The position numbers and the translations under genes were made by a program. This document shows, piece by piece, positions 1 through 64,000 of a stretch of 64,000 bases of DNA; the first letter of the stretch is position 1; every line of letters starts with the position of its first letter. Source of the stretch: Asterochloris sp. CNOR1. Taxonomy: Eukaryota; Chlorophyta; Trebouxiophyceae; Trebouxiales; Trebouxiaceae. A model generated the notes under the pieces. It did no database searches and was not told where the DNA came from. It worked only from the letters and a program-made list of their open reading frames with translations. The DNA lies in NCBI GenBank assembly GCA_963969365.1, contig OZ017747.1:2976001-3040000 (forward strand). Reading direction: 5' to 3'.

Positions 1-1977
1 TGATGTCATAGCTGTGCCTGGCATGCTCTTGCAGGTGCGGCAGCGGGGCAGGCTGCTGCTCAGGAGCAGAGCACTTGAAGGGCTCCAACGCTGCTGGGGT
101 CACCACCCAAGGGCTAATGGTGGTGGCCTGCACCCAGAGCAAGTACACATGTTGCAGAAGGCAGTTGTGGGGTTTTGCTCAGGCTGCTGTATGCTGACTG
201 GCATCGTTGCACATCATGCATGAAGCCTTCACAAGCTGCGACTGCAGGCTCACGCCAGGCAGAGAGGCGCCTGCTGCATGATGGGAGTCCATGCAATGCA
301 GCAAACGTCCAATCACCGGGCTGCTGTGTCCTGGCTGCCAAGGCCAACAGTGCAGACCACACTTCACATGCGGCCACCACACATGAGCCTCTGCTGTGTA
401 ACCACTGCAGTCAGCGTTTGACACGCTGAGGACTGGCAAGCATCAGAGCTGACCCAGTTCTTGCCGTTGAAGGGCCCAAGTGGCACATACTCCCACTTCT
501 GGATGTCCCTGGCGCTCCAGTCATTCATCAGCACAAAGCCAAAGATGTGGTCAGCCGCTTGACCGATACTGATTGGGTCACCTAAGGGGTTCCCTGGCCC
601 CACAAATGCTGCCTGTACAGGCAGAAGATGCACAGCCAGCTGTGAGAGTGCAGTTCAAGCAGGACAGCACAAAAGCTGCTCATGATGCACAGAAGTCTCA
701 CCATCTCAAGCTCAAAATCTAGGACTTGAGATGGCTGGAAAGAAGGGCCACTGCTGCCAGGCTTGGGTGCCAGCTGGCCCCTGCAGAGTGCAGGGGAGCC
801 AAATCATGCTACCTGAGGCATATAAGCAGATATGGTGTCTCCAACAGAGATCAATGCAGCTCCAGACACATTCTAGCCGCAAGAAGGAGGGTGGCTGACA
901 CAGGCTTCAGACATGTGTAGACTGCTCTGTGCAAGGGCAGCCCTTGGCATTGTCTGAGCAGGTCTGCTGTGGCATATGATACTCACCATGGCCGCCGCAC
1001 AGGCGTTCCTGACACCACGATGGACGAGCTCCTACCACAGTAGCCGACAGGCAGGTGCAGCCTGCAGCAGACAGTGACAGGGTCAGGCTGTCAATTTTGG
1101 GACTGAGAGCCGCCTCTGAACGGCGCACATTCAGCAGGCAAGGCTCTGAGAGAGGCTGGATGCTCTGCTGTTCCCTGCTGTCGTCTCCACAAGGATCGTG
1201 CTGGCTGCGCACCAGTTGGGCTGCAGCTCATTGCCCCGGCCTCTGAACATCTCCCCCACATGGCTGGCATGCTCCTTCGAGGCATAGAAGTCTGTGTAGT
1301 CCCCAATGTGTGCAGGGAGCTGCATCTGCACATCTGCCTGCAGCGCAGGGCAGCAGAGTGTGAGGACATGCGGCCTGATGCACTGCAACCTCAGACGCAC
1401 GCCACTGCTGCAGCCAAAGCACTTCACAAGTGCCAAAGTAGCCTGTTCATGTAGCTCCTCACATGGTGCGACCTCAGTGCCCCTCAGCATTCATGCTGTA
1501 AAGCTGCAGGACGCAGATGGCCAGCCACTTGCTCACTGTCAGCCTTTCCTTTACTGTTGAGCTGGTACCTGAGACAGCAAAGCCTCCTGACGCAGCTGGG
1601 CATTATCGCGGAGCTGTCCCTCACTGCTGCTCAGCAGGCGCATGATGGTGGATCTTGTTTCCTGCCATGCTGCCTTGCCCATGCCCATAAAGCTATTGAG
1701 AGTGGCCTGCAGGGCAAAGGCGGCCAACAGTAAGTTTCCTGCCCAACGTTAGGTACGTGAGGGGCAAGAAGCTTGCCTGCTTGAAGCAGTCTGTGCCCTG
1801 AAGGCATGGTCCCTGGAGCAGGCCTGCTCTGCTCAGCACCGCAAGGTCAAGAACATGCTCCCCAATGGCCACACCAATGTGCTGCTGCCCCGCCAGTGAC
1901 TGATTAGTGAAGATGCCATATGGCAGATTGTGCAGAGGGAAGTGGCTGCTGGCTGGAACATGAACGAAGCTCTGCAT
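1..1977 (-). CDS. FAH: Fumarylacetoacetase (3' end beyond window)
   Basis: Fumarylacetoacetate hydrolase, last step of tyrosine/homogentisate breakdown (fumarylacetoacetate to fumarate and acetoacetate). Exons on the minus strand that join in phase: 1777-1977, 1569-1706, 1213-1337, 987-1061, 702-780, 454-612, 1-127. They read the family's landmarks in order: N-terminal [38 protein letters not shown] followed by [54 protein letters not shown] and TTISPWVV. About 301 residues are inside the window; the family is usually near 420, so roughly the last quarter lies to the left. The first intron has a GC donor (CAG|GCAAGC). [10 protein letters not shown] has Cys where most family members have His. 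The gene is divergent from menB. Confidence 0.93.
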
Positions 1978-2183
1978 TTGGCCTTACTGTAGTCTCAACA
2001 ACTGCACTGTGGCCTGATCAGAATACAGACTGCCAGAAAGGCTGTCATGCATTAGCTGATCTCAGAATCAACACAAAGCATTGCAAAGAAATGCTGCTGC
2101 CACAAGCAGAGAAGCCAAACAGCCTTGCATGCAAATTTCATGGTGACCTAGACTCTGCCCAAACATCATTCCGGGCCGGCAAC
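1978..2183. promoter_or_regulatory. Shared 5' region of FAH and menB
   Basis: 206 bp separate the FAH and menB start codons, which point away from each other. Both 5' UTRs and promoters must lie here or overlap the neighbouring coding exons. I see no clear TATA box or long inverted repeat. The menB reading frame happens to be open across this stretch, so a longer menB N-terminus is possible, but the targeting signal sits right after the ATG at 2184. Confidence 0.5.
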
Positions 2184-5056
2184 ATGCGGCCCAGTGTGGA
2201 AAGGCGTGTGAAAGTGATTGCTGGGCACCTTCTGCCCAGTGATCAGGGCTGTTGTGGGGATCACAGTCAGCTGGGCCATAACTGCTGTGCTGCACACGCT
2301 CAGCAGGCCTCTAGCAGCTACAGGTCAATATCTGGTAAGCCCAACTCGTACGCTAAAGTACATGGGGAGGTGTCCCGAAAGCCAGCGCAATGGGAGGCGA
2401 TTCCGAGCGTTCAAGGCGAGAAACTGGAGGACATTGAGTACCACAAGGCTGAGGGAATTGCCAAGGCAAGCCTGGGCAGGAGCCCAAGCTGTTGTCTGCA
2501 CTGGCTGGCAGCAAATGGTGGGCAAGTTGACCTGGGATGCCAGCATGAGTAGGCAGCCCAGAGGCAGGGTAGCTGAGGCATCTGTGCAGCTGGTCTGCCA
2601 AAGCTTACGGCCCTTCTCCTATCGAATGTTTTCACCGTGTCCAGCTGATGATCGGCCACCTTGACAGGCACAAACTCTAGAATTGTGTGCAGGCTTGTTT
2701 TGGCTGCGCTTTGCCCGCCATCAAGCAGTCGCTGGATGCCCTTGCAGATAACCATCAACCGACCCCAGAAACGCAATGCCTTCACGCCCCTCACAAGTGA
2801 GCTGCCCTGCCTGCTTGTCCCCCTCACACTGAAGCCCCAGACTGCAGGCCAACGCGCTGACGCCCTGCTGTGTGCCCTGCAGCCTACGAGATGTCGCTGT
2901 GCTTCACTGATGCCAGGAACGACCCTAAAGTTGGGGTTGTCATCCTGACAGGTAGGAATGGACCCTTCTGTGTGCAGATGGTGCCTGGGGCTGGTGGCTG
3001 CACAGCGCTCCAGGTGTGACTGCATGCTGACCAACTGAGCCTGCTCAACACTGCAGGCAAGGGCACTGCAGCCTTCTGCAGCGGGGGGGACCAGAGCGTG
3101 CGTGGGCAGGGAGGTTATGTTGGAGCTGACGGGGTTCCAAGGCTGGGTGTACTGGATGTACAGGTGGGCAAGCGTCTTTGCTGCACTTGCATGGCCTGAT
3201 GGCGGACTCCCATCTCTTCTCAGAGCAGCTGTGAACAGCGATTCTTGGCTGCTTCTTGAACAGGTGTCAAGCAGTCAGCAAAGGGACATGCGCAGTATTC
3301 TTACATGCAAAGCCAGCAGCAGATGTCCTGCTGCCCTTTGAAGGCCTTGTCTGGCGCTGCCCATCGAAGGTCTGGTCTGGCACAGCAATCACTTCCACAA
3401 CGTGCGACTGACGCTCCCTGCCCCAGCTGCCTGCAGATGCAAATGAGGCGCCTACCCAAACCCGTTATTGCCATGGTGGCTGGCTATGCGGTGGGCGGCG
3501 GCCACATTCTGCACATGGTGGCCGACATCACGGTGAGTATAGCACTGTCACCAGCAGCACTGAGTTTCACAGCAGCCGGGCACCAGCCCACTGCCTACCC
3601 TGCTTCAGATCGCTTGGCAAATGTTTCCACCAGGTCGCTTGGCAGTCCACTGCACAGAGCAGCAGTGTGCATTGCAGCAGCAGAGCACAACCCCCTGCCA
3701 ATGGCCACACAGCTTGATGTCATCATTTTGGCCAATCTGCAGAAACAGAAGCGCCTCTTCACAGTCTCAGGCTGACCGGCAGCCAGGGACAGAATTGCTG
3801 ACTTGCACATCTGCTTGCTGTGCAGATTGCTGCTGACAATGCCATCTTTGGGCAAACTGGCCCTAAGGTGGGTAGCTTTGATGCCGGCTATGGCTCTACC
3901 CAGATGGTACGCCTCATCGGTGAGCGCCCAGCATTCTGTTCATGTCTTGCGCTCATGGGATGCTGCCAGGGTGCCCATGCCATTGCTGGGTTGCAGTAAA
4001 GCGGCTGCTGAACAAATGCACGGGCCTTCCAGTAACGCTAGGCTGCAGGGCTTGTGCTGCCCCTTGGGTGCATAGGTGCTGTGCCGCTGCAGAGACAGGC
4101 AGGCCTTCTGCTGCTTTTGCCATCTTTCAGCCAGCTGGTGGGGTGTTCAGGCCATCTGCAACTGCTGCTGGGGTGTGCAGGCAATGATGGGCATCACCTG
4201 AGTCGCATCTGCATCTGCGTCTGCAGGGCAGAAGAGGGCGCGAGAAATGTGGTTTCTGGCCAGGCTGTATGATGCTGAGCAGGCCATGCAGATGGGCCTG
4301 GTCAATACAGTGGTGCCTTTGAATAAGCTGGAGGAGGAGACGCTGGTCTGGTGAGCTCCACGGGACAACTGAAACATGATGTTGGCAGGCCTGGGAGGCT
4401 GACAGTGTGTGCAGCGGTGGCCGTGCTGCAATAGCACCTGCTGGCTGCTGCCAAAGACTGGATGTGCACCACGCACAACATGAGGAAATGGCAACGCAGC
4501 AGACATCTGCCAATCTGGCGCTTGAGGGAGGCAGCACAGTGCAGGCTGCACTGCGCAAGTCCCACCTCGGCTGCAACCCCTGCTGCAGGTGCCGCGAGAT
4601 TCTGCGCAACAGCCCCACAGCGCTGCGCTTCCTGAAGGCTGCCATGAACGCTGCAGAGGATGGGCAGGCGGGCATCCAGGAGATAGGCGGCTGTGCCACC
4701 AGCCTGTTCTACCAGTCAGAGGAAGGCAATGAGGTCAGCCTTGCGAGGCGGCTGTGCCTACGTGGCCTGTGCTGCCTTCTGATGCATGCTTGTCAGGTCT
4801 GCAGATTCCCCAGCTGCATGAAGCTACATTGCCTGCTATCTTGGCTGCTGTCAAGCCAACATTGCTTGACGACTTAGCCAATGCACAGCAGCCACAACTG
4901 AATAGCCACACCATTGGGATTTAGGAGTGATTGCCATGAGCTCAGCTCATTGACGCCAAGACAGGTGCAGAGCAAGGTGCTGTGATGCTGCAGGGGCGCA
5001 AGGCGTACCTCGAGAAGCGTGTGCCAGACTTCAGCAAGTTTCCACGGCTTCCGTGA
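2184..5056 (+). CDS. menB: 1,4-dihydroxy-2-naphthoyl-CoA synthase, peroxisomal
   Basis: Naphthoate synthase (crotonase fold) closes the naphthoquinone ring of phylloquinone from o-succinylbenzoyl-CoA. Nine exons join in phase to about 342 aa: 2184-2465, 2748-2796, 2883-2951, 3057-3163, 3437-3532, 3826-3919, 4227-4350, 4589-4733, 4994-5056. Landmarks: KITINRP-type [90 protein letters not shown], and the C-terminal [13 protein letters not shown]. Near the N-terminus RVKVIAGHL fits the peroxisomal PTS2 pattern R-(L/V/I)-x5-H-L, as in plant NS enzymes. The first intron uses a GC donor (AAG|GCAAGC at 2466). No premature stop was seen. Start chosen because it gives PTS2 about nine residues in. Confidence 0.95.
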
Positions 5057-5213
5057 TCAGCACTTGCTAATCTTGCTCTACTGCTCGCCTCTAAACTTGA
5101 CGGCATCTCTCTTTGCAAAGTTGCCTCTGACAGGCCTGGCACCCACAGTCCCCTCTATCTGCTGCCCAGATCTCCCAAGATGTCCTTGGATTGAGCGGGC
5201 TAGGTGATATGTG

Positions 5214-5218
5214 TTACA
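5214..5218 (-). terminator. TGTAA polyadenylation motif for the PWWP gene
   Basis: TTACA on the plus strand is TGTAA read on the minus strand, 84 nt beyond the stop of the PWWP gene. TGTAA is the usual green-algal poly(A) signal. No matching motif was found on the plus strand for menB in the 245-bp convergent gap. Confidence 0.4.
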
Positions 5219-5301
5219 ACAACAAAATGCATGCGTGAATGACATGCAAAACAGACAAACAGCCTGCCACACCGAGGAACTCAAGAACTAGAGGATTACT
5301 G

Positions 5302-8300
5302 CTACATTTCCAGGTGCTGCAGGGCCTCCATGATGGCCTGCGCTGCAGAGACAGAGTCACAAGGGCTGGGCATTGTCAACCTGCATCCTATGGTCAGCAG
5401 GGACACCAGGCTGAGCATTAGTCTGCTGCTCACCTGCTTGCCCAGCTCCGAGTGGAGGAGCACACACTGGTCGGGCTGGCCTGAGAATGCCTCCAGCCCT
5501 GATAGAAGCACAGAGATCCTGGTATGGATGCCAAAAAGCTGCACCACTCCGTCCCCGCTCCCTGCCTTGGCGCTAAGCAGCTGCGCAGGCCACAGGAGGG
5601 CACCAAACTTGGTCCATACGACAGCTCCAGGCCGCAGAAAAGTAGGCAGAGCAGTGGCGGCGCTGCCGGTGGCGCCTGCCTGCGGCCTGGGCCGCCTGGA
5701 TGGCAGGCCGGGCGTGGGGCCATCCTGTGCAGTTGAGACGTCTGCTGCTGTTACTCCCTGTGCAGCCTCGACTGCTGCAGGTGGCTTCTTCTTTTGGGCA
5801 CCCTGCTTGAGCTGCCAGCCACCCTGTGGTGCAGCTGCTTCTGGTGCTGATGCCAGCTTGGCAGCGCCCTGTGTGGACGCTTCTGCTGCTGCCACTGGCA
5901 GACTCCTGGGCTTCTTGTTGCTGCCTTGTTTGTCGCCTGAGAGGGGCGCAGCCGCTGGCTTTGCCCGCTTCTGTGCTGGACTGCGCTTATGCTCGGTGGG
6001 CTGGTTGCTGCGCCTCTTGGCAGGAGCTGCAGCAGCAGAGTAGTCTGTATGGTGTCCTGTGTCATACAAGTGGGTGCTGCCTGAATGTCTCAGCACGGTA
6101 CAGGTGCACTGCCCAGCAGCCGTTCTGCACCATGCCATGCATAGGTTGGACTGCAGAGACTCGTGAGTGCACTCCACAGCAAGCAGAGTGTGAACCACTG
6201 CCCACCACCCTAGTACTGGCAGCAGAACGGCGCAAGCTTATTGATCCAGTGCTATGACGCAGGCAATGGCTGGGTGGTGCTGCAGACAGCATGGCTGCAG
6301 CTATAAGGGGGTCAAGGCTGCTTACCTCTTTCGACTGACTTGCTGGCCGCAAGCTTCTCCTGAGCTTGTGGAGGCTTGGTTGCCATTGGTAATGTCGACT
6401 GGCCACTGGACTGCACAGGCTCCAGCAGCAGCCAGGCATCCTGCAGTGAATGCGGCTGAGTGGCATCCATTATGACCTAGGCAGACAATTGCTGGGAAGC
6501 TGTCATCTAAACCCATGAAAGGGGCACCAGGCAGCATGTCACCTCAAGAGCAGCTTTGTCCATCAAGAAGAGTTCATCAAATGAAGCAGCTCTCAACCTG
6601 GACACACAGGCGGCCATGTAAGCAGGACGACTGAGCACAGCAGGCCAAAGTGTGGTGCTGGTCACTCCATGGGGGGCAGAGCGCTGCCTGCCACAAAGCT
6701 GATGAGAGCAAGGCTGAGTTGGAACTTGAGTGCAGAGGAGATTGTCTGGGGCAGCCTGACACCTCATTCGACCACCGCTTGAGCAAATTATTTTGGACAC
6801 AGAAGCAGCCTGATGCCTCATCTGGACAAGTATTGAGCAAGCACCTGTGGACACATGAGAAGCCTGACCCTCATTGCCAGTTCCATTGCAGCAGCTGCAG
6901 GAGCCACCTGCCAATGTCAATGACAGCCTGCTGAGCAGATCAGCCACGGCAGCTGCAAAGAAATGAGGCAGGCACTCAGGACAACTTTAGCAGCATCTGT
7001 CCCCATCAGCAGCACTTGCCGTTCTGCCAGATCCACTTTCAGGTCCAGCAGCTTTGACCTCCTCTGCACTTGTTTGCTGACAGGGCCCCTCTCACTGCTC
7101 ACAGCCAGCCGCACACAGTGGAAGCTGTGGTCCTGGCTGCACTCTGCTTCACATAAGTCCTTCTGATGCATTGCGCCAATATTCTCCCGGACCCTGCACA
7201 CCTGACAGCCGTTCAACCAGTGCCACAAAGCTCCAAGCACAAACCTTGTTGTGACAGAGTCACCCGCCCACCTGCCCACGTGCAGGCCTGCTTTCAGGAC
7301 ATCCCTAATGCTGTCGCTGTCCTGCAGCAGCAGTCAGAACTACAGTGGGTTCTGCAGCACCTGCTGATCCGGTGATCAAGGTACTGCTGCTGCACATCTG
7401 CCACAGCAGAAACACCTGTTGCAGTGCCTAGTGGCCATGGTTGGCGCTTGGGCCAAGCGCTTCTGCTGCAGGATTGTCAAGGCAGCATGCACCCCGCATC
7501 TCTGCAGGGCACAGGTGCCCCAGGCGACAGATCACGAGGTCTGGCAGCAAGGGCATATGCAGCACCTAAGCAAACTCACAGCGATAACATCATCCAGCAG
7601 GACAAAGGCCACTTGCTGCCCAATATAGCCCCCAACACTGCTGCTGCTGCTTGCAGCTGCCCGCAGTCTGTAAGACAGCTTGCTGCACGCCTCTGGCAGC
7701 CACTGTGGCATCTCTGGGTGCTGCTTACAGCATTCATTGGGGCACTCCTTGCCCTGAGAGTCTTTGTGAAGTGCTGCAGGGCCTTCCTGCCAGCCAGGTA
7801 GGTATGCAGCGTCTGTGCCTGCTGGTGGCTGGCTCCCTCCCTCTGTGAAGGGCATTGTGACATCGCTGTGAGAGCCTGCAAGCTGGCAGGCTGAGTGCTG
7901 CTGGTCTGGGCCAGTCTGAGGCTGATTGGGCCCAGCAAGCCTCTTGGGTGAAGCAGCGACAGCACCCTGCGGCGGGCTACCAGCAGCAGCACACCCCTGT
8001 GACTGCCTGAGCTGGGCAGGCCCCTGTGGCGAAACAGCTTCCTCTGCTGGCCCCTGAGCTACTGGACTTTCAAATTTCGGCAGCGTAGGCAGGAAGGTGC
8101 CCTGGCTGGCGAGTGCTGCCTCAAGTGCAGGCGTGGCACTCGCCCAGCCCAGTTGCTGGAGCTCTGCTCCTGTGACGCAGCTGCTGGCACCACGGGACAG
8201 GCCAGGGGGCATCAGCACCTCCATCCAGACCTGCGGCCGCCCGAAGCACGCCATGCAGCAGTGTCTGTCTGGGAAGGGATGACAGCAGATGTCTGCTCAC

Positions 8301-8930
8301 CTCCTTGGGTGGCAGCAGCACAGGGTCAAATAGTTGCATGCCTTGCATCTTGTCAAGCAGCTCCTGCAAGTATAAACCCTTGTTGATGCATCCTGCAGAT
8401 TGTTACGGGGCGGGGAGCGCAAGGTACATACTTGCTTTGTCCTGCTGCCTGTGCTGCAGCCATGTACAGCGAGCACCTGCAGGCAGAATGTTAGAGGTGA
8501 GGGAATGATAGCTGCCTTCAGTGCAGCTCAATTTTGTGCTGTGTGCTGCATTCTGCACCTTGGGCCTGACCTGCTTGAGATCGCTCATCTTGTACAGGGC
8601 CTTCTCCTGCATGCTGACCGGCTGCACGCTGCCAGTCCCCCTGGTCAGGCTGCTGAAGGCCTCCTGGTACGTCTCCAGGCTGATTGTGGCCAAGCCAAGG
8701 GGGCCCTGTGCCTGGCCAGTGACGGTTGAGGCCACAGTTTGAGGTGTGAGCTGCTGCTGGGCTGCAGGCAGATCAGACGGCTGATTCAGGCGGGCTCCCT
8801 GCATTGGAAAGGCTCTGGCCTGTCTTTGGAGTTGAGGCTGCCCAGAGTCCAGCTCATCATCCCAGGGGCAGTCGCTGTGCTGCAGAGGCTGACTGTCAGC
8901 CAGCACAAGCTTCCTGCGGGGCACAAACAT
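5302..8930 (-). CDS. PWWP-domain protein, function unknown
   Basis: A minus-strand multi-exon gene ending with a PWWP-type chromatin-reading domain: LRPGAVVWTKFGALLWPAQL followed by a basic/hydrophobic barrel and the last exon AQAIMEALQHLEM. PWWP domains bind methyl-lysine histone tails and DNA, so a nuclear role is expected. Upstream of it is a long Lys/Ala/Pro-rich stretch with nuclear-localisation-like KRRSNQ and QKRAKP. Further 5' exons seen: 7532-8211 (ends near LLDDVIA), 8290-8360 (ELLDKMQGMQLFDPVLLPPK, donor GTGAGC), and a first exon from about 8930 (MFVPRRKLVLAD) to about 8560 (KALYKMSDLKQ, donor GTCAGG). Pieces at about 7000-7115 (KLLDLKVDLAERQVLLMG) and 6555-6610 (RAASFDELFLMDKAALE) look like middle exons. 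An alternative ATG lies at 9014. I do not recognise the N-terminal part. Confidence 0.6.
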
Positions 8931-9191
8931 GCTGGATCGTGTGTGAGGTTTGGAGGTGGCTGTATGGATTAGGTTGGCTCTCTTTTTCTTTCGTTTAGAC
9001 AAATCAGAGCACATGCAGCACCGCGATTGGCCTCATGGCCATGCCCTCGATGCAGCCCTGCATCTGGCTACTGCGCTGCATGGCTGAGAGCTCCAACCCC
9101 TGATCATCCAGGCAGTTGAAGTCCGGTGAATCATATCCCGGGCAATGCACCCCGCAATGTCCATTCAATAGCCAGCTGAGCTGTGGTGGAC
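8931..9191. promoter_or_regulatory. Divergent 5' region between PWWP gene and large repeat-protein gene
   Basis: About 260 bp lie between the most likely start of the PWWP gene (8930, minus) and the first plausible ATG of the large plus-strand gene (9192). Both starts are uncertain, so the true gap may be smaller. Nothing specific is recognisable. Confidence 0.3.
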
Positions 9192-12100
9192 ATGCCCATG
9201 TTCAAAGACCGGACTGCACAGCACGATGTGAGCCTGGAGTCAAAGAAGCAATGGCGCAGCAACTCAAATGTGCTTCAGCATGCCAGGCAACGGTGCTGCA
9301 GAGCATATGCTGCATTGCCTGCATCAGGTGATGTTCGTCAGGTCTGCAATGGCCCCTCCTGGGAAATATCATGGCTGCTGCAGGCGCCCCTCCCGGTGCT
9401 GATGACACGTGCTGAGGCCTATGCAGCCAGCCAGGTACAACAGCTTGCCTGCTGATGCGGCAAGCACATATTGGGTTGAAGCGGAGTTGGACCATGCATG
9501 CCTGTCCACCACCATTTGTATCTCTGCAGCCCCCATTCACACCGGTCCTGGGCAACAAGGTTCAACCTTCCCAGCTGTTTCAGACTGAGATCATCTCCCT
9601 GGACCGTATTGGGGCCCATAGGTCAGTTAGCTATTGCCTGACAGGCTGCCCTGCTTGCATTCTGGCTGTGCCATGTGCCAAAGCCTGAAGTTGTTGTACC
9701 CTGCTAATTGATAAATGTTGACACGCCGCAGAGCGAGTCTGGTGCACCCCTTACAAAGCCTCTGCCAGGCTGCTGGCACACCATCTCCCCTGGGCTTATG
9801 CCTGTGCAGGATGGCCATGCTAAGCATCGTGCCTGCCTCTTCTGCCATTGCAGCAGCTGTGGGATCACCTTCACCTCTGTACAGCTTCTGAGCCGCCATT
9901 GTAACCCATTCCTGTCCTTCTGTTTGTGCAGGCCCAATGGAGCCCGCCCAGCCTCTGCTGGCCGCAGTGGACGGCGATCGGTGCAGTCTGAGGCCTCTGA
10001 GCGCAGCAATGCCTCTGAATACAGCAATGCCTCCGCTATAGCCCTTCCGCTGCCTGGCAAGCTGTCTCCTGCCGCGTCCCCCAGTGCTGTGGCCAATGGC
10101 ACAATCAGGCAGCGTGCCAGGCAGGCCTGGTCCCCCGATGCTGGGCTGGAGCCGCTGCCAGAGGAGGGGTGAGCCTGCTGCAATGTTGATGGCGGGATGA
10201 TCATACTTGCCGCTGGCACCATTGTTCTGCAGTGCCAGTGGCATCCTGCTGAATGCGCAACGATGGGCTCATCTCTCCTGTAAGGACTAGCACAAAACTG
10301 CTTTGTGGTGAGCTTTGATGCATGATGATCACAGGGCTGTCACATAAAAATGGCAATTGCATGCACGGCACATTTAGCTGGTCTTTTCAGCCTAACAGCT
10401 GCCTTGTGCAGAGCCAGGGAAAGAAAATTGATCCCTGCGCAATTGATCCCTGCGCAATGGCGATGCACGGCTTGAAGCGCTAGCTGACAAGCTGATTCTG
10501 CTCCAAATGCTATCTACCTCTGCCATCGCAGTGCTGCACCCTGCACGCTATACAAGGCTGAGGGGCAAGGAAGGGGGAGGAGCTCTCACCCCTGCCGCTG
10601 CAGCACCGGAAGCAGCTGCAAGCTCGAACTGCTGGTGGCTGCATTGGCTTCCTGTGCAGTGTGTGCTGGCTCTGCCGTGATCCCCGTATGTCACACTGCA
10701 GGGCCGAACCGTCCTCAAAGGACTTTATTGTTTGCCTGTCCATCATGTGCTGATGCGCACCCTGCCTGTGCTGTTCAGGAGCAAGAGCGCCCGCAAGCGC
10801 GAGCATCTTGATCGCCTGGCGCTGCCGGGGCCTCAGCCACTGCTGACAGAAACCAGCCGTCGTGCACATGTGGAGTCCCTGCTGAAGCAGCGCGACCCTG
10901 AGAGGCTGGCTGCAGATGTTATCACTCTGCAGCGCCAGTTCAGCAGCCTGCAGGAGGAGCATGTGAGACACAGCATGTGTTCTGTTGAAAGTATTCCCTG
11001 CCTTTCTAAGTTCAGCATCATGCAGGACGAGATCGTGAGACAGTGCGTGTTCTCTGCTGGCTGTGTGCCAGTCCCTGGCATGGATTTGCAGCACAGCAGC
11101 CTGCAGCATTAGCATGCCAAGCTGCTACTGTGACTGCGTTTGGGGTGTCAAAGATCACCCAGCAGGGCATACAGGCACAGTTGCCTGCATGGCTGGCTAT
11201 GTCACACTTAACTGCTTGCCGGGCATTGCTGCAGATAGAGCATGCAAGGCTGCGGATGGTCTGCTGGCCGTGCTGGTGTCAGAAGTGCAGGGGCAGCAGC
11301 TGCAGGCAGGAGGAAAGCATGATGCACAGCATGCAGTCTGTTGTACATGCTCCCCTCTCGCATGTGCGGCAGCAGTATTGCTGTCTGCAGGAGGAGCACC
11401 TCAGCTGCATGTTTGCTCCTGCCTGGTCACACCCTGGGAGGGCAGCAGTGGGCTGGGGGAGGCATGCGTCCTTATTACTTGAGGGTCAGTCATGTTGCAT
11501 TTGTGGCATCTGTTACCGCCTCTCTGGCTGGGCTGTCACCACCAGCTGGCAATCCAAATTCCAAGAGATCTGCAGCTGCAAAGGTCGCAAACTTCTACTT
11601 TTTTGCAGCCCACATCCAGCAGCATGAAGTGGTGTGTGAAAGCCTAAAAGCAGGCCAGCAAAGCCCAAGCTGGCCTGAATCACGCACTGGTCCTATGATA
11701 TTGCTTGGACTCAGCACAGACCTGACAGCAGGCGCTGCTAGTGCAGTGCGTGATCTGCAGCCGGCCCCTATCATTACCCTACCTGCTCTGCAGAGGCCGG
11801 CCCACATGGAGACATGCAGGCTGCCTGGCCAGAGATTGAGTGGGTCACCACGCTGTTGCCCTGCCTGCAGGGCTTGCCTGTGTGGCAACTGAGGTTGCTG
11901 CCTGCTGCAACTGCTACTGATGTGTGGCAGAGACTGGTTGAAACTGCTGGTGTGCCTTAGGATGTAGGTCCCTTCACCTGTGTCCCTGCCTGCCATGCCG
12001 AGGCTGGCCCGTGCAGAGATGCTAGAGCCAGAGTGGCCACCTGGCCTCAAAGCTGCACCCCACTTCTGCTGTACTCCTGTGAAGGTGTACCTCACCTATG

Positions 12101-15100
12101 CCTCTGACTGTCCTGCAGTATCTGGCCAATACACACATATCAAAGAGCAGCCAGAAAAGCGCACCCCAACCTGCTGTACCCATGTCTCCACCTCACCTGT
12201 GCCCCTGCCATCCCTGCAGAGGCTGGCTCGCGTGGAGATCCGCAAGTTGGAGCAGCAGCTGGACCGGCGCGCCAACCCGCTGTCCCCCCGAGCACTGGCC
12301 AGCCCCCGCAACCGCCTGCGCGCCGATGTGGACCCCACCAGCAATGTCTTTAGGTGGCCCCCCAGCAGCCCTGGGGTCAATGATGGGCACAATGAGCGCC
12401 TGAGCAGCCAAGGCAGCCTGCTGCAGCAGAAGCAGGCAAACGCTGAGCAGGACCGCCTCATAGAGGAGCTGGCGCACTACAGGAGCATCGCCTCACCACG
12501 AAGGTGGGCCTGTGGCGCACTGCACTGCTTGCTTGTCTTCTTGGGTCTGAGACAGGTAATGTAGAGCTGTGGCTGCTGCAAATTTGCTTCACCATGGAGG
12601 TATGCCGGCAATGCTATGAGCTTGACAATGCTGTTTGCTCAAGGCAAGTCTGCCTTTCTGCCGGAGCGTTGCTTTGCCCCAGAGGTGTGCTTGTGCTGTG
12701 TGCCGGTAATCAGTCCCTGAGTGGCCCATGGAGGCGATGCAAAGCTTGCCGCTGCCGGAGCATTGCATCATCAGCAGGTGCGTCTATGTTGCTGTTGTGG
12801 AGCCTGCCCTCAGGGGGCAGGTTGTCTCTGCTGCAGAGCAATTGACAGTGGCTCCTGGCGCACATGGTTGATCCCTGTAGGTGGGCCTGTGCTGCGTCAT
12901 TGCCTGCTGGTCCCAATTCAGGAGTAGGTCTGCATGCTGACACTGTAGCCCTACGTGATGTCGACTAAACCCAGATCTGGGCATGGCTCAGTACGCCAGC
13001 TGCCCCTGCATGTTGCATCAGGGCTGTAGGCGCTCTTCAGGCGTTGCCATACAGCTTATGTGCTGCCTTAGTGGTGTGAGGCATCTTGACTTTCATCAGG
13101 CTGACACACACACCTTGAGGGGTCCTGCACTATAATCATCAAGCCTCCCAGCAACTCACTCTTTGCACGAACTCTGGAATCTCTACACGGTCACCTCAGC
13201 TGCCTGATCACAGCAGTCAATCCATGCCCTTCAGGCTGCAGGTGTTGGAGAGACCTCTGCCTGGGGCCTTGCCTGTCTCTCACAACCTCCAGCCCCCATC
13301 CACCACCTTCTGACAGCAGCTGTAACCTGACCTGCAGGCTGCAGGCCATGGAGATCGACTTGATCACGGCTCGCGGCCAGGTTGTCTCACAGCAGGAGGT
13401 CATCTGTTCCCTGCAGCACCAGCTGGCGGTGTCGCAGCACCACCTGCAGCAGCAGCAGCACATGGCCCGAATGTTTGTGCCAGAAAGCGGTGTTGCCAGC
13501 GGGCGCCACGCCCGGGGTTTGGAGCAGGCGGGGCGGCCCCCGGGCGGTGCGCTTATTGTCAGGCTTTCTGACTCGTGCAGGGGTGGCTGCATGCCGCAGC
13601 ACACATGTGATCGATCCTCCTGCTGTGCTCTATGCATGTGTGAGAGGGCTGGCGTAGCTTGAAGGGTGCTTGGCTGTGTTACATGCAGCTGCGGGAGATG
13701 CCTTTAGCTTAGGTGCCTGCCCAGCTTGACAAGTCAGGAGGTGTGACGAAGGATACCCCAGACTTTGCTCAGGAGATCTCGGATTTACAGTCTGGTACCT
13801 CAAGCTGCTCCCTGCATTCAGACACCTCACACACTGCCTGCGCAGGACGAGCAAGGTCTCCCCCAAGGACAAGCCACATCAAGCTAAGCCCAAACAGCAA
13901 ATTGGCAGATGCCATTGTGCATTATGGGCTGCCGCGGGACATCAAGGCCTACTTACGGACAAAGGCCAGCAGCATCAACTCCCCCAGGCAGCACATGCCA
14001 GGTCAGGCAATGACAAGCTGCACTGGCAGCACTTTGGGCCTCAATGGGATCATGAGCAAACAGTCTGCAACAGCTCAACCCAGTAGCAGGCGGAATGGCC
14101 TGCTGCCCACTGCGCACTGGCAAGACTGCATCGCTGGCTGCCAACTTGCTAGCTTGTACGGCAACTGTCGATGACTCAGCATGAGTGCAGGCTGCCCTTA
14201 CTGCAGCTCCACCAAGCTCTCTGGCGGGACCAGGGCGCAAGCAACTCCAAGCCTAGATGGGCTGCAGCCCAATATCTGGCTGCTCAGTCTGCTGGCCTGA
14301 ACATGCATCAAGCTCTTTACTGATTGCTGTACAGGCATGGGCAGGCATGCGAGCGATGCAGAGGTCCGCATGCGCCTGCAGCAGAAGCAGGGCCTGCTGC
14401 GCGAGGCCCACCACCTGATGCTGATGGAGACGCTACAGCTGCGGGCCTACTACCCGCCTCTGGCCACACCTGAGGACACCCAGGCCCACGCTCACGAGCT
14501 GCAGGCCATCCTGCGCTTCCTGGAGCAGCATATGCACAGGTGGACCACTGCCTGCTGCTGGTCTGTGTTCCTGCTGCCTAAAGAACAGGTGCACTGGCGG
14601 GTCACGGCCTTTCTGCAAGCTATGGCAGTCCATGCTATGCGTCCTGGGGCAGCATAAGCACAGCTGCATTGCTGCCTGATCTTTGGTGTGTGCAACACAG
14701 AAAGGTCACGAGATGTGGCACATGCACACAGAGCACTGGTTGCATTGAAGTCCCAATTCAATGACAGGAGCTGCTTGTGACAATCTGCTTGACATAGACA
14801 CTGCCATGACCTGCTCCAACCCTGTCTGACAATAAATTTAGGCTTGCGTCAAGCTTTCAGTTGTATGCAGCCTGCCTAGGGGACTGACCTTGGCGGCCAT
14901 GGTGCAGCCCCAGCCAGTGTTCCCTGTGCTAGATCAGTCAATGCAATCGCAGCTTACTCATCGCATATCCTCCAGGTGCCTGGGGCGCCCGTCAGCAGTG
15001 TGCAGAAGGTCACTCCACCACCACTCAGCCATTCAGGGTAGAAAAGGCTATGAGACGGGAGTGGTGAAGGATGTGGAAGGATGTGCTGTTGATAAATCTG

Positions 15101-18100
15101 CCATAGGACTTGCAGACTGGTCTAGTGATGCAAGATGTTTGATGTCTGCAGCATCCTGTAGGAGGGCAAGGTGGGCAGTGCCCAGATACAAATTCTGCAT
15201 TTCACGGCTGAGGTGTTCTTTACTCGCTTATGCTGTCGGGCGCCGTCTGCAGGATCATGCAGGAGGTCGACGCTCTGCCTCTGGACGACCATGCAGCCAT
15301 GCCCCGGGCCCGTTCCTACTCCAGAGAGTCCCGCAGCCGTTCTGTGGCCTCGCAATCAGCTGAGCTGGCTGTCGCAGTGTACAGCCCTTCCCACAGCACT
15401 GCGGCATCTGTCAGGCCCACAGCTGAGCTAGTGGTCTCCCCAAAGGCTGAGGGCTCGGGCGCATGGGAGCGCAGGACCATGGATGCAATGAATGGCGAGG
15501 AGGGGTTTGAGTCACAGGCCAGCCTGAGAGACATGCAGCCGTTGCCAGAAGAGCCTGCAGAAGGTGGGGCATGATGCACTGAATGTGCACTGCCCTGTGA
15601 CATTGACATTAAGCCAATATGGAGGGCATGCAGGCAGGGCAGAGGAGGCCAGGGATGCTGGCCAGGCCCCTTCTGCTCACTGCTGAGCATGCATCTGGGT
15701 GCTAGAGTATGCCTCCTTTGGAAGGCTGCTGGCAAAGCAAAAGCAGCCTGCAGCAGGTGCGCCACAATGGACAGAGAAGACCCCTCATGCCCTGGTCCAG
15801 CCATGGCAACATGCAGGCTATGCTGAAGGAGGCTGCAGAAAGTGAGGCCTGCTCGCCAGATGTGCACTGCCCCTGATGTTCCATTGATGGCAGAGTGTGG
15901 GGACCCGCATGAGGGGCCTTTACAACTTTGGGCATGCTAGCTAACCTCTAAGGACACCAGAGAGTCCTGCTTCAACCCTTGAATCTTCCGGTAGCCAGCT
16001 AGGGCATAGCAGAGGCTGCAGCAGGCAGCATCATGAGGAGCTTTTGCTGAGCTTGAGGCACCATCTCATCTCCTCAGGGGACATCCAGCAACCAGGCTGT
16101 TGCTTGACCTGCAGGTGTTCTTGCTGAGCAGGGCCCTGCATCAGAAGAGCTGGCTCCCCCAGAGTCGGCAGCGGCGGCTGAGCGTGCCAGGTCGCTGGCA
16201 AAGGTGGAGGCTGAGGCTGCTGCAGCCATGGCAGAGCTGGTGGTTGAGGCGCAGCAAACAGCAGCTGCACAGCCACAGGAGGCTGTCTCTCAGAGAAGCA
16301 CAGCCGAGCAGCTGCAGGAGGCCACTCCCTGGCGAGGGACGGCAGAGCGGCCGCACAAGGACGCTGCCTGGGGAGGCATGGCTGAGCAGCCGGGCGTACA
16401 GCACCTGCCCCCAAGGCCCCTTGAGCCCACACCTTCTGGGGACCTGAGGCTGCCTGAGCGCAATGAGGCACAGCGTGTCACAGCTGACGCAGGTGAGCGA
16501 GACGGAGTCCGCTGCTTGCTTCTGACAGGGTGCGTGAATGACACAAGCACTAGGCCCCTTCAAGGATGCCAGCAGCTGTGGCCCCAGCTTACTGTTGCAG
16601 CAGGGTCTGCTCGTCACATTAGTCTGCCTTCTTGTACTGTGCATCATTGTGGCAGCGTCGTGAGCACTTTGTCCTTCTTCCTTGTGAAAGCTGCAGCTGA
16701 GCAGGCAGACTGCCGTGTCAGCCGGCAGGGTTCTATGAGCCATGCAGATGCGGAGGCCAGGCAGGAACAATGCCATGAGAGCCAGCACCACTGCTCACGA
16801 GTGCCTGCACGTGCAGAGGCTAAGCAGAACAGCGTCCCGTCAGCCAGCAGCCTTCTGCATTCCACACCTTACCCACGGTTCAAGAGGAAGGCTGCCATCC
16901 AAGCCCAGACCTCCCATGCCTGCAGATGCAGACACCAATCGGGAGGCCTCTGCTGAGGCTGATGGGGCGGCTGTGGTGGAAGTTGTTACCTATGATGGTG
17001 GCGCAGCTAAGGCAGAGCAGGGGTCGCGTGTGACTGCGGAGCAGGCAGCCTCTGCCTTCCATAACGCCTGCGCCAGCAGCCTGCAGCGCCGGGAGGATGC
17101 AGAGCATCCCTGGGGGCACATGGCTGAAAAGGATGACGGTGGGCTCTGCCAGCTCAGTGCTGTTGGCCAATTGAAGTGACTTAGCACCAGTGCGTGAGCA
17201 CACTGCTGCATTGCCTGCAATGTCGGCAGTGGAAGCGCTGGCTGCTGATGTGATCAGTAAGACAGATCCTTCTACGGCCTTTGGGTACATAAATGCCAGG
17301 CCTGCAGCGGCTGAGGTTGTGAGGGCTTGCAGACCCATCCCTCTATCTTTATTGTGAGGAGGCTGTGAGTCCCAGATGTGCTACGCAATGCATGTCGCCA
17401 GCCTGGTAGCTCCAGCAGGCAAGATGCCTCCTGACAAGGCTCACAGAGCTAAGATTTACTCGGTGAGCTGCATATGCTGCCTGCAGATGATGACCAGTGT
17501 GCTGATGCTGCTGAGGCTGAGCTGATAGAGGCCGCCCCTGCTTCCGCTGGCCCCAGCCTGCGTAGCACTTACAGCCAGGACTATGGCAGTGAGACCCCAG
17601 CTACAGAGGGCGGCCTGCAGGCTACCTACAGCCAGGACTTTGCTGCTGAGCCCCCAGCTGCAGAGGGCGGTGGGTTGCGTGCGACATACAGCCAGGACTT
17701 TGAGGCAGAGCCTGAGACTGCAGAGGGTGGTGGAAAGTGTGCCACCCACAGCCAGGACTTTCAGGCAGAGGCAGCTCAGGGAGCAGGTGACTCGCCCTCC
17801 TGGCCCAGTGTATGCCATGAGACTGCAGCTCAGCAACAAGTTCAACTTGCTGAACAGAATAGCCTGACTTGCTCAGGCTGTCCTCCTCCTATGTTCTCCC
17901 CACTGTCTTTGCTTGGCTGACCTACACATGGCGCAATGCAGATGCGGGGGACCCTGTGGGGGACAGCCAGCATTTTGAGGCAGGCTCTTCAGCAACGGCA
18001 CCTGCAGAGCCTGTTGCGCTGGCCGCAATTCAGCGTTCCATGTCCATCCCTCCTCGCCTGATAGATGATGTCGACCCCGGAGCCCTAGACCCCCCACCAG

Positions 18101-21100
18101 CACAGGTCCCTTCAGTAGCCACAGGGTGCCAGTCAGAAATAGTCGACTCGAAGTGGACTTCAGACGCAGCCGAGCGCCAGCGCGCTGCTGCTGCTGTCGC
18201 CCAGACTCAGCAGGCCCAACATGCGCAGCGCAGCCCTCAGCTGTCCCGGCGTTCCACAGCCGAGATTGAGCCGCGGTGGCTGGCCCCTGCACTGCAGGCC
18301 AGCAGCCCTGCCAGCGCTGCTGCCCCCCCTGCCACAGTGCAGCAGCGCTTCTCCATCCCGCCCCGCCTGACAGAGGACATTGACGCTGAGGTACCTGTGC
18401 CTGCGCCTGCGCCGGAGCCTCAGCTCAGCGGTGGCACCTCCCTGCTGCTATCGGCCGTGATGGGGATAGGTGTGGATGAGGTGAGCCTGCATGAGCTGTC
18501 CTTTTCGGCTTGGCTGACAGCCGTCTGATGTGGGGCAGAGACTTTAACAGCATTGCGCCTGCCAGCGAAAGCTGCCGCTGCACACCTTAAAGCAAGCCAG
18601 CGGGCAGGAATTGGTCTTAAGGAGGTGCAGGGAGTAGCTGGGGTCACTGGCTTGGAATACTCTTGCACAGCTGTCACCTTGCTAGGCAGATCCCCTCTGT
18701 AACAGAGAATGGCATGAGAAGGTGCGGTAGCAGCAGGCTGGATTGGCCTGCATGATAGTTTGCAGGGCCGCTTTGCTTTGAGCTGCCTCAGCCCACACAT
18801 CTGCAGGCGCATGAAGGCGTGAGGGACCTGCAGTGCTGATGGCCACTGAGCACCAGCTGCAAGGCTTGGCATGCCTTTGCTGAAATGGCAGTGTCCCTGC
18901 ATTGTTGCTGTGCTGTGGGAGGCATACTACGGCGCTCCTGATAGTGCATGAAGCCCGGCTGTACACTTCCAAACACGCTTTGTAGCTTGCAAAGGGTGGC
19001 ATGCCTGCTTGGTACTAGTCTTCAGATTGTGCTCAGTGTTGCAGCAGGGACAGCAATGCTGGGTGCAACAGCAGAAGAGCAACCTGCTGCCCTTCCTGCA
19101 CACCTCTGCAGCTCTTTGCACTGGTGCCTTGCCTTCAGGTGCAGCCCATGTCAGCCCATGTCGCCTTTGCTGCAGGCTGGTGAGCAACATCTACTGCCCT
19201 CTCTGCATCACCCCCAGCAGCTGTGCTGGCGCATCAGTTGCGGCCTCACATCAGCTGTGCTGCCTCTGCTGCAGGGTGATGACGAGAACCTGCTGCCCTC
19301 GCCTCGTTCCTCCCAGGCGGTGCTGCCTGCCCACATGGGGCCCCCCAGGGCTCTCCCGTCGGCCCAGGGCAGCGAACCTGAGGAGCGCGCCGACAGCGAG
19401 ACTGCCGAATCGTCTGCCACTGACGCAGAGTACAATGCTGAGTCTGTGGAGAATGCCTCCCTCCGGCCTGTGTCTAGGCCTGACATAAGGCTCCCCTCCC
19501 AAGGTGGGTTGGTCTCGTTGTTTGCTGCCTGTTGCTTCAAACTGCTGCTGTTGGTGGGATGTCAGATGGTGTCCCTCTATGAATGGTGCACCCGTGGATC
19601 TGTGTGCACTCAGGCCGCCATCCACCAGCCAACCTGTCTCACCAGTGCACTACTTACGCCTGGCTTGGCAGTCACAAAGTGCTTTGACAGAGACTCTACT
19701 GCACCTGCAAATCAACCAGCTGCCTGCTGCTTGCTCAGTGGGCAGGGCTTCAGCAGGTGCCACAGCATCTGCAAGCTGCCCTGTAGCCTGCTCCATCAGC
19801 CCATTGCTGCTCTTGCAGACGATGTTGAAATAGGGTGCAGCAAGCTGCCAGCAGGGCAGGTTGACAACATGCCCAGCTGCCTCCCAGCTCACCTTGCCCT
19901 TCTGCCCTGCAGATGACATCGACACCCTGTGCAGTGGGCTGCCAGCAGTGCAGGAGGAGGACCTCCTGCAGGGGCAGTACGCGCTGCTGGCCCCAGCGGC
20001 CTTGCAGAGCGCTGCTGAGCCGCAAGCCGACCTCGTTCGCAAGTGCAGTGGCTTGAACCCCTCCGCCCGCTCCACTGCCGACATCGAGCCCGAACTGGTT
20101 GCCGCAGCCCACGCTGCGATGGCAGCCGCGACAACTGCAGCTGCTGAGCCCAACAAGCTGGGGGCAGCAGCCCTCACGCTGGTGCAGCCCCCAACGGTGG
20201 CAGCCAGCAACTTGGGAGAAGTGGAGGACAATGTGGCACCCCTGTGCAGTGACAGCATGGCCGCTGCCCGCCCTGAGGCTGAGCTCATTGCCCACCAGCC
20301 GCCGTGGGCCCAGGCACATCCCACCAGCGCCCTGGGGGTGCAAGATCTAGACAACCTGGAGGATAACATGCACCCCTTCTCTCGCACCATCCCCCGCAGG
20401 AGCAGGGATGCTGCAGCAGCCGCCAGGGCGGCCAGCAGCAGCCCTGACAGTGGCACTGCTGGGCCTGGGGGTAGGGTGGGTGCTGGCCTGGCACCCCGGG
20501 TGTATGGGCGCAGCCAGAGCCAGCAGCAGGCCGCTGCCACAAAGCCCAGCAGGGTGTACAGGGCCAGCCTGTCAGGCAAGCTGGAGACGGCCATCATGGG
20601 CCCCACCAGTGCCAGGGATGCTGCAGCGCGCTCTGCAGCGGGAACCCCCAGCCCTGTGAAGCCCCCGTCCCCAACTGCTGAGGTTTCTCAAGGGCGCCTG
20701 CAGCCCCAGGCCTTTGCGGCCTACCTGACGGCTGCACCTGGCAGCCCCGTCAGGCGCAGCCACAGCGATGCGCAGCAGCAGGCCGCCTACATGAGGCAAC
20801 AGCCCTCCCTAGGCGGCAGGGGCCAATCCCCTCAGCTGCTCGCCGCGCCAGCAGCAGGAAGCCCCCAGCTTCCTGCTGCTGCTGGCGATGGGGTGCTTGC
20901 CCGCCAGAGATCTGCAGGCACAAGGAGGGTGCAGGCTGGGATAGCGCAGGGCAGCTTTCAGCCTGCTGAGGTGCAGCTCAAGCGCCAGAGCGCCACTGGG
21001 TCGCCCTACAGCTCGGTGCGGGCCCCTGCGGTGGTGTCGCAGAGACAAGGCCTCGAGCCCACCCCTGAGCCCCACAGCCAGAACCACTCTGAGGTCCCCC

Positions 21101-24100
21101 AGCTGCTGAAGGCGCAGGAGTCAGCTGCATTGATGTCTGGCACACCCGGGGGTCGGGCTGCCCCTGCGGTCCCCCCCAAGGGCGCGATGGTCTTGCAGGC
21201 TCAGGGCCCCCCGGGCTGGCAGCTGGACTCAAAGCAGCAGGGGCTGTTCCTGCAGTCCACACCGCATGCGCATGGAGCTGCGCCTGTGGTGGTCTTTGCA
21301 TCTGTGCCTCCGAACCACCCGGCAGCCGTGACTGTGCAAGTGGACACCAGGCCACACCCAAGCAGTCTCCAGGCACCACCTCTGCCAACGACAACTTCAG
21401 CGGGCACAGATGGAACCTGTTCTCTGCAACGCGCCAGCTCTGGCAGGGACTCTGTAGAGCAGGTTTCAGGCAAGTCCTGCAGAGGCATGTGCCTGAGGTG
21501 TTGTGCACCCAGAGTGCTTCACTTTGCCAAGAGTCGTGCTTTGAGGGCGATCTGCATATGCTCTGCAAAGTCATACATACTCTTCCTCAGCCTTGCCCAA
21601 AAGGTTCCCGCTTGTCTTGCTGCAGGCGTCCTGCCCCGAGTGCCTGTCCCCTTGGCAAGCAGCCCTGGTCTATCCACATCGCTCAGTGGGAGGGGAGGTG
21701 ATGGCAGCATGCCGGCTGGGGCCACCGTTGCAATGCTTCAGCAGCTGCCTACTGTGTCAGCGACTGCTGCCCAACCCACGCTGACAAGTGCTGCTGTGGA
21801 GTCGCTGCCTGAAGCTGTCATGGTGACCCCTGTCACTCAACAATCCAGCCAGCCCGCACATGGTGCGGCCAGCCCAGAGGCCTCTGTGCCAGCATCCTTG
21901 GCCAGCCCAGCCCACTCCAGTAGGCCCTCGGCGGGTGCTGCCAGCCCAGTAGCATCTGCGTCATCAAGTTTAGCCAGCCCAGCCCGCACAGAGGCCACAA
22001 CGCCGTTCAGCGAGGTGGGCGTTGGGCAGCACGGTGCTGCGGCTTTCCAGCCGCCGTCACCGCAGTGTGCTGACCTCCCAGAGGAGCAGGCCCTGCGTGG
22101 CAGTCCTGTGCGCACAGGCAGCAGCAGGCGCAGGCTGCAGCTGCAGACTCTGACTGAGTCAGACGAGCCTGCAGTGCTGGGCAATGCAGCACGTGTTGCC
22201 AGCATGGGCTGCAGGCGTAGCATAGAGCTGCATGCTCCCACTGCCTTGGAGGAGCAGTATGTGGACCCCTTGGAGCAGAGGCAGCCAGTGCGGCAGCATG
22301 CATCAGAGCAGGGCACGGAGGCTGCTGGCACCCGTCAGCTGTCTTTCAAGTCTGCATCCGTGCAGCCGGCACAGGGGCAGACAGCTGCCATTGATGTGCC
22401 AGCGGGGCCAGGTGCTCAGAGTCGCCAGGGCAGCCTGCGGCAGCGAGATGTTGATGCAGTGCTGGAGGGGCTGCTGGTGGACTTGCGGCCCACCCAGGTA
22501 AGCCAGGTTTCTGTCACCTTTGAAGGCCTCTGGTGCACATGAAGCATGCAGCCCAAGTGTGAGCTCTGGGAGAGGCTGCAAACGCTTTCATGTGTGCACT
22601 AAAAGCTCTAAGCTGGTAAGCAGAGCTACATATATCTTCAGAGGAGCACAGGTGATGCACATCAGCTCACCTTGGTGTCTGGCACCTGCCGGAGGTAGGT
22701 CGCAGGACTGCCAGCCGGCACAAAAGGGATGCTGATGACGTGCTGCAGGGCCTGCTGCACGACAGTGACAGGCTGCCAGCAGCCCTGCCTGAGCAGCTGA
22801 CAGCCCCGGCAATGGCAAGTCAAGCTTCCCCGGGAGCTGATGCTGCCACTGGCAAGGCAACGGCAGCCCCTGCTGTGAATAGCTCAGCCGATGGCCCTGC
22901 TGCCCAGCTGGGGCGCCTGACTGCTGCCAGCCCCACAGCTTCTGCGGCTGCGGTCCACCCGGCACCACGGCAGACTGCCATCATGGTCAAGCATGCCTCC
23001 CTTGTTCAGCGCAGCCCTGCCAGCAGCAGGCAGCAGTCACTAGCTCCTGCTGCTGGTGCCACAGCCAAGCAGCTGCTGCGCAGCATGTCGGCAGAGCGCA
23101 CCAGCACTCTGGGTCTGCGGGCTCCTCCAGCTGAGGCGCGTCCAGCGACCAAGCTGCGGGGCCTCCCAGCTGCTGTGGAGGACGAGCAACAGCCTGCCAA
23201 GGTGAGCGGGTCGATCACCTCATGTAAGGGACTGCCAGCCATTGCAGTTCTTCACTCAGGCATGGCCAGGCAAAGGGAGTCACACCCACATCTTTCAGAC
23301 TGGCATCTCTACGGTAAGCAAATCAGCCATTAAAGTTGCCTTACATGATTGAATTCCCCCCTGCCACTCATACAGGGAGCAGAGGAGCGCAGCAGCTTTG
23401 CAGAACAAGTCTTGCTGGCAGGGGGGCTCTGGTCTCATCAGCTGATGCAATGCAGCAGCGAATCATCTTACGGCAGGATCTTGCTGGTGCAGGTGGGCGG
23501 CCTGGATGAGGCAGTCTCGCCTGTCTCCAGCGCTCAGCCTCAGGGCCCCTCTGAGCAGTCCAGCATGCTGCAGGCGGTGCCGCTGCACCCTCCCAGCCGC
23601 AGTGGCACTTTGCAGCGACGGGATGCAGATGCTATCCTGGCAGAGCTACTGCAGGCTTCAGGCGCCCCAGAGGAGCTGCCAGTCAGGCAGGATCAGGTTG
23701 CTGCTGTCCAGCAGGGTGCTCAGCCAGGAGACCTGCCTGGCCAGGACGCACAGATGGTGCCAGCAGCCACCAGGGAGGCTGCGCCAACAGCCATTAACGG
23801 GGCTCCAGCACCCGCTTCTGCAGTACACGGTAGCCCAGCTGTTGAGCCGGCCCAGCAGGCTGCCCTGAAGCCCGTACCCTTACCGGCCCTGTCTGTACGC
23901 AGCATGCCGCCGGCTGCGGAACCCAGCTGGCCCCAGCCCAGTGAAGACACAGATGCTCTGGTTTATGACCTGCTGGCTAGAGCTGAAGGGCAGCCTTGTT
24001 CTGGCAGGCGGCCGCAGTTGCCAGAGCCTGGGGAGGGTGCAGATGCCCCGACAGGCAAAGTACTTACAGGAGCAGAGGTGCAGCCTTCTGCTGCTGAACA

Positions 24101-27100
24101 GAGTCTGCTGTCTCAGCCTTGGGAGGATACAGACAAAACGGTGGTTAGCGTGCCGACTGGGGCAGAGGAGCAGCTTGCAGCCTTCGAGCGGACCCTGTCG
24201 CCAGAGCCTGTTGAGGCGCCAGATGCCATGGTGCATGAGCCACTGGCTGGGGCAGAGCTGCAGCAGCAGGCCTCCCTGCCACAGCCTTTGGAGGGAGCCG
24301 ATGCGGTGCTAGATGATCTGCTGGCAGGCAATGAGGTGCCAGAGCCTGTAGAGTCTCAGGAGGCCACCCAGCTGCGGCCAGGGGAGGGGACTGATGAGGT
24401 GCTGGACGATGCTTTGGCTGGCAGTGAGGTGAAGCGGCCTTCACATCCCAAGCAGGCCTCGCAGCTGCTGCCTGGGGAGGGGGCAGATGAAGTGCTGGAC
24501 GGTCTGCTGGCCAGCAGTGAGGCGCGACAGCCTTCACGGTCCCTGCAGGCCTCCCAGCTGCCACCTTGTGAGGGGGTTGATGAGGTGCTGGATGACCTGC
24601 TGGCTGGCAGCGAGCAGCAGCCTGAGACACAGCCACAGGAAATGCATGTCAAGCAATTCACTTTGCCACAAGGCAGGTCTGACAAGGATCATGCAGAGGT
24701 GCTGGCCTCTGCAGCAGCAGAGCCTGCCAGCAAGACCTGTACTGCTGTGGCTGTGGACTTGGCAGGGCCGGCTGCTGCCCCTGACAGTCCGCGGCTGGCT
24801 GCTGAGTCTGTGGGGCAGTCAGTGCAGCCCCAAGACTCGCTGCCCCATCAGGTAACAGCTGATGCAGTGATCGGCGAGCTCATGCAGGAGGCTGCAGCAG
24901 AAGAGCATGCCACTGTGCCCTCTGCTGCTGCAGCTGTGCAACTCACACCAGGCCAACTCACAGGGCCTGGTGCTGCCCATCCCAGCCAGCAGCCGGCTGC
25001 TGAGACTGGCTCTGAGGCTGCTGCCCCCCATTCCAGCCTGCAGCTGACTGCTGAGTCTGCCCCAGAGGCTGCTGAGTCCGCAGACTGCACACCAGCCCAG
25101 CTTCAGGGATTGCTGCCCCACCAGGTTGCAGCTGACACGCTCGTCGACGAGCTCGTGCAGCACGCTGCTGCAGCCGAGCAGGAGGCTGATGATGCTTTGG
25201 AGGGCCTGCAGGGCAGGGCTCCCCTGCAGCCCTGCCAGCTCCAGCAAGCAGGGGGCCATGGGCACAGCCAGCCCAGCAGGGACCAGACCCTGGAGCATTC
25301 AGAGGCAGCACCTGTCCCTGCTGCTCCTTTGCCCTGCACTGGGTCAGCAGCTGAGCAGGTCTCCTGGCTGCAGCATGCAGCAGAGGGCGATGGAGTGCAC
25401 AGCAGCCCTGCTGGCCAGCCAGCAGCATGTCTGGGGGTGGCGGCTGAGCAGGCGCTGCTCAGGACTCCAGTCGCAGCAGTGCCTGATGCAGCGTCGGGCA
25501 CAGGGCGGCCACGCCGTGTCACCAGCACGGTAGAGGCTGTGCTGGATGGACTTGTCACAGGAGTGAGTGGCTTCATGCAGTGCACTGAAGTGTCTGCAGA
25601 GCTCCCATCATGCGATCAGCAACAGAGGCAGCCACGATCATCGTTCTGAGGGAAGGGCTGGGCAGCAATGCCGCCGTTGCGCTGTTTGCTACAAGAGAGC
25701 ATGCCCAGAGCACAATCCTCACTGCAGCTGTGGCGCTCCCCTGCTTCCCAGGGTTGACTTGCAGAAGCTTGCCTGGCGTGCTGCCCTTGCCAACACACAG
25801 CCTGAAACGTGGTTCTCATCTGCAGGTGGAGCAGGCCCCAGCCTCTGGACAGCCTGCAGTTGCAGGCACACTTGCCCTTGAGGAAAGAAGTGTGCCTGTT
25901 GCTGTGGGGGCCGCCAAAGCCAGCCCTGTTTCTGATGTGCACAGCCCCAAATTGTCAAGCAGGGCCCCTGCGGAGAACCCAGCCCAGCAGATCCTGGAGG
26001 ATCCTAAATTTAGCCAGGTGACGTGTAGGAAGCTGGTCATCCCAACACAAGGTTGCTTCATGATGGACAGCCAACCTGCTCGTTGTGATGTGCTGCGCCT
26101 GGTGTCAGGCAGCCATGCGTGGCAGTGGCACAAATGGGTCTGCTGCAGATGGCGACTCTTGATGCATTTGCTGGCCTGACCACGTGCAGGTGAAGCAGAC
26201 CTTTGAGAAACATATCGGGCGACGGAGGGCCGTCAGCGCAGGGAAGACCAGCATGGGCATGGGCTCTGCAGGTGAGCAGCTGCTGGACTGTCTGGACTTG
26301 CTCAGATCTCGAAAGGTGTCCTGTGTTGGCCCCGGCTCACCCAAGACACGTGTGCCGGGCTCGCCCATGATGTCTCAACAGGCTCACCTGAGAGACGCAC
26401 CTCACCCGCAGGTCCGCCAATTCAGTCTGAAGTAGACAACCAGGAGGCGATCGACCCTGCTGTGCACACCATGGTGGGACATGCACTCAGTCAGGCAGCC
26501 GCTTCCAAGCCAGCAGCACCCGCAGGTCCAACAGTTCAGTCTGAAGTAGACAACCAGGAGGCAATCGACTCTGCTGTGCACACCATGGTGGGACATGCAG
26601 TCAGTCAGGCAGCCGCTCACAAGCCAGCAGGCTCGGCACCAGGTGCATCAGCCAAGGCTTCCGCACAGGCAGCTCAGGGTGTCTACACCTTGCAGGATTG
26701 CTCTGCGAAGAACTCTGATGACAGCCAGGTGTGAAGCTCTGCATCTGCACATGTAGCATGTCCAGCAGCCTTGAAACTTTCATGAGGCTGTGTGCCATGT
26801 TGCTTTTGCTGTTGCCAGGCACGTCCCAGGCAGTGGCCATGTGCAACATGGCAGCTGGACTTACATTCGTACTGCATACTTTGGGAGCATGATGCTGCAT
26901 TACCAAGGGCATAACCACCCCCAGAAGAAACCAGACATTCCGCCATGTGTATCCCGCAGGCTGTAGAGGAGGACGTGGGCAGATGCGGCAGAGCCTCTGG
27001 AGCCCCCTCACAGGCTGCTGCCTCGGCTCTGGAGAGCAGCTCTGAGCCTGAGGTGCCAGCGCACACTCAGGGTGCCCGACGGGAGAGCGCTGCAGGGGAT

Positions 27101-27631
27101 CAGCAGGCAACAAGTGCGGCTCTGTGCAATTCACTTGTCCTTGCCCCAAGCTGCTGTGCTGCGTTGCCATCACCTGCATGCAGCTGGTGCTGCGTTGCCA
27201 TCACTAGCCTAGATCTCCCTGTCTTGCCCTGTTCGTTGCAAGCTTGGTGCCGTCAGGGGGCAGTGTGGCGAGGGACTCTTGCGCAGTGGTGACTCTGGTT
27301 TGAGATAAGCCTGCGTCTGGCTGCAGCGGGTGGCAGCTGTGCCTTTGCACCCCAGCCGCCTCAGGGGCCCAGGGCGGTGACGAGCTTCATGCGCAGAACA
27401 GCCAGTGGGCTGCGTGGCCTCTTCCCTGGCACAGGCACCCGCACCATCAGCAGATCAGAATCAGGGGGACGCCCCAGCAGGCTGCCCCGCAGTGCACGGG
27501 CCACAGGTACTCTGACTTTCGCCGTGGCTGAACCAATGCCTGACCTGTTGCAAGATCTCACAATTTTTGCCATGGTCCTGCAGGTGACTTCACCTGAACC
27601 TCCTATCTTGCATACAGTCATCACTGCTTGA
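9192..27631 (+). CDS. Very large low-complexity coiled-coil protein, many exons
   Basis: I do not recognise this gene. About 18 kb holds a chain of exons whose joins agree in phase over most of the length. N-terminal part: LGNKVQPSQLFQTEIISLDR (about 9530-9620), a Ser-rich exon (9932-10170), then charged helices likely to form coiled coils: LLKQRDPERLAADVITLQRQ (10780-10970), RLARVEIRKLEQQLDRR (12222-12504), LQAMEIDLITARGQVV (13341-13555), MRLQQKQGLLREAHHLMLM (14336-14549). Middle and C-terminal parts (15250-27600) are rich in Ala, Pro, Ser, Gln and Glu, with several repeat families described separately. The longest exon-like blocks are about 19913-21471, 21628-22497 and 23478-25560. The last exon is Arg/Ser-rich (SFMRRTASGLRGLFPG) with a stop at 27629 or earlier. 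Total would exceed 3,000 aa. It could be two adjacent genes; transcript data would settle it. A cytoskeletal or scaffold role is only a guess from the coiled coils. Confidence 0.5.
10429..10458. repeat. 15-bp perfect tandem duplication in an intron
   Basis: The 15-mer ATTGATCCCTGCGCA occurs twice back to back inside a probable intron of the large gene. No function is evident. Confidence 0.7.
17562..17780 (+). repeat. Four-copy 57/60-bp coding repeat (YSQDF)
   Basis: Within the large gene, the peptide core TYSQDF (once TYSQDY, once THSQDF) recurs four times at nucleotide starts 17571, 17628, 17688 and 17748, spacing 57, 60 and 60 bp. The unit reads roughly LRATYSQDFxAEPxxAEGGG, so each copy pairs a YSQDF core with an acidic, Gly-rich linker. 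All copies stay in frame. The Ser-Gln pair is a potential PIKK (ATM/ATR-type) site, but that is inference. Confidence 0.85.
22430..25560 (+). repeat. Degenerate repeat of short amphipathic helix DxVLxxLL
   Basis: A short helix-like motif with core D-x-V/I-L-x-x-L-L recurs across this stretch of the large gene. Clear copies: RQRDVDAVLEGLLV (about 22440), KRDADDVLQGLLHD (22725), QRRDADAILAELLQ (23610), LEGADAVLDDLLAG (24290), GEGTDEVLDDALAG (24387), GEGADEVLDGLLAS (24477), CEGVDEVLDDLLAG (24570), TADAVIGELMQE (24857), AADTLVDELVQH (25130), STVEAVLDGLVT (25527). Between 23940 and 24620 the copies are regular, the last three 31 codons apart; others there (EDTDALVYDLLARAE, EAPDAMVHEPLAGAE) are more diverged. 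Acidic residue, spacing and leucines are kept while linkers vary, which suggests selection on a binding helix. Confidence 0.75.
26412..26639 (+). repeat. Tandem duplication of a 114-bp coding unit with its splice acceptor
   Basis: Two near-identical 114-bp (38-codon) units start at 26412 and 26526. Both encode SEVDNQEAID(P/S)AVHTMV then GHA(L/V)SQAAA. The copied segment includes the ACCCGCAG acceptor that begins the exon, so a second acceptor-like ACCCGCAG|GTCC lies inside the exon at 26525. Few differences between the copies indicate a recent event. Confidence 0.85.
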
Positions 27632-27906
27632 TGATGGATGCCTCCACAGACATGAAAGCGCAAATGCCAGCACACCTTCATAGATTGTGTATCTAGCCAA
27701 CAGCAGATCAGTTAATGGATGAATCATTTCCTTGATTGATGACAAGGAAATGCCTCAGCAAAACGCTTTTTCAAGTTACCAGGGCCGAGTGGCACTGGCA
27801 GTCCGCTGGCGGGACCCGCCACAGCTGCAACCCAGAGGTGGACTTTGCCTCAGACCGTCCTTGCCACGGACTTTCAATTGCAGCGACTGCACAGGACTGA
27901 GGGGCC

Positions 27907-29993
27907 ATGAAGAACCACAAAATGGGGACCCATGAGCTGTTCGCTGAGATTGGGGATCCGGGGAGTGAAGACACCTTCCAGGTGCGACTGCAGCACAGTT
28001 GCTGCCACGGCATGCAGAGGCAGCATACTTTGGGTGCAGCTGCAGCAAAATGCTGCTTTCGGGGCCTGGCAAGCACACATGCGTGGCTGGGCACAATCAG
28101 AGGCAGACGTTCCACTGCCTGGCAGCCTGCTACTTTCAGGCTCTGCCTGCACACACAACATTTACAACAACGCATGGCTGGGCAGGCGATGGAACCCTCC
28201 GCCCAACAGGGTCCTACAAGCTGCTGTAAGCAGCAGCAGCTCCCCCCCAAGCAAAGCCCCTGAGCAGCAATAGCTGCGATGCATGCAACAAAGTTATCCC
28301 TCCTTCCTGACCCTGCAGGATCTGGACTTGGAATCACCACAGAGGATCAAGGCGCACAACCCCAGGAACCCCTCCAGCAGGTGTCCCAGCAACTCCCCAG
28401 GCAGCGCTCGGGCGCAGGATGAGGGGGACGCCCCCTCGCCCCTGAAATATAAGCGCATCAGAGCTGAACGCCAACCGCCACTATCTGAGGATCAGAAGAC
28501 ACGGCGCAGGTACGCCATGCTCTTTGATTAAGCTGTGCACAGGCCACATTGGCATGCAGCGCAGCCAATCAGAGAGGGGGAGAGAGAGTGTGAGTAGATG
28601 GAAAGGGCGTGGGAGTACGGTGTGCTGCAGATCTGCTGACCTGGCATGCCTCAGCCCGCCGCCTGGGCGCCGCTCATGGCTGGCCCACCCGCTGCATGTC
28701 ACCTGTCTGCAGCGCTGCTCACAGCTGCAACGAGCTGCAATGAACCCTGGCCGCCCAGACAACTTGTAGAATCCCATCTGCACAGCAACAACAACCCCCA
28801 TGCAGCAGTAAGAACCCTGCTTGTCGATGCACTGCACCAAGCTGCTACCGCCTGCTGCAGCCCAGAGTTCTGAGCCCTCGCCTGTGGGCCCTGCGGGTGG
28901 GAGGGCAAATGCTCTGCTTCCAGCCACACTGCCACAGAGCACCTGCAGGCTGCCAGGCAGCCCAGCAGCACCCCCCACCCCCCTGGCTGCAGATGTGAGG
29001 TCAGGAGCAATGCCAACTGCCTCTAGCACCGCCTACAACCAATGCCTGCAGCTACCTGTGACAGTACTGAGCCTGCCCCCCCCTTTGGGGCCCTGCAGGC
29101 GTGAGGGCAACCGCAAGGCTGCTGCCCGGCTGCGTGCCAAGCGCCAGCAGACGCTCCATTCCCTGCAGAGCCGGTGCAGCCAGCTGGAGAGCGAGTGCAG
29201 CGGCTACGCCTCTCAGATCCGCACCCTGCTGGAGTACTGCCGCAGCATCCTGAGCGAGAGCGCCTTTCTCAGGCTGCAGCTTCAGATGGTGGGCTGGGGC
29301 GTGCCCAGCAGCCAGCCCCTGGAGGACGGTATGAGCGCGGAGGCCCTGCTCAAGCAGGTGGGGGTTTGCCCAGGCTGGGGGCTCTTGGATGAGTGAAGTG
29401 CCTGCGGCCCTGCTCCAGCAGGTGGGGGTCAAGGTGGCTGGGCAGGCCTGCACATGTGAGGTCTCCTCCACACAGAGCTTGCTTTCTGGAAGACAGCATG
29501 AGCCCTGAGGTCCGGCTCCAGCACGTGAGTACGCCTGTGGGGCAAGGCCCCTCACCTGTGTCCACTGACTTTGTGGGCTTTGTGTGGGGCATGTTGCAGC
29601 AGCACAACACTGAGGCCTGTGCAGTTGCCCAACAATCTGCGCGGCACAGCAATATTGCAAGGCTGGATGGGCAGGCCACCACCCCACTCCTTTCCCAGGC
29701 AGCCACCTGTGTTGGCTGCATGGCAAGCGCCTGCTGTGATCTGCCATCACTGCTGCCTGCAGGCCCTGCTGGCCACCTCATCCTGCTGCGATCAGGAGCC
29801 CTCTGCCAGCGGTGCACTACTGGAGGCAGCCAGCGCTGGCCTCCCCATGCAGCTCCCAAGCATGAGCTCTCTGACGATGCCAGCACTGCCCACCTTCGCT
29901 GGCACCACTGATGCCCTGCTGCCCAGCACGAGGGCTCTGACACCCCTTATCGGCCCAGCCCCTTCAGCCGCTATCCCTGGGGCGGGTTTCTGA
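27907..29993 (+). CDS. bZIP transcription factor (intact basic region)
   Basis: Four exons join in phase to about 251 aa: 27907-27981, 28319-28509, 29099-29357, 29763-29993. The basic region, split by an intron after TRR, reads RRREGNRKAAARLRAKRQQ and has the canonical N-x7-R DNA-contact spacing. Nine residues later a leucine zipper follows with heptad positions L, L, Y, L, I, L (through QSRCSQLESE, ASQIRTLLEYC and ILSESAFLRLQ). A Ser/Pro/Leu-rich tail (LPMQLPSMSSLTMPALPTF) could be a regulatory domain. Expected to act in the nucleus as a dimer; its target is unknown. It faces a paralogue tail to tail (30531-32604), with which it shares exon structure around the basic region. Confidence 0.88.
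29343..29532 (+). repeat. Repeated copies of a bZIP exon end and its donor site
   Basis: The 3' end of the bZIP zipper exon (GACGGTATGAGCGC through CTCAAGCAG|GTGGGG, ending 29357) has a partial copy at about 29407-29430 (GCCCTGCTCCAGCAGGTGGG) and a more diverged copy at about 29489-29530 (GACAGCATGAGCCC through CTCCAGCAC|GTGAGT). The last would read LEDSMSPEVRLQH beside the true LEDGMSAEALLKQ. The intronic copies look like decayed or optional exon ends. Confidence 0.55.
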
Positions 29994-30530
29994 AAGAACC
30001 TGACCCTGCCCCTGGCACCCGCAATCCTGGCTCCCAGGCCCAAGAGGGATTTTCAGCTCAAGCTAGGCAGACACCGGTCCCCAGCTCCCTATAACCATAC
30101 AGCATGACAGCACTTGCTAATGCAGCCCTGTGTTGCTGCGTCCTAAGGCACAGCTGCCAGCCTGCTGCAATATCTGTTGCAGGCTGGTGTCTGGCTTGGC
30201 TGTAGGCATGCCACATGAGCGGGACTGTGCCACAAGCAGCAGGGAATCAAGATCATTAAAGAGCACTGTACCATGATGCACTGAGGATTTGATCAATTGC
30301 TGCAAGTATTTGGCAAGACATAAGAAAATGACTTCAGGAGAGTTCCAGATGGCTGCTGCTTCCCCTCAACTTGATGGGCCCCAAGCAGCATACTGCAGAT
30401 GTCAGGAAGGGTTCTGGGTTGAGGCCCAGCCTGTGCGAGGGCACCGTTCAATGCTCAGACTAACAGATAACGGGAGACAATGAGCAAGAGACACACACAG
30501 AGAGGCAAGGAGGCTGCTGTTGTAGCTCCT
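29994..30530. other. Convergent gap between the two bZIP genes
   Basis: 537 bp between the stop codons of the two bZIP genes. Only short, unconvincing ORFs are present; no repeat, RNA gene or TGTAA signal was recognised on the expected strands. Confidence 0.5.
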
Positions 30531-32604
30531 TCACAGGACAAGACACATGGGTGGTACCTTCAGATTCTTTTTGGCTGGCTGCCCCATCAACTCAGTCCTG
30601 TTGGGATGTATATGCTGAGGAGAAATAGGCTCAGGAGATGAGGGCCCGGCGCTGAATGGATTGACAGGCAACATCAGTGTGACGACAAAGTCATCAGTGC
30701 TGGACAGATGTGGACATCTTATTGGCAGACTCTCAGGCATGCAGCTGCCATAGCAGGGGGCCCTTATGCCGCTCCTACAAGAGGCTTACAGCTGCATGTT
30801 ATGGGGCCCAAATCTCCTTGCATGCCGCACTGGTGGCAGTAGCCAGCTGCAGCAGGTCATGGCTCGATCCAGCTGCAGCTCAGGCTTCAGGGGTAGACGT
30901 GCGGGGGCATGCCTGCGAAGGACGACACATGCAGCTGCAACGACGGGCCTGGGTGTGCAGAACCCTGCACCAAGCAGGCGCAGTGCGAAGGTTGCTTGTT
31001 GTTGCTTGGTGACTGATGGCAGGCAAATTGTCCCCCAAATGTGAGCAGGCCCCAGCACAGCGTGGAACCCAACAGGCAGCAGTACAGCAGAGGGGGGCTG
31101 CTGATACCTGCAACCCACTACATAGCAGGCGGATGCACCCCTTGACCGGCGGCACAAGCACTGCATACACCCTGACCTGCAGCAGGTGAGTGTGTGCATC
31201 GACCCTCATCTGGTGCCCCCCCCAGACCTGCAGCCCCATCTGTCCTTGCTGCATCTGCAGCTGCTGGCGCAGCAGCTGATTTTCCAGCAAGATCCTCTCG
31301 CAGCAGGAGGACAGCTGTCGGACTTGACCTGCAGGAAGCAGCCAGGTGAGCGCAGCAGCTTGCCTGCAGCTGAGCAGGCACATGCATGCAGCTGACTTAG
31401 AAGCAGCAAGCTTTGCAGCAGTATGTCAGCGTCTTAAGGCTTTGCTGCCATTCACAGCAGCTGGTGCACGGCAAGCGAGCTTAGCAGCAGCCTACCAGCT
31501 CTGAGGTTAGACGTCAACAGCTTCCTCAGCCAGCTGGTGATGGTGCATGTGCAGCTGCCCATGGACATGCAGCAGGCTCAGCAAATGGTCTGCCTTTGGG
31601 CTGACAGCTGGTGGGCCACAGTATACTTTTGAGGCACAGACAAGAGCAAGCATTGCAGCAGGATGCCACACAGGGGAGGGCCATCTAGTGAATTGCCTGA
31701 GCTCACCCAAGTAGTTCTGACTGCTGGACTGGAGCATACCACTCCGCAGGCAGCAATGGAGCCAGCTCAGGCTGGACAAGGAATAAGCTGGTCGTGCAGC
31801 AGGGTGCTGATGCTGCGGAGGCAATAAGTGAGCTGGCTGAGTCGGCAAGGGAAGGTCAAGAGGTGCAGCAGAATACCCAAGCCGTGCCTGCGGCCATGCG
31901 TCCTGCTCAGACTTAACCATGTGCAGAATGCAATGGGCTGCAGGTTGCAGCAGGGCACTCAGACTCAAGCAGACACGCCCCGCACTGCCAGGGGGACCAG
32001 GCCACAGCAAGGTGCCCAAGCTGTGCACTGGTGCACGGGCTTGCCTCCTGCTCATACTGCTGCACCCGCGACTGCAGCGCCTGCACCTCTGCCTGGCGAC
32101 GCATGCACAGCCTGGCAGCTGCTTTCCTGCTGCCCTCCCTCCTGCAAGACAGGCAGGGGCTGTGGATTGCCAGCACGCAGAGGTTGCAGTGGAAGATGCC
32201 CTGTGCAGTGCGCAAGGCATATGGGGGCACGGTCGCCTCAGCACAGGCAGCGCCTGATGCCAGCTGCTCTCTGCGGTAGGCTTGGCAAGAAGCAGGACTC
32301 CACCAACTAGCATGCATGAAGGCAGCAGGGCCCCTTCGATCACAGGCTTCTGGGCAGACAGGGCACGCTGTGCGGCCTGCCTGCGCATCTGGCGCTGCAC
32401 ATCGTCCAGAGGGGTCCTGTGGGTGCGCCCTGGGGATGCGCTCCCGTTCCGCTCAGGGGTACGTTCACGTCCTCCAGTCCTCTGGAGCGTGCCCTGCATG
32501 CCACTGACATTAGCAGCTGTCAAACGCTTCACCGCACTCCAGAGGCGCCTGCCATCAGCTGATCGTGTCCTCATCCAGGGTGTCATGGCATACAGGTAGG
32601 GCAA
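30531..32604 (-). CDS. Degenerate bZIP paralogue, DNA-contact residues lost
   Basis: Minus-strand gene homologous to the bZIP at 27907. Exons: 32381-32604 (ends LDDVQRQMRR, in phase with the next), 32029-32141 (REGSRKAAARLCMRRQAEVQ), 31177-31328 (QVRQLSSCCERILLENQLLR then QQLQMQQGQMG). The zipper aligns with the paralogue without gaps. In the basic region the invariant Asn is Ser and the paired Arg eight residues on is Cys; the zipper also carries a Pro (EASPCTS). The first intron has a GC donor (AG|GCAGGC at 32380) at the same place where the paralogue has GT. The last exon, 30531 to about 30690 (LMLPVNPFSAGPSSPEP), and anything between it and 31177 are tentative. It may still dimerise but probably cannot bind DNA normally; decay toward a pseudogene is the alternative. 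Confidence 0.72.
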
Positions 32605-33166
32605 TGCAAGTGGCCCACCTCGTCTAGTCCTAAGATGCCTGTGGTGTCTGCAGCTGTGGCTCTACCAGAATTTGCTGCAATTGGGGGGGTTGGCCTTGCC
32701 TGAGTGGGGTCCCCAAGGTCTTCACCATCCCTGCAATGGTCACCATCCCTGCGAAAAGTGCCTTCAGCCAAGGGTGTACATTTTGGCTGATCCTGCAATA
32801 ACGCCTGCTGCGCCGGGGAGCAACCCGACGTCTACAGAAGTATGCATACCACCAGGCTGATGGAGGCCCGTCAACGTGACATCTTGTACGGGTGATTCTT
32901 GTGCATGCAGGCACTCACATGCCGCCCATTGACCGCGAACTTTGGGTCTACTTCCTCCTTCACAATCTATATGCAGCGGTCCAGGGAAGCTACAGGAATG
33001 GACAATCAAACAGGGGGGTTTGGTTTTGGGAGTGGTCAAAGACGCTTAGGTCTCGAGATCGAGCTTTGTGTGGAAGCAGTCACTGCATCTGACCGGCAGG
33101 CAGAAGGCTGTTGACAAGGTTAATGGAAGTTCTGTAAAACCCAGTGACAAAGCTTGAGCTGGAGTC
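32605..33166. promoter_or_regulatory. Divergent 5' region of bZIP paralogue and CARM1 gene
   Basis: 562 bp between the first visible coding exon of the bZIP paralogue (minus) and the chosen CARM1 start (plus). It contains a plus-strand open stretch at 32998-33100 (MDNQTGGFGFGSGQRRLGLE) that could be a further 5' CARM1 exon joined to 33170 through a weak GC donor. Otherwise nothing specific is recognised. Confidence 0.4.
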
Positions 33167-36100
33167 ATGCAGGGCCTGCAACTGTCTGTAGTGCAGGGCC
33201 CTGAGGAGCAGGGGGCCTCAGTACTTGCAGAGATCGTGCAGGGTCTGCCTGCCAAGCTGAGACTGTTTGCAGATGACAGACAGCTCCTTCTGGAAGCAGG
33301 TGTGACGCCTGAGCAGGTAAGCTGGCGCTGAAGCTGCTAGGAGGATGCTGCTCAGTCATCTTGGATGCCCCACCATCTTTCGAGAATGCCTGGGAGCTGT
33401 GCCAACCCCCCGTCTGTCGTCACATGCAGATCTGGAGGTTGTCGCAGGGCATCTGGATCCTCAGGGACTCCTCAGGACAGGCCCAACTCCTCAGCTGCAC
33501 CGGCGCTGCTGCGGCTTCTGAGTTCAGCAGGCTGGTGGAGCCCCACCTTGAACAGCACTCTGCTGCGCAACAGCAGCAAGCTGAGAGGCTGCAGCGTGAG
33601 GAAGCAGCACAGCAGGTCAGCCCAGCATGTGCCTGCTCTGGACATCCAGGCCACGGCATGGCCTGGCCACACCTCACGTGCAGCGCCCCCTGTTCTGGGG
33701 CTGCAAGCGGAGCACACCACCGCAGTGAGCAGCACTGTGCTCACTGTGCAGCACTGAGCGCACGGGCTGACTGCGACTGAGGGCAAGCAGTCATTGATGC
33801 AGGCTGTCAAGCAGGACGTGTTCAGCAGGAAGACTGAGGAGACCAGCGCCACTGACTACTTCCGCTACTATGCTGGGCTGGCCAACCAGGCCAACATGCT
33901 GCAGGCAGGTGGCCCCTGCGGGGGCTGCAGCTGCTCCTGCGCAAGGTGCCCGGCACAGCATGCTGTCCCCCAGCGGATCAGTGGCCCCTGCTTTGCAGCT
34001 GTCGCTCAGTGTGATGCCATGCACATGCCAGCATCCCAGCGCTGGGAATGGAGAGCTGCCTGGGGGCCGCCCTGCGCTGGGTGCACTCTAGCAGCAGGAG
34101 GGCTGCAGCATGAGGCAGACACAGGGCCAGACTGCTCTGCTGAGGCAAGCACCCCGGGGCTGGCTTTCGAGCGGCCAGCTGATGACACTGCTGCGCCAGC
34201 TCTGAGGAGCCTGCAGAGCAGCTGACCACCTGCCTTGCAGGACTATGTGCGCACAGGGACATACTATGCGGCCATTCTGGAGAATGCTGCCGACTTCGAG
34301 GGCAAGGTGGTGATGGATGTGGGGGCTGGCAGCGGCATACTGTCCCTCTTTGCTGCCCAGGTGGGCCTGCTGCACCTGGGCAGGGCTCTGCCAACCACAG
34401 CAGCTTATGCCTGGTGGTTGACATGCCCCTGGCCTGGCTGGCAGCCCTGTGCTCAGCCACTTGCTCTGGGCGGCATTGTGAGCCGCTTTGCTTCCAGAAT
34501 GTGTGCCTAACGCACTCTTAGGGCCTGGGCCTGCAGCAAATGCATAAGCCCAGCCCCTGGGGGTGTTTGGTAGCACAGGGGCTGTGCGGCATGCTGCCTT
34601 GCTTCGCTGCCCAAGATGAGCAGCATTTAACCATTTGCAGGTCCTTGGGCGAGTGTAAGTCTCAGCATGGCTGACAATGAGCTCACATACGTTGAGTGCT
34701 GCGCATCTGGATGCTGGTGGCTGCAGCAGCTTCTGTCTGGCCTTGGTTGAGGCCTGTGGCAACTGCAGCTGGCGCCTGTGCCGGGGGGCCCCCTCCACAG
34801 CTCAGCCGGCAGCCATGTACTGTGCTGCTTGGTGCCACAAGCCCATGTGCTACTGCTGGGGTGGCCAGGCCTGTCAGCCTGCACGGTTGCTGCCTGCAGG
34901 CCGGGGCAGCTAAGGTGTATGCAGTTGAAGCCTCTGGCATGGCTCAGTTTGCAAAGCAGCTGGCCGCCGCCAACCCAGGTGAGGCGCCTGTGTGGCTTTG
35001 CGACCAGCCAGCGGCTAGTCAAGCCGCCAGCAGCTTGACATTCTGACCCCTCTTTTCTGCCCAGTTGCAACAGTCCTGGCGCAGTGTCCACCTCTTTGTG
35101 CGCTGCAAAGCCTGCTGCCTGGCTGCTGCCCTGCCATGCCACAACAAGCAGGACGATTGAAGCTGCACCCCACAGTACCTACTGCACCAACCTCCTGTCC
35201 ACCCAGCATCACAGCAGAAGGAGCCCACCAGAGTGTCACCAAAGGGCTGTGGCCCGCAGGCACCTGCCCATCTCCACCCCAGCCTGACACAGGAACTGGC
35301 TTTGAATCAGTGCTCACGTCCCATGGCCCCTTTTGCATTGGAATGACCCTAATCAAAAGGTTGGAGTCGCATATGACCTTGCAGGCACCTGCCCATCCCC
35401 ACCCCGCCTGCACATCTTCCCACCCAGCTTAATTGCAGAAGGTGCCTCTGACCTGTCTCTCAAGCCTTTTGGCTCCCCCATACAGGCATCGGCAACCGTG
35501 TGGAGGTCATTCACAGCCGCCTGGAGGAGTTAGACCTGCCTGCAAAGGTGGACGTACTAGTCTCTGAGCCCATGGGCACCCTCCTGGTCAATGAGCGCAT
35601 GCTTGAGACCTACCTGTATGCGCGCGACCACTTCCTCAAACCCGGGGGCCGCATGTTCCCGGTGAGCACTGAACAGTGCCAGAGCAGCGCCTGTGACACT
35701 GTCAAGACAGCCATGGGGAACAGAGCTCTTTGCGTATGCAGATTGTCAAGAGGTAACGTGGCGCATGCTCCTGGCCTGCACCTCTCTTGCCATGTGCCGC
35801 TGCGACTCTTGAGCTTGGGGTGTGCAAGCTCCCTGGGAGGCCTATGGGTGACATTGCCTGGGGCTCCGTGCAGATGTGATTGCTAGTAGCTGCATGCTGG
35901 GGGCTAGCTGGCCAGGCAGCCCCCCACTGTCTTGGCTAGCAGCCCCTCAATGTCAGTAGATTGCATGAGCACCGCAGCTGTTTGATGGAGAGGCTGATGC
36001 CAGTCTGCAGTGCAGCAGGACCTGCGTAGCGGCACACCTGCTCATACCCTTCGTGCTCATACTCAAGGGGTGCTGCATTGCCCTGCAGCAACTGGGCCGC

Positions 36101-37802
36101 ATCCATGTGGCGGCCTTTTCAGATGAGGTGCTGCACTGGGAGGTGGCCAACAAGGCTATCTTCTGGACTCAGCCAGTCTTCTACGGGGTGGACGTCACCT
36201 GCTTGCACACGCAGGCCAAGCATAGCCACTTTGAGGAGGTAGGCTCTGCAAATACTGCTTGCCAGTCTGGGCACAATCTGGGGGCCAAGCGGCGTGCGCT
36301 GCACTGCACGTGGACTCAATGCAGCTCTCTTCTTGGAGGTGGGTCACGCTGAGCATGCTTGGTTCCTCAGCTGATAGCCATCTGCTGACAAGGAAGACTA
36401 GGCTGGCCTGCTTGTTGGCCAATTGCAGCACTGTAGAGAGCGTTACTGCCCACAACATGGTTTGTGCCAGCATCGGCAGTCTGGCAGCAGAGCAGACTGC
36501 GCTCCACGTCCTAGTGGCTTGGACCCCAGCACAGGCCAAGCGACATTGCTGAACAGCAGCCACATGCAATGCATTCGGCCATCACAGTCGCGGTTTGTGA
36601 GCCACCCACTGGCAGCCTCCGCCCTGCCTGGCCCTTGCAGGTGGTCATCGATGCCATCCCCCCGGCTGTGCTGGTGTCAGATTGCTCCAGCAAGACCTTT
36701 GATTTTGGTACCCTTCCTGATGAGGACCTTCTGGACATCAAGCTGCCCCTGCAGCTCCATGTAGGTGTGTTGAATTGCTTTACTTGTGTTAGCTACAATT
36801 GCTGGACCGGCTTGGGCTGCCAATGGTGAGGGTGGCGCCTCGCAGCCTTGGTGCTAAGAGTTCTACGTCCCCAATGCGTGGTACCAGCAGCACATACTCA
36901 CACTGAGGTGCTCCTGCTGTGCAGACCAGACGTGTCCTGTGCACGGCATTGCCTGCTGGTTTGATGTCCTGTTTGAGGGTTCCGCACAGCAGCGGTGGCT
37001 GAGCACAGCCCCTGGGCAGCCCACCACCCACTGGTGAGCTGTTTCGTCCTGATCAGCATGCTGGGCTCGTGCACTCCTCTGTCAACGATCAGCTTCTTTA
37101 TCCTGCGCGGAGCTGCCCAGACTGAGCAAATTAGCTGCTCGTGCTTTGGCCAACGCAGCCCTGGGCGCCCACTGCTTATGGGATCGACAGGTGTCAAGCG
37201 CCTGCATACCCATGTTTCGATGTCGATGCAGCCACCATGGCACGACAGCAGCCACACCAGCAGCAAGCCTGCTGCAGGTTCCAACTGCGCTGCCTGCTGG
37301 AGGAGCCCTTGTACATGCAGCGTGGCAGCACCGTGACAGGGGAGCTCCATCTCAAAGCACACAACCGTCAGAGCTATGACATCTTCTTGACCTTGACAGC
37401 CCCTTCTGAGCAGCCTAATGGCGAGCCTCAACAGGTGGGCCTTGCCTCCCAACAATGTGTGTGCGTAGTCTGCAGGCAATGCACGCTGAGCGCAAGATGA
37501 TTGCTGTATTGCAGCAACTCATCAGGGCTGCTGCCTCACACCCAGGCCTGCGCCATGTACTGCAGGCCAGCGGCAAGTATGATCTGAAGAACCCCTTCTA
37601 CCGGCAGCTGACCCAACCATACATGCCCACCCAGGCCTACGCCTCAGACATGCAGAGTACTGGACTGCCCGAGGCAGAGGCTGCGGCTGGATATGAAGGC
37701 CAGGACCCCACCCAACAGGCATGGCTGTACCAGCAGGCGCAAACCCAACAACAAGTCCAGCAAGCAAGTCCAGCACACCAGTGGCCAGGTGAACCAGTCT
37801 GA
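33167..37802 (+). CDS. PRMT4: CARM1/PRMT4-type protein arginine methyltransferase
   Basis: Type I arginine methyltransferase that places asymmetric dimethylarginine on histone H3 and other proteins, using S-adenosylmethionine. Eleven exons join in phase to about 529 aa: 33167-33316, 33430-33615, 33803-33904, 34241-34360, 34900-34978, 35486-35661, 36089-36238, 36641-36764, 36925-37033, 37278-37434, 37566-37802. Landmarks: a PH-like N-terminus, the [20 protein letters not shown] helix, SAM motif [17 protein letters not shown], the double-E loop [37 protein letters not shown] and the THW loop TTHWFQLRC. It ends with a plant-PRMT4-like [10 protein letters not shown] and a Gln-rich tail. Intron 3 has a GC donor (CAG|GCAGGT at 33905). 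Catalytic motifs are all present. A longer N-terminus is possible. Confidence 0.94.
35255..35445. repeat. Imperfect repeat in CARM1 intron 5
   Basis: The string GCAGGCACCTGCCCATC followed by C/T-CCACCCC appears at about 35257 and 35381, and CACCCAGC-x-GCAGAAGG occurs at about 35202 and 35422. It looks like a partial internal duplication of about 125 bp in the long intron 34979-35485. The copies contain acceptor-like TTGCAG sequences. Confidence 0.5.
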
Positions 37803-37825
37803 CTATGACGCCTGGTTGTCAAATG

Positions 37826-37830
37826 TGTAA
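37826..37830 (+). terminator. TGTAA polyadenylation motif for CARM1
   Basis: TGTAA lies 24 nt after the CARM1 stop codon, a typical distance for the green-algal poly(A) signal. Confidence 0.55.
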
Positions 37831-37941
37831 CTGCAGTCGCATTCATATAGATACAAGCTGGTCACACTGCTCCATTCATTAGTTATTGTTGTGCATATTG
37901 TGCTGCATGCCTTCCCCTGTTCTGCTACCCATGTCTCACTG

Positions 37942-39024
37942 TCAGCGAATTTTTGCACCATCCGGAACGTCAGCTGTTACACAGCCCCTGTCAGTGACCA
38001 GTGGCTCCTTCTGGAATGTGGCTTTGCCATCCATCACGATCAGGTCAGGCGCAAACCCTCGCCAAAGGTCTGACTTCAAGGTTTTGGGGTATGACTGTGG
38101 ACAATTCCTGCTGCGGTACAGCTTGTCTCCAGGCTGGGAGCCCTCTGCAGCACCGACTTGCAATCAGGTAACAACTTGCATTGTCAGAAATGGCAAGCTG
38201 GGAGCTGGCTGGCAGAGGTTGCTCAAGGGAGCCCAGGGTTGATTGCAACCCCTCAGCAAGTGCTTGTGGTGAGTCCAGAATCAAGTGCTTACAGCAGGCT
38301 GATGGCAGGAGGGGCAAGCACAGGGACGCTTCCGCACATCTGTGGGGGGGCAGGTCTACGAGAAAACAGTGATGTCGCAGGAGACTGAGACCAGAGTGAG
38401 CATCATTAAAGCAAGGTGGCGGCAGCCCACCTGGTGGTCTAAGCAGTCTCACAGAGGGCGCAGGCCCTTGCAGCACCTCGGCAGCAAGCACCATAGCCTC
38501 AGACATGACCCCTGCCAGCTTGGCAGGCTTGAGATTGAGGATGGCCACCACAAGGCTGTCCCGCAGCTGCTCTGCTGTCACAAACATCTTCAGGCCAGCG
38601 ACCACCTGCCGTGTCTCGTTACCTCCCACATCTAGCTGCAGTTTGTACAGCTTTTCAGACGGAATGGATGAGCCGTCAACAGAGAGGACTCTGGCCACCT
38701 GCAGCAGCATGGACTCTTCTAAACAAATTTTTGCTTGACAATTGTCACAGAGCTAGCAGGCTGGCACCGAGATCTAGGAGTCATGAATACCTGCAGATTG
38801 GCCTTGGCGAAGTCGTCGCTTGGCCGAGCGCCTGCTGCAGGTGGCTTGCTGCCTTTGCCTGCTTTGACCGCTTTGGCAGCCTTGATCTGAGGCTCGACTG
38901 CTGGCGCCAGCTGCTCGTGTGTGTCAGCTGCCTCAGAGCCCTCTTGCAGCAGGATGCTCAAGTCCTCGAGCAGATGGTCAATGTGCTGAATTGCCTCGTC
39001 TAAGATGGTCATGCCTGCTATCAA
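37942..39024 (-). CDS. AIMP1/EMAPII-type tRNA-binding domain protein
   Basis: Minus-strand gene with the OB-fold tRNA-binding domain found in AIMP1/p43, Arc1p and the C-terminus of plant methionyl-tRNA synthetase. Exon 38791-39024 encodes a helical N-terminus (ILDEAIQHIDHLLEDLSILL), an Ala/Lys linker and DDFAKANLQ. The next exon, from 38698, continues VARVLSVDGSSIPSEKLYKL, VGGNETRQVVAGLKMFV, VVAILNLKPAKLAGVMSEAM. A last exon near 37942-38150 gives PGDKLYR, then YPKTLKSDLWRGFAPDL and the end VTADVPDGAKIR. The joins between about 38150 and 38470 are unresolved. Likely binds tRNA and delivers it to an aminoacyl-tRNA synthetase. No synthetase catalytic domain is present, so it is a stand-alone cofactor. 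An in-frame ATG at 39012 is an equal start candidate. Confidence 0.85.
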
Positions 39025-39118
39025 GTGGTCTGCAATTCAGAGACCCTTTGACTAAGTCTTTCCAGTCTTTCCTCTTGCTCGAATTGTTGCTTACTTCAGC
39101 TTAGCTGGGTCCCGAAGC

Positions 39119-39532
39119 ATGATCACGGTACCCGTCAATGTTCTGCTGGCCAGAATGGCTCCAGGCACTTCTCTGTTGGGCCTGACCTTCACTGCCACCA
39201 GGATGGAGGTGGCAGTTGCATCTCACCCTTTGGGAGGCCACCTGCCTGATCTGGTGCACTCCGGCAATGTGCTCTCCCCACAAAGACTGCTACAGCTGGC
39301 CAAAAGTAAAGAGGCAAGCTCACAGATGCTGACTGGCTGGTATGGACCGGCAAGCGCTGCCAGGATCACAATGGGCTCCGTGCTGTGCAGGTTGGAGGAT
39401 TACTCCTGGGCGGGTCTGCACTGTACAGGTGCACGCCTGTTCTCCTCTCTGCATTGCCCAGCAGCGCTGTAGCTCTTCTTCGACTTGGATTCAGATAACA
39501 GTGTGGTCCTGCCTGCAGAACAAACGGCCTGA
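39119..39532 (+). CDS. Possible small hypothetical gene
   Basis: Not recognised. A plus-strand open stretch (MEVAVASHPLGGHLPDLVHS at about 39203, ending LLQLAKSKE with a GC-type donor candidate at 39314), a short piece at about 39391-39428 (VGGLLLGGSALY) and a final piece ending at 39532 (LFFDLDSDNSVVLPAEQTA) can be read as exons. The joins are not secure and no family is apparent. Its orientation would make it divergent from the tRNA-binding protein. Confidence 0.22.
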
Positions 39533-39559
39533 CTCAATTTGGAGCTCGCAAATGTGTCT

Positions 39560-40610
39560 CTCTTGTTGGTGGTGAGGAGCTCATGCGGCCGGCATGCTGA
39601 ACCCCTGCCAGCTATGCGCAACACCTGACCCAACTGGGCCCGTGCCAAGCTGCTGCTTGCAGGGGACCCATTTCGAAATGTTGGCGATCCACATGGTCAC
39701 GAGGCCATGCAGCTGCCAATTGCTCTGTGGTAAACTCTGCAGCATAGCTTATCGAGGTTAACCCAGGCCAGCCAGCAATACATGCGTGGTCTTTGCATGC
39801 TCTTCATCGCCCGACCCAGATCAGGAGGCCTGCCAGCCAGAGTCATATATGTGCTGTGCAGGCGTGAACCAGAGGACGAGGTTTTGCGGATGCTGTCGCA
39901 CTTTTTGCACCACCACATGCATGAGTATGTTGCTGGAGCACCCTGACAGGGTGTGGTGGCCACCAGCTGGGAACATTGGCAGGATGCAGCTGCACGAGCT
40001 TGGATGAAACAGCAAGCCAGAATCTCATGCCCAAACTGCGGCACTGCTGTGGAGATGGCTCTGTGCCGAGAGCACAGTGACTTCATGGTGCGGACTCGGT
40101 CGATGTCACAAGAGGCGCAGGACAACTGTGGCACCATCAAGAGTACCTCACCACCCTACTGGGATGGCCTTCAAAATCTCAAAAAAGCCATTACAGCAGG
40201 GATGAAATAAAGCATATGCAACACACTTTTCAGCAAAGAATCAATGGCAAATCAGGACAGGCAGGGCTTGAAAGAATGTGCCATGCGGCTGACATCCGAC
40301 TTCATCAGCAAGCTGATCGGTATGTACGCCTATTCAGGGCGCTAATATGTTGGGCGCAATTGCTTGAGCACCGCCTGTGAGGAAGGCAAGCTCACTGCTT
40401 CAGAATGCGAACAAGTTCATCGTGAAAGTGATGAATGTTGTCACACAGCAAGTGCAAAGCCAATCCAGAGAGCTGCTTCACCCAGGGCATTTAGCAGCTT
40501 GTAGAGCAAGGGTTCAGTACAGGCATGTGTGCGGTTGCATCTACGCGAGAGGCACGTGCCATGTCACATGGCACGCCCCCAAGAAAGCAAGGTGGCGGGT
40601 GGGGGCTGGT
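39560..40610. other. Unresolved stretch with competing ORFs
   Basis: Both strands are open for 260-440 bp here: plus 39953-40210 (contains ARISCPNCGTAVEMALC, a possible zinc-binding CPNC) and a piece REPEDEVLRMLSHFLHHH near 39865; minus 39697-40140. Neither resembles a family I know. It may hold the remainder of the hypothetical gene to the left or a decayed element. From 40215 to 40610 nothing coding is convincing. Confidence 0.35.
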
Positions 40611-43600
40611 CTACAAGTCGTCTGTCGTCTGCATGGCTCCCTGGCGCATCATGGCAAGGCGAGCCTGCTCTGCTCCCTTCTTGTAGCTGGAGCTGTTGCT
40701 GTTCTGCTTGCGCAGGAGCGCAATCTCAACATCGATGCTGGTCCGCGGGGGCGGCGGGGGGCGCTGCATCAGTGACGATGCCAACTGTGGCTGCGACACC
40801 GCTTGGACATTCCCCGTGTCCTGGCTGCCACGCTGCGGCTGCTGCTGGCCCGCATTGGCAGGCATGAAGGGCAGAGCAGCCTCCTTGCTGGGCTCGGGTT
40901 CAGGGCCCTGGATGGATCCAAAGCACACCAGCTGGCGCGCGCTGTCGGCCAGGTTGCTGAGCTGCTCCCTGATGCTGCCCTCAAGTTCCAGCCCCAGGGG
41001 GTTTGCCAGCGCGCCCCGCTCACCGTCTGCGGGCGCGCCGGCACCGTTCTGCCCTCGCCGGCCGTCAGCCGGCTCGTCTCGTGAGCTGGTGGCCTCCGCA
41101 GCCTCAAACTGCGGCGGGGCGGGGGCTGAGGAGGGGTACAGGTAGTTGGAAGCGCGAGCTGGGCTGTTCGGCAGTCTCTGCAGGCAGCCGAGGGAGCGCC
41201 TGAGTGGGCCAGCCTCAGGGCAGCACACCTGGGAACCGCCCACCTGGCAGGGCAGGTCGGTGCAGGGCCTTGCTGTGGCAAACGCAGGCAGCACTGGACT
41301 GCTCTGGCAGGTGCAGGTGGACTTGGCTGGCGGTCGAAGGCAGCAGTGCACCATAACGGATGGCACAGCCACCGAGAGCTTGCTTTCAGCCTAGTCACAA
41401 CACAGAAGCTTGCTGGCAATCACAGGCAGCGTTACTAGGGAAGCGTAGGTGGCGCCAGCGTACAAATGGATGAAGTCAGCTGATTGGCGGGAGGCCTCAC
41501 CTGGTACTTGTCCAGCATACTCAAGATGTAGCTGAGCCTGGTCTCCAGAAGGGCAGTGGCATTGTAGACACCTTCTGCAGGGTCTGCCAGATCTCTCAAT
41601 GCCTGCAGCCAGCCAGTGCCTATCAGCAAAACCACGCATGCCGCAGTGACTGGTGCACAACCTCTGGCATTGCCACCAAGCAAGCAGCGCAGATGAGACT
41701 GGTTAGAAGCACCGCCACCAACTTGCAGGCAGCGGTGACCAGCATAATGAGGGCCACTGCCCCAGACATAGAAAATCAACAGCAGGGCGGTAGCACCAAG
41801 GCAGTCACGAGGGACTCACACAGAGGACAAAGCTCATGAGTCCGCACAGGACGGTGAATAGAATGTGGCGTCCCTCGTTGCTGAAGCTCCCGCCAGTCTC
41901 AAACAAGATGAAGGTTGACACAAACAGTGAGCCGATGGTGTACAGCAGCGCCCAGTGCACAGGGGGCAGCAGGCGGCAGGCTGTGGCTTGGCGCTCGCTC
42001 TGTGCGTGAGCCAGCCGCTGGGAGGCTTGGAGGATCTCCCCCACGTCCGTGCCAGCGCGGCGGTAATTGCGTGCCTTGCTGCGGATGGCTGACAGCGCAA
42101 AGCCCTCCCCCAGGGGAGGGGCCTGGTTCTCAGGGTGGTAGATCTCCTCCTCAATGTACAGCCTGCAGCCAGAACACCTCTCAAGGTGGTGAATGCCCCC
42201 CACACGCAGCCTGCAGCCAGCACGGCTCACACAAGCTGGACTCGACTGGGCCTGCCCAGCTTTGTGCTGGCGAAGGAGGTGGCTTCAGGGACAGCCAGCG
42301 CAGCACCCACCAAGTTCCTGCTCCAACTTTTGACCCTCGTCAATGATTCACCAGCCTGGTGGCAAGCAGCACTCTGAGGCCACATCAGCAACCACGCAAT
42401 CCCTCACACTTAGAAGGCCGCAATGCCCTCATCGTGACTGACCTGATCTGTGCAAGGATGTCCCTGGCATCTGGGCCTAGGATGTGCACAGACTCCTCTA
42501 GGAGCTCCTCTAGAGCCATGCACTCTGCATACAAGTTTTTCACCATCTCCTTTTGCCTCTGCAGCAGGCAGGCAACCTCTCCTTAGGCTTGCGTAGAGCA
42601 CACAAGAGCTGCAATGACTCCAGCACACAGCAGCCGGAAACAGGAGGGGCCTGCACAGATACACTGCTGCACAGGGCGGGACCTTTTCTGGCAGGGCAGA
42701 GCAGCAAGTTGGCGGCCATCTGTGCCGTCCCTTGCTCCGATGCAGAGCAGCTGCAGCTCTCTGCCAACTCCCTGGGTATGCAGAGCACTCCAGAGGGCAA
42801 GAGTATGCGCCGTTATGCCTTGCACTCTCCAGCTCACATCGTAAAGGAAGGCCATCGTGTTTCCGGAGTAGATGGCAAAGACCAGGGACAGGAAGGAGAA
42901 GAAGCTTGTCTGGAAGGCTGTCACGCTGTCCTTGAAATCCAGGTGCAGGACGTGGGCTGCCACATTCAACAGCTGCGGGTGGGCATGCCATGCGGTGGTG
43001 GTTGCTCCTGCTGTTATAACAAAAAACTTGGCCAGGCTCTGAGCGCTGCGAATAGGTGACCAGGCTGTGCCCCTGCAGCATGCACCGACAGATGTCTTTG
43101 GCGCCAGGCCGATTGGATAGGGCCTGAAGACCTTCGAAGGGATGCAGTGTGCCACTGTGAGAGGCCAAAGGAGCAGCTTTGTGCCTGGAGCAGGTCCCGC
43201 TGCAAGCTGCTGCTGCACTCACGCTTTGTTCTGATAGAACTGGCTCTCAGATCCGCCCCGCAAGGCTAACACTTTGCCTGCCCCTCTGCAGGACTTTGCA
43301 CAGCGCCTAGCGTGTAGCAAAACCTGCCTCTCAGAGCGCATGCCTGCAGGCAAAGCAGCACAACTTGAGAGACGCACCGCAGATCCCATCCCAGGAGAAC
43401 GCCAGATATGTGTTTGCCAGCAACGGACTGAATGCTTTTGAGCTGTTGTTGAAGCGAGGTGGCAGCTCTGCGCGTAATTGGGGCAAGGTGGAGGCCTCAC
43501 CGCTGCCTCGCCAGCTGGAGTGCAGCATCGCGCCAGAGGTGGACGGTGGAAATAGATGCGAACCACGCACCTCTGGCAAGAGCAGGCTATGCCTAGACAT

Positions 43601-43636
43601 CAGGCGCCGAGAGAGCGACAACCGTGGGGGACGCAC
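40611..43636 (-). CDS. DUF4239 (bestrophin-like) membrane protein
   Basis: Minus-strand multi-exon gene. The membrane core resembles the plant/algal/bacterial DUF4239 family: SLVFAIYSGNTMAFLYD (about 42850-42900), an extramembrane helix KNLYAECMALEELLEESVHI (about 42470-42545), LYIEEEIYHPE (about 42160), then the hydrophobic pair LPPVHWALLYTIGSLFVSTF and HILFTVLCGLMSFVLCV (41815-41960), followed by LLETRLSYILSMLDKYQ (about 41500-41560). The last exon (40611-41150) encodes a long soluble tail with a Pro run (RPPPPPRTSIDVEIALLRKQ). The first exon is read as starting at 43636 with an Arg/Ser-rich leader (MRPPRLSLSRRLMSRHSLL) that could be an organelle transit peptide. DUF4239 function is largely unknown; an anion-channel role is suggested only by similarity to bestrophins. 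Confidence 0.65.
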
Positions 43637-44620
43637 TCAACAGCAGACGTCACAGCTGTTGGACGGTGTCTGGGTGCCCTGAGTTTTTAAAATAGAAGTG
43701 TAGTGGACCACAGCTGGGGGCCCAACGACTGCTTCATAGATGTTCACCTGATGTTGCATTCAAGTACAGAATGCCAGGCCCAAACGTACAGAATGCCAGG
43801 CACACAACAGATAAGCAGCAGGGGCGATGGCAAGGTTGGCAACTGTTTTGATGGTTGGTGGTCCCATAGCCATCAAAACTGCTGTGAGTAGTGCAAACGA
43901 AGATGATATGACGGTGTGCTGCAGCTGTACAAGTTGTGATTCCTTGAACCCTGACACTTAGCCCACCGACCCTGTATACACTGTCCCAGCTTGGGTGCGC
44001 CTGGACACAAGCATGGCCAGCAAAGCTGGGCATTTGTGTGGCGCCCCTGACAGCACAGCAGCTACAAAGCGTGGGGCTTCAGAGCAGACTGTGTCAAAGC
44101 AGGCTGGGTGTGCAGGGTGTGGGGTGTGGAAGCCTCTCATCTCCATGCCCATGCATAGCATGCATGGTGCTTCTCATCAATGGGCTTTGTGAGGCCCCAT
44201 GCCATGTGCAACGCGTCGATATTGCTGATTGCCAGCTGCGAGGTGTCTGGTTCTCTGGCATTAAAGGCTGCAGCATTGTCACCAAAGCGCTGAAGACAAT
44301 TGCCCTGGCTGAATGGGGCAAAATGGGCTGGCTGTGCACAGCAAAAACAGATTGACAACTTCCTGACGACAGGCAGTGCGTCTGCGATCCTGTCCGCACT
44401 GCAGTCGACACCGCATTGTGCTGCCGAATCAAAAGCTCTGTAAGGGAATCTGGAGTAGGGCAACTTTCAACCTGACATGGCTGCCACACTGCGGACTGCT
44501 GTGCCAACTTCCACAGATATGGCCAGTAAGGGGATTTGACGGTGCCTCCTTACCTGCGAGTACTGGGCAAATTCGGCTTGCAGCACTGACCCCAGCCAGC
44601 CGTGCAGATTAGGAGCCAGC
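43637..44620. other. Intergenic or decayed sequence, no supported gene
   Basis: About 1 kb between DUF4239 and CAX. A 14-bp word (ACAGAATGCCAGGC) is repeated at about 43766 and 43787. Overlapping ORFs on both strands (plus 44038-44355; minus 43760-43957, hydrophobic; minus 44094-44507) lack recognisable motifs or splice-linked partners. Could be a remnant of a mobile element. Confidence 0.4.
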
Positions 44621-47600
44621 ATGTCCGGCATTCACCAGGCACGCAGTGCCCTGAGAGTACTGCACAGAATGGATGAGTTGCGCCAACAGCGCATCTCACA
44701 GCAGCAGGATGCAGAGGCAGGTGTCCAGCAGCAGCCCTTTGCAGATATCTCTGGAGAGCCACAGAGAGGTGGTGCTGCAGTTCAGCAGGTGAGCCTTGAA
44801 TGGGATTCTACAGCTTCACAGCAGCATCTTCCATGAAGCAAGGAGGCAGCAATGCAGCCTGTTGATTTCCAAGGTGCAGTCTGCTTGCCTCAGGCTGCTG
44901 CTGGAGAGCTGCTGCAGGGGGTCACCCCCAGAAAGGCGTGGGATACGGGCATGCCTCCGGCTGCGATCGCAGATGAATCGAGCAAGGGGGGAGCTGGCGC
45001 CTCCAAGGAGATGCCTGGTGCGCTGGCACAGGGCCACAGCTTTGCGCAGGGGTTCTTGTCTTTCCTGCAGGCACCAGGGCTGCAACCACCATTTGCTGGG
45101 CCGATGGTCGGCTTGCCTGGTCAGCAATGCCTGCTGCGTCCTTCTGTACCCAAGGTCCCTTCTGCCTTGCAGGAGGCGATGCTCCCTCTCGCGTAGTCAG
45201 TCTGAGCGCCAGCCACAAGTGGCAGGCTGCCAAGAATGACATCATGGCAGCTAGGTAGTGGGCTGCGCAGCTCAAACCGTGTGCATTGTCTTCCAGCAGC
45301 CCCTGTGCCAGCACTCTCTCTGCGTTCTGCAGCAGCTGCTCTGTCGCTGGCACTTTCCAAACAGCTTCCCCTATGTTGGCACCAGAAGTGTTACACCCGT
45401 GCGCACAGCCGGCAATGGCCTCTTTTGCCAATTGCCCCGCTTACTTGGACACGCCTGCTGCAACTCTGTGGTGCTAAAGCGGCTTAGGTTCCCATTGCAG
45501 GAGCCAGCTGCGAAGAGACACTCCCAGTGCTGGGATGCCCAAGGATGCAGAGGAATTCTGGGACCTGTTCAGGGCGGCTGCTGGCAAGTTGGTGACGCCT
45601 GCCCCTGGCGCAGGTCTGAGGCAGAACTCTGTGGCCATGGAGCCCAATACTGCTCCAGGTAAGGCTCTGCTGCTCTTTCCATACTGTGTGTGCACAGCAG
45701 CATGCCTTGGAGCATGACCTGCCCGCAAGTCTGGCACTGCACAGCCCTTAGGACGGCTTGTGCATTGGTGCATCACCCTCTTGGGATGACCTCCCTGCAA
45801 CACGTATGTCAGCCACAGTCATCTAGGCTCCCAGAAGTCCTCCTGCCCACGAGTGTCTGCCTGCAGGGATGTGGTCTCCCATTACAGATTTGCAGGCTTA
45901 CACTGGCCTGATTCTAGGCAGCTGGCTCAACATACTCCTGTTAGCAATCCCATTGGGCTGGGCAGGTCAGTGGCAGCTGTCATGCATGACATGCAGGGTT
46001 CTGAGCACCTCATGATCCCGCTGCAGCACATGCTGCTGCCCCTTGCAGCTCACTTTGCCCATTTCCCGGCGGTGGCCACTTTTGTCATAAACATAGTGGC
46101 ACTCATACCGCTTGCGCTGGTACTGGGGGAGATCACAGAGGTGGGAGATGCTGCAGCGCATCAAGGCCTGGAAAGGACCTTCAGATGATATTGTCAGGGC
46201 ACATGCAGCACACCTGCTGCTGCCCATGCCGCAAAGCAGCTTCCTGACTGCTTGGCCTCAACCTGTGAGTCCCCTGATGCTGGTGAGGCTTTGCTGTACT
46301 GCCTTATGTCTGGCTACCTCTTCAGGACCTTGCCCTGCGCTTCGGGGATGTCATTGGCGGCCTTCTGAATGCAACCTTTGGGTGAGCCCCTGAGCCTACC
46401 TCCTGCAGCCTCACTTTGCTGCCGGTCAACCAGCCACCTGCAAGCTGCTCCTGATGCAGGAATGTTGTGGAGCTCATTTTGTCCATTGTGGCTCTCACTA
46501 AGGGCCTTTACACTGTGGTAGCATCAAGTTTGATAGGCTCCATCCTCAGCAACCTGCTGCTGGTGCTTGGTGAGTAGCATGGCAGCATTGCAGCCCCCTG
46601 TGAGGCAGACATGTTTTGTGAGATAGAGTACTGTTCGAGCTGCAGCAGAGAAAGTGATGCCTCCACACCGCACTGCACCCTGCCTGACAGCAGGAGTTGC
46701 GAATGGCATCATGTAAGTGAATCTCTTGTGCAGGCTGCTGCTTTGCCATTGGGGGCAGCAAATACAAGACCCAGACCTTCAACACCACCATCAACAAGGC
46801 CTCCTCCTCGCTGCTGCTGCTCGCTGCCATTGCCATATCCATCCCCACAGCTGCTCCAGCACTGTACTCCCTCCAGAACCTCCCAGTTTCGGTTGTCTAC
46901 AACATATCCCACAGCACTGCCATTGTGCTCATCATTTTGTGAGTGCCCACAGGCATGCTTTGGCTCGCTGCCAACTCGTGCCTGCACCAGTATGCGGCTC
47001 TCACACCCTGCTCAGACCTGGATGGCCCCTTTCTGCATGATCCTTCTGCACTAGTCATGTCTCTCGTCTGGTCGAATCATCCACAGACCAGAAATGCTAC
47101 CTGTTTGTACATGCCTCTGGCACTCCCTAGGCCTTTCCAGAGCCTGCCTGTACATGCTAGCAAGTGATGAGGTTGCCCCCCTGGGTTGGGGCCTGGCCTG
47201 GGGCTGGCATCTAACCCTGAAGCAGTTCCTCATTCCTACAGGTACCTGTGCTACCTCTTCTTCACGCTGCACACGCACAAGGACCTTTTTGCCGAGGAGG
47301 AGGGCGGGAACAGCCCCACCCTCTCCCTAAGTGGCGCTATTGCAGGCCTGTGCACCATCACTGTGCTGGTGGCTTTCAGTTCAGAGTAAGTCCTAGCTTG
47401 GACGCTGCAGCATGTCGCGGAGCAGCACTGGCCATGTTCGTCTTGGTGACATTTAGCTCACAGGGAGTCCCAGTTTCACATTGCAGCAGCTAGCCAGAGC
47501 ATTGTTTGAGATAGCATCCGCAACACTGCAGCCAACCACAATCAGCTGCACTTCTTACAGAAGCAACAGCAGATTCCTTCATAAGACCGAGCTGCTATAG

Positions 47601-48734
47601 CCATCCTGAGCCTTCATGAGTGCAGGCTGCTGCTGATCTGGTGGCACGGTGCTACTGCAGATTCCTGACTGACGCCATCAGTGAAGTGAGCATCCAGTCC
47701 GGGCTCAGCCAGGCCTTCCTGGGGCTCATCATCCTGCCTATCGCTGGCAATGCATGCGAACATATCACAGCCGTCTTTGTGGCTTACAAGGTGGGTTGCA
47801 GGCTGCACCCTGCACCCTGCAGTGACAGTGATGCCGCCCTCCTTAAGCTGCGCCTGCACACATCATGGGGAGCCCTGCACCTGTCCACCTATCATTCAAT
47901 GGCAGCGATTCCACCTGGAGTGCAGGTCTCGAGATGCTGCTCACAAGTCCTGCCTACACACCATGTGGTTCCTGGGCAGCATCCAGGCTGCTATCACTAT
48001 GTCCCTGCCAGCACGGCCTGTACTCACCACTCACACCTTGCAGGACAAGATGGATTTGGCCATTGGCGTGGCTCTCGGGTCCAGCATCCAGATTGCCATC
48101 TTTGTGCTGCCCCTGGTGGTCATCATTGGCTGGGCCATTGGCAAGCCCCTCACACTGGACCTGGACCCCTTCCTAATCATGATCCTGACGCTGAGCGTCA
48201 TCCACGCCAACTTTGTCTCCAGCGATGGCCAGTCCAATTGGTGGGTGCCCTGCCACTGCAAGTACCTGTCGTCGGCTCCTCCAGGCACATTTAGCTGAAG
48301 CGGTGCTAACAATGGGGTTGTGGCTGCCTGGCGGCTTGTACAGCAATCAGGAGCTCTGCTTCGATGCTGCTGTGCAATGACTGAGGAAAGCTGATGGCTC
48401 TGTGCAGGCTTGTAGGCGTACAACTCATTGGTGAGGCCCTTGCACACCACCTGCCGATCATCTGCTCATGCAGTTCCAGGGTGCCCTGGCAATGCATGCT
48501 GCAAGCCATGCTGACTGCATCAGCTTTGCTTGTTGCAGGCACTTACATCCTGATCGCTCTCTTGTTTGGCTTTCTGAGGGGAGAGCTCCATCAGGGCGAG
48601 GGCAATGCAGCCAGCACGACTGCAGCAGTTCTACAGGGTGCAGGTGAGGCCATGATGAGCTTGCGCTGGACAGAGTCAGGCGCTGTGTGCTCACCAAATC
48701 CAACCCCATTCCTGCAGGCAACACACCTGCATGA
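44621..48734 (+). CDS. CAX: CAX-type cation (Ca2+)/H+ exchanger
   Basis: Vacuolar-type cation/proton antiporter of the CAX family, moving Ca2+ (or Mn2+) into the vacuole in exchange for protons. Core exons join in phase: 45896-46140, 46326-46381, 46460-46569, 46734-46938, 47242-47385, 47661-47790, 48044-48240, 48408-48430, 48540-48644, 48718-48734. The two signature repeats are LLNATFGNVVELI and ILPIAGNACEHITAVFVA, each with the ion-binding GNxxE core, and SSLIGSILSNLLLVLG and VALGSSIQIAIFVLPL complete the two halves. An acidic loop (HKDLFAEEEGG) separates them. The C-terminus ends QGAGNTPA. Upstream 44621-44788 (MSGIHQARSALRVLHRMDEL) and 45501-45658 (PKDAEEFWDLFRAAAGKL) are soluble N-terminal exons whose mutual phase does not fit, so an exon between them is missing or the start is 45535. 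Confidence 0.9.
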
Positions 48735-48836
48735 TGTGATCAAGTATACAGCTGCTGTGATAAAGTCGGCTTCTTCAGTTTTCCCAGTGGCCGCCGCAGC
48801 AGCTGTTTTCACTGCAATCCTGCCCGAAAACCCCAC

Positions 48837-50771
48837 TTGAGCAGCACAGACATCAGTCAAGAAATTTCAACGAACAGCAGATTGGCGAAGAGCACACAGT
48901 CGATTATCAACTGGTTCAACGTCAATTGGGTCAACGCCCGAAATCTGCCGCCCAATTTGTCTGCAAAGCCTCAGCTTCCTGGTGACGAAGATGACAGTCC
49001 AGCTTGCCAGTCATGCAGACCTGCAGCACCTCCACGGGCTCCTGAAGCAGGCAGCTCCCCAACCACGGGTGACATTGCTTTCTGACAGCTTGCCAACAGC
49101 GCATGACCTGTCCAGGTGCTGATGAGCACATGCCTGCAGGAAAATGGCAGCCTCACTCAGCAGTGGATGTGGCAACAAGCTCAGGTCAGTCTGCCTTACA
49201 TTGCAGCAGTCATAGTCCTGTACATTGCATCCTGTACTTTGCATCTGACAACATAAAAATGCTGCAGGACAAGGTTTGGCTGGTTCTTGAGACAGCACTC
49301 AGGCAAGACAATGATGTGCAGAAGTGCCGTGCTCCAGATGTGCGCAGTCACTGCTGCAAGCTCCTGCAGTCTTCTTTCATCCATTGTTGTCCTGCCCTGC
49401 ATTGTGCAGGGCCCCGGCAAACAGCCAGGTGATGAATGCACAGCCTGCTGAGTCTGCAAACAATGAGGAATTGCTCGATCTGCAGGCACAGGTAAACACA
49501 TGCCAGAATGCATGCGGCAGCTGGCAGCCTTGCAAAGCTGCTTTCTGCACCTTCAATCTGCAGGCTTAAACAGTGCAGCACCAGGCTGCATGCAAAGCCT
49601 GGCCTGCATGCATTGCTGCTTTCGCAGCAAGTAGCAGATCTGACGACAATGCATGATGCATTGACGCAGGGTTCACCAGCCTGCTGGACCTGCCCTGCAT
49701 GTACAAACAAGTCAACTGCTGCTGCAGGTGTCTGCTGCCACGCAGCGGGTTGCCACGCTGCGCAGCACAATCCCTGAGGTGCTGAGCCAGCAGGTGGCCA
49801 GGCAGCTGCGGGAACTCAGGCCAGACAGCAGGGAGGGCTTGGAGGCCAGCCACCTGCAGGGCGCGCCTGGTGGCCCACAGCAGGGCCAGGCAGGCGAGCA
49901 GGCTGCAGGGGCTGGAGACATCCCTACAGCACACTCAGCAGTGCCAGCAGCAGATGCAGTGGTGCAGAGTATGGCGGGCTCTGAGCATGAGGCAGAGCTG
50001 GTGGAGGCTGCAGAGGAGCTTTCGCCCACCGCTGAGGAGCACAACGCCCTGCTCAGCTCAGCTGTTGAGAGGATGCCTGCCCTGAGGCAAGCAGACTGGT
50101 TGTTGTCAGTCAAACACTGCTCTGACAAAAAGCATCGCATTGGCCTGGCCCCTGTATGGGCAGAAAAGAGAATGAGCTTCCACACTGTGCATCTCTTAGA
50201 CCCAGCTGCCATTGTGCACATCTCACAGTCAGTTGACTGCCTTTCCGCCAGCACCCATGCTGCACTGCAGGGCCAAGCTGCATGAGGCACTGGACAGGCT
50301 GCAGCGGGTGGTCACTGCAGTCAGCGCTTCTGAGGGCCGCAGCCAGGAGCCCAGGGACACGCCGCCCAATGCGGCCGCCATGGCAGTGCCAGGGGAGGAC
50401 CCTGCAGAGCACCTGTCGCCTGCCCTCAAGCAGGCACGGCCCCTGTGGCGGCATATGGATGCAGTCTCCAGGCTGCAGCTGCCCTGTGTTCATGCGCCCT
50501 GGCCTGAAAAAGAGTGTGTGGTTTGCTTTTGCCTCATGTTGTGTTCATGAGGCACTTCCATGGCTGTCAGGGGTTTAAGAGCATGTGTTTGTCCAGTGGA
50601 GTTCAATGAACCCCGTGGCTGAGTTGTCACGGGCCAACAGGCCAAGCTGTGTCTCTGCAGGCGCTGGATACCGGCAGCGTCACTTACCGCACCCGCCAGC
50701 GCCGTGCAAGGGGCAGAGACACACACCCAGTCCCTTACAACGATCTGGGCAGTCAAGAGGAGGCGTGCTGA
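48837..50771 (+). CDS. Coiled-coil protein, possibly Mis14/Nsl1-like kinetochore subunit
   Basis: Plus-strand gene assembled from exon-like blocks: about 49118-49186 (MSTCLQENGSLTQQWMWQQA), 49411-49491 (NNEELLDLQAQ), 49726-50086 (VSAATQRVATLRSTIPEVL then SQQVARQLRELRPD, acidic linker, HNALLSSAVERMPAL), 50271 onward (KLHEALDRLQRVVTAVSASE) and a basic last exon 50661-50771 (VTYRTRQRRARG). The join 50086/50271 is in phase through a GC donor (AG|GCAAGC). The pattern of a heptad helix followed by V-x-x-L-R-x-x-I-P resembles Mis14/Nsl1 of the kinetochore Mis12 complex, but the match is short and from memory. Start at 48837 (MSSTDISQEISTNSRLAKST) is tentative. It may be another coiled-coil protein. 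Confidence 0.4.
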
Positions 50772-50872
50772 GAGCGCGGCAGTTTGCTTCCATTGGTATT
50801 GAGCTGCCACTGGCCCCCGCTTGTCTCAGACTCCTTACAGACTATCGGTGAAGCTGGCTTAGAGCGCTGCTC

Positions 50873-51844
50873 TCAATCCCTTTTGTAACGCTGGGTTTCT
50901 GTGCGCAACTGTCTGGCAAACAGTACCAGAAACATGACTCCGCCACCCAGCCCTACCAGCGCAAAGACTGCTGGCTTCCAGCCCTGCAGGCAGAGAGGAC
51001 AGATTTTCCCATCATGACTCCAAATGGTGCAGATAGCCACACAAAAGGCTGCAGAAAGACGCATCAGGCAGGCTGGGTGAACCCACCCAGCGTGGCACTA
51101 GTCCTTTCAGGCCTTGAAAGGCTACGACCTGCACAGGTGCCTCCAGCAGGGCAGGCAGGGCTCACCTCCTCCCCCAGAAAATCCTGTGTGAACACCTTCC
51201 AAAGATTTTCTGAGGCGCTGGGCACCTTGCTCCCGGGCACCTGGGAGGCTCCTGTCTCCATGAATTCCTGCAGCCGCTTCTGTGATCCAGGTCCCCTCAG
51301 GGGGCCAGGCACCCTATACATCTGCACCACAGGAGGTGCCAAAATAGCTGTTGGTACTGCAGGTCAGCAGCATGTGCACCATGTAGAAGGCTGCCCTCAC
51401 AACTCTGTCTCAGCTGGAGGTGGCCACATTGCTGCACACCTTCTGATTGCTGAGCAGGACGGCGTCAGGCTCACTGCCGATGCCAAAGCGATGCTTGGTG
51501 ACGGGAGCAGCGCTGATGTCTACCTGCACTGAAAGCGGAGCTACAATGTCTCTGGGTGGACAACAGGGAGGACACCACCACCTGACCAGCACTACCTGTG
51601 CTAGCAATACTCCAAGGCGCTCAGTGGTGGCATAGTCTGACAGACTTCCCCAGATTTTGACCAGCTCCTTGTGACTGGCATGACTTGGCTCACTGAATAA
51701 GATCAGCCAGTTGCCTGTCGTCTGCCCGGTGGAGGCTTGAGTTGTGTGCTCAAATGTGTCATCATTCAGCTTCAGGACAGACTCTGGCGGTGACTGTGCC
51801 TGGACGTCAGTGGTAACCAGCAGACAGATCAGCACCCAGATCAT
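50873..51844 (-). CDS. Thioredoxin-fold membrane protein lacking the CxxC site
   Basis: Four minus-strand exons join in phase to 199 aa: 51596-51844, 51440-51523, 51166-51321, 50873-50983. An N-terminal signal peptide (MIWVLICLLVTTDVQAQ) is followed by a PDI/TMX-like thioredoxin domain: VLKLNDDTFEH, the strand NWLILFSEPSHASHKELVKI, and VDISAAPVTKHRFGIGSEPD with the typical R-F-G-I-G-S-x-P cis-Pro segment. Where active PDIs have W-C-G-H-C-K this protein has PSHASHK, so both active cysteines are absent and it cannot act as an oxidoreductase. A single transmembrane helix near the C-terminus (VFALVGLGGGVMFLVLFA) and a short basic tail (RQLRTETQRYKRD) suggest a type I ER or secretory-membrane protein, perhaps a chaperone or scaffold like other redox-inactive TMX/PDI proteins. 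Confidence 0.8.
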
Positions 51845-53133
51845 GGCGAGTCAGTCGAGAATGGCAGCCTGGTCAATGTCCATGAACGACGTGGTTGACC
51901 TGATTGGCTCAAATGCAGGCTGGCTGCCTCCTACCCTCGCAGCAGTATGCCTGCAGGCCCTTGAACAGGCACAGGACCAGGTATGCTGCCCAGAGTGTAT
52001 ACTTGGAGCAATCTGCACCGGCCCAGCCAGCAGATGCTCTGCCTCGCCTCAAGGTGCTCCCCAGAGTCCAGTACAGGTGTGCACACTGTGTCAGCTTCAT
52101 GCTAGATATCTGCGTAATTGAGACCAGGCTCATGCTGTACAGTGAGACATTGGACGATGTGGACCCCAGGGAACTCTCATGCCTGCTCGAGGCTGTGCGT
52201 CGCCCGCGGGAGGCATGGCACAGCCTGCCAATGCATGCCCAATGTGCCTTCATCAGGCAGAGTGGGATGCATCCAGGCAAGCACAGTGCCACAGCCCCGC
52301 AGCACCGCAGGCCGAGCCTGATCCCAAGCCGCACAGCTGCCTGCAGGCTGGGGGGACCCGCAGCAGCTGGGGCATGCCTTGCAGCACAGCATGGCTGTTG
52401 TGGCTGCTTTTGTCTTTGAGGACAAGCTGCCGTCGTACCAGCTCCAGCAGGTAGCCAGCGAGGCTGAGTCAACCAGCAGCAGTGGTGAGATTGCTATGCT
52501 GCACAGCCTCCAAACCCCCGCTGAAAGTCTTGCAACCATCCAGTCTACATCCTTTGATCTGCATTCTCATTCGTCCAGCGGAAGCAGGTCCTGCATTGCC
52601 CTCATTGTTCACGCTCGATTTGAAGCCTGTGTGTGGCGTGCAGGGCAGGAGAGCGCCGCAGGGATGGACTGGTCTTGGGTGCTGCAGCGGCGCCGCAGGC
52701 AGCGGCGTAAAGTCCTTGCAGGCTTTGTGCGTGCCACAGGGGATGTGACCCTCACGGCCAGCATCTGGGATCTGGCCATCCATCCGGAGCTGCAGGGCCT
52801 GGGCCTTGGGCGCCGTTTGCTAGCTAAAATCAGCAATCAGGTGGGCTGTCTGTTGCGCTATCACTGCTAATGTGTGAACGAACCAACAGGCCTCCAAGCG
52901 GTACCGCCCTGCTGCAGATCCGGAATCGCTTTCAGATCACAGACATTGGCCTTTTGACGCCGCCTGAGCAAATCGGGTTCTTTCAACATTGTGCATTTGC
53001 CCCAGACAGAGAGAAGAGCGTGGCAATGTGCCTGTTGACACGGCGTGCCCCTGAGCCTACCAATGTAGCAATTATTCAAAATAGCGAGGGGCTGCACAAA
53101 TGCCTTGAAGCAAAACTGGAGAGATGCAGATGA
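51843..53133 (+). CDS. GNAT-family N-acetyltransferase
   Basis: The C-terminal exons are secure: 52385-52484 (HSMAVVAAFVFEDKLPSYQ), 52722-52840 (GFVRATGDVTLTASIWDLAI then HPELQGLGLGRRLLAKI) and 52918-53133 (IRNRFQITDIGLLTPPEQIG then FFQHCAFAPDRE). These carry the GNAT acetyl-CoA loop Q-x-x-G-x-G/L-x-R (QGLGLGRR) and the C-terminal Phe-rich strand. The closest pattern is the plant/cyanobacterial plastid GNAT group that includes serotonin N-acetyltransferase and NSI. An upstream exon at about 52123-52200 (LYSETLDDVDPRELSCLLEA) probably belongs. The N-terminus is not fixed: the ATG at 51843 (MASQSRMAAWSMSMNDVVDL) shares its bases with the start of the opposite gene, so a later start is more comfortable. 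Substrate unknown. Confidence 0.75.
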
Positions 53134-53230
53134 TATCCTCTGCAAGTTAGTACTGGCCCCAAAACTTTTCAGCACCAGCTGCTTGTTACTGAGCTTTTGA
53201 CTGCAGACACGACACTCAGTGAGTACCAGC

Positions 53231-54060
53231 CTACAGCACAACATTGGGAACAACAGTGAAAGCCAAGCTGCACACCTTCCAAACACCATAGACCGTTGAG
53301 CAGAGGACAAACACACCCACAGTCGGGGAGAAGCTTTTGTAAATGTAGTCTGTCGCAAACTGGTCCACACTTTCTGGCAGGAACCCCTGCAGCAAGCAGT
53401 ACGCAGGCTATTGCGGCAGCCAAGATGCCTTGCAGCCAACCAAAGGCAAATGAATACATGCAGCAGCAAGCTCCTGTGCAGCCAACTAGATCAGGCAGCC
53501 AGGCTGGGGCCTGCTGCCTGAGCAGCCTCACAAAGGCCAGCAGACAATGCTTACAGATAGTGCGAGGAGCAGGCCCTCCAGTATGATCAGGCTGAAGAGG
53601 GCCAACAGCACCAAGAGGATTGTCCCCTCTGTCTGGGCCTGGGGCGAGAGGGGGTCTGTCCCCAGGGCCTTCTGGACCTGAGGAGCCACAACCTTTGCCC
53701 CTTCAACCTTCTGCTTCTTTCTGCCCTTGCGGCCTTTCTGCATGTCACACAGGCAGCCTGCTAGCACAACACAATCCATTTGCCAGCCAGGTGCACAGCT
53801 TTGGGATCCAGCTGGCTCACTGCTAGAGACTCCGCTATCATGGTGTCCTCCTGCATGGCAAATGGTGTCTTCATCGCTGTGTTGAAGACATGCAATACTG
53901 CATGACAAAGCATCACCTCATCTGTGGCTTTTGCTCGACTTCTCAGGGCAGCATGTGACCTGCTGGTGGTGGGTACAAGTTCCGCCTGCCGGTGTTGCCG
54001 CTGTCTGCCAGACAGCAGCAGGCATTGTTGTGAGTGCACACAGGCTGTGGGCATGAACAT
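53231..54060 (-). CDS. Chloroplast thylakoid two-helix protein, LPA2-like
   Basis: Three minus-strand exons join in phase to 160 aa: 53917-54060, 53555-53737, 53231-53386. The first exon is a Ser/Arg/Gln-rich leader (MFMPTACVHSQQCLLLSGRQ) typical of an algal chloroplast transit peptide. The mature part starts basic (KGRKGRKKQKVEG), then has a helix LLVLLALFSLIILEGLLLAL, the segment GFLPESVDQFATDYIYKSFS and a second helix (TVGVFVLCSTVYGVWKV). This arrangement (helix, G-F-L-P-E, second helix) recalls the LOW PSII ACCUMULATION 2 family of thylakoid proteins that assist photosystem II assembly; that assignment is from memory and modest. The final 15 residues after VWK could be intronic if a further short exon exists. 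Confidence 0.55.
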
Positions 54061-54204
54061 TGCGCTGAATCTAGTAAGTCATTGAGCACTGTTCGGGGAG
54101 GGCAGTGGAGTGGGCACAGGCAATTTTCATTGAAATTGCACTACTCTGCATCTGAAGACATAGCCTATCGTTCTGGATTTAGACTGACTGGTGTCGTTGT
54201 TTGC

Positions 54205-57200
54205 TCATTTTTTGGCTGTGATGGGCTTTTGCTTCAGATTGCTGGGTCGCCTGAGGATAACACCATCACTTTCGCCCACTCCAAAATCCAGAGTCACCTT
54301 ATCTAGCTCCTTGGCTGCTACGTCACCCAAAGAACACTGTGGGTACTTGATGCAATAATCAAGGGCAAACACCGTGAGGGGCACTGCAGCACGGACAAAT
54401 TGTCATCAGCTGCAAGCTTCTAGCCCAACAAAACCTTGCAAGCAAGAGCATGCGGACACTTCCGGTGGGCAGAGCAGTCTTGTTCATTGCACTCACCTGC
54501 AAGTAGCAGCCCCCACACCCCCAGGCTATGCTCTGCCACTACCAGCACTGTCAGCACCATCAGCGGATGGAGCTTCAGGTGGGCTGAGTAGATGGCAGGG
54601 TTCAGCAGGTAAGCCTCCACAAAATGGATGCCTGTCACCATGGCAACTACAAACCCCAGCTGCAGGCAGGGGCAAACTCTGTGTCAGGAGCCTGCGCAAT
54701 GTTGCTGGCCAGCCCAGAACCCTGCACAGGCAATCGCATTGGGCGAAACGGGTCGCCACGCATTTGTATGTGCACAAGCTGAGCTGGCTGACCAGACAGG
54801 CAGCACACAGTTTCTGCAAGGTCTGGAGGCCTTCTGGTCAGCAGCCAATCCCACCTTGAGGAATCCATACTCAGTGAGGGCCACAAATGCAATGGGTGTT
54901 GTAGAGATGAAGACCCCGGCGATGGGAATGAAGCTGCAGATGAACACAAACAGGGACAGCAGCCCCACGCCAGGGATCTTCAGCAAGTACATGCCCAGCG
55001 CAGTCAAGGCTGTGTTGACAGCGGAGATGCGGGCCTGCAGGTAGGCAGAGCAGTGCATCTGCAAATGCACAGGCCTGATCACACTGCGGGGCCCTGGTGG
55101 ACACAGTCAAGACCGCGATGGAGGCACCACACTCGATTGGCTGATGAAGGAGGCACAAGCCCAGCAGCACACAAGTGCTGAGGCCTCACTGTCCGAGTAA
55201 CAGAAGGGTGCACCTGAGTGCAATGCCCACCTGCGCTTGCAGCGCTTTTCCAAAGAGCGTGCCGAACACGGTGCAGGTGGGGGCCACCTCTGCGTAGAAG
55301 TTGCGCAGGCGCGAGGTGCGCAGGGAGGCTGTGCCCTCTTGGATGGCGGGCAGGTCCCACACAAACATGAATGATAGCACCAGGCTCACTCCAACCTGCA
55401 GGGAGAGTGGCCTGTCAGACAAGCACGGTGGTCAAGAAAGGTGCCTGCCCAACCACCGCTCACCCCAAGTCATGACTGCCCCCCCCAGCATGGACTCGCT
55501 CTGGCGGCTCAAGAACATGCGGCTGGAAGCAAGCAGCACCTGGAAGAGCAAAGGGGTGGCACTTGCTGCAGGGCTGGGAGGCCTCCTGGTCAGTGCACTA
55601 AGGCAGCAGGTGGGACCAGTTCACTGCTGCATCCTATCTGCCTGGCTGTCAGGCTGACCTGGATGGCAAAGCGCGAGATGAAGGACAACAGGGTGGATGT
55701 GAAGCTGACGGCAGCGTCTGTGTAACCGCGCAACATCTTGGACAGCACAGTGCCCAGGTAGGCAGTACGCTCCTGGGTCCAGGCCTGCAGGGCGGCGGGC
55801 GAGTGCTCTGTGACAGGCAGTCATGAGGCGCACCCGCCACAGCACCGTGAGACCCAGGGTCAGTGCCTGTGAAAACTGGTGCAGGTCCTGTCCGCATTGC
55901 AGCAACTGACCGGAGGAGGCAGGAGACGAGGCAGGCAGAAGACGAGGAGGCTGAAGGCACACTCCAGCATGGCATGGCTGCATGCAGATGTCAGGCCGTG
56001 CCTATAACACATGATGCAGCGGCGGGGGTGGCTGGACGATGCATGACTTCCTACAGTTGTCTGATGCTGCTGCTGTACAGGAAGGAGTACAGGATGGGGG
56101 AATGCATGCAGGATGCAGAGGCCTGCAGGGCAGAGAAAGGTACAAGGGGCTCTCAGTGCAGTTTGCCCTCAAGCTGACAGGGTGGGCCACTCTGCCTGTC
56201 GAGGAGGAGGGGTTAAGCCTGGCACAGCGCCATTTTGAGATATGCCTCAACTTGCGCTGTGCATGCGGCAAGGTAGGCAGAGCTGTGAGGCTGCTGACAG
56301 GAGTCTCACGTGCGCGTCGGCAGTGCTGAGGGACCCTGAGAGCTCGTCCCCACTGGCCACCAGCAGCAGCCGCTCCACCTGGTCCATCAGGCCATCCCTG
56401 CAGGGCAGGCAGCAGCCACACTCCTGTGCACACCAAGTTCGCATCCAGATGTGGCTCACACAAACTGGCAACAGCACATGAAGCCCACGCCACCTTTGGC
56501 CTTCAACATGTTGGTTCCAGGCATCTACAAGTGCTGCAGAGGGCCAGATGCTACTGGCTCAAGACAGCAGCAAAGCAGGCCGGCAAAACAAGTCACAGGT
56601 TCACCCCAGACAACTTGGTGCACCTTCCCCAGGACAGCCACTGCAAACGTCTGCGACGCCCAAGCTGCTGGGCTTGATGCCAGCTGCCCTGGTCCAGGCA
56701 ACACCAGCAATGACAGCTGCTGTGGGCACACTGGAGGCCCTTGGGTTGATGTGCGTGCTGCACGCCCTGCTGCGGAGAGAGGACGCACTCGGTGAGCACC
56801 CAAGCCATGGTGCCACCACCCAGCCCTGCAGCTCACCCCAAGCCGTGGCGCATCTTCTCCATGACCACCACCCAGATGTTGTCGCTCTGCAGGCGCTGCA
56901 CGAAGTCGGCGCCCTCGCGGATGATGTCTGGGATGGTCATCACCCCAAACAGGGTGACCAGGGCTACGATGGACACAAAGTAGGCCAGCACCAGGAGGCG
57001 GCGCCGCAGCTTGGGCCGGTCGGCCAGGGGACGCAGCAGCAGGCTGTGCTCAGCCGAGCGCACGAAGCCGTTGCCGATGAAGGAGCAGATGAAGGTGCCC
57101 ATCGCAATCTACAGGGGCAAGCAGAGCAGGCAGCTGAGGGGGCACTGAATCAGTGGAGTCCGCAAGAACAGCAGAGCCCACCAGGGCTGGCTGCAAATGC

Positions 57201-58060
57201 AGGAGTACCAGACAATGCAACTGCAGTCTGGAGCAGCAGGAGTGAGTCGCGGTGCTTTGCAGCACAGCACAGCAGGCTGTCTGGAGAAGGGTGACCCTTG
57301 CATTCTGAAGGCAGCACAGGGATTGACACCAGTAAGAGGCGCAAGCCTGAGGTGCAGAGGACGCTGCGCCATGCTCGGCCTGCCTGAGATGTGGGGCAGC
57401 ACAGCAGAGCAGCTTGCTGGCGTCGAGAGATCAGCGGAGAACATACATTGCAAGCTGCCAAGCGCAGACAGGTCAAGCAACTCAGGGGCCAGTGGTGCAG
57501 CTGCATCCGGTAGCACAGCCTGACTGCGCCGAGCGAAGCACCTCAGGTGCTTGTCCAAGGCAAGGCCACCACTTCACGCTTATGGGTATGAGTTCAATGT
57601 ACTCTGCCTGCCGTACATGATATGGTGCTGAGCACCCTAGCAGGGACGGTGACCCCAGACGCGCTTGAAAAGAGATGTGTTACATCAGTGGCGGTCCTGG
57701 GCAGCTCACCCCAAAGAAGTCCTTCAGCTGGGCAGCTACAAGCCCTACAGTAAGCCAGATGGCGACCCTGGTCCAGGGAAGGTCCACTATCCACCTCAGG
57801 AGCGCCTTGCCACCCGTCTCAGAGACAGTGAGCTCCACTGCCAGGGCATCTGACTCGTCCAACGCTGCTGTGCCGGCTGTTGCTGACATGCATCGCCTAC
57901 GCCTGGGCCTGGGCCTGGCGCTGGCATGTGGCCCTGTGGGCCAGCTCCTGCTGGCCCATTGAGACTCTGGTCGTACTTGCTGACAGTGCTTGAGATTCGC
58001 TGCACACCTCCCGGAACAGCAGGGCGTAACATTGCATGTCCTGCTGTTGCCCTGCAGCAT
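54205..58060 (-). CDS. AI-2E-family (PF01594-like) transporter, plant/algal type
   Basis: Large minus-strand multi-pass protein of the AI-2E transporter family, which in plants and algae is probably a plastid or other organelle membrane protein of unknown substrate. Exon-like blocks in order: up to 57710 (SETGGKALLRWIVDLPWTRV, QLKDFFG), 56837-57108 (GTFICSFIGNGFVRSAEHSL, LLVLAYFVSIVALVTLFGVM), about 56308-56390 (DGLMDQVERLLLVASGDELS), 55653-55780 (LGTVLSKMLRGYTDAAVSFT), about 55230-55400 (VGVSLVLSFMFVWDLPAIQE), about 54855-55035 (VNTALTALGMYLLKIPGVGL, FICSFIPIAGVFISTTPIAF), 54499-54660 (GIHFVEAYLLNPAIYSAHLK) and 54205-54385 (PLTVFALDYCIKYPQCSLGD, ending NLKQKPITAKK). N-T-A-L-T-A-L-G and F-I-P-x-x-G are family hallmarks. 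Starts at 58060 (Arg/Ser-rich leader) or 57889; one or two exons around 55.8-56.2 kb are unresolved. Confidence 0.78.
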
Positions 58061-58218
58061 TCTACAGTTCCTGATTCAACAGTGAAGCTTGCCACTTCAG
58101 CCCAGATCCCACGGCTTCCGGAGGTGCAGCACTCGAAGTCAGAAGCTTTCGGCGGCTTGCATTCTAGCGAGGCTTCCCGAGCAAAGCACAAGGTTGACTT
58201 GCAAATTGGTCAAACGAC

Positions 58219-58608
58219 ATGGAGCTAGTTTTCCTTTTCCATCCAGCCTCCCCGGTGCTTGTGCAGGTTGGTGACGCCGCCCAGTGCATCAAGGTGCTGC
58301 GAGCTGCCAGTCAGCTGCGACACAGCACACGCTACAAAGGAGTGGGCCTCACGCCAGACCTCACAAAGCAGCAACGCGAGCACAAGCAGAAGCAGTGGGG
58401 GACATACCTGTCTCTCAAAAAGCAGGGCTACACAGTGTGCTTCCATGGGGACGCCCTGGTGATGTGGAACAACAAGCAGTGGATGCCTATCCAGCCCCCC
58501 ACTGGCCCGCCGCCACCGCCGGCGGGGCCACCGGCGCAGCCTCCAACCCAGACATTACCTGTGCCACAAGCACAACTGCCTGGGCCACCCTCTGAGAGGG
58601 TGGCCTAG
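58219..58608 (+). CDS. LINE ORF1, C-terminal part
   Basis: 129 aa. The segment TRYKGVGLTPDLTKQQREH followed by YTVCFHGDALVMWNNKQW matches the C-terminal domain pattern of L1-type ORF1 proteins (short strand, E/P-D-L-T, K-x-x-R helix, then G-x-x-V/A-x-x-x-G-D-x-L), an RNA-binding chaperone domain. A Pro-rich tail (GPPPPPAGPPAQPP) follows. The N-terminal coiled coil and RRM-like parts expected of a complete ORF1 are absent, consistent with 5' truncation. The ORF ends with TAG at 58606-58608 in the same frame as the start of ORF2. Confidence 0.75.
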   Translation: MELVFLFHPASPVLVQVGDAAQCIKVLRAASQLRHSTRYKGVGLTPDLTKQQREHKQKQWGTYLSLKKQGYTVCFHGDALVMWNNKQWMPIQPPTGPPPPPAGPPAQPPTQTLPVPQAQLPGPPSERVA

Positions 58609-61600
58609 GAAGAGGGGGGTCACTGCGTTGAGCTCTCATGTGTTCTCTGGAACATGCATGGCGGGCTCAACCATGCTTATAACAAGGCTGATGCTTTGAA
58701 TGACCTGCATACTTTGGACTGCACATTTATTTGTTTGACTGAGACCTGGACTGCGCCTGGGGATGCTGTGTATGACTTGCCAGGCTATGTCTGTCATGAA
58801 GTGCACCGCCCCCAGCACCTGCAGAACCGCAATGGCCCCAGGGGTGGCATTGCTGTGTACATGAAGCAATGCGTTGCTGACCATGTTAAATTTTGGAAAG
58901 CTGCAGATGACGGGACATACATTTGGCTGCACATTGAGCCGCATGGCGGTTGTACAGAGCATATTGCCTTTGCCACTTGCTACATGCCTCCTTACTACGC
59001 TAACAAAACACTGGACACTTTTCCGCAAATTGACTGCAGACATGGACAACTTTGCCAGCAGGGTGCCTGCCGGCAAGCAGCCGCACTACTGGGTGTGTGG
59101 GGACACCAATGCACACACTGGCACAGCACCAGACTTTATCAGACTCATTGGACATGGTATCTCTTCTGAAGTGCAGGCCCTTGACCAGCTTCCAGCTGAC
59201 CTGAAGACGCGCGCAAACCTCTGCACCCACAAGGTTGATGTCCGTGGCAAGCAACAGCTGGACTTCTGCAAAGACAACGAGCTGCTCATTCTCAATGGCA
59301 GGGCACCTGGCGACCCATCTGGTAAGGTCACATTTGTGGGGAGGGGCGCAGGCACCCTCATTGACTACCACATGGCCTCTGCGTGGCTGGCCAGCTGCTG
59401 CATGCAGCTGGCGGTGCTGGACATGGCCAGCGGGGCGTGCCGGGTGTGCTCAGATCACCTGCCGGTACAGGTCTGCTTCCAGCTGCCCACCACAGATGGG
59501 GAACCACCAGCAGCATCAGCACAGCAGCAGCCAGCTGCAGTCCCGCGCGTACCAGACATCAGACTTGACCCAAGTCAAACAGAGGTCTGGCACCAGAACT
59601 TTGCAGCGGTTGCAGAGCGGTTGCGGTTACAAGTTGCGGTGACAGATCCAGAAGCAGGGGTCAGAGCCTTCACAGAGTGCATTTCAGAAGCGGCCGCAGA
59701 CACCTTCCAGCTCAGACGACGGCAGCCTTTAAAAATTATGCAACGCCCACCCTGGTTTGATGAGGAGTGCCGGTATGCTTGGAGGGAATGGAAGGATGCT
59801 GAGCGCTCCCCCATTATTGTTCCTTTTGCTGCTTTGAAGCTTCGCAACATGTACAGGGCAGTGCGCCGCAGGAAGCAGCGACGGTTCATGCACCAAAGGA
59901 TGGCTGACATCGATAAGCTTGCATCGAAAAACATGGCACATTTATACCGCGTGTTTGGCTGGCGCAGGCACTCAGCTTGCCCCAGGGCGCTGCACAGTCA
60001 GCATGCACACTGGCAAAGCAAGCTGGGTGGCCGCCCAGAGCCACGAGGAATCCCTGAGCTGTTGACAGAGGACTGTCCCGGTGGGCCTGTTCCATCTGCT
60101 GCTGCCTTGAATGCACCTATCACCACCCGTGAGGTTTATGACAGCTTGCAGAAACTGAAGGGGGGCAAAGCAGCAGGGCTTGATGGCATGCCTGCAGAAC
60201 TGCTCAAGAGTGGCCCCTTCTGCATGATGGAGTGCCTCGCGAGTCTCTTCACTGCAATCCTGCATGGAAGATATCCAGAGCAGCTGAGCACTGGCCTGAT
60301 TACTGCAGTTCACAAAAAGGGAGACAAGGCAGACCTCAATAACTACCGCCCCATCACAGTCATCCCGGTTCTGGCCAAGCTATTCGCCTCTGTGCTCACG
60401 CGCAGACTGGCAGACTGGACTGAGAGGAACAATCTCAGGGCGCCCACGCAAGCGGGCTTCCGGGCCAATCGCGGCACATCAGATCAACTGAGTATCTTGA
60501 ATTACATAGTCAAGAAATGCCTGTCACAGGGGAAGAAATTGTACTGCTGCTTTGTGGATTTTGAGAAAGCGTTTGACACAGTGGACAGGGAAGTGCTTTG
60601 GGCTGTCCTGGCCAACATTGGAGTGCGGGGACAGTTCCTGAAGTGTCTGCAGAGCCTCTATGGTGTTGACTCTGCTGCAGTGAGAACTGCACAGGGCACC
60701 TCTGGGGCTTTCAGGTGCTTTCAGGGGGTACAGCAGGGGAGTCCCCTCAGCCCCCTGCTGTTCGGGCTGCTGCTTGACTGCTTGCACAAGGTCCTGAAAG
60801 CTGTGCCAGGCAATGGCGCCCCAAGCCTTGCCGATTACTGGTTCACAGCTGCGGGCCGCGAGTGGAAGATGCAAAAGCCTGTGCCGCTGCTGCTCTACGC
60901 AGACGACCTTGCCATACTAAGCACCAGAGCAGAGGGGCTACAGAACATGCTTGATGCATTGCAGGTCTTTAGCAAGAAGAGGCGCCTCACAGTGAACCTG
61001 GAAAAGACTGAGGTGCTGGTCTTTGAGCTGCGGCACACCCCCTGCCGGGATTTCACATACGGCGGGAGAGTGCTCACCCGCAAGGACAGCTTCAAATATC
61101 TGGGCCTGAGGTTCCATGCCACGCAACGGGACTTCCGCCTTGCTCTGGGGAGTCTTGCAGCTTCTGCATGCAAAGCCATGCATGCCATGCGCCGCAGATG
61201 CTTCCAGCTTGGCTATGTGCACCCCCAGCGCATGTGCAACTTGTTCAATGCATTGGTGCTGCCCATCCTCAGCTATGGCTGTGAGGTGTGGTTCTGGCAC
61301 CATGATGCCAGCAGCACAGTCACCAAAGTGCTGGAAGGCGTCCACCTCCAGTTCTTACGTGGCCTGCTGGGAGTGAAACGCACCACGCACCACTTGATTG
61401 CCCTGGCTGAGTTTGGCAGATACCCGCTTGCTGTGCATTGGCAAAAACAAGTTGACAAGTTCAGGCTGCGCATCTGCAATGTCACTCGCACTGCATCTGA
61501 CAACCCACTGTTCTGGGCGATGTTTGACGGCACACCCAATGTGGAAAACCTTAGGCTCCTGCGTACCCCTGCTGGATTTGCTGCCTTGCAGGCCCGCAGG

Positions 61601-62056
61601 AGGCCTGCCAGCGCCCCCAGCACAGAGCGCCATGAGCGGCTCTTTGCGGAGAACTCAGACAGCACCGTGGCAAAGTACAAGCAGATGCGCGGCTTCAGCG
61701 CAGCGTACACCACGCAACCTTACATCCAGCAGATCAGAGGCTACAGACTGCGCAAATCAATGGCCCATATCCGCTGCAGCAGCCACAGGCTGAGAGTTGA
61801 GACAGGCCGCTACACATCAGAAGCCAGACACGAGAGGACCTGCCGCCTCTGCACATCAGCAACCGCCATAGAAGACGAGCAACACATCTTGCTGCACTGT
61901 CCCCAGCTCAATGACCTGCGCAACGCCCACAGCCACCTATTCAAGACGCCAGGACAGACTTTGACAGACCTCTTTGATGACCATCCCCCAATTTTGCTTG
62001 CTAAGTATGTGCGTGCAGCGCTGCTTATGCATCAATCAGTGCTGCTTTTGCCATGA
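58609..62056 (+). pseudogene. LINE ORF2 (endonuclease-reverse transcriptase), frameshifted
   Basis: Frame 1 from 58609 encodes the first half of the endonuclease (LWNMHGGLN, CLTETW, FATCYMPPYY). At about 59017-59022 the meaning passes to another frame, which is open to 62056 and carries the rest: GDTNAHTG, TLIDYHMAS, SDHLPV; reverse transcriptase motifs LITAVHKKGD, NNYRPITVIPVLAKL, TQAGFRANRGTSDQ, CFVDFEKAFDTVDRE, VQQGSPLSPLLFG, LLYADDLAILS (YADD at 60896-60907), VNLEKTEVLVF, FKYLGLRF; and a terminal CRLCTSATAIEDEQHILLHC zinc-type motif. All catalytic motifs are present in one frame or the other; one extra T in the run at 59019-59022 would explain the break. The RT domain has no internal stops, so the insertion is fairly young. 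Confidence 0.88.
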
Positions 62057-62061
62057 TTACA
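62057..62061 (-). terminator. Possible TGTAA poly(A) motif of METTL10 inside LINE sequence
   Basis: TTACA on the plus strand (TGTAA on minus) lies 97 nt beyond the METTL10 stop, directly after the LINE ORF2 stop. If used, the element now supplies the 3' end of the host gene. No other TGTAA was seen between 62062 and 62157 on the minus strand. Confidence 0.3.
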
Positions 62062-62157
62062 TGAATTGTCAGTCCCATGCCCGCTCATTGTGGCCCCCGG
62101 ACTTTAAATCCATTTCTCTCTCTCTTTTCGCCCTGCTGTCCATTTTGCAAGAGCTCA

Positions 62158-63157
62158 TCAGTGTCTCCGGCGAAATGCTACCGTGCACACTTTGGTGCCT
62201 GTGATGCCACCAAAGACAAAACAAGGGTAGGTCTTGACATGATCCAGGTAGGTGAAGCACAGAGCACTGCTGTCCTTTTGGGCAACGGTGAACTCTTTGA
62301 CAAGCTCATCCTGGGTGCTGTTGCAAGAGGTGATCACAAGGAGGCCGCCTGGCTTCAGCAGCTTTGCCGCTTCTCGCTGATACTGTTGCCTGCAGCACGG
62401 GTAAGCTGCTGGGCTGATGGCCGGGTCACGAAATGGGCAAGACTCACCTGTTGGCTTCTGCATGCTGTGAGAGGCCAATGGCATCAAGAGTGCCCTTGTC
62501 TGTGATGAGATTAAAGCTGCAGGGTCACACAGACCTGCTACTAGGGAGCTTGAGCATCTAGGCAACGCTTCTTGGGCCCCAGCAGAGCCTACCTGCCAGG
62601 CTGCAGCGAGCTGTCTGTGATGCTGTCAACCTGCAGCGGGCACAGCGCAGCACACTAAGCGGCCTGCACAAGCATGGTGCAGGCAGCCAGTGCAATTGCA
62701 GGAGGCCACTCACAAGGAGCTTAACATGAGATAGTCCTCGACGCTGCATGACTGCTGCTGCCAGGGAGATGGAGGCTTGACTGTAGTCGCTGCCTGTCAG
62801 GTCGTCAAATCCTAGCTTTGCAAGCTGAGCTAGGAGGATACCATTGCCTGTGCCAATGTCGAGCACAGCAGCTGTGGCAGGGTCCATCTCCTGAGCCTTG
62901 GCCATAGCCGCCACGAACTGCACCATCTGCTGCTGCACGTCCTCGCCAAACCTGCACATAGGGTGCAGAGGTCTCGCCTCATAGCTCCAACACCTCGATG
63001 TGGTAGCAGGGCTGCCATCAGCAAGAAAAGTGCCGCAGCCCCACCAGACTTCCCCTTCATCTGCATGATGATTAAGATTGGCTAGCTCAGTGGCATACTG
63101 TGCCTCCCAATGGGCCAGTCTCCCTAGCTGGCACCCATCATCCTCACTGTCTGTCAT
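62158..63157 (-). CDS. EEF1AKMT2: eEF1A lysine methyltransferase, METTL10/EFM4 type
   Basis: Class I SAM-dependent methyltransferase that modifies a lysine of translation factor eEF1A (human METTL10, yeast Efm4/See1). Five minus-strand exons join in phase to 229 aa: 63045-63157, 62714-62951, 62593-62630, 62448-62516, 62158-62389. Landmarks: HWEAQYATELANL, DEGEVWFGEDVQQQM, SAM motif I VLDIGTGNGILLAQLAKLGF, TGSDYSQASISLA, the catalytic-side ITDKGTLDAIGLS, LLKPGGLLVITSCNSTQDEL and the C-terminal FVFGGITGTKVCTVAF. Length fits the family. An upstream in-frame ATG at 63193 is possible; 63157 is preferred because family members start shortly before the HWE/YWD box. The stop codon sits at the edge of the LINE insertion. 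Confidence 0.93.
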
Positions 63158-63229
63158 GCTGTGTGAGGCAATGAGCGAAACCCTTGAAACCATGTAGGTT
63201 GTCCTAGGGAATAGTGGCCACCACAGGCC
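63158..63229. promoter_or_regulatory. Very short shared promoter of METTL10 and LSM7
   Basis: Only 72 bp (36 bp if METTL10 starts at 63193) lie between two divergent start codons. The core promoters and 5' leaders of both genes must be packed here or reach into the opposite gene. No TATA-like element is evident. Confidence 0.6.
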
Positions 63230-63750
63230 ATGTCTCGCAAGGAAAGCGCCCTTGATCTGGCCAAGTTTATCGACAAAGGTGTCCGTGTCAAGCTGGCAGG
63301 TGGCAGAGAAGGCAAGCCAAATTTAGCTGGTTTGGCAGAGCCTATCAAGCACTGTAACCTGAGAAACCCCCTCTCTTGCTGCTGCAGTTCAGGGGGTACT
63401 CAAGGGCTATGATCAGCTGCTGAATCTGGTAATGGACGAAAGCATAGAGTACCTCAGAGGCAAGCAGAGTTGTCGGCTGCCCTGCCGCCAGCTGTTTGGG
63501 TCTCACACTGCTCCTGGCTGGCTGCAGATGCAGAGGATCCCTTGAGAGTAACAGACCAGACGCGGAGCCTGGGCCTCATGGTGAGTCTGCACTTTGTCCT
63601 GCATGGGCTTGGCGAATGCCAGCCTGCATTTGTGCCTGTCACCAACAGCGTTGCTTGGGCACACTGCAGGTTTGCCGCGGCACAGCAGTCATGATGGTTT
63701 CACCCACATCAGGTACTGAGGAGATTGAGAACCCCTTTCTCCAAGACTGA
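63230..63750 (+). CDS. LSM7: U6 snRNA-associated Sm-like protein LSm7
   Basis: Subunit of the LSm2-8 (U6 snRNA, splicing) and LSm1-7 (mRNA decay) rings. Four exons join in phase to 95 aa: 63230-63311, 63388-63459, 63528-63580, 63670-63750. The Sm1 motif is KFIDKGVRVKLAGGREVQGV with LKGYDQLLNLVMDESIEYLR; the Sm2 motif is SLGLMVCRGTAVMMVSP. The usual LSm7 ending (I-x-N-P-F) is present as IENPFLQD. Length matches the family. Introns 1 and 2 both begin with GC (GAAG|GCAAGC at 63312 and AGAG|GCAAGC at 63460); reading either with a GT donor breaks the Sm fold. Confidence 0.96.
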
Positions 63751-64000
63751 CTCTCAAATTGACATACAGAGCATACACGCACAGAAACTGGCATTCAAAC
63801 AACAGGGAATCAACAAAGGGGGGCAAAGGAGGGGCTGCACAGTCTCTGGTTGCCATTGACTTTGACACAAAGCCATGGCGTGAAGGGACATTTCACGCAT
63901 GACAACAGTTATGCAGTTTGGTAGGCAGCTCAAATGTGATGAGCCTTCAATCATGCTGAGCCAAGTTGCCTCCAGCACATCAACTACTTATTTGAATGCA
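63751..64000. other. 3' flank of LSM7 to window end
   Basis: 250 bp after the LSM7 stop. No TGTAA motif on the plus strand and no convincing coding sequence; a minus-strand ORF (63754-63978) has no recognisable features. Confidence 0.5.

Follow-up and report, generated by a model that had tools for sequence, protein, structure and literature searches.

Reading of the window (the whole stretch of 64,000 nucleotides analyzed here) confirmed the convergent, tail-to-tail pair of bZIP genes that a preliminary description had placed at this location. The features, in order of transcription within each gene, are as follows.

27907..27981, plus strand: exon 1 (first coding) of the plus bZIP gene, from sequence reading; ATG at 27907, a tentative start; donor TTCCAG|GTGCGA
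28319..28509, plus strand: exon 2 of the plus gene, ending PLSEDQKTRR; phase 2 donor GCGCAG|GTACGC
29099..29357, plus strand: exon 3 of the plus gene, with the intact basic region (N-x7-R) and the entire zipper; it carries, from 29099, RREGNRKAAARLRAKR; 3' end tentative
29763..29993, plus strand: probable last exon of the plus gene, to the stop codon; tentative, from an open frame and an acceptor
32381..32586, minus strand: exon of the minus bZIP-like gene preceding the basic region; ATG at 32586, tentative; ends TPLDDVQRQMRR; donor GCGCAG|GCAGGC (GC, not GT)
32029..32141, minus strand: basic exon of the minus gene, with Asn to Ser, Arg to Cys and the proximal zipper with a Pro; it carries (32141-32029) RREGSRKAAARLCMRR
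31329..32028, minus strand: 700-nt intron of the minus gene inside the zipper, absent from the plus gene; donor ACCA|GTGCAC, acceptor CTGCAG|GT
31228..31328, minus strand: distal zipper exon of the minus gene, QVRQLSSCCERILLENQLLRQQLQM; exon 3' end and gene end tentative

The frames of the minus gene were open, and its spliced 63-codon domain contained neither a stop nor a frameshift. TGTAA was considered as a poly(A) signal for the gene ends and dropped, because it occurred 19 times on one strand of the 64 kb and 32 times on the other, about or below the hand-reckoned expectation (~34 per strand at this base composition).

The Asn and Arg of N-x7-R are the main base-touching residues of the bZIP basic region. 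As previously described, the plus gene retains both, and the minus gene has S-x7-C, with the substitutions exactly at the hallmark positions. The register is consistent with that of c-Fos chains from solved structures, which matched without gaps; the minus product alone gave a weak match (E 0.089). The plus product has Leu at +18, +25, and +39 from the Asn and scored 37.6 bits against Pfam bZIP_1, above the curated cut-off of 27.6, whereas the minus product scored below the cut-offs of both bZIP_1 (21.5 bits against 27.6) and bZIP_2 (17.9 against 22.3). In a Chlamydomonas survey, the basic-region motif is stated as N-x7-R/K, which the minus product lacks, and the 17 bZIPs of that alga show N-x7-R/K-x9-L (PMC6164503).

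We found at least four further members of the same bZIP type in the genome, so that six could be placed. The genome also encodes green-type LHC proteins. Both hallmark residues were retained in all five other members (the plus gene and four paralogues), and both losses are thus unique to the minus gene among the six. The flanking residues had been described as kept, and 12 of 16 basic-region residues were indeed identical between the minus and plus products; the four other paralogues, however, shared 11-12 of 16 as well, and the minus basic region has diverged from that of plus no more than theirs have. Of the 9 basic-region columns that do not vary among the other five members, it keeps 7; one paralogue, C13p, itself deviates at two positions of the basic region that are invariant otherwise. 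When each member was left out in turn, the minus product departed at 4 of 17 otherwise invariant columns and the others at 0-2. The two substitutions are real changes at DNA-contact residues, of the kind that a CHOP-like protein would carry. The further claim of a disabled DNA-contact surface is something we infer, because Asn to Ser at the same position retargets the Zta protein and does not abolish its binding (PMC13228511).

The exon phases had also been taken as shared by the two genes. This was correct only for the phase-2 intron that precedes the basic exon; the 700-nt zipper intron has no counterpart in plus. Since the phase-2 intron was placed in all six members, it gives no evidence of a special plus/minus duplication. 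At this junction only the minus gene has a GC donor; the five relatives have GT, and it was the only GC among the 13 family junctions placed. For comparison, three chaperonin genes had a GT solution at all 15 solved junctions, although a GC option outscored GT on a crude score in two of them. The zipper intron requires the donor CCA|GTGCAC for the frame to hold. An alternative GC donor, GAG|GCAAGC, needed a later acceptor to keep the frame on hand reading, and was set aside because it would remove ten residues and break the heptads. The intron was also considered as a repeated mobile element, and this was rejected because the 700 nt matched only itself in a genome search that skips very common words.

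The spliced plus and minus proteins aligned without gaps over 64 residues with 55% identity, in agreement with the preliminary description, and the joined minus product aligned without gaps with all five paralogues. The Pro of EASPCTS lies in an exon in this gene model, as had been reported; that it might be intron-encoded was rejected, because it is retained when the exons are joined in frame to give the product that matches the family without gaps. The d positions of the minus zipper are L, Y, C, L, I, L, and the Pro occupies the c position directly before the third d. Two core residues that all five other members share have changed (at an a position from Cys to Val, at a d position from Leu to Tyr), and only 5 of 11 a/d positions are identical with plus. 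The g/e positions were better kept (8/11 identical, vs. 5/16 at b/c/f; Fisher p 0.054), and the predicted plus/minus heterodimer retains both of the charged g-e' pairs, R-E and E-R. By these predicted pairs the paralogue C13m would be as good a partner of minus as plus, which does not support an exclusive partnership with the neighbor. A Pro within the zipper, as in the minus product, occurs also in AtbZIP34 and AtbZIP61 of Arabidopsis group E, which are treated as bZIPs with a working basic region; minus differs from them in lacking N-x7-R. There, according to a review, the Pro is reported to block homodimers while heterodimers with group I and group S members still form (PMC4012195). A rice protein with a Pro at the zipper start is described as precluded from dimerizing (PMC2492810). 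The published cases thus point both ways, and the zipper Pro is ambiguous evidence.

An origin of the pair by inverted duplication, as first proposed, was not supported. The best tree joined plus with C13p, a gene on another contig, and the tree joining plus with minus had an AU p of 0.12-0.19; sisterhood of plus and minus was neither supported nor rejected by these trees. Open frames of at least 50 amino acids from three 9.5-kb stretches, around the C13, C9, and C11 genes, were compared with the window for a shared neighborhood, and they matched it at bZIP exons only, save for one weak match of 32 residues (E 6e-4). Linked pairs occur twice in the genome (plus and minus on C2; C13p and C13m on C13), and in each one member lacks zipper introns (plus; C13p) and the other has them (minus; C13m). 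Block duplication of an old pair would be in keeping with the best tree. On this scenario one partner of the C2 pair would have become a dedicated, linked decoy or retargeting subunit for its family, and the pair a chromosomally retained activator-inhibitor module, which we regard as a long shot.

Selection was examined with a paralogue-based codon test, the nearest equivalent of dN/dS on related strains. Neutral evolution, as expected of a pseudogene, was not found: over 63 codons omega = 1 was rejected on the minus branch (2dlnL 10.4 on the tree with plus+minus, 9.8 with plus+C13p), a result that averages along a saturated branch and is blind to recent relaxation. Since synonymous sites are saturated, recent decay after long constraint would still be compatible with it. 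Whole-branch rejection was about as strong for minus (9.8) as for C9 (8.1) and plus (5.3). A zipper dN/dS near 1, named in the preliminary description as evidence against its proposal, was likewise not found (2dlnL 7.54 on the minus branch); the by-region test covered minus and plus, and rejected zipper neutrality in both (7.5 and 5.1). On the minus branch, omega = 1 was not rejected for the 15 basic-region codons (2dlnL 0.26), and the distal-zipper codons alone gave no signal (0.02); for the intact controls C11 and C13m omega = 1 was likewise not rejected. Relative-rate tests of minus against four outgroups were not significant (p 0.18-0.77). Polarized changes derived in minus numbered 9 in columns 1-36 vs. 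2 in columns 37-64, and those derived in plus 0 vs. 6 (Fisher p 0.0023, the lowest of 15 pairs at the same cut). As polarized here, the minus-derived changes are concentrated in the DNA-proximal half, which would count for a retained partner.

We tentatively favor, short of holding it probable, the reading that the minus product is a CHOP-like partner or inhibitor within its bZIP family. On this reading it belongs to a small family of green-algal bZIPs, in which it has lost its two main base contacts and kept much of the dimer interface. If expressed, it would pair through its zipper with intact family members, the neighboring plus product among them, and perhaps not alone; such heterodimers would bind the normal site poorly, as CHOP does with other C/EBPs. 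Expression, splicing over the GC donor, dimerization, and inhibition by minus are steps that we infer. The hallmark losses confined to minus, its low Pfam scores, the open frames, and the rejection of neutrality in the zipper, and not in the basic region, argue for this reading, together with the g/e identities, the retained charge pairs, and the CHOP and AtbZIP34/61 precedents. The GC donor, the proximal-zipper Pro, the changed core residues, and the a/d identity of 5/11 weaken it, as do the equally good charge pairing with C13m, the saturated synonymous sites, the results for the intact controls and the distal zipper, and the basic-region departures of C13p. The proposal of a dimerizing inhibitor of the neighbor is partly supported: the hallmark losses on an otherwise kept scaffold and the zipper codon test fit a dimerizing inhibitor, and the specific partnership with the neighbor is unsupported. 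Quite possibly, instead, minus is no longer under selection and is a pseudogene of recent date or a paralogue in decay, whose substitutions, GC donor, and Pro are early lesions preceding any stop. Simple decay had been allowed for before, and it gains new evidence from the GC donor, restricted to minus against the uniform GT solutions of the chaperonin genes; the 4 of 17 departures, the scores under the Pfam cut-offs, and a zipper frame that depends on one donor point the same way. Against decay stand the intact 63-codon domain, neutrality rejected about as strongly as in C9 and plus and in the zipper as in plus, a basic region as close to plus as those of the other four paralogues, and the unremarkable relative rates.

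The partner reading resembles known systems in part. In CHOP (DDIT3/GADD153, a mammalian C/EBP-family bZIP), an altered basic region interrupts normal DNA binding and the zipper serves heterodimers with intact relatives (PMC5712004). Minus shares the altered basic region and, by predicted pairing, the kept zipper, although the substitutions in the CHOP basic region are to Gly and Pro, whereas minus has Ser and Cys for Asn and Arg and its Pro in the zipper; kinship is claimed only at the bZIP level. The potato mini-TGA StTGA2.1 is likewise a green-lineage bZIP relative, with no measured DNA binding, that works through intact relatives, but it lost most of its bZIP by truncation, whereas minus has a full-length scaffold with point changes at the two hallmark residues; StTGA2.1 contributes to activation, and the available part of that paper does not describe it as an inhibitor (PMC10022624). 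Zta(N182S), with the same Asn-to-Ser change as minus, shifts from TGA(C/G)TCA to TCA(C/G)TGA, in vitro as well as in cells, binding a new site rather than losing binding (PMC13228511). By analogy, minus might still bind DNA, as hetero- or homodimer, at a different site because of its Ser, and the 7 of 9 basic-region columns that it keeps fit this. It is unlikely, since Zta(N182S) is a laboratory single change and minus has also lost the conserved Arg, and a stable homodimer is less to be expected with a Pro in the zipper. Improbable too is a wrong gene model, in which the basic and zipper exons are unjoined in the mRNA or another start or splicing yields a different protein. The GC donor of the N-terminal exon, a zipper-intron donor picked for frame, and an in-frame ATG within the upstream intron (open frame 31913-32452) would suit it; the phase-2 position fits five other members and the joined product is gap-free with all five, which speak against it.

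With the plus protein alone as query, none of the pattern matches outside the genome (278 in genome_contigs, 22 in viral_contigs) was confirmed as a relative by tblastn; these collections are prokaryotic and viral, so the result says little on algae. Among the literature matches listed for bZIPs without Asn, atypical bZIPs, and tandem-duplicate inhibitors, no title named algae, which does not prove absence from print, and the bZIP papers on Coccomyxa concerned other matters by title. In the case of decay, minus is an ordinary pseudogene at an early stage. If instead it is expressed and pairs with its relatives, this green alga would have a natural bZIP inhibitor or partner of the CHOP type that arose through point substitutions at two hallmark residues and not through truncation, and the genome would also supply the intact relatives for comparison. 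It would then show how a DNA-binding factor comes to regulate the family to which it belongs.

The spliced products of the two convergent genes aligned without gaps over 64 residues with 55% identity; a gap-free alignment of the zippers had been stated in the preliminary description.

27907-29993, plus strand: bZIP gene whose basic region is intact (the plus gene), last exons tentative
32586 to about 31228, minus strand: bZIP-like gene convergent to it (the minus gene), 3' end tentative

The proposed replacement of the hallmark N-x7-R in the minus gene was confirmed: Asn is changed to Ser and Arg to Cys, and both residues were kept in all five other members found. We take these two positions to be residues contacting bases in Fos, since the c-Fos chains of solved structures align without a gap through the basic region (E 5e-5 for plus; weak for minus, at E 0.089). 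With Pfam bZIP_1, the plus gene scored 37.6 bits and the minus gene 21.5 (cut-off 27.6); the latter passed no bZIP model, while each of the other five members passed at least one.

The genome (21 contigs, 56.4 Mb in total), in which the window spans 2976001-3040000 of contig 2, was searched with Pfam bZIP_1 (24 matches at E ≤ 1, 11 above the cut-off), Pfam bZIP_2 (18 matches, 11 above the cut-off) and each of the two proteins. The basic region RRxGNRxA was found in at least four further genes, named here after their contigs.

Contig 13, 340509, plus strand: C13p, shared RRxGNRxA basic region
Contig 13, 336902, minus strand: C13m, shared RRxGNRxA basic region
Contig 9, 1397695, minus strand: C9 member, shared RRxGNRxA basic region
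Contig 11, 2077247, plus strand: C11 member, shared RRxGNRxA basic region

All six members aligned without gaps. Changes at columns invariant in the other five members numbered 4 of 17 in minus, 1 of 14 in plus, 2 of 15 in C13p, 1 of 14 in C13m, and 0 of 13 in both C9 and C11. The minus gene kept seven of the nine such columns in the basic region, the two lost being N and R, and loss of both is unique to it among the six members found. Its remaining two departures were zipper-core residues, which counts against our reading, as does the basic region of C13p, where Ser replaces the second conserved Ala and Gln stands at another otherwise invariant position; from these two changes, C13p possibly has an altered DNA specificity. 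The flanking residues were indeed kept, minus matching plus at 12 of 16 basic-region residues, but the four others matched at 11-12 of 16. Therefore, it is the placement of the changes that is unusual, not their number.

Upstream of the plus gene lie two tandem repeats with periods divisible by three (93 nt, 3.8 copies, 24264-24614; 114 nt, two copies, 92% alike, 26403-26630). Directly after its zipper, a 24-nt segment occurs three times (29337-29527, plus strand; repeat family D5), perhaps as duplicated exon ends. Elsewhere in the window were a retroelement with a 1063-aa open frame and a reverse transcriptase domain (58865-62053, plus strand; Pfam RVT_1, E 7e-35), as well as open frames at 38048-38752 (minus strand) and 47620-48291 (plus strand) showing a tRNA-binding domain (Pfam, E 1e-19) and, slightly under the cut-off, weak similarity to a sodium/calcium exchanger. 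Chlorophyll a/b-binding proteins gave 21 exon matches in the genome (E ≤ 1e-5); one fragment matched 483 distinct solved sequences, and 59 of the 60 best were named as LHC or chlorophyll a/b-binding proteins, the other being named 'multifunctional fusion protein'. We therefore regard the organism as a green alga.

An origin of the two genes by inverted duplication was not shown, nor was it rejected. Identity to minus was highest for plus (55%; 28-41% for other members), but the ML tree paired plus with C13p (bootstrap 59 for protein, 87 for nucleotide), and the plus-minus grouping gave AU p values of 0.145, 0.187, 0.126 and 0.121 in four analyses. The two genes do share the phase-2 intron upstream of the basic exon, but it was placed in all six members and thus lends no support to a special duplication. 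Counting from the Asn, zipper introns were absent from plus and C13p; C9 had one (19|20), C11 and C13m two each (19|20 and 35|36), and minus one, at residue 34, whose 700 nt matched nothing but itself in a genome search. C13p and C13m form a second linked pair, about 3.5 kb apart within 333500-343000 of contig 13, again with one member lacking zipper introns and one having them; it is head-to-head, unlike the tail-to-tail pair studied here. The minus gene may represent an older lineage closer to the intron-bearing members, each of the two contigs holding one gene of either kind.

When differences between plus and minus were polarised by the other four members, minus-derived changes numbered nine in columns 1-36 and two in columns 37-64, and plus-derived changes none and six. 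This contrast (Fisher p 0.0023) was the lowest of 15 pairs at the same cut (next 0.079); the cut was fixed ahead of counting, but the observation is post hoc, with p about 0.035 once corrected for 15 pairs, and other pairs reach p 0.007-0.03 with the cut left free. The plus gene kept the DNA-binding half and the minus gene more of the distal zipper; the zipper Asn at an a position is kept in minus and is Ser in plus alone.

Selection was assessed with a GY-type codon model (branch-specific omega, 63 codons), which compares paralogues, not strains, and averages along the whole branch, being blind to recent relaxation. For the minus branch, omega = 1 was rejected under both topologies (2dlnL 10.4 and 9.8). 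The control branches gave 15.3 (C13p), 8.1 (C9), 5.3 (plus), 2.2 (C13m) and 0.7 (C11); power is therefore low, and two intact genes, C13m and C11, did not reject omega = 1. Branch lengths were saturated, some of them reaching or approaching their bound of 30. The optimiser was imperfect, the free-omega fit of C13p (-1251.73) falling slightly under its one-omega fit (-1251.34). Tests by region covered the minus and plus branches: minus gave 7.54 for the zipper, 7.68 for columns 2-38, 0.02 for the distal exon and 0.26 for the basic region, where the omega estimate sat at its upper bound; plus gave 5.06, 2.46, 6.38 and 2.28.

Identity between plus and minus was 8/11 at g/e, 5/11 at a/d and 5/16 at b/c/f positions of the heptads (g/e versus b/c/f, Fisher p 0.054). 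The preliminary description had proposed minus as a possible inhibitor of its neighbour. Plus-plus, minus-minus and plus-minus dimers all retain both predicted charged g-e' pairs (score 4 each); C13m also scored 4 with plus and with minus, so the neighbour is not indicated as the sole partner. In the accessible text of a review (PMC4012195), Asn at a prefers Asn and Ser favours heterodimers; there, too, the zipper Pro of AtbZIP34/61 stops homodimers and heterodimers remain. In that of a survey (PMC2492810), Pro at the zipper start of a rice protein precludes dimerisation. As these precedents conflict, the proline in the proximal zipper of minus is ambiguous.

This proline also favours decay, as does the GC donor of the phase-2 intron in minus, which is GT in the five other members; 12 of the 13 family junctions placed had GT. 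As a yardstick, 19 adjacent exon pairs of three chaperonin genes were used: 15 could be joined at a GT donor with no residue deviation, three had gaps and one had no solution. In two of the 15, a GC option scored better by a crude score (deviating by two residues once, by none once), so GC is uncommon, but not shown to be absent. Given the GC donor and the Pro, and with minus known from genomic sequence alone, decay is only slightly less probable than a functioning partner. A third possibility is that minus reads a different DNA site: in the accessible part of PMC13228511, Zta N182S leads to binding of TCA(C/G)TGA. However, the conserved Arg is lost here too, and retargeting is therefore less likely, though not impossible.

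CHOP-like action appears to fit the minus gene best. As described in the accessible text of PMC5712004, the changed basic region of CHOP interrupts DNA binding and its partners are sequestered; its heterodimers are also described as recognising other sites and as capable of activation. An altered basic region is common to both proteins, and minus, if expressed, may likewise sequester partners, with impaired DNA binding. The minus gene may plausibly encode an inhibitor.
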